Source of the DNA: a virus
Reading direction: 5' to 3' (one strand)
Virus record (IMG/VR): IMGVR_UViG_3300043427_003381
Location: 1-51,130 of that record
Length of the DNA: 51,130 bases
Part shown: positions 1 through 51,130 of the stretch, piece by piece
Numbering within the stretch: the stretch's first letter is position 1
How the letters are laid out: every line of letters starts with the position of its first letter
Notes under the pieces: model-generated
Seen by the model: the letters and a program-made list of their open reading frames with translations, nothing else
What the model was told of the DNA's origin: nothing
Database searches by the model: none
Translations under genes and position numbers: made by a program

Positions 1-2
1 AC

Positions 3-47
3 GAAGATGATGCACTCTCATACTTCCAGCGTCTTGCTGAAGAATGA
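3..47 (+). CDS. 3' end of an unidentified plus-strand gene (partial)
   Basis: Only the last 14 codons lie in the window. They read EDDALSYFQRLAEE and stop at TGA 45-47, directly against the stop codon of the convergent gp53 gene at 48-50. The acidic, amphipathic ending looks like real coding sequence rather than noise, but too little is present to name a family. The two genes converge with no spacer. Confidence 0.5.
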   Translation, partial: EDDALSYFQRLAEE

Positions 48-716
48 TTAGTGGAATAATCTAATATTTTCTCCTCTCTTCAAGGTGTCGCTTACATACT
101 GAGCGCCACCTTTTTTGTATTTAAAGATAGATTCTAAGTCTCTGAATACAACAGTTAAGTATTGTGGTTTAAGGACAAAAATATTTCTCTTATCGTCTTC
201 AAGTTTTTGTTCGTATTGATAGTTGGTAACTTCTCTTGTGATATTTGATGCTGTTACTTTTCTTTCTAGTCCATCATCAAAATAACTTGTAGAAAAATCA
301 GAATCAACTATAAGACCTTCTGGAATAATTACAATTCCATTTGAATTCTTTACTTCAACTGTTTCATAATGTTTGGTTGCATTGATTTTTTGGAATGTTC
401 CATACTTCTCAAACAAATAATTTTCAAATGAATCTTGAGTTAATGGCCATTCTGTTTGGATATTTAAAATATTATTTGAAAGTAAAATAACCCAATCTAA
501 AGTTGGATCATCATAAAGTTTAAAAGCAACATTGTCAGGTCTTTCATCTCCAATTATTTTATATTTTTCAAAGAACTGTAGATTATTAAAAATGTCCTCT
601 CTTATCTTTCCTCTTTTGAAAAGATTTTTGACAGTCTGATAATCAGATATTCTCTGACTATCTTTATTCCTATTAACGTAATCGAAGTCTGGAACTCTGC
701 GGAAGTAATTTGACAT
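48..716 (-). CDS. 53: Baseplate wedge subunit gp53
   Basis: This 222-aa protein matches T4 gp53 (196 aa), the wedge component that ties the wedges to the central baseplate. The recognisable part is the N-terminal half: MSNYFRRVP start, then FKLYDDPTLDWVILLSNNI around residues 65-84, the most conserved stretch of the family. The C-terminal half is charged and ends in RGENIRLFH. It is the last gene of a minus-strand operon with gp48 one base upstream, so the two are almost certainly co-translated in the late phase. No truncation is visible. Confidence 0.88.
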   Translation of the reverse strand: MSNYFRRVPDFDYVNRNKDSQRISDYQTVKNLFKRGKIREDIFNNLQFFEKYKIIGDERPDNVAFKLYDDPTLDWVILLSNNILNIQTEWPLTQDSFENYLFEKYGTFQKINATKHYETVEVKNSNGIVIIPEGLIVDSDFSTSYFDDGLERKVTASNITREVTNYQYEQKLEDDKRNIFVLKPQYLTVVFRDLESIFKYKKGGAQYVSDTLKRGENIRLFH

Positions 717-717
717 A

Positions 718-2100
718 TTAGTAACCTATAGGATGACCATCTGCATAAAGATCATTGTATAGTGGATCAAGTTCGCCAAATCTTAATGTTAATTGATATG
801 ATGTCATTGTCTTTTCTTTATCATTAAATGTCATATAACTTCCATCTGGAGTATAGTCAATATCGCATCCAAGAAGAGCACAATCTTTTATTCTATTTAA
901 TGACTTATGTTGTGAACTTGGACCTGAGCAGTATTTAATTGAAAAAACATAAGGTGCCTTTAAGAATACTCCAGATTCTGCTGTTCTTACTGCCATCCCT
1001 GCTTTGAAAAAATAAATTATATCTTTTACAATTTTTGCTTCTCCTTCACTTCTTGGAGATAAACGAAATGTAAAATTAAAGGACCTTAATGTTGGACCAT
1101 TAAATAACAACTCTAGATTTGGATTTAGAATAGCTCCTGTTGCTCTAGAAAACAGTCCCTGGGCCCCAACTGCTTCTTGTGCAAGGTAAAGATTTATAGC
1201 TTGTTTATAATCTTCATAATTTCTTTTAAATTGATTGGCAGCAAGTTTAAATTGTTCTGTTATAGCCTGTGTCACTTGCCCTTCAGATTCTGCGATTGCT
1301 AAAGATGCTCTTCCTGCAAAAGCTGAAAGAGGGTCTAATGTAGAACCGCCCCAATCAACCCCATTACTGTCTGATATTGAAGGTTGTATTGGTAATACAA
1401 CTCTTCCAAATTCATCAGAGAGTGCTTTAGTTCCAAAACTGAAATTTGTATCTTTTCTATTTGTTCCTGAAAAATCTCTTCCTGTTATTTCTTTTAGTCT
1501 GAATAGAATACTATCTTGCGTCTTCTCATCTAATTTTTCTGGATATCTTACATCAATTGCAGCGAGTCTACTTCTTACTGTTCCTTCAGATTTTCCAGAT
1601 TTAATTGTCCCACCAAGCTTTTCAATTGTTTCATTCTCAGTAGATAGTGGTACAGATGCCGGTTCTGAATCTGGACCAGTACCTGCTGCTGGTCCTGGTG
1701 TTCCCCCAGGAGTAGCAGTATTTGGGAATATTAATTGTCTTGCTTGTTGCTGCGGCACTCCTGCCTTTTCCACAATCTGTACAGCTTGATTTTTTGTACT
1801 TGATTGGCCAACAACGCTTGAAAAATATAATCTTTCTTCTGGTGTGGCAAGGGAGTTTGGGTTAAATGATCCATCTTTTGCATATGTTCCTACTGTTACA
1901 TCTACACTTTCTCCAGAAAGACCTACTGATGCAGCAGCATCTCCTTGCACTGTTGGCCTTTTTACTGTAATAGTTCCATCATCATCTATTAATGGATAAT
2001 ATTGTTTATTATTGAGTTTTGATTCAGTTTCTACTCCATTTAAAAGAAATTTTTCGGGAGGCCTAAATCTTTTATTTGTACTTCTAGAACCAAATGACAT
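718..2100 (-). CDS. 48: Baseplate tail-tube cap gp48
   Basis: A 460-aa homologue of T4 gp48 (364 aa), the protein that caps the baseplate hub and, with gp54, nucleates the tail tube. The C-terminal third carries the tube-like fold: LRSFNFTFRLSPRSE, then FFKAGMAVRTAESGVFLKAPYVFSIKY-type strands at roughly 335-385. The N-terminal part is longer than in T4 and holds a Pro/Gly/Ala-rich segment near residues 128-152 that looks like a linker. It lies between gp53 and the 128-aa gene. A TATAAATG box 60 bases upstream on the same strand could give it its own late transcript. Confidence 0.88.
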   Translation of the reverse strand: MSFGSRSTNKRFRPPEKFLLNGVETESKLNNKQYYPLIDDDGTITVKRPTVQGDAAASVGLSGESVDVTVGTYAKDGSFNPNSLATPEERLYFSSVVGQSSTKNQAVQIVEKAGVPQQQARQLIFPNTATPGGTPGPAAGTGPDSEPASVPLSTENETIEKLGGTIKSGKSEGTVRSRLAAIDVRYPEKLDEKTQDSILFRLKEITGRDFSGTNRKDTNFSFGTKALSDEFGRVVLPIQPSISDSNGVDWGGSTLDPLSAFAGRASLAIAESEGQVTQAITEQFKLAANQFKRNYEDYKQAINLYLAQEAVGAQGLFSRATGAILNPNLELLFNGPTLRSFNFTFRLSPRSEGEAKIVKDIIYFFKAGMAVRTAESGVFLKAPYVFSIKYCSGPSSQHKSLNRIKDCALLGCDIDYTPDGSYMTFNDKEKTMTSYQLTLRFGELDPLYNDLYADGHPIGY

Positions 2101-2159
2101 CAGATATCCCCCTCAAATGCAAGAGGACTATTCATCTCAATTTTTTGTAGAGTATGAGA

Positions 2160-2167
2160 CATTTATA
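2160..2167 (-). promoter_or_regulatory. Late promoter box upstream of gp48
   Basis: On the minus strand the sequence reads TATAAATG, one base off the T4 late box TATAAATA, about 60 bases before the gp48 start. It lies in the only real gap of this operon (2101-2179). Late T4-type promoters have no -35 element. Confidence 0.5.
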
Positions 2168-2179
2168 CTGGTTTTTTAT

Positions 2180-2566
2180 TTATTTAGTCCTGAATTTTGC
2201 ATATTGAAGTGAACGGAGATATTCAATCTCATTCGGTTTAATCTCTAATAATTTACTATTTACTTCAATCCAGGTATAATTTCTAGGTTCTCCCCAATGA
2301 AAATTAATTCCTTTAAATCCCCATCTTTCAATATCAGTCACTGCAACAAGAGGGAATTCATCATAAGTAACTCCCTTAGTCTTAGCTGAATAGATGAATG
2401 TATAATACTTTCCCACATCAGGAATAAATTCACCTTCTCGAAAGACTTCCATTATTGTCAGCATTATATCATCTGGGTCAGTGTATCCAGTTGATATTAA
2501 TTTTTCCCTGAGAGTATTAACTCTCCTTGATCCAGATTCAATATATTGTCCGAACCCTTCTGCCAT
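2180..2566 (-). CDS. Conserved cyanophage-type protein in the gp4-gp48 operon
   Basis: A 128-aa soluble protein that I cannot assign to a family. It starts MAEGFGQYIESGSRRVN and has an aromatic-rich middle (YYTFIYSAKTKGVTYDEFPLVAV, then GINFHWGEPRNYTWI) that suggests a beta-rich core, ending in a helical segment. There are no membrane segments. Its start overlaps the gp4 stop (TAATG on the minus strand), so it is translationally coupled to gp4. The position between the head-completion and tube-cap genes suggests a virion or assembly role, but that is inference from context only. Confidence 0.75.
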   Translation of the reverse strand: MAEGFGQYIESGSRRVNTLREKLISTGYTDPDDIMLTIMEVFREGEFIPDVGKYYTFIYSAKTKGVTYDEFPLVAVTDIERWGFKGINFHWGEPRNYTWIEVNSKLLEIKPNEIEYLRSLQYAKFRTK

Positions 2567-3009
2567 TATTTTATACCTAGATTGTCTTCGGTGATGACTT
2601 TGAATTCGATTAATCTATCAGCACAAAACTCTTTTGCTGCTTTCCACTTTGCTTGATTGACTGCATAAGTTTTGCACTCATACAAGTAAGATTTAGTCAC
2701 TCTCGATTTTTTCTGTGGTGGAACAGTTTGTCTCTTTGGTTTCACTTCAATCACATATGTTTTAATTTCTCCAGTTTGTTCTCTTACCTTTATAATAAAG
2801 TCTGGAAAATACTTATGAACTCTATTATCAACTGGTGATATGTATGGGATATAAAATTCTTCAGAACCCCAAGAAATTATATTTTCACTTAAATCACACC
2901 AACGACAAAACTTCCGCTCCCAACTACTTCTGCATATAATATTGTTGGGATTTCCTTTGTATTTTTGTGGGTACTCTGGTTTGTACTTACTTTTAATACT
3001 TTCTGCCAT
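2566..3009 (-). CDS. 4: Head completion protein gp4 (TnsA-like nuclease fold)
   Basis: I place the start at MAESIKSKY, giving 147 aa; an upstream in-frame ATG at 3033 would add eight residues (MIYYVVGI) but would lie inside the promoter leader. The protein matches T4 gp4/50, which finishes filled heads before tail joining. It shows the PD-(D/E)XK-like arrangement typical of TnsA-type nucleases: SSWERKFCRWCDL near residues 26-38, PDFIIKV near 69-75 and YVIEVKPKRQ near 84-93, where D70, E87 and K89 would be the metal/catalytic set. First gene of the minus-strand operon. Confidence 0.87.
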   Translation of the reverse strand: MAESIKSKYKPEYPQKYKGNPNNIICRSSWERKFCRWCDLSENIISWGSEEFYIPYISPVDNRVHKYFPDFIIKVREQTGEIKTYVIEVKPKRQTVPPQKKSRVTKSYLYECKTYAVNQAKWKAAKEFCADRLIEFKVITEDNLGIK

Positions 3010-3039
3010 TATCCCGACTACATAATATATCAATAGAAA

Positions 3040-3047
3040 TATTTATA
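3040..3047 (-). promoter_or_regulatory. Late promoter TATAAATA for the gp4-gp48-gp53 operon
   Basis: A perfect T4 late box on the minus strand, 30 bases before the gp4 start at 3009. The divergent gp54 gene starts at 3053, only six bases beyond the box, so the 43-base gap between the two starts has to serve both directions. Confidence 0.75.
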
Positions 3048-3052
3048 GATAG

Positions 3053-3922
3053 ATGGCATCTGTCAGTTCCTCAAATAAAACACCAAGTCGTAATCCAACG
3101 ACGGAACTGAAATCAAAGTTATTAATGCGTCCAGCATTAACTTCTCATTATGCAGTTTACATAGATCCTACAGTAATTCAAAGTAAGACTAGTGGACCGA
3201 ATGGAGGTACTAAGGCAGCATCATTTTTCACATCCCGTCAAGCAAATATTGATGGAGAAACTTTGACATTAGCTTGCTCTGAAGCATCTCTTCCAGGATC
3301 CTCTTTTGCAACTCATGAAGCTAATAATGACTTTACCGGTGTGACCGAAAGACATGTGTATAGAAGACAATATGATGATAGAATTGATTTTACTTTCTAT
3401 GTCGATCACGATTTAACAATTATAAAATTCTTCGAAACTTGGATGTCTTGGATTGTTGGGGAAGATCAATTTCAAAACCAATCTAACCCTAATTTTTCTT
3501 ATAGAGTTAAATTTCCTGACGAATATAGAACTGACGTTTACATTCAAAAATTTGAAAAAGATTTTACAAATGCTACTGAATATGCCTTTATTGGTGCGTA
3601 TCCAACGTCAATTACATCTATGCCAGTTTCATATGATTCTTCTCAACTTTTAAAATGTACTGTTTCTATGAGTTATATTAGATACTTTATGAATAATTCT
3701 GTAGCTCTTTCTCAGTTTGGTGTTGATAATACTGGTCAATTTGGACAAACTGGATCGGATTTAAATAAAAATCCTTTTAATTCTCCAATTCCCGGATTTA
3801 CTTTAGGTCAAGGAATTCTGGATGATATTTCATTTGAAAATGCATTTAGACAAACGCCAACACAACCAACACAAGGACCAATAAGAATACCGGTTATTCC
3901 TCGTCCCGAACCTTTATTTTAA
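3053..3922 (+). CDS. 54: Baseplate tail-tube initiator gp54
   Basis: A 289-aa protein corresponding to T4 gp54 (320 aa), which sits on gp48 and starts tail-tube polymerisation. After a Ser/Lys-rich N-terminus it reads LMRPALTSHYAVYIDP near residues 24-39, followed by a tube-like beta fold (RRQYDDRIDFTFYVDHDL near 103-120; VSMSYIRYFMNNS near 204-216). The C-terminal 60 residues are Gln/Pro-rich. It is the first gene of the plus-strand tail block and is divergent from gp4. Confidence 0.83.
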   Translation: MASVSSSNKTPSRNPTTELKSKLLMRPALTSHYAVYIDPTVIQSKTSGPNGGTKAASFFTSRQANIDGETLTLACSEASLPGSSFATHEANNDFTGVTERHVYRRQYDDRIDFTFYVDHDLTIIKFFETWMSWIVGEDQFQNQSNPNFSYRVKFPDEYRTDVYIQKFEKDFTNATEYAFIGAYPTSITSMPVSYDSSQLLKCTVSMSYIRYFMNNSVALSQFGVDNTGQFGQTGSDLNKNPFNSPIPGFTLGQGILDDISFENAFRQTPTQPTQGPIRIPVIPRPEPLF

Positions 3923-3924
3923 TT

Positions 3925-3932
3925 GATAAATA
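3925..3932 (+). promoter_or_regulatory. Late promoter box GATAAATA upstream of gp26
   Basis: One mismatch to the T4 late box, 27 bases before the gp26 ATG at 3960, directly after the gp54 stop. An AGGA ribosome-binding element lies just before the ATG. Confidence 0.55.
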
Positions 3933-3959
3933 ATCACACTGAAACTTCTATAGGACATT

Positions 3960-4679
3960 ATGCCTTTACCAAAGATTTCTACACCAACATATGAGTTGGA
4001 ATTGCCTTCTACCGGACAAAAAGTAACTTACAGACCATTTCTAGTAAGAGAAGAGAAACTATTAGTTCTTGCACTAGAATCAGAAGATACAAAACAGATT
4101 ACCTCAGCGATTAAGAGTGTAATTAAGAATTGTATTAATACAAAGGGTATAAAGGTCGAATCACTTCCGACATTTGATATTGAATACCTTTTCTTAAATA
4201 TTCGTGGCAAGTCTGTTGGGGAAGAGATTGAAGTTAATGTCATCTGCCCTGATGATGAGGAAACTTATGTTCCAGTAACTCTCAATATTGATGATATTAA
4301 AGTTCAAAAAGATGAGAACCACAGCAATAAAATTCAAGTAGATGATAGTATTGTGATGGAAATGAAGTATCCTTCACTTGAGGAGTTTATTAGAAATAAC
4401 TTTGACTTTAGTGAAGATGCTACAATGGAGCAGTCTTTTGAATTGGTTGCATCTTGTGTTGATAAAATTTACACCGAAGAAGAAGTATGGGCTGCTTCTG
4501 ATGTCACCAAAAAGGAACTAATGGAGTTCCTAGATCAAATGAACTCAAATCAATTTAAACAGATTGAGAAGTTCTTTGAGACAATGCCTAAGCTTTCTCA
4601 TACAGTTGAAGTTACAAATCCAAATACAAAAGTGAAGAGCGAAGTTGTTCTTGAGGGTCTTTCAAGTTTTTTCGCATAG
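3960..4679 (+). CDS. 26: Baseplate hub assembly protein gp26 (T4_baseplate family)
   Basis: A 239-aa protein of the T4 gp26 family, needed for hub and tail assembly. The family signature is the N-terminal segment LELPSTGQKVTYRPFLVREEK at residues 13-33, then ALESEDTKQITSAIKSVIKNCI near 38-59 and DIEYLFLNIRGKSVGEEI near 74-91. The C-terminal half is helical and acidic. The last codons are AGT TTT TTC GCA TAG. The run T TTT TTC is a textbook -1 slippery heptamer, and the -1 frame opens into the small gene at 4682-4858 with no stop between. The layout is that of a tail-assembly chaperone pair (lambda G/GT). Confidence 0.82.
   Translation: MPLPKISTPTYELELPSTGQKVTYRPFLVREEKLLVLALESEDTKQITSAIKSVIKNCINTKGIKVESLPTFDIEYLFLNIRGKSVGEEIEVNVICPDDEETYVPVTLNIDDIKVQKDENHSNKIQVDDSIVMEMKYPSLEEFIRNNFDFSEDATMEQSFELVASCVDKIYTEEEVWAASDVTKKELMEFLDQMNSNQFKQIEKFFETMPKLSHTVEVTNPNTKVKSEVVLEGLSSFFA
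4667..4673 (+). promoter_or_regulatory. Candidate programmed -1 frameshift site (T TTT TTC)
   Basis: The heptamer TTTTTTC is in the correct phase (codons TTT TTC of gp26) two codons before the TAG stop. A -1 slip re-pairs both tRNAs perfectly and continues CGC ATA GCA ATG GTC into the next reading frame, which would make a fusion of about 299 aa. I did not identify a convincing downstream pseudoknot by eye. Confidence 0.6.
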
Positions 4680-4681
4680 CA

Positions 4682-4858
4682 ATGGTCCATATGGACCTTG
4701 AAAATTATTATAAACTCAACTTTGCTTTGATGCAGTATCATAAATATTCATTATGGGAAATTGAAGGATTGATACCCTGGGAAAGGGATGTTTATGTTGC
4801 AATGTTAAAGAATTATTTGGAAGAAGAAAAAGCAAAGCAGCAGCAAAATGGGACCTGA
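4682..4858 (+). CDS. Small hub-assembly protein or frameshift extension of gp26
   Basis: A 58-aa reading frame, MVHMDLENYYKLNFALMQ at the start and then YHKYSLWEIEGLIPWERDVY, ending in a charged Lys/Gln tail. It lies in the -1 frame relative to gp26, begins three bases after the gp26 stop, and overlaps the next gene by 11 bases. There is no good ribosome-binding site near its ATG, so it is made either by coupling or by frameshifting at the slippery site upstream. The helical Trp/Glu-rich sequence is like the short downstream halves of tail-assembly chaperone pairs. It occupies the place of T4 gene 51 (hub assembly catalyst), but I cannot claim homology. Confidence 0.72.
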   Translation: MVHMDLENYYKLNFALMQYHKYSLWEIEGLIPWERDVYVAMLKNYLEEEKAKQQQNGT

Positions 4859-7058
4859 CGAACTCGATGACCTACTAAACAATAACGGAGCGGGACCTGG
4901 AAAAGGATCCGCTCTTGCTTTGTATGAAGGAACGAGAGAGGAGGACCTGGTTGATGAAGAGATTGATGAAAGGGTATTAGGACTTTTAGGATTAGAAGAT
5001 GTTTTTGATATTGACTACGGCACATACATAACTCTTCTCAAAGAAAGACTTGCAGCTTCTAGGAATTTTGAAAAGAAATTATCCTCTGAAGAAGATGAAC
5101 TTCTTGTATCAGAGTTTAGAAGAGTAAAAGGTAAGGTTGGTAGATTTAAGTTAAAAAAAAGAAAAGTAACATCAGAAGATATTGGCGTAACTGGCCCAAT
5201 CAAAGTATCATCTAGTAAGTTTTTGCTTGCTGGTAAAGCAGTAATACCAGAAAGAGAAGCAACAGAATCTTCTAGTGATATTGCAGATATTCAAAAATCA
5301 CTTGATGCTATCCTTAAAACTCTCACTCTGCAGAATAAGGATAAGAAGAAAGCAAGTGAAGATGAGAGAAAGAAAAGTGAAGATAGAAGAAGAAGAGCAA
5401 GAGAAGGTGATTTAGAAAAACCACTGTCCCAATTAAAATCACTCGCTCAGAAAATCATTGCTCCAGCACAAGGAATACTTGACCGTATCTTTAGGTTTAT
5501 TAAATTTACATTACTTGGTTATGCATTTAATCAATTAGTAAAGTGGTTTAGTGACCCCAAGAATGCAGAAAAGGTAAAAGTTCTTGGTAGATTTCTAAAG
5601 GACTGGTGGCCTGCACTACTCTCTGCCTATGTATTATTTGCAACTCCTTTTGGTAAGTTTATAAGAGTAACTCTTAAACTGTTGAGAGGATTTATTCCTC
5701 GAATAGCTAGGTTTATTGCAGCAAATCCTAAGGTATTTGCCACAGTTGCTCTAGTTGGAGGATCTGTTGTAGCTGGAACTTATCTAGAATCTAGGTCAAG
5801 AGGAGTTGATGAAAACTTATTGCAGAGAAGAATTCAAGAATCAAAAGATCAGGGCAAACCATTATCAAAGGAAGATATTGAAAAAACTAGATTAGAAAAT
5901 TTACAAAAAAGAGTTGAAGATATTAGAGGGACTAACATACCAGGATCTGCTCTTGCTGGTGGAGGAATTGTTCCTAGACTTAGAGCTTTTACTGGTGGAG
6001 CTCAAGTTAAAAAAGAAGTAGATGTAAAAGATATTCAACCCCAAAGTAATCTAATAACTGAGGATACTGGATTAAAAGTTAAAGGTGCTGGTCCGGATAC
6101 TCAACTGGTTGCGGCAATGCCTGGAGAGGTTCTGATATCAAAAGAAGCAGTTGATACTTATGGTGCAAAATTCTTCTTAGATTTGAATAAGAAGGGTGGA
6201 GGAACTAATATTCCTAGAATGGTGAATAATATTCAACTTGCTGCTGGTGGTGGATTAATTAAGAAACCAATTAAGGCATATCAAGGCGGAGGAATGATTG
6301 GTGGTGGGAATTTGTTAAAAGGAATATATCCTGGGTATTCGCGTAGTGTTGGAGGAACCATGGCTTCCTCTGGTGGAATGGGTGGAAGTTCTAACCCTGC
6401 ATCAATGTCACCGATGAAGATAAGTTCTCTCGGGGGAATGAGTGGTTCTAGTGGTGGAATGATGCGTGGTAGTGGGGGAATGAGTGGTTCTATTGGTGGA
6501 ATGATGCGTGGTTCCATTGGTGGAGCAATGAGTGGTGCCGGTGCTTCTAGTGGTGGCGGAATGTCTATCAACAATTATAGACAATCTCAAAACACTTCTA
6601 ATAATTTCTTTATGGGTTCTAGTGGTGCAGGAAACTCTAGTAGTTTAACTAACATAATGAATACAATTAAGAACACAAGTAATTACAAGTTACCATCTAT
6701 ATCCAGTAACACACAAGAATTTGGCAGTGATAGAAATAAATTATACTCACCTCAGACTGTAGCAACACTTTCTTCAAAAAATGTTTTAAATCAAAGTGTG
6801 ATAGGAAGTAAGACCCTTCCTAACATTCAACCAATCAATATATCTCCACCCCCAACCCTCCCTGTTGCTCCTGGGCCACCAGTAATTTATACAAAGACAA
6901 CTTATACCATTCTTCCTCCAATTAAAGCCCCAAGTAAAGCACCACCTTCTGTTCCTAGAGGTTCCAAATTACCAGAATTTTCTGCATCAAGTAGCGGTGA
7001 TTCTAGATCTAAGATCGCAACAGCATTGGGTATTACCGACTTAGTGGGGGTAGTATAG
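4848..7058 (+). CDS. Tape-measure-like tail/hub protein
   Basis: 736 aa. The N-terminus is acidic (residues 1-60), followed by DIDYGTYITLLKERL near 56-70 and a basic, Lys/Glu/Arg-rich coiled region to about 190. A hydrophobic block FIKFTLLGYAFN near 215-227 and membrane-like helices at 253-325 follow. At 415-455 it has the phage tail pattern GPDTQLVAAMPGEVLISKE with a following YGAKFFLDLN, often seen near the end of tape measures. Residues 477-585 are Gly/Ser/Met-rich and 665-705 Pro-rich. By position it fills the T4 gp29 (tail length/hub) role, but the sequence is not T4-like. It shares the FTLLGY block with the next protein, so the two are probably paralogues. Confidence 0.65.
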   Translation: MGPDELDDLLNNNGAGPGKGSALALYEGTREEDLVDEEIDERVLGLLGLEDVFDIDYGTYITLLKERLAASRNFEKKLSSEEDELLVSEFRRVKGKVGRFKLKKRKVTSEDIGVTGPIKVSSSKFLLAGKAVIPEREATESSSDIADIQKSLDAILKTLTLQNKDKKKASEDERKKSEDRRRRAREGDLEKPLSQLKSLAQKIIAPAQGILDRIFRFIKFTLLGYAFNQLVKWFSDPKNAEKVKVLGRFLKDWWPALLSAYVLFATPFGKFIRVTLKLLRGFIPRIARFIAANPKVFATVALVGGSVVAGTYLESRSRGVDENLLQRRIQESKDQGKPLSKEDIEKTRLENLQKRVEDIRGTNIPGSALAGGGIVPRLRAFTGGAQVKKEVDVKDIQPQSNLITEDTGLKVKGAGPDTQLVAAMPGEVLISKEAVDTYGAKFFLDLNKKGGGTNIPRMVNNIQLAAGGGLIKKPIKAYQGGGMIGGGNLLKGIYPGYSRSVGGTMASSGGMGGSSNPASMSPMKISSLGGMSGSSGGMMRGSGGMSGSIGGMMRGSIGGAMSGAGASSGGGMSINNYRQSQNTSNNFFMGSSGAGNSSSLTNIMNTIKNTSNYKLPSISSNTQEFGSDRNKLYSPQTVATLSSKNVLNQSVIGSKTLPNIQPINISPPPTLPVAPGPPVIYTKTTYTILPPIKAPSKAPPSVPRGSKLPEFSASSSGDSRSKIATALGITDLVGVV

Positions 7059-7059
7059 A

Positions 7060-10000
7060 ATGGCAACTATAGACGCTAAAAAACTACTACCACCAAGTAA
7101 GAAAACTGCAGCGATAGAGAAACAAAAGTTTCTTGTGCCTCTGCAAAATATTTCTGTAAATAAAAAACCTGCTGGTGATTTAAGACCAGTAGATAAAGAA
7201 ACAAAATCATCTGAAGATCTTTCAATTGTAAAGAAAAAGATTAACCAGTTAAGTCTTTTACTTAATGAAAGTTATTTAATTGAAAAGAAAGATAGGGAAG
7301 CAAGAAGAAAGGCAGAAGAAAGAAGAAAGTTCGAACAAAGAGAAAAAAATATTGAGAAGAAGGTAAAGAAAAATCAAGTATCTTCTAATCTAATACCATC
7401 GATTCCGGGTCAAAGTATTTTTGACAAGATTAATCGTTTTATTGGATTTACTCTACTTGGATACTTGTTTAATAACTATGGAAAAATTCTTCCAAAACTT
7501 TTGGAATTTGGAAGTGTTTTGAAACCAGTTGGAGAATTTGTTGAAAGTTTTGCTAAAAATCTTCTTAAGGGTGCAATTGATTTTGTTGAGTTTGGTTATA
7601 AAGCATACGACCAGACAAGAGATTTTGTTAAACAAGTCGGTGGTGAAGGAGCACAGAAAACATTTGATGAGTTTTCTAAGAACTTAAATCTTTTATTGAA
7701 TGGTGCTATAGCAGCTTCAATGTTGGTTGCAAGCACATCTCCCGGAAGACCTGGTAGACCTGGAAAACCTGGAAGAATGCCTGGTGGGAAATCACCATCT
7801 TTACCAAGGAATGCAAAACTTTCTTCATATTTGGGAAGAGACGCTCAAACCAAATTAATCGAGAGAAGATATGGCAATGATGCAGCAAGAATGTATGAGG
7901 CAAGAAAGTCTCAAGGTGCATCGGCAAGTCGTGCTCGTGCTGACGTTCTTAAAAGGTTTGATAAATTTGAAGGACCACAAAGAGGTCTCGCTGGGGGAAC
8001 CGGAAAAGGTTCAATTCTATCTCGCGGATTTGGTAAGTCTGCAAATAGAGCTGCTCTTAAGGTTCTTGGTAAGACGGGAACAAGAATTGCAAAGGGTGTA
8101 TTTGGTAGAGTTCCTATCATTGGTGGTTTGTTAGACTTTGCATTCTCTCTTGCTATGGGAGAGAACCCAGGAAGAGCAGCAGCAAAAGCAGTCGGTGCTA
8201 CTGTTGGTTCTGCTTTAGGGACATTAATTCCTATTCCTGGAGTTGGAACTATTGCTGGTGGTATTCTTGGTGATATAGTTGGTGGAGCAATGTATGATGC
8301 TTTAGTTGGAAGTAAGAAACCACAAGGTCGTGCAGAAGGTGGCCAAATATCTGGTGGAAGTCAAAAGTCAGTTGCTACTTCGAGAAGAATAAAAACAACT
8401 ACAAGAAAAGCCCCACCAAGAATTCAACCACAAAAGACACAACCAGGAAAAGATGTTGGTGGAAAACTGAAGATTGAAGAACTCTATGGTAAGGATGAAC
8501 CAGGACAAAGAAGTGCATTAAGAGCACTTCGTAAGAGTTCTGAGGATGCTAAAAAGATAAAATCTATTAATGGTCTTGTTGGTTCAATGTTTGGTGCTGG
8601 TATTGATCTGGCATTAGGACAAAGACCAGATAAAAATTTACCAAAAAATCTTGGAAACATTTTTGGTTCTGTAATTTCTTCTGCAATTGATATGGAACTC
8701 AACAAATCTTTTGGTGATATTTCTAAGACTATTGCAATGGCAGGCGGTGGTGCTGTCCCTTCAAGAGAAATCGGAAGACAATTGAGTATTGGTGAAAGGA
8801 TTGGTAGTTTTATTTCAAGAGCACTTGCGATTTCTATTGAGAGCTCTGCTACAAGAATACTTCAGAATTTACGTAATGAGATGAATATGGAAGGTGATGG
8901 AACTGGAGATGGTGATGGTGGTGGGGGTGGTGATGGAGGCGGTGGAGGCGAAATCCCAGGCGATGCTCCCCCAGAAGTTAAGGCAATGCTTGAAGCAATT
9001 TCTGCTGGGGAAGGAAGTTGGGATTCTGTAAATCCATCAACAACAGTACCTGGATTAAGCAATATGACAATTGCCGATGCTCGTAAAGCTGCAATAGCAA
9101 AGGGCATAAATCAACTTGGCGGATCTGGCGCTATGGGTAAGTGGCAGCAAATGCCAGATTTCATTCTCGGAAGAGCAAGAGATTCGGGGTTAGACCCAAA
9201 TAAAGATAAATTTACTCCGGAAAATCAAACTAAAATTGCTAGAATGTTGATGGCCTCTGTTTATCCTGGAGGTGAGGCGCAACTAGTTAAAGACGCTCAG
9301 AAAGATCCAATGTCTGCCGCTGCAAAGTTAAGAGGGACTTGGCCTTCTTTGCCCGGAGGAAGGCAAGCAAATACTACAGAGAAGCAATTTAGAGAAAATT
9401 TTGCAAAAGCACTACAAACATATAAATCGCCAACTGCGAAACCAACAAAAGGAGCATGGGCAGCAGTTCTTCCAAGGGGTAATCCAGTTCTTAATGAGGG
9501 ATTTGGTTATTCTGCCTGGAGGGGTAGAGTACATGAGGGTATTGATCTTGGCGTAGATGCTAACTCGCCAGTAACCGCATTGGCAGATGGAAAAGTTGTT
9601 GATATTTATAGAAATTTTGGCACGCATGGCGATGCAGTTTTAGTTCAGCAATCTGATGGAAATGTAATGGTATATGGTCATGTTAATGCTAAAGTTAGGA
9701 TAGGAGATCCGATTAAAAAAGGACAAACTATTGCTACTGTGAAATACTGGTTACAAAGAGGTAGAGATAATACACATTTGCACTTGGAAAGACGTATTGG
9801 AAGTTCAACTGGAAGAGCTGTAGATCCAACTGGGTATTTGAATTCGCTAGTACCAAAACCAGCATCAGGTATCGCAGCAGCACCAGGAACTAAAGTATCA
9901 TTTAATGGAACTACCTTTTTTAAAGGAACTAATGGTAAGTATTATAAAATGGGACGTGGAAATGTTCCAGTTGAAGTTGATAAAGGAACTTATGATAGTG

Positions 10001-10194
10001 CAAAGTCTGGTGGAACATTGATTTCTTCTTTACAGCAAAGACCACCGGCATCACTAGCACCATCACCACCAGCAGTTGCATCATTGAATAGGTCTGGAGT
10101 TTTGGAAACAGACACAAGCAATATGATTGCAGTAGTAAAAGAAAACTATTATCTCCAGGAAATTATAACTCCAAGTCCAACACAAGTAGCGTAA
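7060..10194 (+). CDS. Tail protein with tape-measure-like N-terminus, lysozyme-like and M23 peptidase domains
   Basis: 1044 aa. Residues 1-110 are charged coiled-coil; 119-142 hold the block IFDKINRFIGFTLLGYLF shared with the upstream protein; 230-600 alternate basic, Gly-rich and hydrophobic helices. A Gly/Asp linker (611-632) leads to a lysozyme-like domain at about 637-787 (AGEGSW with E651 as candidate acid; GAMGKWQQMP near 686-695). Residues 805-930 form an M23 zinc peptidase: HEGID (H825, D829), YGH (H874) and HLHLE (H906, H908), so all metal ligands are present. It would open peptidoglycan during injection. It starts two bases after the previous gene. T4 puts lysozyme in gp5 instead. 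Confidence 0.78.
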   Translation: MATIDAKKLLPPSKKTAAIEKQKFLVPLQNISVNKKPAGDLRPVDKETKSSEDLSIVKKKINQLSLLLNESYLIEKKDREARRKAEERRKFEQREKNIEKKVKKNQVSSNLIPSIPGQSIFDKINRFIGFTLLGYLFNNYGKILPKLLEFGSVLKPVGEFVESFAKNLLKGAIDFVEFGYKAYDQTRDFVKQVGGEGAQKTFDEFSKNLNLLLNGAIAASMLVASTSPGRPGRPGKPGRMPGGKSPSLPRNAKLSSYLGRDAQTKLIERRYGNDAARMYEARKSQGASASRARADVLKRFDKFEGPQRGLAGGTGKGSILSRGFGKSANRAALKVLGKTGTRIAKGVFGRVPIIGGLLDFAFSLAMGENPGRAAAKAVGATVGSALGTLIPIPGVGTIAGGILGDIVGGAMYDALVGSKKPQGRAEGGQISGGSQKSVATSRRIKTTTRKAPPRIQPQKTQPGKDVGGKLKIEELYGKDEPGQRSALRALRKSSEDAKKIKSINGLVGSMFGAGIDLALGQRPDKNLPKNLGNIFGSVISSAIDMELNKSFGDISKTIAMAGGGAVPSREIGRQLSIGERIGSFISRALAISIESSATRILQNLRNEMNMEGDGTGDGDGGGGGDGGGGGEIPGDAPPEVKAMLEAISAGEGSWDSVNPSTTVPGLSNMTIADARKAAIAKGINQLGGSGAMGKWQQMPDFILGRARDSGLDPNKDKFTPENQTKIARMLMASVYPGGEAQLVKDAQKDPMSAAAKLRGTWPSLPGGRQANTTEKQFRENFAKALQTYKSPTAKPTKGAWAAVLPRGNPVLNEGFGYSAWRGRVHEGIDLGVDANSPVTALADGKVVDIYRNFGTHGDAVLVQQSDGNVMVYGHVNAKVRIGDPIKKGQTIATVKYWLQRGRDNTHLHLERRIGSSTGRAVDPTGYLNSLVPKPASGIAAAPGTKVSFNGTTFFKGTNGKYYKMGRGNVPVEVDKGTYDSAKSGGTLISSLQQRPPASLAPSPPAVASLNRSGVLETDTSNMIAVVKENYYLQEIITPSPTQVA

Positions 10195-10218
10195 ATAGTA
10201 ATACGGTAAGTAAAAATT

Positions 10219-11493
10219 ATGACGGGAAGTAAGCAAGCAGCAACTACTGATATATTCGAAATAAGTTCCAACTCTGGTGGGGATTCTTTTGATGTAAGAG
10301 CTGGTGCTCCTAGAATTGAATATCGTGAGAGTATGATTGATAATACTATTCGTCTCACTGCAGCAATCGTTGATACGGGACAATCCTCAAGTTCTGTATC
10401 AGAAGCTTTAAAACTTCAAGGTGGCGAAAAAGTTTTGTTTAAATATACCGATGCTGCAGGAAATGTTTTAGATTTTTCTGATGAAAATGCTTTAAGACTA
10501 TCAAATAAAAGTCTTGAGATACGGTCATTTAAATCATCAAGTTTTATCGCTCAGGTTGTATCTAAGGAATTTCTTGATAATAAACTTTTAAAGAACAGAG
10601 TTACAAAGAGATATAGTGGAAAGATATCACAGACAGTTGAAAGTATTTTACGAGATGATTTAAAGACTGATAAGGATTTAGATATTAGTGAAACTCTTAA
10701 TACTTTTTCTGATTTTGGATTAAGAAAAGAACCTTTTGATGTTATTCTTCAACTCCAACAAATATCAATTCCTACTGTAGGAGGAAAAACTGCAGGGTTT
10801 TTCTTCTGGCAAACTTCAAAGGGATTTCATTTTAAGTCTGCTGATGAAATTTTTAATGGCACTCCAATTAAAACATATGTTTATAATTTTAAAAGTGAAA
10901 GAGAGGAAGTTCCTGTAGGTTATGATGATAAAATTTTAGATGCAAATTATGTACGAGTTGCAGATGTAGAGAAGCAACTCGACAATAATGCATTTGGAAC
11001 AGTTACAGAAACTTTTAACCCTAGTAATTTAGAATTTGCTAAAGAAACTCCATTACTTGCAGAGGGTGCTGGTAAGATTCTAGCAGGCAATGATTTGCCA
11101 AACTATAGCGATTACACAGGAGAAGCAACAGATTTTTTTGCTACACCAATATCAGTTGGTAATGCATTTGGAACTGGAGATTCTCTGGAGCAACAACTTG
11201 AAAAATCGAAAATAGAAAATGTTAATATCAAAGAAACTTTAGGGCAAGCAATACAAAATTATAGACAAAGATTAAACTTTATGATTGAAGTTAAAATACC
11301 AGGAGATTTTAGTTTAAAGGCAGGTGATATTATACGGTGCGATTTACCAGAATTGAGTTCGAAGACCACTCCGGAATTAAGTCCTTTAGATAGTGGCATA
11401 TATATGATATTAGAGTTATGTCATTACATTTCTCCTACACAAACTTACACTGGATTGGTTTTGGTTAGAGACTCTTTTGGTGTAAAGGCTTAA
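10219..11493 (+). CDS. Baseplate hub protein, gp27-like
   Basis: A 424-aa protein of the phage hub (gp27/gpD-type) class. The typical hub segment is near residues 170-215: LRKEPFDVILQLQQISIP, then GGKTAGFFFWQTSKGFHFKS, where a conserved small domain ends in an aromatic hairpin. The C-terminus has the expected late beta strands with IKVPGDF-like text (MIEVKIPGDFSLKAGDIIRC near 355-374). It comes directly before the OB-fold spike gene, the usual order of gp27 and gp5. Homology to T4 gp27 itself is inferred from architecture and position. Confidence 0.72.
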   Translation: MTGSKQAATTDIFEISSNSGGDSFDVRAGAPRIEYRESMIDNTIRLTAAIVDTGQSSSSVSEALKLQGGEKVLFKYTDAAGNVLDFSDENALRLSNKSLEIRSFKSSSFIAQVVSKEFLDNKLLKNRVTKRYSGKISQTVESILRDDLKTDKDLDISETLNTFSDFGLRKEPFDVILQLQQISIPTVGGKTAGFFFWQTSKGFHFKSADEIFNGTPIKTYVYNFKSEREEVPVGYDDKILDANYVRVADVEKQLDNNAFGTVTETFNPSNLEFAKETPLLAEGAGKILAGNDLPNYSDYTGEATDFFATPISVGNAFGTGDSLEQQLEKSKIENVNIKETLGQAIQNYRQRLNFMIEVKIPGDFSLKAGDIIRCDLPELSSKTTPELSPLDSGIYMILELCHYISPTQTYTGLVLVRDSFGVKA

Positions 11494-11504
11494 GGTAAAC
11501 AACA

Positions 11505-11717
11505 ATGGAAAAATCACTTCAACAACACATTAATGATGACCGCGATGAACTTGATAATCCAAATACAAGTGGCCAACGTCGTCGTCACTTAGAAGATGAA
11601 CTTGATGCTCTGGAGCAATATCAAGTTAATCATCCCGATGAAGATAAAGATCCAAACCCATTAGAATTGTATTGTGATACCCATCCAGATGCACTTGAAT
11701 GTAGAGTTTACGAATGA
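11505..11717 (+). CDS. Small acidic protein between hub genes
   Basis: 70 aa, rich in Asp, Glu and His (start MEKSLQQHINDDRDELDN), predicted helical, no membrane segment. The stop overlaps the next start (ATGA at 11714-11717), so it is coupled to the OB-fold hub gene. I do not recognise a family. Coupling suggests a hub assembly or stability role, which is inference. Confidence 0.72.
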   Translation: MEKSLQQHINDDRDELDNPNTSGQRRRHLEDELDALEQYQVNHPDEDKDPNPLELYCDTHPDALECRVYE

Positions 11718-14158
11718 CTAGTTATATTAGAGGAACCATACCATCTTCTGTTTTAATAAAAAGATTTATAGGTATCGGCCAAATATCTACAGATACCTAT
11801 GAAAAATATTGTATTCCTGACCGTGGAGGTGAGAAAGGGAAGGATGCAAAAGGTTGGTCTGAAAAATATAAGGTTCGCATGTGTTTTTTGAATTCTGAGG
11901 AAACACCAGATAATGATTTGCTAATAGTAGAAAGAGAAACCAATTTTCCTTCAGGGCAAGCTGCAGTACAAATGTATATGCCACTGGCTCCTGGCACTAA
12001 TGTTGAGGTTTATGGGTATTCTTATGGAGAGGGCCCCATTTTTCGATATGTAATGGGTTTTCCAATTACTAATCCCTTATGTGCTTTTGAAAAAAATAAA
12101 GATGGTAAGGATAATAAGGGTTGCAAACCAGTATCTGGATTTATTCCGGGATCAGGGCAATTCACAAGAGTTCCCTCATCCAATATTGATGGTTCCGATA
12201 TTGTAAACTTAGCAGGTGCTGGAGCAGATTGTAAATTCTCACAATCCGATAAAGATCTTGATAAACTAAAAGCGAATTTTTTTGTTCCCCCTGCTTGTAA
12301 ACCTTTTGACAGCAGCGCGATTAATAGCACAATTAAAAATCTAAAGAAAGATATTGAAGGACTAAAAGAAAGAATTAATGGACCAGATAGTGCTTTGTCT
12401 GATGCAGAAACTTTTCTAAGAGAAAAGCAAGCAATTATTGATGGTTTTGCTGATAAAATAACAGGATATATTAAGTGGTTAGTTGGATTTATAAAAGAGA
12501 TTGTAACTAGAGGGGTTAATTGGGCTGTAAATAAAGCAAAAGCAGCAGCGTTTTTAAATCAAAGGATACCTTTACAAGAGAAGAAAGCAAAAGCAATAGA
12601 TTTAATTCTCTGTTTGTTTAATAAAATTATTGATAACCTAGCTAAGATAGTTGCAGACTTCTTGAAGTCTGCAGTTGATCGTTATGTCAACGTAGCAGCA
12701 TGTGCTATTGAAAAGTTTCTTACCGAACTAGTCGGACAAATTATCGGACAAATACTAGGGGCAGTAAGTGGAATCATTAGTGCTGTTCTTGGAGCTATTA
12801 GTGCAGTTAAGGGATTAATTAATTCTATTCTTGATTCAATTTCATCTCTTTTAGATTTTCTTACTTGTGATGTAGTAGCAGAGTGTGCTGAAGTTACTGA
12901 GTGGAGCCCACTTGAAGGTGCAAAATCATCTGCTGTTTCTTTGAATGTTGGTGGAATTATAAATTCTGCCAAATCTGTTATTTCTTCTTTTGATTCCATT
13001 GCATCATCAATCAACCCTAGTAATTTTAATTTAAATATTGATATCAATTCATTAATTTCGGATGTTGCAGATTCTTGTAATGTTGGACCATTATTATGCG
13101 GACCTCCGAGTATCAACTTCCTCGGAGGAGGTGGAGGGCAAGGAGCATCTGCAAATGCTGTAATAGGTGCTGCTGGTGAAATTTTGGGTATTGATGTAGT
13201 CGGAACGGGATTCGGATATACAAGAGCACCTATTGTAAGTATCGAAGATTCTTGTGGAAGAGGTAGAGGAGCTACTGCTGTTGCGCGGGTTGGTAGAGTT
13301 CCTTATGTTCCACCACCAGGTGGTGGTGAAGGTGAAACAGGTGGTGGAGGAACTGGAACCGGCGGTGGAGGTGCAGGAACTGGAGCGGGAACAGGAACAG
13401 GTGCCGGAGGTGCGGGAGGCACTGGAACTGGTGCTGGAGGCACTGGGACAGGGACAGGTGGTGCTGGAGGCGCCGGTGGAGGAACTGGGACTGGTGAAAC
13501 TGGTTCAAGACCAAGACCTGGAGATATTGTTGATGGTATTATAGATGTTATAATAATTGAAAATGGATTTGGTTATCTACAAAAACCAGATGGTAGTTTG
13601 GGAGGAGATGGAAGAACATGGGCTGACAGATGTAGAACAAAAGTTAGAAGAGACAATGGAGTTTGGGAGTTCCCATATAATCCAGGAGAAACGGTGGAGA
13701 TACGGGTTGGTGATTTAGTTCAATTTCCTGGAGATACTGCTTTCACTGCAACAGAAAATTCTTCAATAACTGCACCACCTTGCCCTCCTGAAGATGCAGT
13801 TGTTAAAGATCCATCATCTTCAAATGGAACTTTCCCTGTTGTATTGGAACTTGTTGATACTGAAATTTTAGATCCTGGATTTGGTTTTGTAGATGGAGAA
13901 CCTATCACTGTCACTCCAAGTAATGGCGCAGAATTAGTTCCAAAGATAGGCAATAACGGACAAATCACAGGTATCGATGTTGTTAGAACTGGTATTGGTT
14001 TTACTGCCATCCCTGAAATCAATATAGATAGTCTGAATGGTTATAATGCAGTTATTAGACCAGTGTTTAAAGTTGTTAAAGGTGAAAGTGTGAGAAGACT
14101 GAGAGAAAGAGGTGTGTTGACTGTTGATGTAGTTGATTGTGTAGGAAAACCATTATGA
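11714..14158 (+). CDS. Baseplate hub spike protein with gp5-type OB domain
   Basis: 814 aa. The first ~125 residues resemble the OB-fold of gp5-type hubs (YKVRMCFLNSEETPDNDLL, then AAVQMYMPLAPGTNVEVYGY). Residues 205-400 are long helices, including hydrophobic Ile/Ala/Gly-rich ones (LVGQIIGQILGAVSGIISAV). Residues about 536-596 are an almost pure Gly/Thr/Ala linker. On either side are repeats of the pattern V-x-x-x-G-x-G-[FY]-x-x-x-P (DVVGTGFGYTRAPIV; DVVRTGIGFTAIPEI), also found in two fiber genes of this window. No lysozyme domain is present, unlike T4 gp5. It overlaps the 70-aa gene and the spike gene by four bases each. Confidence 0.66.
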   Translation: MTSYIRGTIPSSVLIKRFIGIGQISTDTYEKYCIPDRGGEKGKDAKGWSEKYKVRMCFLNSEETPDNDLLIVERETNFPSGQAAVQMYMPLAPGTNVEVYGYSYGEGPIFRYVMGFPITNPLCAFEKNKDGKDNKGCKPVSGFIPGSGQFTRVPSSNIDGSDIVNLAGAGADCKFSQSDKDLDKLKANFFVPPACKPFDSSAINSTIKNLKKDIEGLKERINGPDSALSDAETFLREKQAIIDGFADKITGYIKWLVGFIKEIVTRGVNWAVNKAKAAAFLNQRIPLQEKKAKAIDLILCLFNKIIDNLAKIVADFLKSAVDRYVNVAACAIEKFLTELVGQIIGQILGAVSGIISAVLGAISAVKGLINSILDSISSLLDFLTCDVVAECAEVTEWSPLEGAKSSAVSLNVGGIINSAKSVISSFDSIASSINPSNFNLNIDINSLISDVADSCNVGPLLCGPPSINFLGGGGGQGASANAVIGAAGEILGIDVVGTGFGYTRAPIVSIEDSCGRGRGATAVARVGRVPYVPPPGGGEGETGGGGTGTGGGGAGTGAGTGTGAGGAGGTGTGAGGTGTGTGGAGGAGGGTGTGETGSRPRPGDIVDGIIDVIIIENGFGYLQKPDGSLGGDGRTWADRCRTKVRRDNGVWEFPYNPGETVEIRVGDLVQFPGDTAFTATENSSITAPPCPPEDAVVKDPSSSNGTFPVVLELVDTEILDPGFGFVDGEPITVTPSNGAELVPKIGNNGQITGIDVVRTGIGFTAIPEINIDSLNGYNAVIRPVFKVVKGESVRRLRERGVLTVDVVDCVGKPL

Positions 14159-14766
14159 CAGATACAAAAGTAAGTTGGGATTTTTCTCGTATAGGAACAA
14201 CTCAAGGTGAATTAAGATTTGGTGACGTTGCCCTTGATGGAACAAAACTTGCGGTGCTTCTTCGCAATGTAAATCCATCAAAATCAACAGATCATTTAAT
14301 GTCATTTATTAATTCTGGAAAGTTTAATGGATCTACCTTGAATGTATGCCCCAGTGCATATCAAATTATTTGTGGAAAGACCCCGGTAGATGGAGTTTCC
14401 TTCGTGACATATGCAGAAAATGGTGATATGATTATTGGGGCTCCGAATGGTAGAATTAGAATATTTGCAAAAGATATTGAATTAACTTCAACAGGTAGTA
14501 GCAATTCAACTGGATTTATTCAGATGAATGCAAACGGGGGCATTGAAATCAACTCAAGATCAAATATTAATATTCAGACACCTACTAATATTAACGTTAC
14601 TGCAGAGAAGCAAATTTTAATTGCATCTCCGGGAGAAGTTAAAGTTAGAGGCCCTGGAGGTTGGAGAGCCCCTGTTGATTTTTGTTTTGGACCCATTGTT
14701 GGAGGAACAACCACATTACAATTTCTTGATGGACTTAAAAAATTAATTGGTAGTATAGGAGGTTGA
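14155..14766 (+). CDS. Baseplate central spike / beta-helix protein
   Basis: I start this at MTDTKVSW (ATG at 14155, overlapping the previous stop as ATGA), giving 203 aa; an upstream in-frame ATG at 14137 lies inside the hub gene. The C-terminal half is a run of short beta strands, NGGIEINSRSNINIQTPTN then INVTAEKQILIASPGE, the pattern of the gp5 C-terminal triple-stranded beta-helix. A role as the membrane-piercing needle attached to the OB-fold protein is the likely reading. In T4 these parts are one polypeptide; here they are separate genes. Confidence 0.62.
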   Translation: MTDTKVSWDFSRIGTTQGELRFGDVALDGTKLAVLLRNVNPSKSTDHLMSFINSGKFNGSTLNVCPSAYQIICGKTPVDGVSFVTYAENGDMIIGAPNGRIRIFAKDIELTSTGSSNSTGFIQMNANGGIEINSRSNINIQTPTNINVTAEKQILIASPGEVKVRGPGGWRAPVDFCFGPIVGGTTTLQFLDGLKKLIGSIGG

Positions 14767-14767
14767 T

Positions 14768-15847
14768 ATGGCAGATTTTGGTGAACTTTTAGTTGGCGGA
14801 CAGTTTCAGGTAACTGCAGGTCTTCCCGGAGGTCTTCCAGGACCTCCCCCAACAGTATTTGGAGGTAGTGCTGCAGGACCTCCAGTAAATGGTAGTGCTT
14901 GGATTGAAGGACCTATGTTGATTGGTTCTCCAATTGCATATCCATTACCTAGGCCAGCAGCAACTTTTATGTTAGGTAGAACACAAAACTATCTAGCACC
15001 AGAATTAAAGGGTTTACCAATACTAGCAATTACAAGTAGGGGGTTTGCACCTACTCCAACTGACTTATTGATCGGAGATCCTGCTGGTATTGTTGGAATA
15101 TCGATTAATTCATCAACTATCACTGTAACTAATAAAACAACAATTGGTATTTTTTCCAAAAATCTTACTGGAGTAATTCCAAAAGTAAATTTGGTTGGTA
15201 AAAAATTAGGTATAATAGCAAAAACAACTGTTACTGGTAAGACCTCAATTATAGGAGTAACTAAAGTTACGCCAAAATTAGCTGTTTTGGGTAAGGCAAA
15301 TATTAATGGTAGTTTAAGAGTTGCTGGGAAAATATCCAGCCCTACAATTGCAGAATTAAGAGCAAAAATTGCAACTAAAAAGACTAGACCATTTGATATG
15401 CCACACCCCAATAAAAAAGGGTGGAGATTGCGCCACGTTTGTATAGAAGGACCAGAAATTGCAGTTTATTGTAGAGGAAAAGTTCCCGAGGATGGTATTA
15501 TTAATCTTCCATCTTTCTGGGAAGGTCTTGTAAATGTTGAAGATATGTCTATTAACATAACTCCTCTTGGATGTTGGCAAGAACTTTTTGTTAAAGAGGT
15601 ATTATGGGGTAAGCAAGTTGTAGTTCGCAATAATGCAGGTGGTCCTATTAATGCAGACTATCATATTGTAGCCCGTCGCATAGACGATGACCTGATAGTT
15701 GAATATGAGGGAGAATCCCACGAAGACTATCCGGGTGGTAATGAAGATTATTCTTTTGATTTTGAGAGTAATTATGTTGAAAACTTAATTAAAGATACTG
15801 TTCGTAGTCATATTGACAGTAAACTGCAAATCGCTGATACAAAATAA
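14768..15847 (+). CDS. Tail spike/fiber protein with EGPE-type C-terminal domain
   Basis: 359 aa. Residues 1-100 are Gly/Pro-rich (GGLPGPPPTVFGG). Residues 105-200 form regular short beta repeats of the kind IxGxxTVTGKxxI (beta-helix or shaft). From about 208 comes a compact C-terminal domain: MPHPNKKGWRLRHVCIEGPE (EGPE at 227-230), AVYCRGK, then strands and an acidic tail. This domain with the H-P...EGPE...Y-x-R-G signature is found at the ends of fiber-like proteins in marine phages; its exact role (trimerisation or receptor tip) is not known to me. It starts two bases after the spike gene. Confidence 0.6.
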   Translation: MADFGELLVGGQFQVTAGLPGGLPGPPPTVFGGSAAGPPVNGSAWIEGPMLIGSPIAYPLPRPAATFMLGRTQNYLAPELKGLPILAITSRGFAPTPTDLLIGDPAGIVGISINSSTITVTNKTTIGIFSKNLTGVIPKVNLVGKKLGIIAKTTVTGKTSIIGVTKVTPKLAVLGKANINGSLRVAGKISSPTIAELRAKIATKKTRPFDMPHPNKKGWRLRHVCIEGPEIAVYCRGKVPEDGIINLPSFWEGLVNVEDMSINITPLGCWQELFVKEVLWGKQVVVRNNAGGPINADYHIVARRIDDDLIVEYEGESHEDYPGGNEDYSFDFESNYVENLIKDTVRSHIDSKLQIADTK

Positions 15848-15850
15848 ATA
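15843..15850 (+). promoter_or_regulatory. Late promoter box AATAAATA
   Basis: Overlaps the stop of the EGPE-domain gene and lies 18 bases before the ATG at 15869. One mismatch to the T4 late box. Confidence 0.4.
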
Positions 15851-15868
15851 TTCTAAAGATTTATAAAA

Positions 15869-17263
15869 ATGGATCCCAGATATTATAAAATTCTTAATGA
15901 TACTTTCAGAACGAATTTAGATGAATCGAACACGGCAATTGAAGAAACTCTAGAATCAATCATTGAGTTGGATGGTTCTAAGGCTCCCTATGATGACATT
16001 ATTTTATCTCTTGATGCAGATATTTTCAATGAAGTAGGAAATGTAAATTCAAAAATTATTGATGTTGCATCTGCATATCAAGATAGGATTAATGTTGGTT
16101 GTAGGACTGATGTATTTTGGAGAGTAACTGGGGTTGCGGGAACTGTTTATACGCTAGTTGCAACCAAATTGTCTCTTGCTGGTTATGCAGGAACCCTTCC
16201 AACAGTAGAATACTTTGATGGAAGCACAATCACATCTTATGATAATTTTGATATTTTTGGATTTGATTCAGAACCGGCATATGGAATCAAATATTATGAC
16301 GAACCACTGACAGAAGACCTTGAAGATACTTTTGTTACAAGTTTTACTGGTATTATTGAGTCGGGATCATCCGAATTAATTACACTATCTCCTGTAGGGT
16401 CTTCCTCAACAATTGGTATTTCCACATCTTCGGGCCAATTAGTCATCTCTTCAAAACAAGATGTTTTACCATCTTCAAGTAATATTATAGGTATTGGAAC
16501 CACTACTCTATCGAGATCTATTCTAGGAATATCTACAGAAACTCCTGTCACAACTCTGACACTTGACTCCATTGCAATTGGTGATGCATCCGCTCCAGAA
16601 TCTGATGGATCTTATGTTACTTTTACCGTCCTTTCTTCAGTATCAGATCTTAATATTGAATATTATGATTTACTTTCAGAAAAGGACCCATCTATTCCAC
16701 AAATTATTGGCATTATTACTTCTGGCAATCTAGGTATAGGTGTTTCAATTCAATATGATAATTCTGGATTTGAACCAAATGTTATTGCTTGGAATCCTGA
16801 TGCTTTTGATCCTGATGCATTTGATGAAGAAAACCCCACCGTCACTACTTCTGAACCTGAAGTTGGTGCTGGTAATTTTTATTTCCCAGTAGGATTTTCT
16901 TCTTATCCAATTACTTTAAGTGGTGAAAGAGTTTCGGTTGGATTTGTGACAACTGTAAATATTAGTCAAATTGCAGGTATTCTTTCGTCAACATCGCCTT
17001 GTCCCACTCAAGAAACTAATTTAACTAATGCAATCAATACATTAAACATTGCGAAGTCTGATATTGCATCTGGTATCAGCACTCTCAATTATAAAATTGA
17101 TGTGTCAAATACTTTTAGAGAACAACGCAAGGAAATTCAATCCGAAATTTGGACTCTAAGACAGCAAATTGCAGAATTCCGTGCAGATATTATTAAATTT
17201 GATAAGGCCCTTAACTTCCTTGGCGTGTCAACGGTGACTGATATAATCTTAGAAACCCCTTGA
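15869..17263 (+). CDS. Virion structural protein with C-terminal coiled coil
   Basis: 464 aa, no family I can name. It starts MDPRYYKILNDTFRTNLDE with a helical N-terminal segment of about 75 residues, followed by a Ser/Thr/Gly/Ile-rich beta region (residues 110-370) containing GIGTT-type turns like those of the fiber genes. The last 75 residues are a clear coiled coil (FREQRKEIQSEIWTLRQQIA). The composition suits a trimeric structural protein of baseplate or fiber. It is the last gene of the hub block; its stop codon overlaps the -35 hexamer of the next promoter. Confidence 0.7.
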   Translation: MDPRYYKILNDTFRTNLDESNTAIEETLESIIELDGSKAPYDDIILSLDADIFNEVGNVNSKIIDVASAYQDRINVGCRTDVFWRVTGVAGTVYTLVATKLSLAGYAGTLPTVEYFDGSTITSYDNFDIFGFDSEPAYGIKYYDEPLTEDLEDTFVTSFTGIIESGSSELITLSPVGSSSTIGISTSSGQLVISSKQDVLPSSSNIIGIGTTTLSRSILGISTETPVTTLTLDSIAIGDASAPESDGSYVTFTVLSSVSDLNIEYYDLLSEKDPSIPQIIGIITSGNLGIGVSIQYDNSGFEPNVIAWNPDAFDPDAFDEENPTVTTSEPEVGAGNFYFPVGFSSYPITLSGERVSVGFVTTVNISQIAGILSSTSPCPTQETNLTNAINTLNIAKSDIASGISTLNYKIDVSNTFREQRKEIQSEIWTLRQQIAEFRADIIKFDKALNFLGVSTVTDIILETP

Positions 17264-17288
17264 CACCGACCCCTGACGGTGGTATGAT
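17260..17288 (+). promoter_or_regulatory. Sigma-70-type promoter (TTGACA, 17 bases, TATGAT)
   Basis: The -35 TTGACA (17260-17265) is perfect, the spacer is exactly 17 bases and the -10 TATGAT (17283-17288) has one mismatch to consensus. The downstream gene starts at 17314. Cyanophage early and middle genes use host-like promoters, so this marks the switch from the late block to a differently timed island. Confidence 0.8.
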
Positions 17289-17313
17289 ACTTGGGTAATC
17301 AACGGATGACCTA

Positions 17314-17496
17314 ATGCAAGACGAGTATCTCTCACGCTGCGTGGTGGACCCTATCAAGCGTACAGTGTATTTGTATTCCAATGAAGGGTCAGAGAAAGAA
17401 GTGGTATGCGATACCGTGGATGAGTTTATGAACGTGTTAGAGTTTGTTCGTGCTACAGTGGATGCAGAGACTCTCTCATACGCAAATCCACTTTAG
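17314..17496 (+). CDS. Small conserved protein behind the sigma-70 promoter
   Basis: 60 aa (MQDEYLSRCVVDPIKRTVYL at the start), mixed alpha/beta with an acidic middle (VCDTVDEFMNVLEFVRATVD). First gene of the island. No motif I can assign. Its codon use is less AT-rich than its neighbours. Confidence 0.7.
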   Translation: MQDEYLSRCVVDPIKRTVYLYSNEGSEKEVVCDTVDEFMNVLEFVRATVDAETLSYANPL

Positions 17497-17570
17497 CTTC
17501 CATTTTTGGTCGGAAAAAATCTTCCGGCAAATCAATCTTATTAGATTTTTTAGGTGGAATATTTATCCCC

Positions 17571-17578
17571 CATAAATA
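17571..17578 (+). promoter_or_regulatory. Late-promoter-like box CATAAATA before the homing endonuclease gene
   Basis: Sits only nine bases before the ATG at 17588, so a transcript from it would be nearly leaderless. The gap 17497-17587 otherwise holds only a weak CGGAA/TTCCG hairpin (17511-17526). Confidence 0.3.
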
Positions 17579-17587
17579 ATAATAGAT

Positions 17588-18016
17588 ATGAATAAACTTA
17601 TGGATGATTTTAGTTGGTTAGTGGGAATTTTTGAAGGAGAAGGATGGTTCGGACTTAAAAAAAGAACATCTAAAATTCAAAACAAAACTTATATCTACTA
17701 TTATCCTCATATGTCTATTACTATGACGGATGAAGACATCATTAAACGTTTGAGTTCTATTCTAAAACACGAACACTATAGAACTTTCACTCCTTCCGGA
17801 AAAAACGTAAAGGGTGAAAACTATAAAACAGCACATCGTTTATCAATCTGTGGACCTAAAGCAATGTATATTGCTGAAAAAATGGAACCTTTCTTATCTG
17901 AAAGAAGAAAGGAACAAATTAAATATGCTCGTGAAAATCAATCACGAAAAACAACATATAAAGAAGGATATACTCCGGTAGTTAAAAAACAAACAAATTA
18001 TGGTTTAATGTTTTAA
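17588..18016 (+). CDS. LAGLIDADG homing endonuclease (single motif)
   Basis: 142 aa. Residues 10-21 read WLVGIFEGEGWF, which aligns with LAGLIDADG: G13, E16 and E18, with E18 as the metal-binding catalytic acid. The rest follows the family: FGLKKR with YYYPHMSITMTDEDIIKRL (residues 38-56), a basic second half and HRLSICGPKAMYIAEKM (residues 82-100). One motif and small size suggest it acts as a homodimer. It is free-standing, three bases before the next gene and about 190 bases before the intron-bearing tRNA-Leu. It may cut an intronless tRNA-Leu or a nearby allele. There is no clear ribosome-binding site. Confidence 0.83.
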   Translation: MNKLMDDFSWLVGIFEGEGWFGLKKRTSKIQNKTYIYYYPHMSITMTDEDIIKRLSSILKHEHYRTFTPSGKNVKGENYKTAHRLSICGPKAMYIAEKMEPFLSERRKEQIKYARENQSRKTTYKEGYTPVVKKQTNYGLMF

Positions 18017-18018
18017 AA

Positions 18019-18198
18019 ATGAGACCAGAAACAAGAGAATCGATGGAAATGCTGTTCGCAGCAAAATGGAATGTACCAACGGCAGCAAAGAACTGTAATC
18101 TTACCAACAAAGAAATGAAGATTACATTCAATGAATACTGCCGTTTACATCCTCCAACTTATGTTGTAGAATCAGGTAGTCAACTCAGTTTCTTCTGA
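18019..18198 (+). CDS. Small helical protein upstream of tRNA-Leu
   Basis: 59 aa (MRPETRESMEMLFAAKWNVP at the start). The pattern AAKWNVPTAAKNCNL, a short gap, then MKITFNEYCRL resembles a small helix-turn-helix in which a -VPTAAK- turn joins two helices, but this is only a visual impression. It starts two bases after the endonuclease stop, without a visible ribosome-binding site of its own; the endonuclease gene may have been inserted directly in front of it. Its last codons form the left arm and loop of a terminator hairpin. Confidence 0.65.
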   Translation: MRPETRESMEMLFAAKWNVPTAAKNCNLTNKEMKITFNEYCRLHPPTYVVESGSQLSFF

Positions 18199-18204
18199 GT
18201 TTTT
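18182..18204 (+). terminator. Intrinsic terminator-like hairpin just before tRNA-Leu
   Basis: AACTCAG (18182-18188) pairs with CTGAGTT (18195-18201), six-base loop, followed by further Ts. It overlaps the end of the 59-aa gene and ends three bases before the tRNA starts. It could end messages from the island, or act as a processing stem for the tRNA. Confidence 0.5.
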
Positions 18205-18206
18205 AT

Positions 18207-18488
18207 GCGAGTATGGTGGAATCGGTAGACACACCAGACTTATGAAAATTGAGCCTCATTTGAGAAATCTTATGAGTGTAATTCCTCAAATTCGGTGAAA
18301 CCTGTAAAATGGCAATACCGAGCCAAGCATCGTAAGATGAAGGTGTAGAGACTAGACGGGGAACACCTAAACCGAAAGGTATGGTGAAGGTATAGTCCAG
18401 ACCACAAACCGAAAGGGTAGTGAAAACTATAGTGGTACGAAAATCTGTTGGGCGTATGCCCGTGGGAGTTCAAGTCTCCCTACTCGCA
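18207..18488 (+). tRNA. tRNA-Leu(UAA) interrupted by a group I intron
   Basis: Exon 1 is 18207-18241 and exon 2 is 18440-18488, 84 nt when joined. The acceptor stem GCGAGTA/TACTCGC is perfect, the D stem is GTG/CAC, the variable arm GGGC-GTAT-GCCC is long as expected for Leu, and the T arm is GGGAG-TTCAAGT-CTCCC. The anticodon loop after splicing is CTTAAAA, anticodon TAA. The intron lies after the first anticodon base, the same place as in cyanobacterial and plastid tRNA-Leu(UAA). The top anticodon-stem pair (27-43) reads C and T, a mismatch. No CCA is encoded. Likely helps decode AT-rich phage late genes. Confidence 0.9.
18242..18439 (+). ncRNA. Group I intron (cyanobacterial tRNA-Leu type, IC3-like)
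   Basis: 198 nt, starting after CTT and ending in G before AAAATCTG. P1 pairs exon CTT with intron GAG (18250-18252), with the usual U.G at the splice site. Conserved pieces follow in order: CTCAAATTCGG, GCAATACCGAGCCAAGC, a short CATC-GTAA-GATG hairpin, GAAGGTGTAGAGACTAGACGG, GGTATAGTCC (pairs with the GACTA of the previous piece to form P7) and a closing ACCAC...GTGGT stem. These match the core of cyanobacterial tRNA-Leu introns as I remember it. It carries no reading frame. It is shorter than the usual cyanobacterial examples. Confidence 0.88.
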
Positions 18489-18502
18489 CTGAGGTTTATC
18501 CT

Positions 18503-18509
18503 CTAAATA
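18503..18509 (+). promoter_or_regulatory. Late promoter box CTAAATA
   Basis: Lies 24 bases before the ATG at 18534, after the tRNA-Leu gene; an AGGA element follows nearer the start. Confidence 0.45.
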
Positions 18510-18533
18510 CTCAAAAGTAATAGGAATATTACT

Positions 18534-18803
18534 ATGAAGTACAGAATTGATGCCGCTTATGTCTGGTACAATCGCGGAAGACAAATCGTTTTAATGTACT
18601 TTATAAATTCTATTCCTTTTACTTTTGACGAACTCCCTGACGAATCTTTATTTGACTTGGAGTTAATTGAATTAGCAGACAAAGAAAGACGTTTTGAACC
18701 TGAAGACTTATATCAATCTTCTTATTACTTAATTTTAGAAGAATGCCACCCTTTGCTTTATGAGTTGGATTTAGAAAATCCAGAGTGTATGCCTGCTGAT
18801 TAA
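18534..18803 (+). CDS. Conserved hypothetical protein between two tRNA genes
   Basis: 89 aa, acidic and aromatic-rich (MKYRIDAAYVWYNRGRQIVL at the start; FDELPDESLFDLELIELAD in the middle). A soluble alpha/beta protein without a motif I can assign. It sits between tRNA-Leu and tRNA-Thr with a good AGGA ribosome-binding site, and its stop is two bases before tRNA-Thr. Confidence 0.72.
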   Translation: MKYRIDAAYVWYNRGRQIVLMYFINSIPFTFDELPDESLFDLELIELADKERRFEPEDLYQSSYYLILEECHPLLYELDLENPECMPAD

Positions 18804-18805
18804 AT

Positions 18806-18877
18806 GCCCTTGTAGCTCAGTGGTAGAGCAACGGTTTTGTAAACCGTTGGCCGTCTGTTCGAATCAGATCGGGGGCT
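18806..18877 (+). tRNA. tRNA-Thr(UGU)
   Basis: 72 nt cloverleaf without intron. The acceptor stem GCCCTTG pairs with CGGGGGC using two T.G pairs; the D arm is GCTC...GAGC; the anticodon arm is ACGGT-TTTGTAA-ACCGT with anticodon TGT; the T loop is TTCGAAT. No CCA is encoded. Confidence 0.93.
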
Positions 18878-18898
18878 TTGAGTTCTATAAAACTCCAA

Positions 18899-19057
18899 AT
18901 GTCACTTATTTCACAACAAGACCGCCAAATGGTCATTGAAGCACTTGAGTATTATGTTTACGATATGGAAAAAAATAACTGCAACGATGCGGCAATTTAT
19001 TCCTACAACACACTCCTTAACTGGATACGACTCGAACACTTCAAACATGAAAATTAA
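18899..19057 (+). CDS. Small helical protein, coupled to the next gene
   Basis: 52 aa (MSLISQQDRQMVIEALEYYV at the start), two probable helices, no known motif. Its end overlaps the start of the following gene by 11 bases (ATG at 19047, stop at 19055-19057), an arrangement of translational coupling. Confidence 0.68.
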   Translation: MSLISQQDRQMVIEALEYYVYDMEKNNCNDAAIYSYNTLLNWIRLEHFKHEN

Positions 19058-19220
19058 TCTTTGGTATTGTGATGGGATGAAGCAATGGCGGTGGACACTG
19101 ACTGATTCTTCACGCCCTATTAGCAGACAAGAATCTGGTCAAAGACCTTTTCTTCGTGATGCTATGAACGATGTAGCAAATACCGTAGAATATATGTTAG
19201 AATGCAAACAAAGTGAGTAG
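19047..19220 (+). CDS. Small conserved cyanophage protein
   Basis: 57 aa. I start at MKINLWYCDGMKQWRW (19047); an in-frame ATG at 18936 would run through the coupled upstream gene. The Trp-rich N-terminus and a short helix (AMNDVANTVEYML) resemble a family I associate with T4-like cyanophages; function unknown. Confidence 0.7.
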   Translation: MKINLWYCDGMKQWRWTLTDSSRPISRQESGQRPFLRDAMNDVANTVEYMLECKQSE

Positions 19221-19230
19221 AAATACTTAG

Positions 19231-19851
19231 ATGAAATCAGATTTTTATATAGATAGGGTAGGTAAAGAAGAAATAAAAGAACTTCTTTATACCTATCATT
19301 ATCTTAAAGACGAATCTAAAGATTTCAAATCGCATTTCAACTATGGGCTTTTCAGATCCTCAGTTTCTGATATTCTTAGGGTTGGTGGGTGCTTGGGCAC
19401 TTGTATCTTTACTGGGTTACCAGTCCCCGAAATAGCAGTAGGTGCGTTTGGTTTAGAAAGAAACCAACAAGAAGGTATATACGAACTCTCAAGACTTTGT
19501 ATACATCCCCTTATTCAAAAAGAAGAATATAACATCACATCTTGGTTCGTTAGTCGTTGCATAAGGAGATTTAAAAAAGATGCCCGCGTTCGTGCTATTC
19601 TTAGTTACGCTGACAATAATCAGCACTCTGGAATTATATACAGAGCTTGTAATTTTCAATACTATGGTTTGACTGATAAGAAATCGGACTTCTGGATAAA
19701 GCAATCTGATGGTTCCTTCATAAAACATTCAAGAGGTCCAATTAAAGGATTAGAAGGTGAATGGAGAGATCGTAGTCGTAAACATAGATACCTGATGATA
19801 TTTGATAAGGAACTGAAGAAAAGGTTGACGTGGGAAGAGAAATCGTGGTAA
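19231..19851 (+). CDS. Mom-like GNAT-fold acyltransferase, candidate DNA modification enzyme
   Basis: 206 aa. The central part follows the Mom/GNAT layout: a strand with GAFGLERNQQ, then GIYELSRLCIHPLIQ near residues 82-96, a long helix (SWFVSRCIRRFKKDARVRAI) and SYADNNQHSGIIYRACNFQY near 130-149. The R-L-C, S-Y-A-D and H-x-G-x-I-Y elements are what I associate with Mu Mom-like proteins, which add a carbamoylmethyl group to adenine and protect phage DNA from restriction. The basic C-terminus fits DNA contact. A plain N-acetyltransferase is the alternative. The ten-base gap to the previous gene suggests one operon. Confidence 0.6.
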   Translation: MKSDFYIDRVGKEEIKELLYTYHYLKDESKDFKSHFNYGLFRSSVSDILRVGGCLGTCIFTGLPVPEIAVGAFGLERNQQEGIYELSRLCIHPLIQKEEYNITSWFVSRCIRRFKKDARVRAILSYADNNQHSGIIYRACNFQYYGLTDKKSDFWIKQSDGSFIKHSRGPIKGLEGEWRDRSRKHRYLMIFDKELKKRLTWEEKSW

Positions 19852-19894
19852 AATAAAAAAGGTGATACTAAACCAAACCCCTTCCGTGTGACTT

Positions 19895-19917
19895 GAAAAC
19901 CTCCCCTGGAGGTTTTC
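19895..19917 (+). terminator. Hairpin terminator after the Mom-like gene
   Basis: GAAAACCTCC (19895-19904) pairs perfectly with GGAGGTTTTC (19908-19917), loop CCT. The T tract is inside the right arm and is followed by TTG, so strength is uncertain. Confidence 0.65.
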
Positions 19918-19922
19918 TTGTA

Positions 19923-19929
19923 ATAAATA
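19923..19929 (+). promoter_or_regulatory. Late promoter box ATAAATA
   Basis: Six bases after the hairpin and 20 bases before the ATG at 19950, so the small coiled-coil gene downstream is a late unit of its own. Confidence 0.5.
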
Positions 19930-19949
19930 CTCAAAACTTATTATTAGGT

Positions 19950-20150
19950 ATGACTGAACAACAAAATCATCTTTTTCAAATTGTCGAGCAACAAAAACAA
20001 ATTATTAATGAGATTAATATTCTTAACGGTCAATTAAATTCAAAAAAAGAGCATCTATATAAACTCCAAGGTGCAATTGAATATCTTGAAGGAATTGGAG
20101 TTTCTCTTCCAGAATCAGATACTGAGATTGAAGAAAGTATTGAAGATTAA
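19950..20150 (+). CDS. Small coiled-coil protein upstream of a giant fiber gene
   Basis: 66 aa. I start at MTEQQNHLFQIVEQQ; the longer in-frame ATG at 19893 would read through the terminator. Residues 5-50 form an uninterrupted Gln/Glu/Lys/Leu coiled coil and the tail is acidic (ESDTEIEESIED). It forms a cassette of its own: hairpin, late box, gene, strong terminator. A similar small coiled-coil gene (32046) precedes the second giant beta-helix gene. Role unknown; a fiber assembly factor is a guess. Confidence 0.68.
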   Translation: MTEQQNHLFQIVEQQKQIINEINILNGQLNSKKEHLYKLQGAIEYLEGIGVSLPESDTEIEESIED

Positions 20151-20156
20151 AAATAA

Positions 20157-20184
20157 AAACCTCCAGGTGCCTGGAGGTTTTTTT
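20157..20184 (+). terminator. Strong intrinsic terminator
   Basis: AACCTCCAGG (20158-20167) pairs with CCTGGAGGTT (20170-20179) across a two-base tip, followed by five Ts. It closes the island of small genes. Confidence 0.88.
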
Positions 20185-20188
20185 AATG

Positions 20189-20196
20189 GATAAATA
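20189..20196 (+). promoter_or_regulatory. Late promoter box GATAAATA
   Basis: One mismatch to the T4 late box, five bases after the terminator and 29 bases before the ATG at 20226. It starts the fiber block. Confidence 0.65.
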
Positions 20197-20225
20197 ATCT
20201 ATAACAGAACTTATAAAAGAATAAG

Positions 20226-23200
20226 ATGGGATTAAGTCGTCTTGATAATTTCCTAAAGAATACACGAGGAGAGATTTTATATGTAGATCCTTCAAGTGCT
20301 GACTCTACTGATTCTATAGAAAATCGTGGAAATAGTTTAACCAGACCTTTTAAAACTATTCAACGTGCATTTATAGAAGCAGCTAGGTTTTCATATCAGC
20401 GTGGATTAGATAATGATAGGTTTGGCAAAACAACTATCATGCTCTACCCAGGAGAGCACATAATTGATAATAGACCAGGATGGATTCCAATTTCTACTAA
20501 CGGAGGAACCTTCCAAACAAGATCTGGCGATATTGAAACAGACTTCCAAGAATTTGATCGCGCAACAAATTTTGATATTAATTCCGAAAATAACGTTCTT
20601 TATAAGTTCAATAGTATCCACGGTGGTGTAATTGTTCCTCGTGGAACATCTCTTGTTGGTATTGATTTAAGAAAAACAAAAATAAGACCAAAATATATTC
20701 CAGACCCAGTTAATTCAAATATTGAAAGATCTGCAATTTTTAGACTTACTGGTATCTGCTATATGTGGCAGTTCAGTATTCTTGACGCAGACCCAAATGG
20801 TTCTTGCTTCAAAGATTATACAAGCAACTCTTTTGTTCCTAATTTTTCTCACCATAAGTTAACTGCATTTGAATATGCAGATGGTGTAAACAACATTAAT
20901 ATTGATGACAATTTCTTAACCTATTCTGCAGAAAAAACAGACCTTGACATATACTATGAAAAAATTGGAATTGCATATGGTCCTTCAAGTGGCAGAGAAA
21001 TTCTTCCAGAAACCATCAGTTCTCCTCTCGATATTCAACCAAAAATTGATGAGTTCCGTATTGTTGGTTCAAAAGGTGGTGATGTTGGAATTACTAGTAT
21101 TAAAGCTGGTAATGGAATAATTCCGACGACTACTGTTACAGTCACTCTAGAAGAAAATGATCTTGGTTTAGATGTTGATACTCCTATTCGTATTGAAGGA
21201 ATTAATGCTTCTGGATATGACGGCCAATTTGTTGTCAGTGAAGTTGTAAGTTCTACAGAAATTAAATATCAAGTATCTAATCCGCCAGTAGAAGCACTTC
21301 CTGCAGTTACTGGATCAACCCTTAACATTTCAGTTGATACCGTTACTTCGGCATCTCCATATGTGTTTAATATTTCTATGCGTTCTGTTTATGGAATGTG
21401 TGGTCTTCATGCAGATGGAAATAAGGCTAATGGATTTAAATCCATGGTCGTTGCACAATTTACTGGTATCGGACTTCAAAAAGATGATAATGCATTTGTA
21501 AAGTATAATTCAACATCTGGTCTCTATGAAGATAGCACTGTAAGTGGCAATGAGAATATTCATACAGATTCTAGAGCAAGATTTAAACCAGATTATGAAA
21601 ACTACCATATTAAGTGCTCCAATGAAGGATTTATTCAGGTAGTTTCTGTTTTTGCTATTGGTTATGCAAATCACTTCCTTGCAGAAACTGGTGGTGATTT
21701 GTCAATTACCAACTCTAACTCCAACTTTGGTGCAAAAGCATTAGTATCTTCTGGATTTAGATTAAATGCATTTCCAAAAGACGATGTTGGCTATATAACT
21801 CATATTATTCCACCAAAAGAATATGAACCTACAGAAACAACATTAGAATTTTCTGCTATTGATATTGCAAAAACAGTTGGAATTGCGTCAACAAATCGTT
21901 TATATCTCTATGAAGAAACTAATCGTTGGATTCCCCCAGATAATGTTCTCGAAGGTTATAGAATAGGTGCTAAACCAGGCGACACTTTAAATGTATTGCT
22001 ATCTCAATCTGGAATTACAACTCAGTTTTCGGCAAGAATTATTATGCCAGATACTGAATTTAGTGGAAATGAAATAACCGCAGAAAAATCATATAGAGTT
22101 AGCACTTCTGGAGGTTCTAATAGTATTTCTAGTAATATTATTACACTAACAACTTCACATTCATTGAATGATGGCGAAACTGTAAGAGTATTGAGCAATA
22201 ATGGCCAACTTCCTGATGGAATAGTTCCAAATCACGTATACTATGCAATTACTACAGGATTATCTGCTAACCAGTTAAAGATAGCACAAAGTTTGAATGA
22301 TGCTTTAGATGGTTCGGAAGTTAGTATTAATAATAAAGGCGGTGTTTTAACGGTTGTAAGTAGAGTATCTGACAAGCACACTGGTGATGTCGGACACCCT
22401 ATTCAATGGGATAGTACTGAGGGTCAATGGTATATTAATGTTGCAACTGCTTCGAGTGAGAATTCAATATATTCAAATATAATTGGGTTTGGAACAACCG
22501 GTTTAGGTGATGCATCCTCAAGAACTTTTATTAATCGTCAGTATGATGCAAGAATACTGGATGATTCAATCTATAGGGTTCGTTATGTAATTCCAAAAGA
22601 TTCTCCAGAAACTGCAAGACCTCCTTCAGATGGATTCATTATACAGGAATCAAATTCTACGATTGGAAATACTAATACTGAAATTGCCTATCAATTTAAT
22701 CCATCATCAGTCACACTTTCAAATGTTACTGATCTAAGAAACCAAAAAATAATTGCAAATGCAACTTGGGATGGAACTCAAGCAAATATTATTACAGAAA
22801 TTCCTCACAAATTGCAAGTGGGTTCTGAAGTTAAAATTTTAAATGTTGCAAGCACAGGCAATTTAGCTGGAGCTGCGAATTCTGCATATAATGGAACTTT
22901 TACCGTAGCGGGAATTAGTAGTTCAAAACACTTTAGTTATGCTCTTGCAAATGATCCTGGAACATTTACAAACGATGTCTCCAGTCGCACTTCTTCACTT
23001 CCTTACTATCAAAGAAAGAGATATAATACGACTTATGTAATTTACAAGACTAAAGAAATTAAAAGATATATTAAGAACGAACAGGATGGTATATATCATT
23101 TAACTCTTCTGAATGCATCAAATTCTCCAAATGTTGCTCCATTTGATAATGTCAGACTTATACAACCTATTGTTAATCTTTATCCCCAATTAAATAGAGA

Positions 23201-25685
23201 CAATTTAGTTTCTGATCCAGAAGCAACTGTAAGTTATGCTTTACCCGAACCTATCGGACAAGTAACGATAGATGAACCACAAAATAGTATTACAAGAGAA
23301 ACAATTGAAAAAGTAGTTTCTGATTTTGGATTTGGTGTCGGTGTAGGTATTACTAACATCGTATCAAATGCAACAGGAACAGCACACACGATTTTCACCT
23401 CAGCAGATCATGGGCTAAACAGACTAACTGGATTCTCTATTGTTAGTGGAGGAACTGGATATGGTACAGGTGTAGGAACTGAAGTCTTCTATAATGCTAA
23501 ACTTATTGGCGGATCAGGCACTGGAGAAAACGCAACTGCAAGAATTACAGTTAATTCTGGATCTGTAACCAACATAAAGATTATGGATGGTGGTAGTGCT
23601 TTTGGTATTGGAAATACTTTCTCTGTTCTTGGAGTTGCAACCACTACTGGATTTTCTCCTGCTACTGTAACGGTAACATCAATTTATGATAATACCGATG
23701 AAATTATTCAGATTACTGGAATTAGTTCCTTAGGATTTAGAAATTACAATAGTCTCTATAGAATTTCTGCAGTTGATCCTGGTTCTTCAAATAAATTTGA
23801 AGTTATACCTATATCAGCAGTAACTCCAGTTTCTCAGTCTGGAATTGGTAGTCTTATCACTGTAAATGCTAGTGCTTCTCTGGTTGGCAAATCTGTCGGA
23901 GTTTCTTCACTAAGATATAACTCAACAACAGGAATTGCAACTGTCACAACAACCAGTAGCCATGGTTTTAATGTTGATAATGTAATTTCCCTTGGCGGAG
24001 CAGACAATTCCCTATATAATGACTCATTTATAGTTAATAGAGTTAATAGTCTATCTTCATTTGAAATTGTAGTTGGAGTAGGAACAACTGCACCTGCAGG
24101 GTCTGGAACAATTTATGCATTTAGAAGAGGTATTGCTTCAAATGCAGGAAATGTAACTGTAACTGATGAAAACATTGATGGACGTTTATATGCAAAATAT
24201 GATAATGTATCCACTACTTTATCTGCTAATATTACAGGACCAACAGTAAATACTATTACTATTCCTGTTACTGGTCTAGACTTAAACGTTGGAGATTATC
24301 TTGAAATAGGTAACGAAATTGTTAGAATTAAATCAACGGTAACGAGTAATATAGTTTCTGTTTATAGAGGTGTTCTTGGAACATCAAGCGGCACTCATCC
24401 TTCTGGAACAATTGTCAGAAGAATTAAACCTTTCCCTGTAGAACTGAGAAGGCACTCTATTATTCGTGCATCAGGACACACATTTGAATATGTTGGTTAT
24501 GGTCCTGGTAATTACTCTACTGCATTCCCAGATCGTCAAGATCGCCAAATTTCACCACAAGAAGAAATAGTTTCTCAATCATTCAAAAATGATGGAGGTA
24601 TCAACTTCTTCAGTGGAATGAATGATAAGGGAACTTCTTATTCTGGCAATAAAAAATTAAGCACCATTTCGGGCCAAGAAGAAATATTTGATACTCCTAT
24701 TCGAACAATTACTGGTGAAGATATTTCTTTCCAACCTTCAATTAACATCACTAGCGCAGTTGAAGGAAACTTCAGCAATTCAATCAGTGTTGAAGGTGGC
24801 CCAGACAATAAAGTAACATCAAAATTTGACGGTCCTGTTGTTTTCTCCAACAAATTAACATCAATATCGGACAAAGGAATAGAAGCACATTCATTATTCT
24901 TACAAGGTGATGCTACTATTTCTAGAAACTTTACTGTTGGTGTTTCCACCCCAACGAATGCAGGAAACCCTGGAGATGTTGTTTATAAGGCAACTCCAGA
25001 AAGTGGTGGTTATAGTGGTTGGGTTTATACTTCACATAATGACTGGAAGAGATTTGGACCTATTAGTACCTCATCAAGTTCTGTCAATATAGTTGTCGAT
25101 CAAATAGATGCTACATCATTCATTGGAACATTCATTGGGGATGGATCAAATCTGACTAATGTTTCTGATATTTGGGAAGTTGATGCTATTGGTATTCATA
25201 CTAATACTCCTATTGGTATTGGAACTACTAGTGCAAGAGCAGGTTTCGGTCTGTATGTTGAAGGTAGTACATCAATTAATGGAACTCTAAGAGTTTTTGA
25301 AATTATTGAAACTGCAACTATTAGTTCTGGCATTTTGACTGCAACAACTCAAAATATTGACTTGGGTGATAATAATGTTTACTATTATACTTCAGAGGCC
25401 GCGGACAACTGGACTATAAACTTTAGAAGTAATGCTTCTCAGACTTTGAATGACTTCTTGACAGTTGGAGAATCTACAACCGTTGCAATATTGACAACTC
25501 AAGGATCCACTGCATATTATAACAGCACGGTTCAAATCGATGGTGTAAACCAATCCGTAAAATATTATGGAGGTGTTCCAATAACTTCAGGAAACCCCAA
25601 TAGTATTGACGTATATACCTATGTAATTATTAAAACTGCAGCGAATACCTACACGGTTCTTTATTCTCAGTCTCAATATACTTAA
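20226..25685 (+). CDS. Giant virion protein with beta-helix N-terminus (fiber or baseplate arm)
   Basis: 1819 aa, the largest protein here. Residues 1-110 (LDNFLKNTRGEILYVDPSSA; RPFKTIQRAFIEAARFS) have the pattern that opens pectin-lyase-like beta-helices, followed by helix rungs to about 520 (NEGFIQVVSVFAIGY; GGDLSITNSNSNFGAKAL). Residues 600-1500 are repeated beta sandwiches with GSGYG-type turns. The C-terminal 300 residues hold fiber repeats (GDATISRNFTVGVSTPTN; FIGDGSNLTNV) and a beta domain ending SQSQYT. The N-terminal half is paralogous to the 620-aa protein at 32291. Likely a long fiber or baseplate-peripheral protein; the exact T4 counterpart is unclear. Confidence 0.7.
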   Translation: MGLSRLDNFLKNTRGEILYVDPSSADSTDSIENRGNSLTRPFKTIQRAFIEAARFSYQRGLDNDRFGKTTIMLYPGEHIIDNRPGWIPISTNGGTFQTRSGDIETDFQEFDRATNFDINSENNVLYKFNSIHGGVIVPRGTSLVGIDLRKTKIRPKYIPDPVNSNIERSAIFRLTGICYMWQFSILDADPNGSCFKDYTSNSFVPNFSHHKLTAFEYADGVNNINIDDNFLTYSAEKTDLDIYYEKIGIAYGPSSGREILPETISSPLDIQPKIDEFRIVGSKGGDVGITSIKAGNGIIPTTTVTVTLEENDLGLDVDTPIRIEGINASGYDGQFVVSEVVSSTEIKYQVSNPPVEALPAVTGSTLNISVDTVTSASPYVFNISMRSVYGMCGLHADGNKANGFKSMVVAQFTGIGLQKDDNAFVKYNSTSGLYEDSTVSGNENIHTDSRARFKPDYENYHIKCSNEGFIQVVSVFAIGYANHFLAETGGDLSITNSNSNFGAKALVSSGFRLNAFPKDDVGYITHIIPPKEYEPTETTLEFSAIDIAKTVGIASTNRLYLYEETNRWIPPDNVLEGYRIGAKPGDTLNVLLSQSGITTQFSARIIMPDTEFSGNEITAEKSYRVSTSGGSNSISSNIITLTTSHSLNDGETVRVLSNNGQLPDGIVPNHVYYAITTGLSANQLKIAQSLNDALDGSEVSINNKGGVLTVVSRVSDKHTGDVGHPIQWDSTEGQWYINVATASSENSIYSNIIGFGTTGLGDASSRTFINRQYDARILDDSIYRVRYVIPKDSPETARPPSDGFIIQESNSTIGNTNTEIAYQFNPSSVTLSNVTDLRNQKIIANATWDGTQANIITEIPHKLQVGSEVKILNVASTGNLAGAANSAYNGTFTVAGISSSKHFSYALANDPGTFTNDVSSRTSSLPYYQRKRYNTTYVIYKTKEIKRYIKNEQDGIYHLTLLNASNSPNVAPFDNVRLIQPIVNLYPQLNRDNLVSDPEATVSYALPEPIGQVTIDEPQNSITRETIEKVVSDFGFGVGVGITNIVSNATGTAHTIFTSADHGLNRLTGFSIVSGGTGYGTGVGTEVFYNAKLIGGSGTGENATARITVNSGSVTNIKIMDGGSAFGIGNTFSVLGVATTTGFSPATVTVTSIYDNTDEIIQITGISSLGFRNYNSLYRISAVDPGSSNKFEVIPISAVTPVSQSGIGSLITVNASASLVGKSVGVSSLRYNSTTGIATVTTTSSHGFNVDNVISLGGADNSLYNDSFIVNRVNSLSSFEIVVGVGTTAPAGSGTIYAFRRGIASNAGNVTVTDENIDGRLYAKYDNVSTTLSANITGPTVNTITIPVTGLDLNVGDYLEIGNEIVRIKSTVTSNIVSVYRGVLGTSSGTHPSGTIVRRIKPFPVELRRHSIIRASGHTFEYVGYGPGNYSTAFPDRQDRQISPQEEIVSQSFKNDGGINFFSGMNDKGTSYSGNKKLSTISGQEEIFDTPIRTITGEDISFQPSINITSAVEGNFSNSISVEGGPDNKVTSKFDGPVVFSNKLTSISDKGIEAHSLFLQGDATISRNFTVGVSTPTNAGNPGDVVYKATPESGGYSGWVYTSHNDWKRFGPISTSSSSVNIVVDQIDATSFIGTFIGDGSNLTNVSDIWEVDAIGIHTNTPIGIGTTSARAGFGLYVEGSTSINGTLRVFEIIETATISSGILTATTQNIDLGDNNVYYYTSEAADNWTINFRSNASQTLNDFLTVGESTTVAILTTQGSTAYYNSTVQIDGVNQSVKYYGGVPITSGNPNSIDVYTYVIIKTAANTYTVLYSQSQYT

Positions 25686-25697
25686 GGAGAAAGATAA

Positions 25698-28600
25698 ATG
25701 AGTCCACTTCTAGGTGCCATAGGAGATGCCTCTGAATACGCATACAGAGGAACACTTGATGATGTCCCTGAGGATTTTAATTTTACTAGTATAGTTGATG
25801 CGGAGCCAGGTGTAGCATACACAACTGGTCCAATTACAATTACTGGACTCAACAATAAAGTTCAAGTGGTTGTGAGTGCAGGAGCATCAATTGCCGTAAA
25901 CAGTGGTATCTTTACAAGTGGACCAACATTTATAAGAAGTAATGACACAATAGCAATTTATACTCCAACTACTCAAGGAACTGATGATGATTTTTCTAAA
26001 ACTTATACAATAACAGCAACGGTTGGCCAAACTTCAAAAGATTGGACTGTAACAACAAGAGATAAAGATTCATTACCAGATTCTTTTTCATTTACAACCG
26101 CAACGAATCAGGAACTTGATACTACGGTAACAAGTAATACAATTATTTTATCTGGATTAGAACCAACAGTTTCTTCAGGAGCACTTATTACATCTGGTAT
26201 TGGATCTTTTAGCAAAAATGGAGGAGTTCCAGGAACTGCTTCTACTGTAGGAAATGGGGATTCATTAGCTGTTGTATTACAATCTCCAATTGATTATTCA
26301 AAAACAAACACAACGACATTGCAAGTTGGTACTTTTAGTACTGATTTTTCTGTTGTAACCAGAGATGCTGATACTACAGTAGACCAATTTTTCTTTACCA
26401 ATTTTACAAACGTAGCTATATCATCTTCTTTTGACAGCAACTCAATTACTCTAAGTGGCGCAGATACAAATACTGTAGATGCACCTGTTCCATTAACTGC
26501 AACAGTAACTGGTGGATTTTTGAAAGTAGATAGAGGTGCTATCCCCATTAGAGATTTTAGTGTAGATCCTATTACGGTTTTTAATGGAGATACTCTCACC
26601 TTAAAAATTAATTCTTCTCCGAGTTATAGTGAAATCAGAAATGCAACATTATCTATCACTGGGGTCAATACTCCTGTTGGGGTTGCAAGCACATTTAGCG
26701 TTACGACAAGGCCAAATATAAGTGATACTGTAGTAAATAACTTCCAATTCGTAGATAAATCAAATCAAGATAGAGGTGTACTCGTAATTAGTGATCCAAT
26801 CACAATTTCTGGCATAACAACAGGTGCTGATGATTTTGCAAGTATTTTTCTAACAAATAATGCTGATGGTGGAGAGTTTAGAATAACAAGAAATGGAGTC
26901 GTTGTCAGAGATTTTGGTACTGCAAATAGTGGAGTTCGCCAAGGAGATCTTGTAGATCTTAGAATTAGAACATCACCAGCATCTGAAGGAACTGTTCTTA
27001 CTAATGTGAATATTGCAGGAACAGATAATAATGATATTAATAATGTTTTTAGTCAAACACGTACTGATACCTGGGTGGTTAAAAGTGCTAAGAGAAACTG
27101 TCCCCTATCTTTACCAACTTTTCAAACCGTTACTGGCGTAAATCCTGGTACAGTTCAATCAGTTACATTTATTCCAGCAGGTTATGATACTGACTGTAAT
27201 GTAAAAGTCAGTACATCAAATTCAAATTCTACTCTTTCTGTAGGAGGTACAACAGGAAATAATTTAGTAGTTGCTCCTGGAGTTGCTTGTACGGTATTTT
27301 TGACTGCAGGATCATTTGGCCAAAGTAGGACCACAACGATAACGTTAACTGCAAATAATAATATTCCAACTCCAATTTCTACAACATCCAATTTCACAGT
27401 AACTACAAGAGCATCATCAGATCCCACAATTACTAGGTTTACCGTAACTCCAAGCACAGTTCAATGCGGACAACAAGCAGTCATAGAGTGGGCTACACAA
27501 AATACAGTTTCTATTTCACCTAGTGGATTCTCTGGAGTAACTACATCAGGATTTGCTTTTGTCACACCAACATCAAATACAACTTATTCATTAACTGCAA
27601 CTGGACCTGATGCAACCACACAAACACTAAGTGTGCCGGTTATTGTTACGGGAGTAACTAACGCAACTCTACAAGCAGATTTTCAGTCAATTCCTTTTAA
27701 TGACACTGCAACTTTATTCTGGAGTACTCAAGGTGCAGCATTTATTTCCAATAATTTTGGTGCTCCCAGCAGTCAATTAAGTGGTTCAAAAGTTGTTGGC
27801 CCTTTAAAGCAAACAACAACATATACTCTAACTGCTTTTTCAGGATCTTCGTGTCCAAATTCTCCACAACGATCAGTAACCATCAATGTTGCTCCCTGTA
27901 CCGAAGAAGTTACAACAGAAAGTATTGTGTCGGGAGTAGATCTAACATTCACTGTCGCCAATGCTGGTAATGGTTTTGCCGATTATCTTACTAGTTTTGG
28001 TGGTTTTAATCTTTCTAGTCCAGCAAGAGCACCTATTAGCGGTGGAACCCAAACTTTTCAATCCGGACCTACCCTTGGGTCATATGGTGCAGGAACTTGC
28101 TCTAGTTTTCAATCAGATTCTTGTGTGGCATTCGCTCAATTCAATTCTCCTTCTCAAGCTTGGCAAGTTCCTGCTGGAGTTACTCAAATTCAAGTAACTG
28201 TTCTTGGTGCTGGTGGTGGAGGAGCAGGAGGAGGTTCCTCTGTGAGAGGTGGACGTGGTGGAGATGGAGCTCAAACTTCAATAACTGTAAATGTTAGTCC
28301 CGGACAATTTGTTAGATATGATGTTGGTGCTGGAGGACAAGGAGGTCCACAATGTGAGTCGGGTAATATTGGTGGGGGTGGTATTGGTGGTGGACCAGGA
28401 GGAACAACATTTGCCAGATTTGATAACGGACAGTTTTGTTATGCAACAGGTGGTGGAGGCGGCCGCAGATCTAACTTCCAAACTCTTGATGGATCTCCTG
28501 GATTTAGTGATCCTGGAGGAAGTCTTAATTTCAGTAGTGGAGGTCTTGGTGGTACTTCTGGAAACTTCCGTGGAATATGTATCGGCGGTAGAGGAGGCCA

Positions 28601-28856
28601 GGGTCAGGGAGGAAGACTTTTCATAACTTATACGCAAAATATAGAGGGCGCAAGTTGGAGTTCTCTTCTTAGCACAATTGTTAATCAGTTCCAATCATCT
28701 TTTAATAGAAAACCAACTGCGGATGAAGCTTTTGAATATATAAGTCAATACGTAAATTCTAGTATAGATCTTGGTACTTTAGCTTCACGAATTTCTTCTT
28801 CTGGTGCATTTAGATCTTCTACTGGTCTCATATCTTTTTGTGGCGCTAGATTATAA
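25698..28856 (+). CDS. Ig-like repeat and glycine-rich adhesin
   Basis: 1052 aa. It opens with SPLLGAIGDASEYAYRGTL. Residues 20-470 contain at least four Ig-like repeats of about 100 aa marked by V-T-T-R-D linkers. Residues 570-750 hold two further Ig-like domains of the type CGQQAVIEWATQN with TTYSLTATGP. Residues 832-960 are glycine-rich, with the typical entry WQVPAGVTQIQVTVLGAGGG. The last 75 residues are helical (STIVNQFQSSFNRKPTADEA). The build is that of a tail adhesin with stalk, glycine-rich tip and end domain. A ribosome-binding site AAGGAGA precedes the start. Confidence 0.72.
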   Translation: MSPLLGAIGDASEYAYRGTLDDVPEDFNFTSIVDAEPGVAYTTGPITITGLNNKVQVVVSAGASIAVNSGIFTSGPTFIRSNDTIAIYTPTTQGTDDDFSKTYTITATVGQTSKDWTVTTRDKDSLPDSFSFTTATNQELDTTVTSNTIILSGLEPTVSSGALITSGIGSFSKNGGVPGTASTVGNGDSLAVVLQSPIDYSKTNTTTLQVGTFSTDFSVVTRDADTTVDQFFFTNFTNVAISSSFDSNSITLSGADTNTVDAPVPLTATVTGGFLKVDRGAIPIRDFSVDPITVFNGDTLTLKINSSPSYSEIRNATLSITGVNTPVGVASTFSVTTRPNISDTVVNNFQFVDKSNQDRGVLVISDPITISGITTGADDFASIFLTNNADGGEFRITRNGVVVRDFGTANSGVRQGDLVDLRIRTSPASEGTVLTNVNIAGTDNNDINNVFSQTRTDTWVVKSAKRNCPLSLPTFQTVTGVNPGTVQSVTFIPAGYDTDCNVKVSTSNSNSTLSVGGTTGNNLVVAPGVACTVFLTAGSFGQSRTTTITLTANNNIPTPISTTSNFTVTTRASSDPTITRFTVTPSTVQCGQQAVIEWATQNTVSISPSGFSGVTTSGFAFVTPTSNTTYSLTATGPDATTQTLSVPVIVTGVTNATLQADFQSIPFNDTATLFWSTQGAAFISNNFGAPSSQLSGSKVVGPLKQTTTYTLTAFSGSSCPNSPQRSVTINVAPCTEEVTTESIVSGVDLTFTVANAGNGFADYLTSFGGFNLSSPARAPISGGTQTFQSGPTLGSYGAGTCSSFQSDSCVAFAQFNSPSQAWQVPAGVTQIQVTVLGAGGGGAGGGSSVRGGRGGDGAQTSITVNVSPGQFVRYDVGAGGQGGPQCESGNIGGGGIGGGPGGTTFARFDNGQFCYATGGGGGRRSNFQTLDGSPGFSDPGGSLNFSSGGLGGTSGNFRGICIGGRGGQGQGGRLFITYTQNIEGASWSSLLSTIVNQFQSSFNRKPTADEAFEYISQYVNSSIDLGTLASRISSSGAFRSSTGLISFCGARL

Positions 28857-28888
28857 TAAAACTATAATTATTTAAATGTGTGTCATAT

Positions 28889-28896
28889 CATAAATA
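28889..28896 (+). promoter_or_regulatory. Late promoter box CATAAATA
   Basis: Lies 25 bases before the ATG at 28922 in a 65-base gap that holds nothing else recognisable. Confidence 0.6.
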
Positions 28897-28921
28897 CTTA
28901 AAAGTTTCTATACCATAACCA

Positions 28922-29257
28922 ATGGCAGCAGTAAGCGAAGTACATTTAGTTATTCATAAAGGAACTTACTTTGAGGAAACCTTTTCATTAAGTGCGGAGG
29001 ATGGTGGTGTTCTTAATTTGACAAACACTACTGCAGTTTCAAAACTCAAAAAGCATCCAACTGCTGGTATTGCTTACACTTTTTCTACCACTATTACAGT
29101 TGGTGATAGTACTGTAAAGATTTCAATGCCAGGGGCTTTAACTCAAACTTTACCCAGCGGTAGATGTGTTTATGATTTGGTTTTAACATCTTCTAGTGGA
29201 TTGCATTCCAAAGTCGTAACAGGAACCGCACTAGTTCAGGAGTCAGTAAGCGTATGA
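28922..29257 (+). CDS. Small beta-rich structural protein
   Basis: 111 aa (MAAVSEVHLVIHKGTYFEET at the start), all-beta by appearance, with a central TFSTTITVGDSTVKISMPG strand pair and the ending SKVVTGTALVQESVSV. It looks like a small virion sandwich domain. It overlaps the next gene by four bases (ATGA at 29254-29257). No family I can name. Confidence 0.72.
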   Translation: MAAVSEVHLVIHKGTYFEETFSLSAEDGGVLNLTNTTAVSKLKKHPTAGIAYTFSTTITVGDSTVKISMPGALTQTLPSGRCVYDLVLTSSSGLHSKVVTGTALVQESVSV

Positions 29258-29547
29258 CTTACCAAGTTAGAGTATCTTCAAAATCTAAAATCAAAGCAAC
29301 CGTAGCATCAGGAGTAATCATGGCTAGAACTCTGGATGAACTATTAGATGTAGATGTCTCTGGAGTAAATGATAAGTATGTGATTATGTATGACGCAACA
29401 ACGCAGAAATATACTGCGGTTAATCCAGATGAAGTTTTCTCTGCAGCAACGTCAGAACCAATTCAACCTGGATTACCTAATGATTTTATGGATATGTTGG
29501 ATGACGATTTGGATAACCGTATTGATTTCGATGGCGGCAGTTTTTGA
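29254..29547 (+). CDS. Small acidic structural protein
   Basis: 97 aa with a basic beta start (MTYQVRVSSKSKIKATVASG), a middle ARTLDELLDVDVSGVNDKYV and a strongly acidic end (MDMLDDDLDNRIDFDGGSF). The middle phrase DVDVSGVNDKYVIMYD resembles fiber-linker segments in marine phages. Coupled to the previous gene. Confidence 0.7.
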   Translation: MTYQVRVSSKSKIKATVASGVIMARTLDELLDVDVSGVNDKYVIMYDATTQKYTAVNPDEVFSAATSEPIQPGLPNDFMDMLDDDLDNRIDFDGGSF

Positions 29548-29550
29548 ATA

Positions 29551-29557
29551 CTAAATA
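29551..29557 (+). promoter_or_regulatory. Late promoter box CTAAATA
   Basis: 25 bases before the ATG at 29583; an AGAAGAAG purine run directly before the ATG acts as ribosome-binding site. Confidence 0.5.
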
Positions 29558-29582
29558 ATAATATAATAAAAAAAAGAAGAAG

Positions 29583-31991
29583 ATGACTGCACCTGTTATT
29601 CAGTTTAAGAGGGGTCTTCTTGCTAATCTTCCCGGTTTAAGGGCAGGTGAACCTGGTTTTACTACAGATAGTTACGATCTGTATGTTGGTCTTACCTCAG
29701 AAACATCAACTAATAAATTCTTTGGATCTCATAGATATTGGACTAAGGAAACAGAATCTACTGGAAGTGGATTAAACCTTGTAGAGGGAACTTCCAATGG
29801 TTCTGATTATATTACTATCCAATCTCCCAATTCTCTTGCTGGAATTGTAACTTATATCCTTCCAGGAGTTCAAGGTGCCGTTCAAAGTGTATTAACAAAT
29901 GATGGAAGTGGAAATCTAACCTGGGCTAGTGGTTCGCTGAACGCAGTATTCAGTGGTATTACTACGATTGGTGGAGATTTTCTTGATGTAAATGTCAACA
30001 GTGATTTTGCTGGCATCACGACATTCAGCAATACCGAAGATAATACATTAGGCGATCCAAATACAGGTGCCGTTCAAATTGACGGTGGTTTAGGTGTTGA
30101 TAAGAACGTAACGATTGGAGCAGGCCTCTCTGTTTCTGGAGAATCATACTTTATTGGCACTGCAACCTTCTATGGTGGTACTTTAAATCTTGGTGATAGT
30201 GATGGAGATAATATTAACGTAGCTGGTGAGTTTGTTTCCAATCTAACTCCAAATGCTGACGATACATATGATATTGGCGATAATTCTACACCTAAGAGAT
30301 GGAGACACTCAGCATTCTCTGGTGTAGGTACATTTGCAACTGGTGTTGTTGCCGACAATGTTCGCCTTGGAATTGGAGGTAATGGCGTAGTTGATACTAC
30401 ATCAGGTTCTCTTTATCTAGATTCGGCAAGTGGAACTACAATAGTTAATGACCGTTTAGATGTTCTTGGTGACTTAGATGTAGCCGGAAACGTTTTCATT
30501 GGTGGAACAACAGTTACTCTTCGTGGTGAAGATGTCTTCATTGAAAACAAAGATATTGTTCTTGGATATACAACTTCAATAACTCCAAATGATACAACTG
30601 CAAATCACGCAGGTGTTGCCATTGCATCAACAGAAGGCACTCCGTTAGTACCTTTTGCTGCATCTGGAATTAATACTCTTCCAGACACATATAAGCAATT
30701 GATGTGGTTCCGTAGCGGAACTCTTGGATTTGCAACTGATGCATTTGCCTTTAACTATGGTGTGGCAATTGGAACCACAACAATGGCAGACGGAGTTCGT
30801 CTTGCTGTTGGTTCTAGCGTTACAATATCTGATGATACTATTACGGCACCAAATTTATCATTAACTTCCGCAACAGTAAGCAACTTAACACAAGGCAGAG
30901 TTGTTCTTGCAGGAGCATCAGGAATTCTTGAAGATAGTGCAAATCTTACTTTTGGCGCGGGTGGTTTAATAGTTGGTGCTGGTGGAATTAATGTTACTGG
31001 AGTTTCAACATTCTCGACAGATTTGGTTGTTGGTGGTGACGTAAGAATTAACGGCAACGATATTCAAGCATCTGATGGAAATGCTAATATCACATTAACT
31101 TCCAACACACTAACAGCATTTGCGGGTGATATTAGAGTTAATGGAAATGATATTCAAGCATCCGATGGAAATGCTAATATCACGCTAACTTCAAATACCC
31201 TGACAACATTTGCTGGTGATATTAAGGTCTCCGGTAATGATATTCAAGCATCTGATGGAAATGCTAACATTACATTAACCTCTAATACATTAACCACATT
31301 TGCTGGTGATATTAAGGTTACTGGTAATGACATTCAAGCATCTGATGGTAACACCAATATTACATTAACCTCTAATACATTAACAACATTTTCTGGTGAC
31401 ATTAAGGTTACTGGTAATGACATTCAAGCATCTGATGGAACTACTGCCATCACAATGTCCTCCGCAAATGTTACTGTTGCTGGAGACTTAACTGTCGGTG
31501 GTAGTGATATTAAGGCAGCAGACGGAACTACTGCATTAACACTTGCCAATTCTACTGGTGCTGTTACCACATCAAATGACTTGACCGTTAGTGGAAATCT
31601 TTTTGTTTCTGGCAACACAACTCAAGTCAATACAGCAGCTCTAACTGTAGAAGATAGAACGATTGATTTGGGTATTGTGAATGGTGCTGCACCAGCATCT
31701 TCAACTACTTGGGATTTGGGTGTCCTTTTTAATTATCATTCAGGTGGTTCTGCAAAGAAATCTGCGGTTATTTGGGAACACGGAGACACCAGATTTAAGT
31801 TTGCAAGTGTTCTCTCTGCAGATACTGATGGTTCTGATAATAGTACTCCACAACTTTCAGTTACAACCTTTGCTCCCATCGAAATTGGTGCATTATGGGT
31901 AAATGATTGTGCTGGTTCCTCTCAGGTTATTTCTTGCACTGGCACTGAAAGATTCCTTGAGAATATCACTATTGATGCTGGAACTTTCTGA
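29583..31991 (+). CDS. Tail fiber with tandem 30-aa repeats
   Basis: 802 aa. The N-terminus (APVIQFKRGLLANLPGLRAG) is the 'FKRG...LPGL..GEPGFTTD' type seen in many marine-phage fibers and probably attaches it to the tail. Residues 310-440 hold a module shared with two other fibers (IVLGY, then HAGVAIASTEGTPLV, then MWFRSG). Residues 485-620 contain five tandem 30-aa repeats built on GNDIQASDGNANITLTS, then a degraded copy. The C-terminal 130 residues form a beta domain ending ENITIDAGTF. No glycine-rich tip. Likely a trimeric shaft protein. Confidence 0.74.
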   Translation: MTAPVIQFKRGLLANLPGLRAGEPGFTTDSYDLYVGLTSETSTNKFFGSHRYWTKETESTGSGLNLVEGTSNGSDYITIQSPNSLAGIVTYILPGVQGAVQSVLTNDGSGNLTWASGSLNAVFSGITTIGGDFLDVNVNSDFAGITTFSNTEDNTLGDPNTGAVQIDGGLGVDKNVTIGAGLSVSGESYFIGTATFYGGTLNLGDSDGDNINVAGEFVSNLTPNADDTYDIGDNSTPKRWRHSAFSGVGTFATGVVADNVRLGIGGNGVVDTTSGSLYLDSASGTTIVNDRLDVLGDLDVAGNVFIGGTTVTLRGEDVFIENKDIVLGYTTSITPNDTTANHAGVAIASTEGTPLVPFAASGINTLPDTYKQLMWFRSGTLGFATDAFAFNYGVAIGTTTMADGVRLAVGSSVTISDDTITAPNLSLTSATVSNLTQGRVVLAGASGILEDSANLTFGAGGLIVGAGGINVTGVSTFSTDLVVGGDVRINGNDIQASDGNANITLTSNTLTAFAGDIRVNGNDIQASDGNANITLTSNTLTTFAGDIKVSGNDIQASDGNANITLTSNTLTTFAGDIKVTGNDIQASDGNTNITLTSNTLTTFSGDIKVTGNDIQASDGTTAITMSSANVTVAGDLTVGGSDIKAADGTTALTLANSTGAVTTSNDLTVSGNLFVSGNTTQVNTAALTVEDRTIDLGIVNGAAPASSTTWDLGVLFNYHSGGSAKKSAVIWEHGDTRFKFASVLSADTDGSDNSTPQLSVTTFAPIEIGALWVNDCAGSSQVISCTGTERFLENITIDAGTF
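31040..31500 (+). repeat. Tandem 90-bp repeats in a fiber gene
   Basis: Five units of 90 bp, beginning near 31040, 31130, 31220, 31310 and 31400, highly similar at DNA level, the last diverging after its first third. The length keeps the reading frame, so copy number can change by recombination without breaking the gene. Confidence 0.85.
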
Positions 31992-32011
31992 TAATTTAAA
32001 TTAGATAATCT

Positions 32012-32018
32012 CTAAATA
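32012..32018 (+). promoter_or_regulatory. Late promoter box CTAAATA overlapping a terminator
   Basis: 27 bases before the ATG at 32046. Its last bases are also the first bases of the following hairpin. Confidence 0.45.
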
Positions 32019-32045
32019 CACCTAGTCAACTAGGTGTATTTTTTT
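32016..32045 (+). terminator. Intrinsic terminator abutting the next start codon
   Basis: ATACACCTAG (32016-32025) pairs with CTAGGTGTAT (32030-32039), loop TCAA, followed by six Ts and then directly the ATG at 32046. The only Shine-Dalgarno-like AGG of the next gene is inside the right arm. Confidence 0.8.
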
Positions 32046-32234
32046 ATGTCTGAAGAAGATTTGAAGTTGGTTCTTTCAAAATATCAACAAAAAACATTTG
32101 AGTTATTCAACCAAAATATTGTATTGGAAACTCAAGTAGAAAAACTAAATTCAACAATACAAGTATTAAATTTAGAATTAGAAAAGTTAAAGAAGCCTAA
32201 AAGAGGAGCAAAAGCGGAGGATGAATTCTCATAA
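32046..32234 (+). CDS. Small coiled-coil protein upstream of the second beta-helix gene
   Basis: 62 aa. I start at MSEEDLKLVLSKYQQ; an in-frame ATG four codons earlier lies in the terminator T tract. Residues 5-47 form a Gln/Leu/Glu coiled coil (VLETQVEKLNSTIQVLNLEL), then a basic then acidic tail (KKPKRGAKAEDEFS). Like the coiled-coil gene at 19950, it directly precedes a giant beta-helix virion gene and is flanked by hairpins and late boxes. Function unknown. Confidence 0.66.
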   Translation: MSEEDLKLVLSKYQQKTFELFNQNIVLETQVEKLNSTIQVLNLELEKLKKPKRGAKAEDEFS

Positions 32235-32237
32235 ATA
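32230..32237 (+). promoter_or_regulatory. Late promoter box CATAAATA
   Basis: Overlaps the stop of the coiled-coil gene; 53 bases before the ATG at 32291. A 20-bp perfect palindrome follows in the leader. Confidence 0.5.
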
Positions 32238-32241
32238 ATAA

Positions 32242-32261
32242 AAACTCTTATATAAGAGTTT
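32242..32261 (+). repeat. 20-bp perfect palindrome in the leader of the 620-aa gene
   Basis: AAACTCTTAT and its exact reverse complement ATAAGAGTTT lie back to back, between a late box and the start codon. It could be a weak terminator, a transcript-stabilising stem or a binding site. Confidence 0.6.
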
Positions 32262-32290
32262 CTACGGTCTCTACCAAAATGAGAGGTTGA

Positions 32291-34153
32291 ATGGCAGATC
32301 CAAATATAAGAATTAAACGATCTTCGGTTCCCGGGAAAGTTCCATTACCAGGACAACTTCCTTTAGGAGAACTAGCTCTCAATACTTATGATGCAGAATT
32401 ATTTGCTCGTAGAGAACGTTCAGGCATTGGCACCGATATTGTAAGACTTGGTGCAGGCGCAACAGTTACTAATATTTTATATGTCACACAAGACGGAAGC
32501 GACTCCAACACAGGAAAAAAACTTGGAGACGCAAAAAGAACAATCGGAGCAGCACTCACAACAGCAACAACAGGAACAGTTATTAAAGTTAGTGCTGGAT
32601 CTTATATAGAAAATAATCCTCTCACAATACCAGAACAAGTATCAATTGTTGGAGATAGTTTAAGAGAAGTATCAGTATCTCCACAGAATGCAGATCAAGA
32701 CTTGTTCTATGTCTCAAATGGCAACTATATTGCAGAAATGTCTTATACAGGCACTCTCAATAATGGAAAGGCAATATTTGCATTCAATCCAGAAGAAATA
32801 GGATATTTCGATCAGTCTCCTTACGTCCAGAACTGCACTAATTTCATTCCAAATAGTATTGGAATGAGAATTGATGGACTAAAAGCCATTGGTCCAACAA
32901 AATCAATGGTTGTTGATAGTTATACTCAATACAATCAAGGTGGTATTGGTGTTTCTATTACTAATGAAGGTTACGCACAACTAGTTTCAATCTTCACTAT
33001 CTGCAACGATACAGCAATCTATTGTGGTAGTGGTGCTGCTTGCGACCTTACAAACTCTAACTCATCATTCGGAAACTTTGGTTTAGTTGCTGATGGTCTT
33101 GGACCACTAAAATATACTGGAATCATTACTGCAGCGGCCGCAGAAAATGCATTTGAGTTTGTATTGGACCTAAATGTTCCAACACTGAACGTTACAAACG
33201 CACTTTATGATAATACTACGGGTCTTACAACAATTACTGTAGATTCCAACCATAATTTTAATGTTGGAATGGGAGTTTCGATTGTTGGACTTGGATTTAC
33301 TTGCCCTTCAGGTCCTGGAATTGTAACATATCCATCTGGCAATAAAGGATATGTTTTTGAAGTACAAGCAACTCCTTCATCAACTTCTTTTGAGGTTTAT
33401 GTTGGTGTTTCTACACTACAACATACTTATGATTCTGGTGGAACTGTAAAGATTAATGCAGTTCGTCCTTTTGACGGTCAGGTGATTTATTTTGATTCTT
33501 TATATTACACAATTGATGGAGTTACCGTAAGTTCTGGTGGAACTGGATATACAGATAATGTTGATATTACTTTTGATGATCCAAGTGAACCTTGGGGTAT
33601 TCCAGCAACTGCTATTGGAGAAGTTAAAGATGGTGTAGTGACTAATGTTGAAATGATTTCAAATGGAAGAGGATATACAACAGCACCAACCGTGACATTT
33701 GCTTCTCCCGATGTAGGCATAAACACTGCAACCGGAGAGGCACATTTAGTTCCGACTTATTATGTTATTCAAAGTTCAACACCAATTTCTGCTGGAATTT
33801 GTACCATAACTATTACAGATAATGTTCCTTATGCGATTGGGGTTGGTACAACAGTTCCATTCTTTAAGCAAAGTCGTGTATTAGCTTCAGGCCACTCAGT
33901 TGAATATATTGGTTCTGGAACAAATATTGCTGCAGCTCTTCCTCAGAATGGAGGAATACCAATTCAAGATAATGAAACTGTTTCTCGTAATGGTGGTCTG
34001 GTTGTTTATACTACAACCGATCAGTCTGGTAATTTTAGAATTGGCGATGGTGTTGTTATTAATCAACAAACTGGAACTATTACCGGAACATTTTTCTCAA
34101 AGAGTTTATTTTCAACCGTGACGCCTTTCATACTCGCACTAGGAGGAGACTAA
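32291..34153 (+). CDS. Beta-helix virion protein, paralogue of the giant protein at 20226
   Basis: 620 aa. The N-terminus (ADPNIRIKRSSVPGKVPLPG, then LGELALNTYDAELFARR) is the tail-attachment type of marine-phage fibers. Residues 55-290 are a pectin-lyase-like beta-helix: VTQDGSDSNTGKKLGDAKRT, KVSAGSYIENNPLTIPEQVS, then NEGYAQLVSIFTICND and ACDLTNSNSSFGNFGL. Residues 400-480 contain GGTGYTDNV and GRGYTTAPTVTF repeats. The C-terminal part (VLASGHSVEYIGSGTNIAAA) corresponds to ASGHTFEYVGYGPGN of the giant protein. Possibly a fiber, or a depolymerase-like protein without obvious catalytic residues. Confidence 0.72.
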   Translation: MADPNIRIKRSSVPGKVPLPGQLPLGELALNTYDAELFARRERSGIGTDIVRLGAGATVTNILYVTQDGSDSNTGKKLGDAKRTIGAALTTATTGTVIKVSAGSYIENNPLTIPEQVSIVGDSLREVSVSPQNADQDLFYVSNGNYIAEMSYTGTLNNGKAIFAFNPEEIGYFDQSPYVQNCTNFIPNSIGMRIDGLKAIGPTKSMVVDSYTQYNQGGIGVSITNEGYAQLVSIFTICNDTAIYCGSGAACDLTNSNSSFGNFGLVADGLGPLKYTGIITAAAAENAFEFVLDLNVPTLNVTNALYDNTTGLTTITVDSNHNFNVGMGVSIVGLGFTCPSGPGIVTYPSGNKGYVFEVQATPSSTSFEVYVGVSTLQHTYDSGGTVKINAVRPFDGQVIYFDSLYYTIDGVTVSSGGTGYTDNVDITFDDPSEPWGIPATAIGEVKDGVVTNVEMISNGRGYTTAPTVTFASPDVGINTATGEAHLVPTYYVIQSSTPISAGICTITITDNVPYAIGVGTTVPFFKQSRVLASGHSVEYIGSGTNIAAALPQNGGIPIQDNETVSRNGGLVVYTTTDQSGNFRIGDGVVINQQTGTITGTFFSKSLFSTVTPFILALGGD

Positions 34154-34157
34154 TACA

Positions 34158-34487
34158 ATGGCACTAGCACTTAATATATTTAAAACTGTTACATCGATTG
34201 TTGATACAACTCCAGTTGTGGTTTATACGGCACCAGTTGGTTATACAGGTGTTGTTCTTTTAGCACAAGTAGCAAATACTGGTGTAACTTCTGAAGACAC
34301 AACATTCGTCCATCGTAGAAATTCTACGGATACTGAAATATTAAAATCATTTCCAATTGCTTCGCACGATACTGCAAATCTTCTTGTAGGAAAATTAGTT
34401 CTTGAAAGTGGAGACAAATTAGTTTTATCTGGTAGCAATAATACCAATCTTAAGTTTATTGCAAGTATTTTAGAAACACTCAACTAA
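34158..34487 (+). CDS. Small beta-rich fiber-associated protein (type 1)
   Basis: 109 aa, all-beta: VVYTAPVGYTGVVLLAQVAN, then TSEDTTFVHRRNS, then GKLVLESGDKLVLSG. The layout (N-terminal hairpin, central strands with N/T turns, ending in E-S-G-D-K-[LI]) recurs in the small proteins at 37914 and 48608. All three stand next to fiber genes. A collar or adaptor for fiber attachment is possible; that is inference. Confidence 0.7.
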   Translation: MALALNIFKTVTSIVDTTPVVVYTAPVGYTGVVLLAQVANTGVTSEDTTFVHRRNSTDTEILKSFPIASHDTANLLVGKLVLESGDKLVLSGSNNTNLKFIASILETLN

Positions 34488-34498
34488 TATAGAAATCA

Positions 34499-37400
34499 AT
34501 GTCTAAGTATACCAGTAATCGTCAAAGAAATTTAAAGATTGGTATTAGTTCTTATACCGATAGTAGTACAGTATTAGAAGTTACTGGTAGAGTTGGTATT
34601 GGTACATCTAATGCTTCTACTAACTTAGATATTAATGGAGACCTGAGAGTTCGTGGAGCACTTTATGATAAGGACAACGAATCGGGTACGACAGGGCAAA
34701 TATTAGTTTCTACTGCTTCTGGTATTGACTGGCAGAATATTGATAGTATTCAAACAATTGAAACTATCATAAACACTTCTCTTACTGGTATTAACATAAA
34801 AGATGAAGGTGTTGGTATTGGAACAACCTTCACTGCAATTAATTTTATAGGACTCGGAGTAAGTGCATCTGCGAATGGAACAACCGCAGATATAACTTTC
34901 GAGCAACAGGTAGGTCCTCAAGGTATTCAAGGTACTGAAGGAACTCAGGGCACTCAAGGTATTCAAGGTACTCAAGGTACTCAAGGAATTCAAGGCAATG
35001 AGGGAACTCAGGGCACTCAAGGTATTCAAGGAGTTCAAGGCACTCAAGGTATTCAAGGTACTGAAGGTACTCAGGGTATTGAAGGCCCAGTAGCAGGTTC
35101 TGCATATCAAGTTGTTTATAAAGATGGGTCCAATGTTGCAACAGGATCAACTAATCTGACCTTTAATGGAACTGAGTTAGTCACTTATGATTTAACAGTT
35201 CTCAATAATACAGATATTAATGGCAATCTGAATGTTGATGGAACTATCACAATTGGTGGTACAACAGCACAATTAAACACTCAACAATTAACAGTATCGG
35301 ACCCAGATATTGTTCTTGGTTTAGGAACTGATTTTTCACCAACAGATATTACCGCAAGTCACGGTGGTATTGCGATTGCATCAACTGAAGGAACTCCTCT
35401 TGTAAGTCTTGCGATTGGTGGCGAAACCAACCCAGACACATATAAGAAAATTATGTGGTTCCGTGGTGGTGATATTGGTGCTGGATATACTGATGCTTGG
35501 TTATTTAACTATGGAGTTGGTATTGGTTCCACACAAGTTCCAATTGGCGTAAGACTTGCTGCTGGCGGAATGCAAGTTACTGATAGCACCATCAGTTCTC
35601 CACAACTCAATATCTCTGGCGTTTCTACTTTTGGTGGAGTAATTGAACTTGATGGTGGTTTAAAAGATTTCTATGGAAACACGGGAATAGGAGGTTCAAT
35701 TCTTGTTTCTACTGGTACTGGTGTTTCTTGGACCACTCCATTTGCTGCCGGTATCCAGGGTATCCAGGGCACAACAGGTTCTCAAGGTACTGAAGGATCT
35801 CAGGGTACTCAAGGTATCCAGGGTATTGAAGGATCACAGGGAACTCAAGGTATTCAGGGTATTAAAGGTGAAGATGGTATAATTGGTGTTAATGGAGCTC
35901 AGGGTACTCAAGGTATCCAGGGAATTCAAGGTATTCAGGGAATTCAAGGTTCAACTGGATTAAACGATTGGGAATTAAAAACAAGCACTTATACTGCAGT
36001 AAGCGGTGACAGATTAATTGCCAATACATCTGGCGGCACTTTTACAATTAATCTTCCATCAAGTCCTTCATTAGGAGATAATGTTGCTATTGCTGATGGA
36101 TCAAACTGGGAAACTACAAATCTAACAGTTAGTAGGAATGGATCAACAATTGAAGGATTGAGTGAAGATTTTACTTTAGATATTACGGGTACTGTCGTTC
36201 AATTTGTTTATGATGGATCAACTTGGCAGGTTTATGCAAATATTGGAACTCAAGGAACTACAGGAGCACAGGGGACTGCAGGAAGCCAAGGTATTCAAGG
36301 TTTTAGTTTTAATAAAACTATTGATACTTTTACCGCAACTGAGGGCCAAACAACATTTACAGTTAATTATGTTGTTGGATATGTTGATGTTTATTTGAAT
36401 GGAGTTCATTTATCAGAATCTGAATTTACGGCAACAAATGGCACATCTATTATTCTTGCTGTAGGAGCTACAGCAGGAGATCTTATAGATGTAATTAGTT
36501 TTACTGCCGCTGGTCCTCAAGGTACTCAAGGTACTCAAGGTACAACAGGTGCAGGTATTCAAGGTATTCAAGGTATTAAAGGTGAAGATGGTATAATTGG
36601 TGTTAACGGAGCTCAGGGTACTCAAGGTATCCAGGGAATTCAAGGATTTAGTTTTTCTAGACAAGAAACTAGTTTTACAGCAACTGAGGGGCAAACAACA
36701 TTTGCAGTTAATTATGTTGTTGGATATGTTGATGTTTATTTGAATGGTATAAGATTAGGTGACGGCGAATACACTGCAACAAATGGAACTAGTATTGTTC
36801 TTACTGTTGGGGCTAGCGATGAGGATATAGTTGATGTAATTTCTTTTGAATCTGCTGGACCTCAAGGTACTCAGGGTACGATAGGTATTCAAGGTGCAAT
36901 AGGAGCAGGGGCTCAAGGTATCCAGGGAATTCAAGGAATATCTGGTGCCAACTTTGACAAATCAACAGTAGTATATACAGCAACTGATGGCCAGACCACA
37001 TTTGCCGCAACTTATACTGTTGGTTTTGTCGATGTTTATCTAAATGGTATTAGATTATCGCCTTCTCAGTATACCGCAACTAATGGGACTTCTGTTATTT
37101 TATCTGCAGGAGCAAGTTTAGGTGATATTATAGAGTTAGTTACTTACACTGGTGGAACTTTAGGAGCTCAAGGTGCTTCTGGCGTTAGCTACGATAAAGC
37201 AGTAACTGTATATACTGCAACTGATAGTCAAACAACATTTGCTGTCACTTATACTGTTGGTTTTGTTGATGTCTATTTGAATGGTATAAGATTATCACCA
37301 TCTCAATATACCGCATCTAATGGAACATCAGTCATTTTATCTTCAGGAGCAAGTTTAGGTGATATTTTAGAATTAGTCGCTTACACCGGAGGAACTTTAG

Positions 37401-37882
37401 GAGCTCAAGGTATTCAAGGACCTCAAGGAACAACAGGTATCCAAGGTGCTGAAGGTACTCAAGGCACCACTGGAGCACAGGGTACTGAAGGTATTCAAGG
37501 CATTCAGGGTACTGAAGGTATTCAAGGTACTGAAGGAACTCAAGGAACTCAGGGTACTGAAGGTATTCAAGGCATTCAGGGTACTGAAGGTATTCAAGGT
37601 ATTCAAGGCATAATTAGCCCAGTAGCAGGTTCTGCAAATCAAGTTGTTTATAAAGATGGTTCCAATAATTCAACAGGTTCTGATAATTTAACTTTTACTG
37701 GCACAAATCTTGGAATAGGAACTAATAATCCAATATCAAAACTTACCGTTCAAGGTGACGCAACAATTAGTGGTATTGTTACTGCAAGTGCTTTTGTTGA
37801 TGACGGAACAAACCTTCTTACGGAAATCAATACAAAACCATCTACAGGTAAAACTATTGCACTGTCTATTATTTTTGGATGA
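34499..37882 (+). CDS. Collagen-like tail fiber with four repeated beta domains
   Basis: 1127 aa. N-terminus YTSNRQRNLKIGISSYTDSS, then the shared fiber module at about 245-370 (DPDIVLGLGTDFS; HGGIAIASTEGTPLV; IMWFRGGDIG). Collagen-like G-X-Q tracts (GTQGIQGTQG type) lie near 140-200, 420-480, 675-715 and 965-1045. Between and after the middle tracts are four copies of a 60-aa beta domain with the core YVDVYLNG[IV][RH]L, ending SLGDIIELV or the like. It ends with GDATISGIVTASAFVDDG and IALSIIFG. The collagen-like parts give a rod-like trimer; the beta domains are likely knobs. Confidence 0.78.
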   Translation: MSKYTSNRQRNLKIGISSYTDSSTVLEVTGRVGIGTSNASTNLDINGDLRVRGALYDKDNESGTTGQILVSTASGIDWQNIDSIQTIETIINTSLTGINIKDEGVGIGTTFTAINFIGLGVSASANGTTADITFEQQVGPQGIQGTEGTQGTQGIQGTQGTQGIQGNEGTQGTQGIQGVQGTQGIQGTEGTQGIEGPVAGSAYQVVYKDGSNVATGSTNLTFNGTELVTYDLTVLNNTDINGNLNVDGTITIGGTTAQLNTQQLTVSDPDIVLGLGTDFSPTDITASHGGIAIASTEGTPLVSLAIGGETNPDTYKKIMWFRGGDIGAGYTDAWLFNYGVGIGSTQVPIGVRLAAGGMQVTDSTISSPQLNISGVSTFGGVIELDGGLKDFYGNTGIGGSILVSTGTGVSWTTPFAAGIQGIQGTTGSQGTEGSQGTQGIQGIEGSQGTQGIQGIKGEDGIIGVNGAQGTQGIQGIQGIQGIQGSTGLNDWELKTSTYTAVSGDRLIANTSGGTFTINLPSSPSLGDNVAIADGSNWETTNLTVSRNGSTIEGLSEDFTLDITGTVVQFVYDGSTWQVYANIGTQGTTGAQGTAGSQGIQGFSFNKTIDTFTATEGQTTFTVNYVVGYVDVYLNGVHLSESEFTATNGTSIILAVGATAGDLIDVISFTAAGPQGTQGTQGTTGAGIQGIQGIKGEDGIIGVNGAQGTQGIQGIQGFSFSRQETSFTATEGQTTFAVNYVVGYVDVYLNGIRLGDGEYTATNGTSIVLTVGASDEDIVDVISFESAGPQGTQGTIGIQGAIGAGAQGIQGIQGISGANFDKSTVVYTATDGQTTFAATYTVGFVDVYLNGIRLSPSQYTATNGTSVILSAGASLGDIIELVTYTGGTLGAQGASGVSYDKAVTVYTATDSQTTFAVTYTVGFVDVYLNGIRLSPSQYTASNGTSVILSSGASLGDILELVAYTGGTLGAQGIQGPQGTTGIQGAEGTQGTTGAQGTEGIQGIQGTEGIQGTEGTQGTQGTEGIQGIQGTEGIQGIQGIISPVAGSANQVVYKDGSNNSTGSDNLTFTGTNLGIGTNNPISKLTVQGDATISGIVTASAFVDDGTNLLTEINTKPSTGKTIALSIIFG
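34919..35090 (+). repeat. Collagen-like nonanucleotide repeats, first tract
   Basis: Imperfect GGTATTCAA / GGTACTCAA / GGAACTCAG units (codons Gly-Ile/Thr-Gln) with interspersed GGTACTGAA. Further tracts in the same gene are near 35752-35950, 36508-36640 and 37400-37610. Confidence 0.85.
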
Positions 37883-37884
37883 TG

Positions 37885-37891
37885 CTAAATA
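37885..37891 (+). promoter_or_regulatory. Late promoter box CTAAATA
   Basis: 22 bases before the ATG at 37914, with a clear AAGGAG ribosome-binding site between (about 37898-37903). Confidence 0.5.
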
Positions 37892-37913
37892 ACTATCAAG
37901 GAGATTTAAACAA

Positions 37914-38282
37914 ATGGCTGCACCCAATATAGTCAATGTAACAAGCGTCTATGGTAAAACTATGGGTGCTGCTTTAGGAGTAACTCTTACTACAAATATT
38001 TTAACTTGTCCTGCAAATAAAGTTTTAAAGATTAACTCTATCATCGTTGCGAATGTTGATGGAACAAATAATGCTGATGCGAGTGTAACTTTTTATGATA
38101 GTAGTGCAGCAGCAGGATATAGACTTGCAAGTACCGTTACAGTTCCAGCAGATTCTACTTTAGTTGTACTTGGAAAAGATTCACCAATATACCTTGAAGA
38201 ATCTGATGAAATTCGTGCAGGTGCAAGTGCATCGGGTGATTTAGAAATTATTATTTCTTATGAAGAACTTGATGATGCTTAA
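37914..38282 (+). CDS. Small beta-rich fiber-associated protein (type 2)
   Basis: 122 aa: APNIVNVTSVYGKTMGAALG, then CPANKVLKINSIIVANVDGT, VTFYDSSAAAGYRLASTVTV, and LVVLGKDSPIYLEESDEIRA near the end. This is a beta-sandwich layout like the 109-aa (34158) and 137-aa (48608) proteins, where a variable part ends in L-x-x-x-D-x-[IV]. The neighbours are a collagen-like fiber upstream and a glycine-rich adhesin downstream. Confidence 0.74.
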   Translation: MAAPNIVNVTSVYGKTMGAALGVTLTTNILTCPANKVLKINSIIVANVDGTNNADASVTFYDSSAAAGYRLASTVTVPADSTLVVLGKDSPIYLEESDEIRAGASASGDLEIIISYEELDDA

Positions 38283-38297
38283 TAGGAGGTAAGAACA

Positions 38298-39545
38298 ATG
38301 CCAAAATGGTTAGGTGGTATATTTGGGAATACGGTTTCTTCTACTGCTGATGGTACTGAAATAAAAGGAGTTTTTAGTTCTAGTGATCGATATTATATGA
38401 AACGAGAGGGGGGTGCGGCATTTGCGACTTATTCTGTATCTCCTTCTACAACATCACTTAATGAAGGTTCATCGGTTACTTTTACTGTTAGTACCTTTAA
38501 CGTTTCTGACGGTACTACTTTATATTGGACTTTAAATACAGTTTCTGGAACCATCAATGCATCTGATTTTACTGGTGGAGCAACTTCTGGTTCTTTCACT
38601 ATTACAAGTAGTTCTGGTTCTGTTGTTCTTACGCTAGCAAATGATTCAACCACAGAAGGTTCAGAATCATTCCAATTACAAGTAAGAAAAGACAGTACTT
38701 TGGGAACTGTTGTTGCAACTAGTTCAACAATAACAATCGGAGATACTTCACTAACTACAGTTACAGCAACTGGTGGAACTGTTATTGATAGTGATGGATT
38801 TAGAATTCACGTCTTTACATCTCCAGGTTCCTTTGTAGTTTCTAATGCAGGTCCGGGAACTGTTGAGTATCTTGTGGTTGCTGGAGGTGGTGGTGGTGGA
38901 ACTGGAGATGCTGGTGGAAGAAATGGTGGTGGAGGTGGTGCCGGTGGTTTTAGAACTGCTACTGGATTTTCCATAACTGCAACCACATATCCTATTACTG
39001 TAGGTGGTGGAGGACCAACAGGAGGTTCTGGTGGTGCTGCTCCTAAGGGAAGTCCTTCAATATTTTCAACAATAACTTCTGCTGGAGGTGGTGGAGGTGC
39101 AGGTGGACTTGTAAGCACAAACGTAGCTGCATCTCCTGGTGGTTCTGGTGGTGGTGGTCAGAATGCATCTGGAGGTAATGGAAATGATCCACCAGTTTCA
39201 CCACCACAAGGAAATGCTGGAGGATCTACTGGAAATGCTTGTGGTGGCGGCGGTGCTGGAGGAGTAGGGTCATCTTCTCCTTCAGGTTCTGGTGGAGTAG
39301 GGTCTCCAATCACTTGGTTACCAGCATCTTATGGAACTCCAGGGCCTGCACCAGGTAGATACTTTGCTGGTGGAGGTGGTGGAGGAATTGCTGGTACTGG
39401 AGGTGCCGGTGGTGGAGGTAACAACATAACACCAGGTACAACAAACACTGGCGGTGGTGGCGGTGGTGGAAGAGGTCCTGGAGGAACTCCTGTCACTGGT
39501 GGTTCTGGTGGTTCCGGAATCGTTGTAATCAGATATCCCATATAA
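38298..39545 (+). CDS. Glycine-rich adhesin with Calx-beta domain
   Basis: 415 aa. N-terminus PKWLGGIFGNTVSS, then a Calx-beta-like domain at about 48-155 (TSLNEGSSVTFTVSTFNVS; DFTGGATSGSFTITS; DSTTEGSESFQLQV). From 158 the glycine-rich adhesin domain begins: GGTVIDSDGFRIHVFTSPGS, then VEYLVVAGGGGGG, with poly-Gly runs to the end GGSGGSGIVVIRYPI. This domain class forms polyglycine sandwich tips that carry host-range loops in T-even-like phages. AGGAGGT precedes the start. It belongs to a group of related adhesins at 41077, 43807 and 49035. Confidence 0.76.
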   Translation: MPKWLGGIFGNTVSSTADGTEIKGVFSSSDRYYMKREGGAAFATYSVSPSTTSLNEGSSVTFTVSTFNVSDGTTLYWTLNTVSGTINASDFTGGATSGSFTITSSSGSVVLTLANDSTTEGSESFQLQVRKDSTLGTVVATSSTITIGDTSLTTVTATGGTVIDSDGFRIHVFTSPGSFVVSNAGPGTVEYLVVAGGGGGGTGDAGGRNGGGGGAGGFRTATGFSITATTYPITVGGGGPTGGSGGAAPKGSPSIFSTITSAGGGGGAGGLVSTNVAASPGGSGGGGQNASGGNGNDPPVSPPQGNAGGSTGNACGGGGAGGVGSSSPSGSGGVGSPITWLPASYGTPGPAPGRYFAGGGGGGIAGTGGAGGGGNNITPGTTNTGGGGGGGRGPGGTPVTGGSGGSGIVVIRYPI

Positions 39546-39550
39546 AATTT

Positions 39551-39558
39551 AATAAATA
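39551..39558 (+). promoter_or_regulatory. Late promoter box AATAAATA
   Basis: 15 bases before the ATG at 39574. The sequence from the box to the ATG is nearly the same as in front of the related fiber gene at 46791. Confidence 0.5.
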
Positions 39559-39573
39559 CTTAGAAAAAAGTAA

Positions 39574-41073
39574 ATGGATAAGACCAGACAATCTGCAAAT
39601 CTGGTTTCGGAAAATAATATTTTTTCCGATATCACTAATAACAGAGTTGGTATAGCAACCACAAATCCAACATCAACACTTCAAGTCGTCGGTGATGCAA
39701 CAATTAGTGGTGTTGTTACTGCATCAAGTTTTGTTGGAAATCTAACTGGTACGGCATCCACAGCAACAGAAGCAGGAACTGCTTATGGACTAACTGGAAG
39801 TCCTAATATTACTGTTGGAACCGTTACTGGTAACTTAACAGGAACTGCTTCTACAGCAACAGAAGCAGGAACTGCTTATGGACTAACCGGAAGTCCTAAT
39901 ATTACTGTTGGTATTGTTACTTTATCAAGTGCGGTTGTTAGTGGAAACGTAAGTATCGCAGGAACTCTTACATACGAAGATGTAACGAATGTAGATTCGA
40001 TTGGGATTGTAACAGCTCGTGCTGGTATTGTTCTTGGACCAACAGCAAATACAATTCAGTTAGGAACAGGAACCACGATTAGTTCTCCAAGTTCTGATAC
40101 ATTTACTGTAAGTACTAATGGTAGTGAGAGAGTTAGGGTTGATTCGAGTGGGAGACTGGGTATTGGCAATACGAGTCCTGATACAAAACTAGATTTAGAT
40201 GGCGCGTTCTTCTTGCGGCCAACATCAGAGTCATTCCCGTCTGAAAATGGCGGGGGCCTAAGGATTAGATCGGACACGTCGACTCTTGAACTACGGGGAT
40301 TACAATGGACACCCAGTGTTGTTTATTACGATATAAATTATCAGGGACTGCAGCATTACTGGAGTGTTAACGGTAGTGAGAAAGCGCGCATCGACAGTTC
40401 CGGAAGATTTGGCTTGGGTACGTCGAGTCCTGGAGCAACTCTTGATGTTTCGGAAACTTCATCGGGCGCAACAGTCACAAGTCTGTTCCTGCGCAACCCT
40501 GCTGCTTTAGCTGCTGGAACTGTTTCTCGTCTTGCAATGACTGCTGTCAATACAGGCAGTCGATTTGCATATATAGATGCTGGAGTCACTGGAGCATCCG
40601 ATAACGGGCATTATTTAGCCTTTGGAACCAACCCTGCTGGGGGTGCCCCGACAGAAAAAGCCCGAATATCATCATCAGGTGGTTTCTCAGTAGGAACCAC
40701 AGCAAACCCTGGAGCAGGAGCAATCTATGCAACAGGAGACATCACTGCATTCTATTCATCAGACATCAGATTAAAGAAAGATATTGAACCAATCTCAGAA
40801 CCCATCAAAAAACTGATGGAGATTTCTGGTGTTACTTATAAGTGGAATGAAGAATATCTGAAAGATAAGGATGTTGATGGATACTTTGTAAGAGAAACTG
40901 AAGTTGGTGTGATTGCACAAGATGTTGAGAAAGTTCTCCCAGAAGTTGTTGCAACTCGTGAGAATGGATATAAGGCAGTTAGATATGAGAAACTGGTTGC
41001 TCTTCTGATTGAAGCAGTTAAAGATCAACAAAAACAAATCGACGAACTGAAAGCAAGATTAGAGGAGGTTTGA
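39574..41073 (+). CDS. Tail fiber with S74 self-cleaving chaperone domain
   Basis: 499 aa. N-terminus DKTRQSANLVSENNIFSDIT is shared with the fiber at 46791. A 31-aa duplication (TASTATEAGTAYGLTGSPNI) lies at 56-117. From about 158 to 385 come classic fiber repeats (VDSSGRLGIGNTSPDTKLDL). The C-terminal ~105 residues are a peptidase S74 intramolecular chaperone: SDIRLKKDI with the Ser396/Lys401 dyad, then GVTYKWNEE, VGVIAQDVEKVLPEVV and a final coiled coil (LIEAVKDQQKQIDELKARLE). It should trimerise, cut itself before Ser396 and be released. Residues 155-385 are richer in G and C than the rest. Confidence 0.85.
   Translation: MDKTRQSANLVSENNIFSDITNNRVGIATTNPTSTLQVVGDATISGVVTASSFVGNLTGTASTATEAGTAYGLTGSPNITVGTVTGNLTGTASTATEAGTAYGLTGSPNITVGIVTLSSAVVSGNVSIAGTLTYEDVTNVDSIGIVTARAGIVLGPTANTIQLGTGTTISSPSSDTFTVSTNGSERVRVDSSGRLGIGNTSPDTKLDLDGAFFLRPTSESFPSENGGGLRIRSDTSTLELRGLQWTPSVVYYDINYQGLQHYWSVNGSEKARIDSSGRFGLGTSSPGATLDVSETSSGATVTSLFLRNPAALAAGTVSRLAMTAVNTGSRFAYIDAGVTGASDNGHYLAFGTNPAGGAPTEKARISSSGGFSVGTTANPGAGAIYATGDITAFYSSDIRLKKDIEPISEPIKKLMEISGVTYKWNEEYLKDKDVDGYFVRETEVGVIAQDVEKVLPEVVATRENGYKAVRYEKLVALLIEAVKDQQKQIDELKARLEEV
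39739..39924 (+). repeat. Two 93-bp direct repeats
   Basis: Copies start at 39739 and 39832; they encode a 31-aa unit and share long identical stretches (for example the part from GCAACAGAAGCAGG onward). Confidence 0.85.
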
Positions 41074-41076
41074 TAA

Positions 41077-42087
41077 ATGGCAACACCTTCAGGTCAGATT
41101 GCATTTTCTCAGGTAAATGCTGAGTTAGGAGTTTCTCCAACATCAACACAAGCAAATATGGGTTCTGCACCTTTTAGAGGTCTTGCAGGTGTTCCTTCTG
41201 GCCAGATTTCGATGAGCAATCTAAGAGGTAAGAGTAGTTTTAGTGCGACTGGTGGAACTGTTATTGATAGTGGAGGATTTCGAATTCACGTCTTTACATC
41301 TCCAGGATCTTTTGTAGTTTCTGGTTCAGGAACTGTAGACTATCTTGTAGTTGCTGGTGGAGGTAGTGGTGGATCTGATGGAGGGGCCGGTGGTGGTGCT
41401 GGAGGATTTAGAACTGCTACTGGATTTCCTGTAACTGCAACCACATATCCAATTACAATTGGTGGAGGTGGAACTGGAGGAACTGGAGGTACAGGTAGTG
41501 ATGGATCTGTCTCCACCTTTTCTACAGTAACTTCTACTGGTGGTGGAGGAGGTGGGTGGTATGCAATTGGAGCAGGAAATGCTGGCCGAGCAGGAGGTTC
41601 TGGTGGTGGAGGAGGTGGTGGAAGTGGCGGTGGTGGGTCCGCAGGAGCAGGAAATACTCCACCAGTATCTCCACCACAAGGAAATCCTGGAGGAGCCGGG
41701 TTTCCTGGAGGTTGTGCTGGTGGATGCCCTAATGCTGGCGGTGGTGGAGCAGGAGCAGCAGGAGCAGCAGGAGGAACTTCTCCCGGAATTCCTGGAGGAA
41801 ATGGAGGTCGAGGTGGTACAGGTTTACCAATCACTTGGTTACCAGCATCTTATGGAACTCCAGGACCTGCACCCGGTAGATACTTTGCTGGTGGAGGAAG
41901 TGGAAATAGTAATAACGGAGCAAATACTCCAGGCGGTGTCGGTGGAGGGGGTAATGGTGGATTTAGAACTTCCGGTCTTGGAAGTCCAGGAACCACAAAT
42001 ACTGGAGGCGGCGGCGGTGGAAGTGATGTAGGAAACCCTAGTGGAAACGGTGGTTCCGGAATAGTCGCAATCAGATATCCAATCTAA
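41077..42087 (+). CDS. Glycine-rich tip adhesin
   Basis: 336 aa. The N-terminal 60 residues (ATPSGQIAFSQVNAELGVSP, then GQISMSNLRGKS) are of the 'SQVN.ELG' type used to join glycine-rich adhesins to the fiber. The rest is the glycine-rich domain: GGTVIDSGGFRIHVFTSPGS, VDYLVVAGGG, poly-Gly stretches with PPVSPPQGN and PGPAPGRYFAGGG loops, ending GGSGIVAIRYPI. Its domain is close to that of the 38298 protein, near-identical over two DNA blocks. It starts four bases after the S74 fiber, so fiber and tip are probably partners. Confidence 0.78.
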   Translation: MATPSGQIAFSQVNAELGVSPTSTQANMGSAPFRGLAGVPSGQISMSNLRGKSSFSATGGTVIDSGGFRIHVFTSPGSFVVSGSGTVDYLVVAGGGSGGSDGGAGGGAGGFRTATGFPVTATTYPITIGGGGTGGTGGTGSDGSVSTFSTVTSTGGGGGGWYAIGAGNAGRAGGSGGGGGGGSGGGGSAGAGNTPPVSPPQGNPGGAGFPGGCAGGCPNAGGGGAGAAGAAGGTSPGIPGGNGGRGGTGLPITWLPASYGTPGPAPGRYFAGGGSGNSNNGANTPGGVGGGGNGGFRTSGLGSPGTTNTGGGGGGSDVGNPSGNGGSGIVAIRYPI

Positions 42088-42090
42088 ATA
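42084..42090 (+). promoter_or_regulatory. Late-promoter-like box CTAAATA
   Basis: Overlaps the adhesin stop and is 13 bases before the ATG at 42104, which leaves little leader; a weak call. Confidence 0.3.
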
Positions 42091-42103
42091 AAACAAAAAC
42101 AAT

Positions 42104-42526
42104 ATGGCTCACTACGCAGAACTGAATGAAAACAATGAAGTAATCTACGTTGCCTATATGGATAACGAGACTATTACTGATGAAAATGACAATGAAGTAG
42201 AAGAACTTGGTATTCAACATCTTCATACTCATCACGGTGCAGATCGTAGATGGGTAAGAACATCATACAGAGGTAACTTCCGCAATAAGTATGCTGGTCT
42301 TGGAGATACTTATAGAGAAGATCTTGATATGTTTATTTCTCCCCAACCATTTGCATCTTGGATTTTGAATGAAACGACAGGTCAGTGGGAAGCACCTACA
42401 CCTCAACCAGAACTTACTGAAGAACAACTAAATGATGAAACATACACCTATTACTATTTCTGGGATGAAGAAACTCAAAGTTGGTCCTTAAATCAAATTG
42501 AAAAACCAACAGAACAATCTGCATAA
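42104..42526 (+). CDS. MAHFAEL-type protein, copy 1 (candidate adhesin assembly partner)
   Basis: 140 aa: MAHYAELNENNEVIYVAYMD, then GADRRWVRTSYRGNFRNKYA, GLGDTYREDLDMFISPQPF, and a Trp-rich end with pairs of aromatic hairpins (TGQWEAPTPQPELTEEQ; WDEETQSWSLNQ). The Trp-rich, W-x-x-P end recalls tail-fiber assembly chaperones of the Tfa type, though no homology can be claimed. It directly follows a glycine-rich adhesin. Two more copies (44646 and 50910) have the same position relative to other adhesins. An alternative is a structural tip protein. Confidence 0.75.
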   Translation: MAHYAELNENNEVIYVAYMDNETITDENDNEVEELGIQHLHTHHGADRRWVRTSYRGNFRNKYAGLGDTYREDLDMFISPQPFASWILNETTGQWEAPTPQPELTEEQLNDETYTYYYFWDEETQSWSLNQIEKPTEQSA

Positions 42527-42543
42527 TTTTTGAGGGAGTTATT

Positions 42544-42888
42544 ATGTTTAACTTATTTCGTCAATTTTTCATCAAAAAACCATACACCTGTTGTATGGAA
42601 CTTCATAACGCTCTTGGTTGTTATATTTCAATTCATCATCCCTCATCAGGTCCGATTGAAGGATACAACCAGTTTTTCTATGAAAATAACTTTATAATTA
42701 TAAGTAATCTAAGAGAAGAACAAAATGTTTCTGATGTTCTCTCTTCCGTTTATTCCTTTGATATGAAGAGTTCAAACATCAAAATCATTAAGGGTAAGAA
42801 AAAAGTTTATCTACCAAATAAAACATTTGTTTCTTTAGATGAGAACTCTGTGTTTGTTTATGATAAAAGTAAAATTAAAATTGTTTGA
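42544..42888 (+). CDS. Hypothetical protein
   Basis: 114 aa, not recognised. It starts MFNLFRQFFIKKPYTCC with a short hydrophobic/basic segment, followed by a soluble alpha/beta part (ALGCYISIHHPSSGPIEGYN) and a Lys-rich end. GAGGGAG lies a few bases before the ATG, a good ribosome-binding site. It separates the first MAHFAEL copy from the collagen-like gene. Confidence 0.66.
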   Translation: MFNLFRQFFIKKPYTCCMELHNALGCYISIHHPSSGPIEGYNQFFYENNFIIISNLREEQNVSDVLSSVYSFDMKSSNIKIIKGKKKVYLPNKTFVSLDENSVFVYDKSKIKIV

Positions 42889-42894
42889 TAAATA
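42887..42894 (+). promoter_or_regulatory. Late promoter box GATAAATA
   Basis: 34 bases before the ATG at 42929, overlapping the stop of the previous gene. Confidence 0.55.
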
Positions 42895-42928
42895 CTTTAA
42901 AAGTAAAGTAAAGTAGTTAATAACACCA

Positions 42929-43807
42929 ATGCCTTCCCTTTCTTCTTTTATAGGTTCATCATACATAGGAGCTCAAGGTGTTCAAGGCATTCAGGGAACA
43001 CAGGGAACACAGGGAATTCAAGGTCTTGATGGTGAATATGCCGCGCAAGGAATACCGGGAACTCAAGGCACTCAAGGTACTACAGGTACTACGGGTGCTC
43101 AAGGCGATACTGGAACTCAAGGTACTGAAGGAACTCAAGGAACTCAAGGTACTGAAGGAACTCAAGGTTTAGAAGGTCCCCAAGGCATTCAAGGTACTGA
43201 AGGAACTCAAGGTACTGAAGGAACTCAAGGAACTCAAGGTTTAGAAGGTCCCCAAGGCACTGAAGGTATTCAAGGCGCTACTGGAACTCAAGGTTTAGAA
43301 GGTCTCCAAGGTACTCAAGGTACTCAAGGTATTCAAGGCCCTCAAGGAACTCAAGGTTTAGAAGGTCTCCAAGGTACTCAAGGTACTCAAGGTATTCAAG
43401 GCCCTCAAGGAACACAAGGAACACAAGGAACACAAGGAACACAAGGAACACAAGGAACACAAGGAACACAAGGAACACAAGGTATTCAAGGTACATTTGG
43501 ACCATCAACAATACCTCAAAACTCACAAACATCGGCATATGCTCTTGCTATTGGTGATGTAGGAAAACATATTTCTATTACTACAGGCGGAGTTACAGTT
43601 AACTCTGGCATATTCAGTGCAGGTGATGCAGTATCCATATACAATAATTCTTCTGGCAATCAAACAATTACTCAAGGCGGATCAGTGACGATGTATCTTG
43701 TTGGAACAGCAACAACTGGTAATAGAACATTAGCACAAAGAGGTGTTGCTACTATTCTTTGTGTTGCTTCAAATACGTTTGTAATCTTCGGAGGAGGTTT
43801 AACCTGA
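42929..43807 (+). CDS. Collagen-like fiber protein (GTQ/GIQ repeats)
   Basis: 292 aa. After PSLSSFIGSSYIGAQG, residues 14-192 are an unbroken G-X-Y series with Y mostly Gln or Glu (GTQ, GIQ, GTE, GLE, GPQ). Proline is rare and never at Y. The last 100 residues form a beta domain (AYALAIGDVGKHISITTGG; GDAVSIYNNSSGNQTITQ) that probably nucleates the trimer. The stop overlaps the next start (TGATG). The repeat tract contains a 63-bp duplication and a perfect 9-bp array, so its length is likely variable between relatives. Confidence 0.8.
   Translation: MPSLSSFIGSSYIGAQGVQGIQGTQGTQGIQGLDGEYAAQGIPGTQGTQGTTGTTGAQGDTGTQGTEGTQGTQGTEGTQGLEGPQGIQGTEGTQGTEGTQGTQGLEGPQGTEGIQGATGTQGLEGLQGTQGTQGIQGPQGTQGLEGLQGTQGTQGIQGPQGTQGTQGTQGTQGTQGTQGTQGTQGIQGTFGPSTIPQNSQTSAYALAIGDVGKHISITTGGVTVNSGIFSAGDAVSIYNNSSGNQTITQGGSVTMYLVGTATTGNRTLAQRGVATILCVASNTFVIFGGGLT
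43282..43407 (+). repeat. 63-bp tandem duplication in the collagen-like gene
   Basis: Copies begin at 43282 and 43345 and look identical or nearly so; they encode the 21-aa unit GTQGLEGLQGTQ followed by GTQGIQGPQ. Confidence 0.85.
43409..43480 (+). repeat. Perfect 9-bp microsatellite, eight GGAACACAA units
   Basis: Eight identical nonamers in a row, each encoding Gly-Thr-Gln. The single repeated codon choice, unlike the mixed codons around, points to recent slippage growth. In-frame by length. Confidence 0.95.
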
Positions 43808-44637
43808 TGTCAATACTACAAAACTTTTTTGCAAGTGCTGCAGCTGCATCTCCAGTTTCTATTGAAGTTCTTATGATGGCTGGCGGTGGTGCAGCAAACA
43901 ATACAAGTACAAGTATGGGTGATGACGGATTCCCATGGGGCGTTGGTGGCGGCGGTGGCGGGGGGGGTTTATATATCTATTCCACTACTTTAGCTCCTGG
44001 GACAAGTAGAACTGTTACTGTTGGTGGTGGTGGTGCCGTTCCAAGTCCAGCTGGATCTAACACCTCATTTACTGGTGCTTCAGATGCTATTGGTGGAGGT
44101 CGCGGTGCGGGTTCCGTCGGCACCGTCTCAACAGTAGGTTTTCCTGGTGGTTCTGGTGGCGGTAGTATAAATTCACCAGCTGGTGGAGCAGGAACTGCTG
44201 GACAAGGAAATTCTGGAGGTTCCGGAACTAGAGGACCTGCGTCTGGCACTGGCGGCGGCGGCGGCGGAAAGGGGGGAGCAGGATCCGCCGGCACCCCAAC
44301 CGTTGGCGGCACTGGTGGAGCTGGATATAATCTATCTACTTTTAGGGGAGGTAGTTCTCTAACGGTTGCTTTTGGTGGTGGCGGTTCTGCTGGGAATTAT
44401 TACGGATTGAATAGTTTTGGAATTAATGGCGATGGCACAACAAATATCAGCCAGGCAGCAAATACTGGTGGCGGTGGTCGTGGAACTGGTGCACCTGGAG
44501 CATCCGGAAGAGTTATTGTGAGATATGCCGGAACAGTTGCAAAGGCAACTGGTGGAACCATTACTACAGCAAATGTCTCTGGAACTGATTATGTAATTCA
44601 CGATTTCACTGCAACTGGAACTTTTACCGTAACTTAA
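43807..44637 (+). CDS. Glycine-rich tip adhesin
   Basis: 276 aa when started at MSILQNFFASAAAASPVSIE (ATG overlaps the previous stop as TGATG); an in-frame ATG at 43759 would add 16 residues inside the collagen-like gene. After a helical start comes VEVLMMAGGG-like text (IEVLMMAGGGAANNTSTSM), then poly-Gly runs, PGTSRTVTVGGGG and an ending with NTGGGGRGTGAPGASGRVIV and a beta hairpin (DYVIHDFTATGTFTVT). It is coupled to the collagen-like fiber, as in a shaft plus tip arrangement, and is followed by the second MAHFAEL copy. Confidence 0.76.
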   Translation: MSILQNFFASAAAASPVSIEVLMMAGGGAANNTSTSMGDDGFPWGVGGGGGGGGLYIYSTTLAPGTSRTVTVGGGGAVPSPAGSNTSFTGASDAIGGGRGAGSVGTVSTVGFPGGSGGGSINSPAGGAGTAGQGNSGGSGTRGPASGTGGGGGGKGGAGSAGTPTVGGTGGAGYNLSTFRGGSSLTVAFGGGGSAGNYYGLNSFGINGDGTTNISQAANTGGGGRGTGAPGASGRVIVRYAGTVAKATGGTITTANVSGTDYVIHDFTATGTFTVT

Positions 44638-44645
44638 TTAAACTT

Positions 44646-45125
44646 ATGGCACACTTCGCAGAATTAGATCCTGATAATGTAGTCACGAGAGTAATCGTTG
44701 TTTCGAATGATGACATTCTAGATGAAAATGGTAATGAGTCTGAACAAAAAGGAATTGAATTTCTGCACAATTTATTCGGACAAGATACTAAATGGATTCA
44801 AACTTCATTTAATGGAAATTTTAGATATAATTTTGCTGGAATAGGAGACACTTATGATCCAGAAAGTGATGTTTTTATTCCTGAAGGATATTCTTATAAT
44901 GAACAATATCAAAGATATTTGCCTCCTATTCCAGAACAACCACATCCTCTTTGGTGGTATGACCCAGATAGATTAAAGTGGAGGCCACCATTTCCAAAAC
45001 CATATGATACATATCAATATGAATGGGATGAATCTATTTCAAATTGGAGGCAAGTTGAAGGGTCCGAAGGTGAAAGAGCGTGGACTCTTGATATGGAGCA
45101 ACCAGTATTCGAAAGAAAATATTAG
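44646..45125 (+). CDS. MAHFAEL-type protein, copy 2
   Basis: 159 aa: MAHFAELDPDNVVTRVIVVS, then GQDTKWIQTSFNGNFRYNFA, GIGDTYDPESDVFIPEGYS and a Trp/Tyr/Pro-rich end (PLWWYDPDRLKWRPPFPKPY; EWDESISNWRQ). Clearly paralogous to 42104 and 50910 in the first 80 residues, less so after. It starts nine bases after the adhesin. Same inferred role as copy 1. Confidence 0.76.
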   Translation: MAHFAELDPDNVVTRVIVVSNDDILDENGNESEQKGIEFLHNLFGQDTKWIQTSFNGNFRYNFAGIGDTYDPESDVFIPEGYSYNEQYQRYLPPIPEQPHPLWWYDPDRLKWRPPFPKPYDTYQYEWDESISNWRQVEGSEGERAWTLDMEQPVFERKY

Positions 45126-45141
45126 AAAAATAATATAAAAG

Positions 45142-45171
45142 TTGACGTATTATGCTATGATAAGTTAAATA
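45142..45171 (+). promoter_or_regulatory. Candidate promoter before the 2OG oxygenase gene
   Basis: TTGACG (45142-45147), 17 bases, TTAAAT (45165-45170), the latter also reading as a late-like TTAAATA. Either host-type or late use is possible. The ATG is at 45183. Weak evidence. Confidence 0.35.
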
Positions 45172-45182
45172 TACAATATATT

Positions 45183-45827
45183 ATGGAAAGAAAAATTAAT
45201 ATTTTAAAAGATCCATTTCCACATTTGATTATAGAAAATTTCTATGATCAAGGGGAATTGGATCTTATTTGGGAAGAATTAAATTTTTTAAATAAACCGG
45301 GAAAACTTTATGATCCTGGCCATGATCATGGTGCGCAAAATCCAGAAACCAAAGAATTTTATACAAAATCAAAAGCAATTGAATTAGAGACCGCTTATAA
45401 CAATATTAATCTCTCAAATATTATTTCAGTTTCTCAGAAACTTTTTAATCATGGATTTTTAAATATTTTTTACGATAAATTTCCACAATATAAAAAAATA
45501 TTATATCCAAATTATTGCAAAACTAAAGTTAGATATTATAAAAACAAAGATTATTATGCACCACATATTGACATTAGACACGATTTTTTAGCTTTTAGTT
45601 ACTTTTATAAAGAACCTAAAAAGTTTTCTGGTGGGGAATTATTTTTCCCAGAATACGATGATTATGAAGTTGAATGCTCTAATAATAGTTTAATATTACT
45701 TCCTTCATATCCAATTCATGGAGTTAAATTAGTTACTATAGATGATAATGATTATTCCTCTGGATATAGTCGATATTGTATCTCTCACTTTTTTGGCATA
45801 GACCATAATACTTTTATTTTAAATTAA
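45183..45827 (+). CDS. 2-oxoglutarate/Fe(II)-dependent oxygenase, prolyl-hydroxylase-like
   Basis: 214 aa. Core features of the double-stranded beta-helix oxygenases: YYAPHIDIRHDF with the H128-x-D130 pair, FSGGELFFPEYDD, LLPSYPIHGVKLV with the distal H179, and SRYCISHFFG with R197 as a candidate 2-oxoglutarate-binding residue. The His-Arg gap is longer than usual because of a YSSGYS-containing loop. Such enzymes hydroxylate Pro, Asn or other residues of proteins, or small molecules. The gene is much more AT-rich than its neighbours and follows collagen-like fibers. Substrate unknown; fiber modification is a hypothesis. Confidence 0.72.
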   Translation: MERKINILKDPFPHLIIENFYDQGELDLIWEELNFLNKPGKLYDPGHDHGAQNPETKEFYTKSKAIELETAYNNINLSNIISVSQKLFNHGFLNIFYDKFPQYKKILYPNYCKTKVRYYKNKDYYAPHIDIRHDFLAFSYFYKEPKKFSGGELFFPEYDDYEVECSNNSLILLPSYPIHGVKLVTIDDNDYSSGYSRYCISHFFGIDHNTFILN

Positions 45828-45839
45828 TACATTTAAATC

Positions 45840-46607
45840 ATGCAAACAGCGTTAAATGCTGGTCAAATATATCATACAGCATACTGTGGTTCTACTTTAA
45901 TGGCATCATTATTGGCAGGATCTTCGACAGTTTATTGTGAACCTCCATGGACCAAGTTATTATTGCAAGACAATCAAGAAGAAATTTTGAATATTTTAGA
46001 AGAACAATTTAAAAAATATGAAGGAAAAATTGTTGTAAAATTTCAAAGTATTCTTTGCTTTGCGTCTAAAAATTTTACTGATAAAAAAATATTTTTACAT
46101 AGAAAGTTGATTCATCATCTATTTAAATATAAATCTTCATCACCCTTAAGGTACGATGATATTTTAATTTATAAGTATCAAATTCATAAAGATCATTGCC
46201 ATCCAGCATTAAAACATCTTCACTTTGAAAGTGATTTAGAAAAGATACTGTTTATTTGGGCAAATAATGTTCATTGGATGTTGGAATCTAATAATGTTTT
46301 ATGGATTGAATCAAATAATTTTTTTAGAAATAAACAAAAAGTTATGAGTGATGTTTGTAATCATTTAGAATTAGATATGGTTACCAACTTTGAATTATCT
46401 AACTTTTATGTGAAAAGTTTTAATCTAAATGGAAATGAACATAAAATTAACAATTTGGAAATTCCTAATTTAGGAACCTCCAAAACTTTATATCCCTCAT
46501 ATGGAATCATTGAAGATGACATGTGTAAGCAATATGATGATATTAATGAATTAATAGAATGGTCACATAAAAATATGCCAACTATATCTAAAGAACTTTT
46601 ACAATAA
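45840..46607 (+). CDS. Sulfotransferase-like P-loop protein
   Basis: 255 aa. The N-terminus IYHTAYCGSTLMASLLAG (residues 10-27) followed by VYCEPPWTKLL is the layout of sulfotransferase-fold proteins: a phosphate-binding loop with G-S-T, helix, then a strand and E-P. The middle has IVVKFQSIL and a His-rich segment, and the rest is helical (NVHWMLESNNVLWIESNNFF). In this class the donor would be PAPS, but I see no second PAPS motif with confidence, so it may be a divergent member. Strongly AT-rich, 12 bases after the oxygenase gene. Sulfation of a glycan or protein is a guess. Confidence 0.5.
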   Translation: MQTALNAGQIYHTAYCGSTLMASLLAGSSTVYCEPPWTKLLLQDNQEEILNILEEQFKKYEGKIVVKFQSILCFASKNFTDKKIFLHRKLIHHLFKYKSSSPLRYDDILIYKYQIHKDHCHPALKHLHFESDLEKILFIWANNVHWMLESNNVLWIESNNFFRNKQKVMSDVCNHLELDMVTNFELSNFYVKSFNLNGNEHKINNLEIPNLGTSKTLYPSYGIIEDDMCKQYDDINELIEWSHKNMPTISKELLQ

Positions 46608-46622
46608 TTGCAAACTACAAAA

Positions 46623-46724
46623 GTGGCCAAAGAAATTCTTTATTATGAGTGGATTTATGATCCAGATACTGAGACTTTCACGGATCCACTAGAACCTGAA
46701 CCTGTAAGCGAAGAAACAACTTGA
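46623..46724 (+). CDS. Possible 33-aa protein with GTG start
   Basis: Reads MAKEILYYEWIYDPDTETF, then an acidic Pro/Glu tail, and stops at TGA 46722-46724. A TTG at 46608 is another possible start. The acidic, Trp/Tyr-rich text resembles the end of the MAHFAEL proteins, so it may be a small stand-alone gene or the remnant of a fourth copy. Ribosome-binding site not clear. Confidence 0.4.
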   Translation: MAKEILYYEWIYDPDTETFTDPLEPEPVSEETT

Positions 46725-46730
46725 TTTTTA

Positions 46731-46755
46731 AGAGGGGTAACACCCTCTATTTTTA
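46731..46755 (+). terminator. Intrinsic terminator
   Basis: AGAGGG (46731-46736) pairs with CCCTCT (46743-46748), loop GTAACA, followed by an A and a run of Ts (46750-46754). It ends the AT-rich insert. Confidence 0.78.
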
Positions 46756-46768
46756 TATAAACTTAATT

Positions 46769-46776
46769 GATAAATA
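46769..46776 (+). promoter_or_regulatory. Late promoter box GATAAATA
   Basis: 14 bases before the ATG at 46791; the leader is nearly the same as that at 39551-39573. Confidence 0.5.
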
Positions 46777-46790
46777 CTTATAAAAAGTAA

Positions 46791-48089
46791 ATGAATAAGA
46801 CCAGAAGATCTGCAAACCTGGTTTCTAAAAATAATATTTTTTCTAGTATTACCAACCATAGAGTTGGTATAGGAACCACAATACCACAATATCAACTTGA
46901 TGTTCTTGGTGATATTAATTTCAGCGGATCCTTAAATCAAGGTGGTAGTTCATTTGTTGCATCTAGATGGACTGCTGGAACTGGAGATGATATTTACAGA
47001 TTAAGTGGTGACGTTGGCATAGGAACCACAAATCCTCAATATAGCCTTGATGTTCTTGGAGATATTAACTTCACAGGGACCTTTAGACAAAACGGTAGTG
47101 CATTTGTTGCATCTAGATGGACTGCTGGAACTGGTGACGATATTTATAGACTTAATGGTGATGTTGGAATTGGAATATCAAATCCCCAATATAGCCTTGA
47201 TGTTCTTGGTGATATTAATTTTACAGGGACCTTTAGACAAAACGGTAGTGAATTTGTTGCATCTAGTGTTGCAACCAATTCTGTTGGTCTTGGAACTCAT
47301 ACTTATGGTGACTATGTAAAAGATATTATAGGAACTGCAAATCAAATTACAGTTACTTCGGGAACTGGTGAGGGTTCTTCTCCAACACTAAGCATACCAA
47401 ATCAATTTACAGCACCACAAGACGTTAGGATTACAAGAGATCTTCAAGTTGATCGTGATTTAAATGTAAATGGTAATATCACAATTGGTGGTACATCAGC
47501 TACATTATTCACCACAGAATTAAAAGTTTATGATGCTGATATTGTTCTTGGTATAAGAACTGATGAAAGTGGTAATGATATCTCAACAGATAATACAGCT
47601 AATCACGGTGGTATCGCTGTAGCATCAACAGAAGGAACACCACTTATCAGTCTTTATGATGTTGGAATAGGAGAAACAAATCCAGCAACATATAAAAAAA
47701 TTATGTGGTTTAAGTCCGGTACTTTTGCTGGACTTGGAACTGATGCTTGGTTAATTAACTATGGTGTTGGTATTGGAAGCACCCAAGTACCTGATGGAGT
47801 AAGACTTGCTGCCGGATCAGTTCAATTTACCGAGAGTGATTTATCGGTTGTCAGAAATATTAATGCAACTGGTATTGTTACTGCTACCAGTTTTAGTGGT
47901 GATGGAAGTTCTATTACTGGTATTGCTCGCGGCGGTGGTTCTGACGAAATCTTTTATGAAAACGGACAGACAGTAACCACAGACTATACAATCAGCACAT
48001 CCAAAAATGCGATGAGTGCAGGGCCCATTGGTATTGCAACAGGAATTACAGTCACTATTCCATCAGGTTCTACCTGGACCATCGTATAA
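46791..48089 (+). CDS. Tail fiber with three 50-aa repeats
   Basis: 432 aa. N-terminus NKTRRSANLVSKNNIFSSIT is paralogous to the S74 fiber at 39574. Residues 25-160 contain three 50-aa repeats (VGIGTTNPQYSLDVLGDINF, then ASRWTAGTGDDIYRL). Residues 230-360 hold the shared fiber module (YDADIVLGIRTDESG; HGGIAVASTEGTPLI; IMWFKSGTFAG). It ends with ARGGGSDEIFYENGQ and TSKNAMSAGPIGIATG, a beta domain that terminates many marine-phage fibers. No chaperone domain. Confidence 0.77.
   Translation: MNKTRRSANLVSKNNIFSSITNHRVGIGTTIPQYQLDVLGDINFSGSLNQGGSSFVASRWTAGTGDDIYRLSGDVGIGTTNPQYSLDVLGDINFTGTFRQNGSAFVASRWTAGTGDDIYRLNGDVGIGISNPQYSLDVLGDINFTGTFRQNGSEFVASSVATNSVGLGTHTYGDYVKDIIGTANQITVTSGTGEGSSPTLSIPNQFTAPQDVRITRDLQVDRDLNVNGNITIGGTSATLFTTELKVYDADIVLGIRTDESGNDISTDNTANHGGIAVASTEGTPLISLYDVGIGETNPATYKKIMWFKSGTFAGLGTDAWLINYGVGIGSTQVPDGVRLAAGSVQFTESDLSVVRNINATGIVTATSFSGDGSSITGIARGGGSDEIFYENGQTVTTDYTISTSKNAMSAGPIGIATGITVTIPSGSTWTIV
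46863..47270 (+). repeat. 150-bp tandem repeats in a fiber gene
   Basis: Units start at 46863, 47013 and 47163; the third breaks off after about 105 bp. They encode the 50-aa fiber repeat and differ by scattered, mostly silent, changes. Confidence 0.85.
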
Positions 48090-48103
48090 GGAGGTAAAAA
48101 CAA

Positions 48104-48586
48104 ATGCCCGTATCAATTAATGGAGATGGTATTGTCTCTGGAGTTACTACCTTTGTTAATACTACAACACCTTTCACTTTTGTAGGTGTTACTACTTTTG
48201 GTTCTATTGAGGCTAATGCTATTAATGCTGGTGTTGTTACTTCTACAAGTTTTGTTGGCAATGTTACTGGTAATGCCACTGGACTATCAGGAACACCAAA
48301 TCTAAATGTTGGTGTTGTTACTGCATCAAGTTTTGTTGGCAATGTTACCGGTAACGTAACAGGAAATGCAACAGGATTAAGTGGAACTCCAAATCTAAAT
48401 GTTGGTGTTGTTACTGCATCAAGTTTTGTTGGCAATGTTACTGGTAATGCCACTGGACTATCAGGAACTCCAAATCTAAATGTTGGTGTTGTTACTGCTA
48501 CTTCTTATTATGGCTCAGGGGCCAATCTTACTAATTTAAATATACCTGCAGGTTTCAATGAACTTGATGCTGCTTTGTTTAACTAA
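48104..48586 (+). CDS. Short fiber-repeat protein
   Basis: 160 aa made almost wholly of repeats: GVVTASSFVGNVTGNATGLS with SGTPNLNV, in units of 27 and 31 residues. N-terminus PVSINGDGIVSGVTTFVN, C-terminus YYGSGANLTNLNIPAG then NELDAALFN. The repeat is the same kind as in the S74 fiber (TASSFVGNLTGTAST). AAGGAGG precedes the start. Likely a short shaft piece or adaptor between the fibers encoded next to it. Confidence 0.75.
   Translation: MPVSINGDGIVSGVTTFVNTTTPFTFVGVTTFGSIEANAINAGVVTSTSFVGNVTGNATGLSGTPNLNVGVVTASSFVGNVTGNVTGNATGLSGTPNLNVGVVTASSFVGNVTGNATGLSGTPNLNVGVVTATSYYGSGANLTNLNIPAGFNELDAALFN
48230..48490 (+). repeat. Tandem 81/93-bp repeats
   Basis: The motif GGTGTTGTTACT starts at 48230, 48311, 48404 and 48485, giving spacings of 81, 93 and 81 bp; the 93-bp unit carries an extra 12 bp (GTAACGTAACAG). 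Confidence 0.85.
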
Positions 48587-48589
48587 ATA
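48583..48589 (+). promoter_or_regulatory. Late-promoter-like box CTAAATA
   Basis: Overlaps the stop of the repeat protein and is 18 bases before the ATG at 48608. Confidence 0.4.
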
Positions 48590-48607
48590 GAAATAAAAGA
48601 TGTAAAG

Positions 48608-49021
48608 ATGTCTCTTAGAAGAACTAAATTATTACACATTCAGTCAGTTACAGGTATTGCAACAGTTGGTATTTTTACTGTTGGAACTACCCAAACTGCT
48701 GGTGGTGTTGGTATTGCATCAACTACTTATCTGCGTGGTGTAGTGATGCATAATACAGGTCTTTCAACAGCAACTTCATCACTCTACATTTATCCAAACA
48801 GCGTTTCATCTCCAGTAACTGGGGTTGGCCAAACAGCATACCGATTATCAAGAATTGATTTGAGATCTAATGAAACATTCTTCTTTGAGACAAATTATCC
48901 GATAGTTCTTGGGCACGGCGATAAGGTAGTTGTAGAAATTACACAACCAGCAGTTACAGTTGGTGGTGCTGGAATTGGTAGTGCTGTAAATTACCAAATA
49001 CTTGGCGACACTGATATTTGA
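48608..49021 (+). CDS. Small beta-rich fiber-associated protein (type 3)
   Basis: 137 aa: SLRRTKLLHIQSVTGIATVG, then STTYLRGVVMHNTGLSTATS, SLYIYPNSVSSPVTG, SRIDLRSNETFFFETNYPIV and LGHGDKVVVEITQPAVTV. The final G-x-x-D-K-V-x-V element parallels E-S-G-D-K-L of the 34158 protein and E-S-D-E-I of the 37914 protein. Beta-sandwich by appearance. Located between a fiber and a glycine-rich adhesin. Confidence 0.73.
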   Translation: MSLRRTKLLHIQSVTGIATVGIFTVGTTQTAGGVGIASTTYLRGVVMHNTGLSTATSSLYIYPNSVSSPVTGVGQTAYRLSRIDLRSNETFFFETNYPIVLGHGDKVVVEITQPAVTVGGAGIGSAVNYQILGDTDI

Positions 49022-49034
49022 GGAGGATAGATAA

Positions 49035-50876
49035 ATGGGCGTAAGATCTACTGATTTAGCATCATCTTTCTTTGATCGTTTCTTGAGAACTCAGAATGGG
49101 GGAACTAATCCACCCAATACAGGATTAACAGCAACTGGTGGTGTTATTAGTGATTATACAACTCCTCCAGGAGCAGTTTATAGAGCACACATTTTTACTT
49201 CATCAGGCACTTTTATTGTAAGTTCTATTGGTGATTTTGATGCTACTGTAGAGTATCTCGTAGTTGCTGGTGGTGGGTCTGGCGGAGATACTGGTGGTGG
49301 TGGTGCTGGTGGATTTAGAACTAATGTATCCGGACATCCATTAGCAGGATCAGCATTTCCAGTTAGTATTTCTTCATACCCAGTAGTTGTTGGTGCAGGT
49401 GCTGCTCCCGGAGGGGGGGATACCTTACGGGGTGTTAATGGCAATCCTTCTACTTTTTCTACAATAACTTCTGCTGGTGGTGGAGGAGGAGGGGGAGAAA
49501 GTGCCCCGATTTCTCCTGGTTTGTCTGGTGGATCTGGTGGTGGGGGTGGATATAATTCGCCAGGATCTTTTGGATCTGGTAATACTCCACCAACATCACC
49601 CCCACAAGGAAATCCTGGCGGAAACGGAGGAACATCTGCTTCCGGTGCTGGGGGAGGTGGTGCTGGCGGCGCTGGTGGTAATGCTTCTGGTGGAACTGCT
49701 GGCGCCGGTGGAATAGGATCTCAAATATCTATTACTGGAATCACTACTTATTATGCAGGAGGTGGCGGAGGAGCATCATCTCCAGGAGTTGCCGGTGCAG
49801 GAGGATTAGGTGGAGGTGGAAATGGTGAGCAGGAGAATGCTGGTGCCGGTGCTGGACAAGAAAACACTGGCGGTGGCGGTGGAGGATTTTGGGGGCAGAA
49901 TCTCCCACTGGGAAATACTGGCAACGGTGGTTCCGGAATCGTAGTAGTCCGTTACCAGATAGGACAATTGACAGCAACTGCAAAAGCAACTGGTGGTGCT
50001 ATAAGTTACTTTGGTGGTAAGACAATTCATACCTTTACGAGTTCTGGTACTTTTACCGTTACTAGCCCAACATTAACTTCTGCGGAATACCTGATGGTTG
50101 GTGGCGGCGCTGGTGGAGGTGGAAGACACGGTGGTGGAGGTGGTGCTGGTGGAATGATTTTTGGAAGTCGTCCACTGTCAGTAACTTCATATCCTATTGT
50201 TATTGGATCTGGTGGAATAGGCGTAGAGGGATATTCAAATGGTGGCAATGGGGGTAATACAACTTTTGGCGGAGAAACTGCTAATGGAGGAGGTGGTGGT
50301 GGATATTACAGAGATTCACCTTATGCCGGAATAGCAGGAGCTGCTGGTGGTTCTGGTGGTGGCGGTGGATTTGGTCCCGGTGGTAGTGGTGGAGCATCTA
50401 ATCAACCAGCAGGAACATTTGGAACTGCATATGGATTTGGTGGGGGAACTGCAAGTACGAACAATCCTCCTCTAATTTGTGGAGGTGGTGGAGGTGCTGG
50501 TGCAGCAGGAAATCCTTTTACTACTGCCAACGGAGCAGGAGGTGCTGGTAGATTATGGCCAGTTACTGGTTATTACTACGCTGGAGGTGGAGGAGCATCT
50601 TCGTGGGAAGCAAATGCAGGTAATGGTGGAGTAGGTGGTGGAGGTGGAGGTAATGTTGGAAACTTTGGTTCTGTAGGTGTTGGTGGAACAGGAGGATTAT
50701 TTGATGGTGAGAATGGATTACTTTCTGGAAATGATGGTGTATATCGTAGAGGTGGTAATGGAGCTCAATCTACCGGTGGTGGTGGAGGAGGAGGAGGACA
50801 ATCTGCATATCTTTCATATAGATCATCAGGTGGTAATGGTGGTTCCGGAATCGTCATCATCGCATATCCTTCATAA
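49035..50876 (+). CDS. Double glycine-rich adhesin
   Basis: 613 aa. N-terminus GVRSTDLASSFFDRFLRTQN, then two full glycine-rich domains in series. Domain 1 (about 35-310) begins AVYRAHIFTSSGTFIVSSIG with VEYLVVAGGG and ends GGSGIVVVRYQIG. Domain 2 (about 318-613) begins GGKTIHTFTSSGTFTVTSPT with AEYLMVGGGAGGG and ends GGSGIVIIAYPS. The first six residues of each end (GGSGIV) match the ends of the other adhesins at DNA level. GAGGA precedes the start. The only adhesin here with two tips, presumably from domain duplication. Confidence 0.78.
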   Translation: MGVRSTDLASSFFDRFLRTQNGGTNPPNTGLTATGGVISDYTTPPGAVYRAHIFTSSGTFIVSSIGDFDATVEYLVVAGGGSGGDTGGGGAGGFRTNVSGHPLAGSAFPVSISSYPVVVGAGAAPGGGDTLRGVNGNPSTFSTITSAGGGGGGGESAPISPGLSGGSGGGGGYNSPGSFGSGNTPPTSPPQGNPGGNGGTSASGAGGGGAGGAGGNASGGTAGAGGIGSQISITGITTYYAGGGGGASSPGVAGAGGLGGGGNGEQENAGAGAGQENTGGGGGGFWGQNLPLGNTGNGGSGIVVVRYQIGQLTATAKATGGAISYFGGKTIHTFTSSGTFTVTSPTLTSAEYLMVGGGAGGGGRHGGGGGAGGMIFGSRPLSVTSYPIVIGSGGIGVEGYSNGGNGGNTTFGGETANGGGGGGYYRDSPYAGIAGAAGGSGGGGGFGPGGSGGASNQPAGTFGTAYGFGGGTASTNNPPLICGGGGGAGAAGNPFTTANGAGGAGRLWPVTGYYYAGGGGASSWEANAGNGGVGGGGGGNVGNFGSVGVGGTGGLFDGENGLLSGNDGVYRRGGNGAQSTGGGGGGGGQSAYLSYRSSGGNGGSGIVIIAYPS

Positions 50877-50879
50877 ATA
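50872..50879 (+). promoter_or_regulatory. Late promoter box CATAAATA
   Basis: 30 bases before the ATG at 50910, overlapping the adhesin stop. Confidence 0.55.
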
Positions 50880-50909
50880 TTCAAAACGAACATTACAGAT
50901 AATTAACCA

Positions 50910-51130
50910 ATGGCACATTTCGCACAACTTGATGAAAACAATATAGTTACTCAAGTCATTGTTGTGAGTAACGAAGATACTTCCGACTCAAACGGAACAG
51001 AAATAGAAGAAATTGGAATTGGTTTCTGTAAAAAACTTCTTGGTGCTAATACAAAATGGAAGCAAACCTCATACAACAACAATATGAGAGTTCGTTATGC
51101 TGGTATTGGTTATTCTTATAATGAAGAACT
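50910..51130 (+). CDS. MAHFAEL-type protein, copy 3 (cut by the window end)
   Basis: 73 codons are visible and open to the edge: MAHFAQLDENNIVTQVIVVS, then GANTKWKQTSYNNNMRVRYA and GIGYSYNEE. It is paralogous to 42104 and 44646, and as in those cases it follows a glycine-rich adhesin. The Trp-rich C-terminus would lie beyond the window. Confidence 0.8.
   Translation, partial: MAHFAQLDENNIVTQVIVVSNEDTSDSNGTEIEEIGIGFCKKLLGANTKWKQTSYNNNMRVRYAGIGYSYNEE

Follow-up and report, generated by a model that had tools for sequence, protein, structure and literature searches.

A putative programmed -1 frameshift joining gp26 to a gp51-like domain in cyanophage-type T4-like phages

The gp26 junction and its surroundings

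The window, by which we mean the whole stretch of DNA analysed, comprises the 51,130 bases of a virus record, and all positions are numbered within it. The virus is T4-like and of the cyanophage type; judged by gp26, its nearest cultured relatives are T4-like phages of marine Synechococcus and Prochlorococcus, with SynMITS9220M01 at 77% identity. Only one gp26-type gene was found in the record, which is a fragment, and its 3' end reads GAG GGT CTT TCA AGT TTT TTC GCA TAG (Table 1). The preliminary description had reported a heptamer, T TTT TTC, in phase near the gp26 stop and a -1 frame open from there into a 58-aa frame. Both features are present: one sense codon separates the heptamer from the TAG, and the -1 frame runs from the heptamer to position 4858 without a stop, taking in the 58-aa ORF at 4682-4858. 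Joined in silico, gp26 and the -1 frame give a protein of exactly 299 aa, the size that had been estimated for the fusion. Since the small frame matches phrog_634, the family of the “baseplate hub assembly catalyst” gp51 of T4, it is not a random ORF. A T4-like layout, with separate short and long genes, was not found in the window, where the -1 frame holds the extra domain only and not a separate long gene.

Table 1. Coordinates of the features at the gp26 junction and of the divergent junctions in relatives
Feature	Position	Strand	Remarks
gp26-like gene, putative short tail assembly chaperone (TAC-N), 239 aa	3960..4679	+	phrog_150 E 6e-83; PF12322 E 7e-77
GAGGG, internal Shine-Dalgarno-like run, candidate stimulator	4653..4657	+	9 nt before heptamer in window
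Slippery heptamer T TTT TTC	4667..4673	+	phase suits tandem -1 slip; 174/178 loci; third bases fixed
-1 frame, gp51-like C-terminal domain of the putative long form (TAC-C)	4667..4858	+	phrog_634 E 4e-27; stop TGA 4856-4858
TAG stop of short form	4677..4679	+	1 sense codon past heptamer; position kept in relatives
5-bp hairpin GGTCC-ATAT-GGACC, candidate stimulator	4684..4697	+	10 nt after heptamer
Next ORF, 736 aa, candidate tape measure or tail-tube-lumen protein	4848..7058	+	matches unknown-function families only
Ackermann-like junction with TAATG overlap, without heptamer	L090 2200-2215; L182 1570-1590; L189 985-1005		

A layout like that of λ G/GT had been proposed for this locus. The chaperone gene, the slippery site at its end and the short -1 frame agree with that proposal, but the next ORF, which overlaps the end of the -1 frame, gave no match to a tape-measure family. 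In Caulobacter phage Cr30, a gene annotated as tape measure lies one gene after the chaperone pair. The N-terminal parts of the ORF at 4848-7058 and of the one at 7060-10194 both match phrog_35997, as if a tail protein had been duplicated, and the second of these ORFs also has endolysin- and metallo-endopeptidase-like stretches. A single tRNA gene was found in the window, a tRNA-Thr (anticodon TGT) at 18806-18877.

A search of PDB structures with the gp26 sequence profile gave no significant match. The gp26 structural model (pLDDT 86.6) matches, among viral models, gp26 homologues and one gp51 homologue. Its sole high-probability match in the PDB is the HK97 tail assembly chaperone 2ob9_B (probability 0.85; 62 columns, rmsd 2.8 Å), at an E-value of 0.73 that falls short of significance. 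The model is thus suggestive of a fold like that of the HK97 chaperone but not decisive. The -1 domain is modeled as a small helical unit (pLDDT 82.7), and a fold search with this TAC-C model returned nothing significant.

Conservation of the heptamer and candidate stimulators

T TTT TTC occurs in frame only twice in the 18,055 codons that make up the window's 56 ORFs, and the copy at the end of gp26 is the only one lying 10 codons or fewer from a stop; its placement exceeds what chance would give. A minus-strand ORF of 103 aa (plus-strand start 24638) carries an in-frame T TTT TTA three codons before its stop.

Conservation was assessed in loci retrieved by gp26 similarity only, so that the junction itself was not selected for. 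All of the 80 nearest IMG/VR relatives have T TTT TTC followed by one sense codon and the stop. In the wider set of 178 loci, 174 have T TTT TTC, three have T TTT TTT and one has no heptamer. T TTT TTC was confirmed individually in S-SCSM1, P-SSM2, S-CAM9, S-RIM2, MA01, BUCT-ZZ01, Aeh1, Stenotrophomonas phage Bhz51, Nitratidesulfovibrio phage SRB7757, Vibrio phage D486, Aeromonas phage 65, nt-1, Milchi, S-CAM4, Sf-FR1 and S-SCSM2R. Sinorhizobium phage phiM7 and Caulobacter phage Cr30 have T TTT TTT, and Pseudoalteromonas phage XG4 has T TTT TTA, which alters the second amino acid and leaves the run slippery. Searches for further relatives with the gp26 of BUCT-ZZ01 and of the Nitratidesulfovibrio phage as queries found none.

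Site and phase are therefore kept across diverged relatives, in nearly all the T4-like cyanophages examined, the check that the preliminary description had proposed, and also in far more distant T4-like phages. The exceptions (loci L081, L090, L182 and L189) are of the two kinds to which that description had looked for contrary evidence, namely homologues with a mutated T run or with the second frame in another phase. Three Ackermann-like phages (Vibrio 1.255.O, Vibrio K448 and Pseudomonas Cygsa01) lack the heptamer and have a TAATG stop-start overlap instead. In S-SCSM1 (L081, MK867354.2, 2215-2260) the heptamer is kept, but an 11-nt insertion follows the gp26 stop; the -1 frame closes after 6 codons and the gp51-like domain lies in the +1 frame. 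This insertion may reflect a true loss or may be an error in the sequence.

One could envision the T run as a chance product of a conserved Phe-Phe pair in gp26 and of AT-rich codon use. The pair is indeed nearly invariant at the protein level; its codons, however, are fixed to a degree that makes this explanation negligible. Among 109 non-redundant relatives the first Phe codon of the site is TTT in 108/108 and the second TTC in 107/109, whereas Phe outside the site is encoded by 69.5% TTT and 30.5% TTC, and the share of TTT at other conserved Phe columns of gp26 ranges from 26 to 94%. Phe-Phe pairs elsewhere in gp26 are mainly TTC TTT, with TTT TTC in only 1 of 118. The third bases are fixed at the heptamer while flanking codons vary synonymously. 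The T that opens the heptamer is preserved as well: the preceding Ser codon is AGT or TCT in the 80 nearest relatives, never losing its final T, and across the 178-locus set, wherever T TTT TTC occurs, the preceding codon is AGT, TCT, GAT, GCT, GGT, AAT or ACT, always NNT whatever the amino acid.

The same run of six T could in principle join the two frames by slippage of RNA polymerase rather than of the ribosome. Transcriptional slippage usually needs eight or more T, for which six is short. Moreover, the run stays at six T with a terminal C in nearly all loci and keeps the codon phase that a ribosomal heptamer requires, which renders this mechanism highly improbable.

Two elements flanking the heptamer are candidate stimulators. 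The Shine-Dalgarno-like run lies 9-10 nt upstream among the relatives; the mean energy of 8-mer pairing with the anti-Shine-Dalgarno sequence is about -6.9 kcal/mol at the run versus about 0 over gp26. The Glu codon within it is GAG in 69% of relatives, as against 12-31% at other conserved Glu columns, although a conserved Glu-Gly pair accounts for part of the signal. Downstream, folding z-scores are lowest for the 55-nt segment that begins with the heptamer, where they average -1.44 and 39% of them fall below -2. In the clade of the window the hairpin covaries: 87% of its cells are paired and 29 double changes were counted versus 12.3 in shuffles, a count that coding constraint and relatedness can inflate. 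A search for one downstream structure common to all clades did not find any, other clades having other hairpins or none, and Rfam yielded no known frameshift element. We infer that the upstream run and, in the window's clade, the small hairpin probably help the slip.

Selection on the -1 frame and the origin of its product

The -1 frame is open past the gp26 stop in 173 of 174 complete relatives, for 58-71 codons counted from the heptamer, and leads into a conserved domain whose first residues after the slip, FFR[IL]xL, are common to most clades. Pairwise dN/dS (50 pairs) is 0.086 for the -1 domain and 0.087 for gp26; the frame is under purifying selection like that on gp26.

Such a domain might be made from a separate gene, by termination and reinitiation at ATG 4682 or ATG 4691, with the heptamer being incidental. 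Many public records do annotate the gp51-like frame as a separate CDS, in 94 loci the fifth codon of the -1 frame is an ATG, and some distant phages have TAATG or TGATG overlaps. However, the small frame lacks a ribosome-binding site of its own, as had been noted: no Shine-Dalgarno run was seen 4-12 nt before either ATG. ATG 4682 is not conserved among the 80 nearest IMG/VR relatives, the entire -1 frame of one locus (L088) is free of ATG, GTG and TTG, and in many S-RIM2-type loci the first ATG comes at codon 21 or later, within the conserved domain. A separate gene would also leave unexplained both the fixed heptamer and the single fused gp51 of T4. We consider this explanation very unlikely. 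Of the readings weighed here, a chance T run, polymerase slippage and a domain encoded only by a gene of its own were put aside.

A combination of the two routes fares somewhat better while still being improbable. A -1 frameshift would make the fusion and reinitiation would yield some free gp51-like domain in addition. KVP40-like Vibrio phages, phiM7, Cr30 and Sf-FR1 have the heptamer together with a TAATG overlap, and an ATG just past the stop is frequent in cyanophages. Given this nearby ATG in many relatives, a free gp51 product is possible there; the phages without any start codon in that place, on the other hand, argue that it is not general.

No joined gp26-gp51 CDS was found among the records examined. 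In those of S-CAM4 (L191 1002-1179), S-PRM1 (L193 602-785) and ACG-2014d (L194 602-788), the gp51-like -1 frame is unannotated and a gap of about 180 nt separates gp26 from the next gene.

Two proteins from one gene or from two

The relationship with T4 is visible when its proteins are aligned to the profile of the in-silico fusion. T4 gp26 aligns up to the junction only, as a short form, while T4 gp51 is collinear from its N-terminal part, across the junction, into the gp51 domain. The T4 proteins are homologues of the two forms predicted here: gp26 corresponds to the short form and gp51 to the whole fusion. In T4 the two genes lie on opposite strands and gene 26 ends in GAG TTC TTT GAG TTA CTA TAA, without a slippery run. 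The divergent pair is also found in CHI14 and JSE, whereas CfP1 has a long gene 51 directly followed by a short gene 26. These layouts indicate that Tevenvirinae-type phages make the two forms from two genes. The arrangement in Citrobacter phage CfP1 (L184 3001-4294) is a tandem with overlapping genes, unlike the divergent pair of T4. Thus, T4 and other Tevenvirinae encode the two forms separately and no longer carry the slippery run, where the window has one gene and a -1 frame. The preliminary description had placed T4-type gp26 in the G/GT scheme, which very probably holds for cyanophage-type relatives but not for T4 itself, with its two genes.

In the gp26 tree, the frameshift-type sequences group together, apart from the Tevenvirinae-type two-gene sequences, and the three heptamer-less Ackermann-like sequences fall into a single group that branches from within the frameshift type. 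This branching suggests that the Ackermann-like phages lost the heptamer later, although several inner branches are weak and some end branches are long. It is tempting to speculate, at slightly less than even odds, that -1 frameshifting at NNT TTT TTH, on a dnaX-like site with Shine-Dalgarno-like and hairpin stimulators, was ancestral in the T4-like supergroup, and that the two-gene and stop-start arrangements were later replacements. This reading runs contrary to a 2016 review, which describes the G-T frameshift as a widely conserved feature of long-tailed phages “except T4” (PMC5009743).

The T4-type gp26 and gp51 proteins had been identified as tail assembly chaperones by Vladimirov, Gautam and Davidson (2022), according to PMC10885494 and PMC12846349, which both cite that work. 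The PRFect paper (PMC10885494) cites it for T4-like phages, some of which have, instead of frameshifting, one short chaperone gene and one long, fused one; PMC12846349 cites it for frameshift signals of the poly-T kind in the TAC-N genes of this phage group. On a safe reading, then, this kind of frameshift, present in many tailed phages, and the T4-like chaperones were already known, and novelty is limited; the contribution of this analysis is to support the heptamer with counts over a broad set of phages and to describe its possible stimulators and the exceptions.

With a probability of about 0.9, we favor a programmed -1 ribosomal frameshift at T TTT TTC, predicted from these sequence comparisons, which would give two tail assembly chaperones from one gene. 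The majority of ribosomes would terminate at the TAG and release gp26 as the short form (TAC-N). In a minority, both Phe tRNAs would slip back one base on the heptamer, and these ribosomes would append the gp51-like domain to give the long form (TAC-NC). Both gp26 and gp26-51 look like short and long chaperones; by analogy with λ gpG/gpGT, they might, as the tail is assembled, hold on to the tape measure protein and recruit subunits of the tube or hub. T4-like cyanophages would thereby gain a concrete tail-chaperone pair, and the long-puzzling assembly “catalyst” gp51 would be explained as the long form of a chaperone. Recoding and gene duplication would have swapped places for the same two proteins. 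The comparison further suggests that in many cyanophage records the C-terminus of the long form is falsely listed as a gene of its own, or is not listed at all.

The layout of the site is that of the -1 element of Escherichia coli dnaX, with a Shine-Dalgarno-like run about 10 nt upstream, a heptamer and a hairpin downstream; the dnaX shift, however, shortens its product whereas the one proposed here lengthens it, and the heptamer of the window is U-rich. The slip site of λ, too, is a different one, G GGA AAG as against T TTT TTC. Like λ gpG/gpGT, P2 gpE/E+E' and HK97 gp13/gp14 (reviewed in PMC5009743), the locus has a short chaperone gene with a -1 slip site at its very end and an open -1 frame that adds a C-terminal domain, within a tail gene cluster. 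In contrast to those systems, the short protein is larger (gp26 has 239 aa) and the domain that the shift would add, at about 60 aa, is smaller; no sequence similarity to their chaperones was seen. A further parallel is found in the Vandenendeviridae and Andersonviridae, which are other phage families and whose motif is GTTTTT rather than T TTT TTC. In these myoviruses, too, a poly-T slip site is conserved close to the end of the TAC-N gene, and the -1 frame is not interrupted (PMC12846349).

Follow-up and report, generated by a model that had tools for sequence, protein, structure and literature searches.

The tail fibre gp24 of phage Pam3 goes largely into inclusion bodies when produced alone and becomes soluble in the presence of a small chaperone, gp25; both form the complex solved in 7YPX, and gp24 is found in Pam3 virions, where gp25 was not detected (PMC9608196). 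Tfa of phage Mu (5YVQ), a small protein whose gene follows that of the fibre, stays instead on the mature fibre (PMC9608196, PMC10579305). In the Alteromonas phage V22, gp26 depends on gp27 to become functional (PMC7289586), and the chaperones of V22 and A5, the latter with a beta-hairpin extension, have been proposed as transient caps (PMC10579305). In these marine phages a fibre and the chaperone encoded downstream of it (gp26/gp27 in V22, gp8/gp9 in A5) are shared as a module (PMC7289586, PMC10579305).

The DNA analyzed here, a viral stretch of 51,130 nt (IMG/VR record IMGVR_UViG_3300043427_003381; hereafter the window), contains three repeats of a glycine-rich adhesin gene followed by a gene for a small protein, here called MAHFAEL. 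The original prediction was that these pairs may be an undescribed adhesin/chaperone (or adhesin/cap) system. The adhesin/chaperone (or cap) part is supported by gene linkage, by an exchange between two related phages and by modelled folds, while "undescribed" proved too strong, because Pam3 gp24/gp25 is a described case of the same arrangement (PMC9608196), and a chaperone for each adhesin was not found. The fibre/chaperone principle and the PHROG and Pfam families involved are thus known, and what is added is the pairing and the assignment of MAHFAEL as a chaperone. No description of the MAHFAEL family, its breadth, its C-terminal architecture or the presence of several cassettes per genome was found in the literature searched, which included few subscription papers.

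The tail-fibre block of a cyanophage

A tail-fibre block occupies the 3' part of the window and encodes four PF21722 glycine-rich proteins (Table 1). Three of them are immediately followed by a MAHFAEL gene, as originally read from the sequence, and each of these three adhesins lies, as also anticipated, downstream of a fibre-type gene, two small genes (48104 and 48608) intervening in the case of pair 3. The adhesins of all three pairs score above the cut-off of PF21722 (Gly_rich_2) and are classed as gp24-type glycine-rich tips, with a putative role in receptor binding. The MAHFAEL proteins are members of phrog_7759 by profile match; proteins of the window also score as members of phrog_2295, and neither PHROG entry carries a function. 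The Gly domain of the fourth glycine-rich protein is 69% identical to that of the pair 1 adhesin; this protein has no accompanying MAHFAEL, and neither have most of the glycine-rich proteins in phage Bellamy, which argues against one chaperone per adhesin. Scans for promoters and terminators performed no better than on shuffled sequences.

Table 1. Genes of the tail-fibre block (positions in the window)
Position	Strand	Feature	Evidence and remarks
38298..39545	+	Fourth glycine-rich tip protein, 415 aa	PF21722, E 8.7e-20; no MAHFAEL after it
39574..41073	+	Tail fibre with C-terminal S74 intramolecular chaperone, 5' of pair 1	Peptidase_S74, E 7.6e-16; tail fibre PHROGs
41077..42087	+	Pair 1 adhesin, glycine-rich tip, 336 aa	PF21722; residues 58-336 modelled
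42104..42526	+	Pair 1 MAHFAEL protein, 140 aa, proposed tip chaperone	phrog_7759, E 9.4e-41
42929..43807	+	Collagen-like fibre, 292 aa, before pair 2	PF01391, E 3.4e-29
43807..44637	+	Pair 2 adhesin, glycine-rich tip, 276 aa	PF21722, E 2.4e-13
44646..45125	+	Pair 2 MAHFAEL protein, 159 aa	phrog_7759, E 7.3e-37
45183..45827	+	2OG-Fe(II) oxygenase-like gene beside pair 2	phrog_61, E 2.1e-14; PF13640 below cut-off
46791..48089	+	Fibre-like gene 5' of pair 3	Repeats resemble other fibres; without confident Pfam family
49035..50876	+	Pair 3 adhesin, two glycine-rich domains, 613 aa	PF21722, two stretches, E 7e-35
50910..51130	+	Pair 3 MAHFAEL protein, cut by the end of the window	phrog_7759, E 1.2e-27; full 132 aa in L039:2312-2710 (G001)

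A near-identical IMG/VR record of 174 kb (99.9-100% identity to the window where compared, and no difference over 48599-51130) has the same three MAHFAEL genes, the third one complete, and no fourth copy. This record carries two Photo_RC genes (psbA/psbD type), and the phage is therefore a cyanophage; a search of the DNA of named phages at near identity gave no match. The collagen-like fibre has 289 aa in the longer record, a repeat-length difference from the window. Beyond the 3' end of the window, the 174-kb record encodes a Tfa-like protein (L039:12508-13176; weak Phage_tail_APC match, and phrog_4912, tail fibre assembly) directly before a further glycine-rich protein (L039:13166-14224), which suggests that this phage also employs a classical chaperone. 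The ORF adjoining the oxygenase-like gene (45840-46607, 255 aa) matched nothing in PHROGs or Pfam.

Linkage of MAHFAEL genes to glycine-rich tips

Two samples of 80 IMG/VR loci each, with some overlap, were picked by MAHFAEL sequence alone, so that the neighbouring genes had no influence on the choice; a profile of the N-terminal domain was too variable for scanning, and the second sample came from a scan with one N-domain sequence. Gene calling relied on a simple script, and GGGG runs served to recognize glycine-rich ORFs. Where a MAHFAEL gene had four or more genes upstream of it, a glycine-rich ORF lay within the nearest four in 58/60 and 36/40 cases in the two samples (89/94 pooled without duplicates), compared with 340 of 1213 other genes of the same loci (28%), and it was immediately adjacent to 76 of 129 MAHFAEL genes versus 103 of 1592 other genes (6.5%). 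The five loci of 94 without such an ORF go against a tip chaperone. An early count of 76/76 within five genes was biased by contig ends and has been replaced by the pooled figure. The association is thus far above chance, MAHFAEL genes were not commonly found far from adhesins (the observation that would have spoken against the original prediction), and the gene order, directly downstream of a fibre or tip gene, is that of tail fibre assembly chaperones. The pairing is also present in every named phage examined, across several host groups, including Bellamy, Greip, S-SM1, S-RSM4, HTVC008M/023P/025P/033P, CRP-143, CRP-207, Melnitz and phiPsal1; in P-RSM4, S-SSM5, S-CAM8 and S-MS29 tip and MAHFAEL are separated by three genes, among them those of a carbamoyltransferase and a 2OG oxygenase. 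In the Pontimonas phage phiPsal1 the glycine-rich tip gene (L131:4063-4902; about 15914-16753 in MG835450) is missing from the annotation, phiPsal1_022 being called over it in another frame. The 15 MAHFAEL relatives in contigs of bacterial or archaeal genomes all lie within metagenome bins, so the family looks viral.

A MAHFAEL protein could instead act on the upstream fibre or another tail protein and be a mere passenger beside the glycine-rich gene. Some loci have two or three genes between the glycine-rich gene and MAHFAEL, and in L146, L185 and L192 no glycine-rich gene comes before MAHFAEL, both of which would suit a passenger; however, the other neighbours vary from locus to locus and the glycine-rich gene is the constant one. 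A further argument comes from Melnitz-2 and Melnitz-3, near-identical phages of Methylophilales whose DNA is 99.7% identical as far as a position within gene 175, diverges from there over a block of about 2.5 kb in one and 1.9 kb in the other, and returns to 98.6% identity. The N-terminal anchor encoded by gene 175 is kept in both phages. The Melnitz-2 version has a glycine-rich tip at its other end, and the MAHFAEL gene 176 comes next; the Melnitz-3 version has a non-glycine tip instead, and the next gene encodes an 85-aa protein of a different family. Since the exchange replaces both together, the MAHFAEL gene travels with the glycine-rich tip, and it is tied to this domain, not to the conserved anchor, making a passenger role very improbable. 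According to the published host ranges, the Melnitz variants do not differ on the strains tested (PMC9004378), and hence the swap has no known phenotype. One of the few exceptions to the linkage, L185, has a non-glycine-rich tip followed by a tandem of short MAHFAEL relatives, 71 and 89 aa in length (L185:3786-4252).

Genes for 2OG-Fe(II) oxygenases (PF13759/PF13640) are found beside or between tip and MAHFAEL in about one quarter of the surveyed loci (for example, L016:5324-5944), often accompanied by a phrog_21526 protein of about 84 aa. MAHFAEL might accordingly belong to a tip-modification module and present the adhesin to the neighbouring oxygenase for hydroxylation. PF13759 oxygenases that separate MAHFAEL from the tip in many loci as well as in DSL-LC04, the oxygenase-like gene adjoining pair 2 in the window, and the presence of an oxygenase within four genes upstream of 26 of 94 MAHFAEL genes, as against 14.5% of other genes, are consistent with such a role. 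This enrichment is only about two-fold, however, and some three quarters of the MAHFAEL genes have no oxygenase within that distance, so that presentation for hydroxylation can hardly be their function.

Modelled folds of the two partners

The pair 1 MAHFAEL protein was modelled with AlphaFold2 using 53 relatives (pLDDT 94, pTM 0.77). The model has a beta-beta-alpha-beta domain of the gp25/Tfa type (residues 1-80), followed by Trp-rich beta-hairpins (residues 81-135, approximately), of which other members of the family, 86 to 198 aa long, have fewer or more. Among 72 re-aligned PDB chains, the best match was 7ypx_a (1.8 Å over 55 residues; Z 6.0, which is moderate and below the level at which a common arrangement could be ruled out). 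This chain of 162 aa is taken as gp25 from its length and the published description (PMC9608196), and the match covers gp25 residues 3-57, the whole fibre-binding domain. Tfa of Mu (5yvq_B) came second, with Z 2.7. An N-terminal fibre-binding beta-sandwich in MAHFAEL is thus indicated by moderate model matches to gp25 and Mu Tfa, plain Foldseek of the model against the PDB having given no significant match. Searching PDB sequences with MAHFAEL profiles, or with individual proteins of the family, yielded no meaningful match and no link to a solved chaperone. A helical trimerisation domain (Phage_tail_APC/DUF4376-like) was not seen in the model, which has beta-hairpins without a Pfam match after residue 80, and MAHFAEL is for this reason not filed in Tfa/DUF4376.

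The modelled domain of the pair 1 adhesin (41248-42084; pLDDT 88, pTM 0.88) found Pam3 gp24 itself as its best PDB match (7ypx_A, Z 15.6, 177 residues), with further matches to a tail-tip chain of Bxb1 and the glycine-rich domains of ALK and LTK; PDB sequence searches with the adhesins, which are of low complexity, gave no meaningful match. Together with the PF21722 score, the match to gp24 indicates a TNF-like and glycine-rich fold. That the models of two neighbours should separately pick out both partners of one solved complex is the strongest single argument for a tip chaperone; it is weakened by the moderate Z score of the MAHFAEL match, the Foldseek result and the missing link in sequence.

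The two folds liken the pairs to Pam3 gp24/gp25, in which a TNF-like and glycine-rich tip fibre also comes with a small chaperone. Pam3 gp25 differs in having a C-terminal helical trimerisation domain and a Tfa-like sequence, whereas in MAHFAEL there are Trp-rich beta-hairpins, its sequence shows no detectable similarity to that of gp25, and several pairs occur in one genome. Tfa of Mu is similar in gene position and, weakly, in its N-terminal domain, but it serves a different fibre and has helices and a C-terminal domain not seen in MAHFAEL. The chaperones of V22 and A5, unlike MAHFAEL, carry DUF4376, and the likeness to these systems lies in the module of a fibre and its downstream chaperone.

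MAHFAEL could also be a structural subunit of the tip, either a stable cap or an accessory receptor binder that remains on the fibre as Mu Tfa does. Linkage and swap would also fit such a component, and the Trp-rich hairpins could form a binding surface; however, the closest structural match, Pam3 gp25, was not detected in virions in which gp24 is found (PMC9608196), and we regard a permanent subunit as rather unlikely. The three MAHFAEL genes of the window have no Shine-Dalgarno site and all four adhesin genes have strong ones, a contrast that would also go against a stoichiometric subunit but is given little weight, because it does not hold in other loci: the sites of 134 MAHFAEL genes elsewhere are, if anything, stronger than average, and unequal dosage was discarded as an interpretation. 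The virion proteome of S-SM1, one of the phages with the pairing, has been published (PMC3037559); the labels in GenBank give no indication of which proteins were detected.

A putative chaperone of glycine-rich tips

The pairing, the co-inheritance and the modelled folds lead us to propose that MAHFAEL is an intermolecular tail-fibre chaperone, and possibly a transient cap as well, for the glycine-rich tip encoded just upstream, with a probability of roughly three in four. Its N-terminal domain (residues 1-80, approximately) would be the counterpart of the beta-sandwich with which Pam3 gp25 and Mu Tfa grip the fibre, and would support the nascent TNF-like/glycine-rich domain laterally during folding and trimerisation. 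By analogy with Pam3, it may grip the intertwined glycine-rich distal part while the three subunits come into register, and then leave, so that MAHFAEL would bind the tip, assist its folding and be released from the virion. The C-terminal Trp-rich hairpins, variable in number, would stand at the place of the helical trimerisation domain of known chaperones, which they might replace, or might contact the tip.

Matched adhesin/MAHFAEL pairs were considered and dropped as a claim, because sequence co-variation between the two is too weak (Mantel r 0.22, a value that the highest among 499 permutations barely attained). MAHFAEL proteins can be 80% identical while the adjoining tips are much less alike. 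Strict one-to-one specificity is for both reasons unproven. Both observations are compatible with a chaperone whose grip is on a conserved region of the tip, away from the variable end.

A bolder proposal is that MAHFAEL constitutes a new structural class of tip chaperone, in which a modular array of Trp-hairpins replaces the trimerisation helices, and that in many phages an inserted 2OG-Fe(II) oxygenase hydroxylates the tip during its folding. We consider this combination improbable; if true, it would mean that there are phages with post-translationally modified receptor binders.

As a tip chaperone, MAHFAEL would give a candidate function to a family annotated as "hypothetical" in many phages that infect cyanobacteria, SAR11, roseobacters, methylotrophs and freshwater bacteria, and its presence would mark the gene just upstream as a probable receptor-binding tip. 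Tip and chaperone would move together as a cassette, and one phage could therefore carry several receptor-binding tips, as may be the case here. A tip with its folding helper would be a recognizable unit that helps to predict host-recognition genes in metagenomes, and the pairing tells which gene to co-express in studies of such tips.
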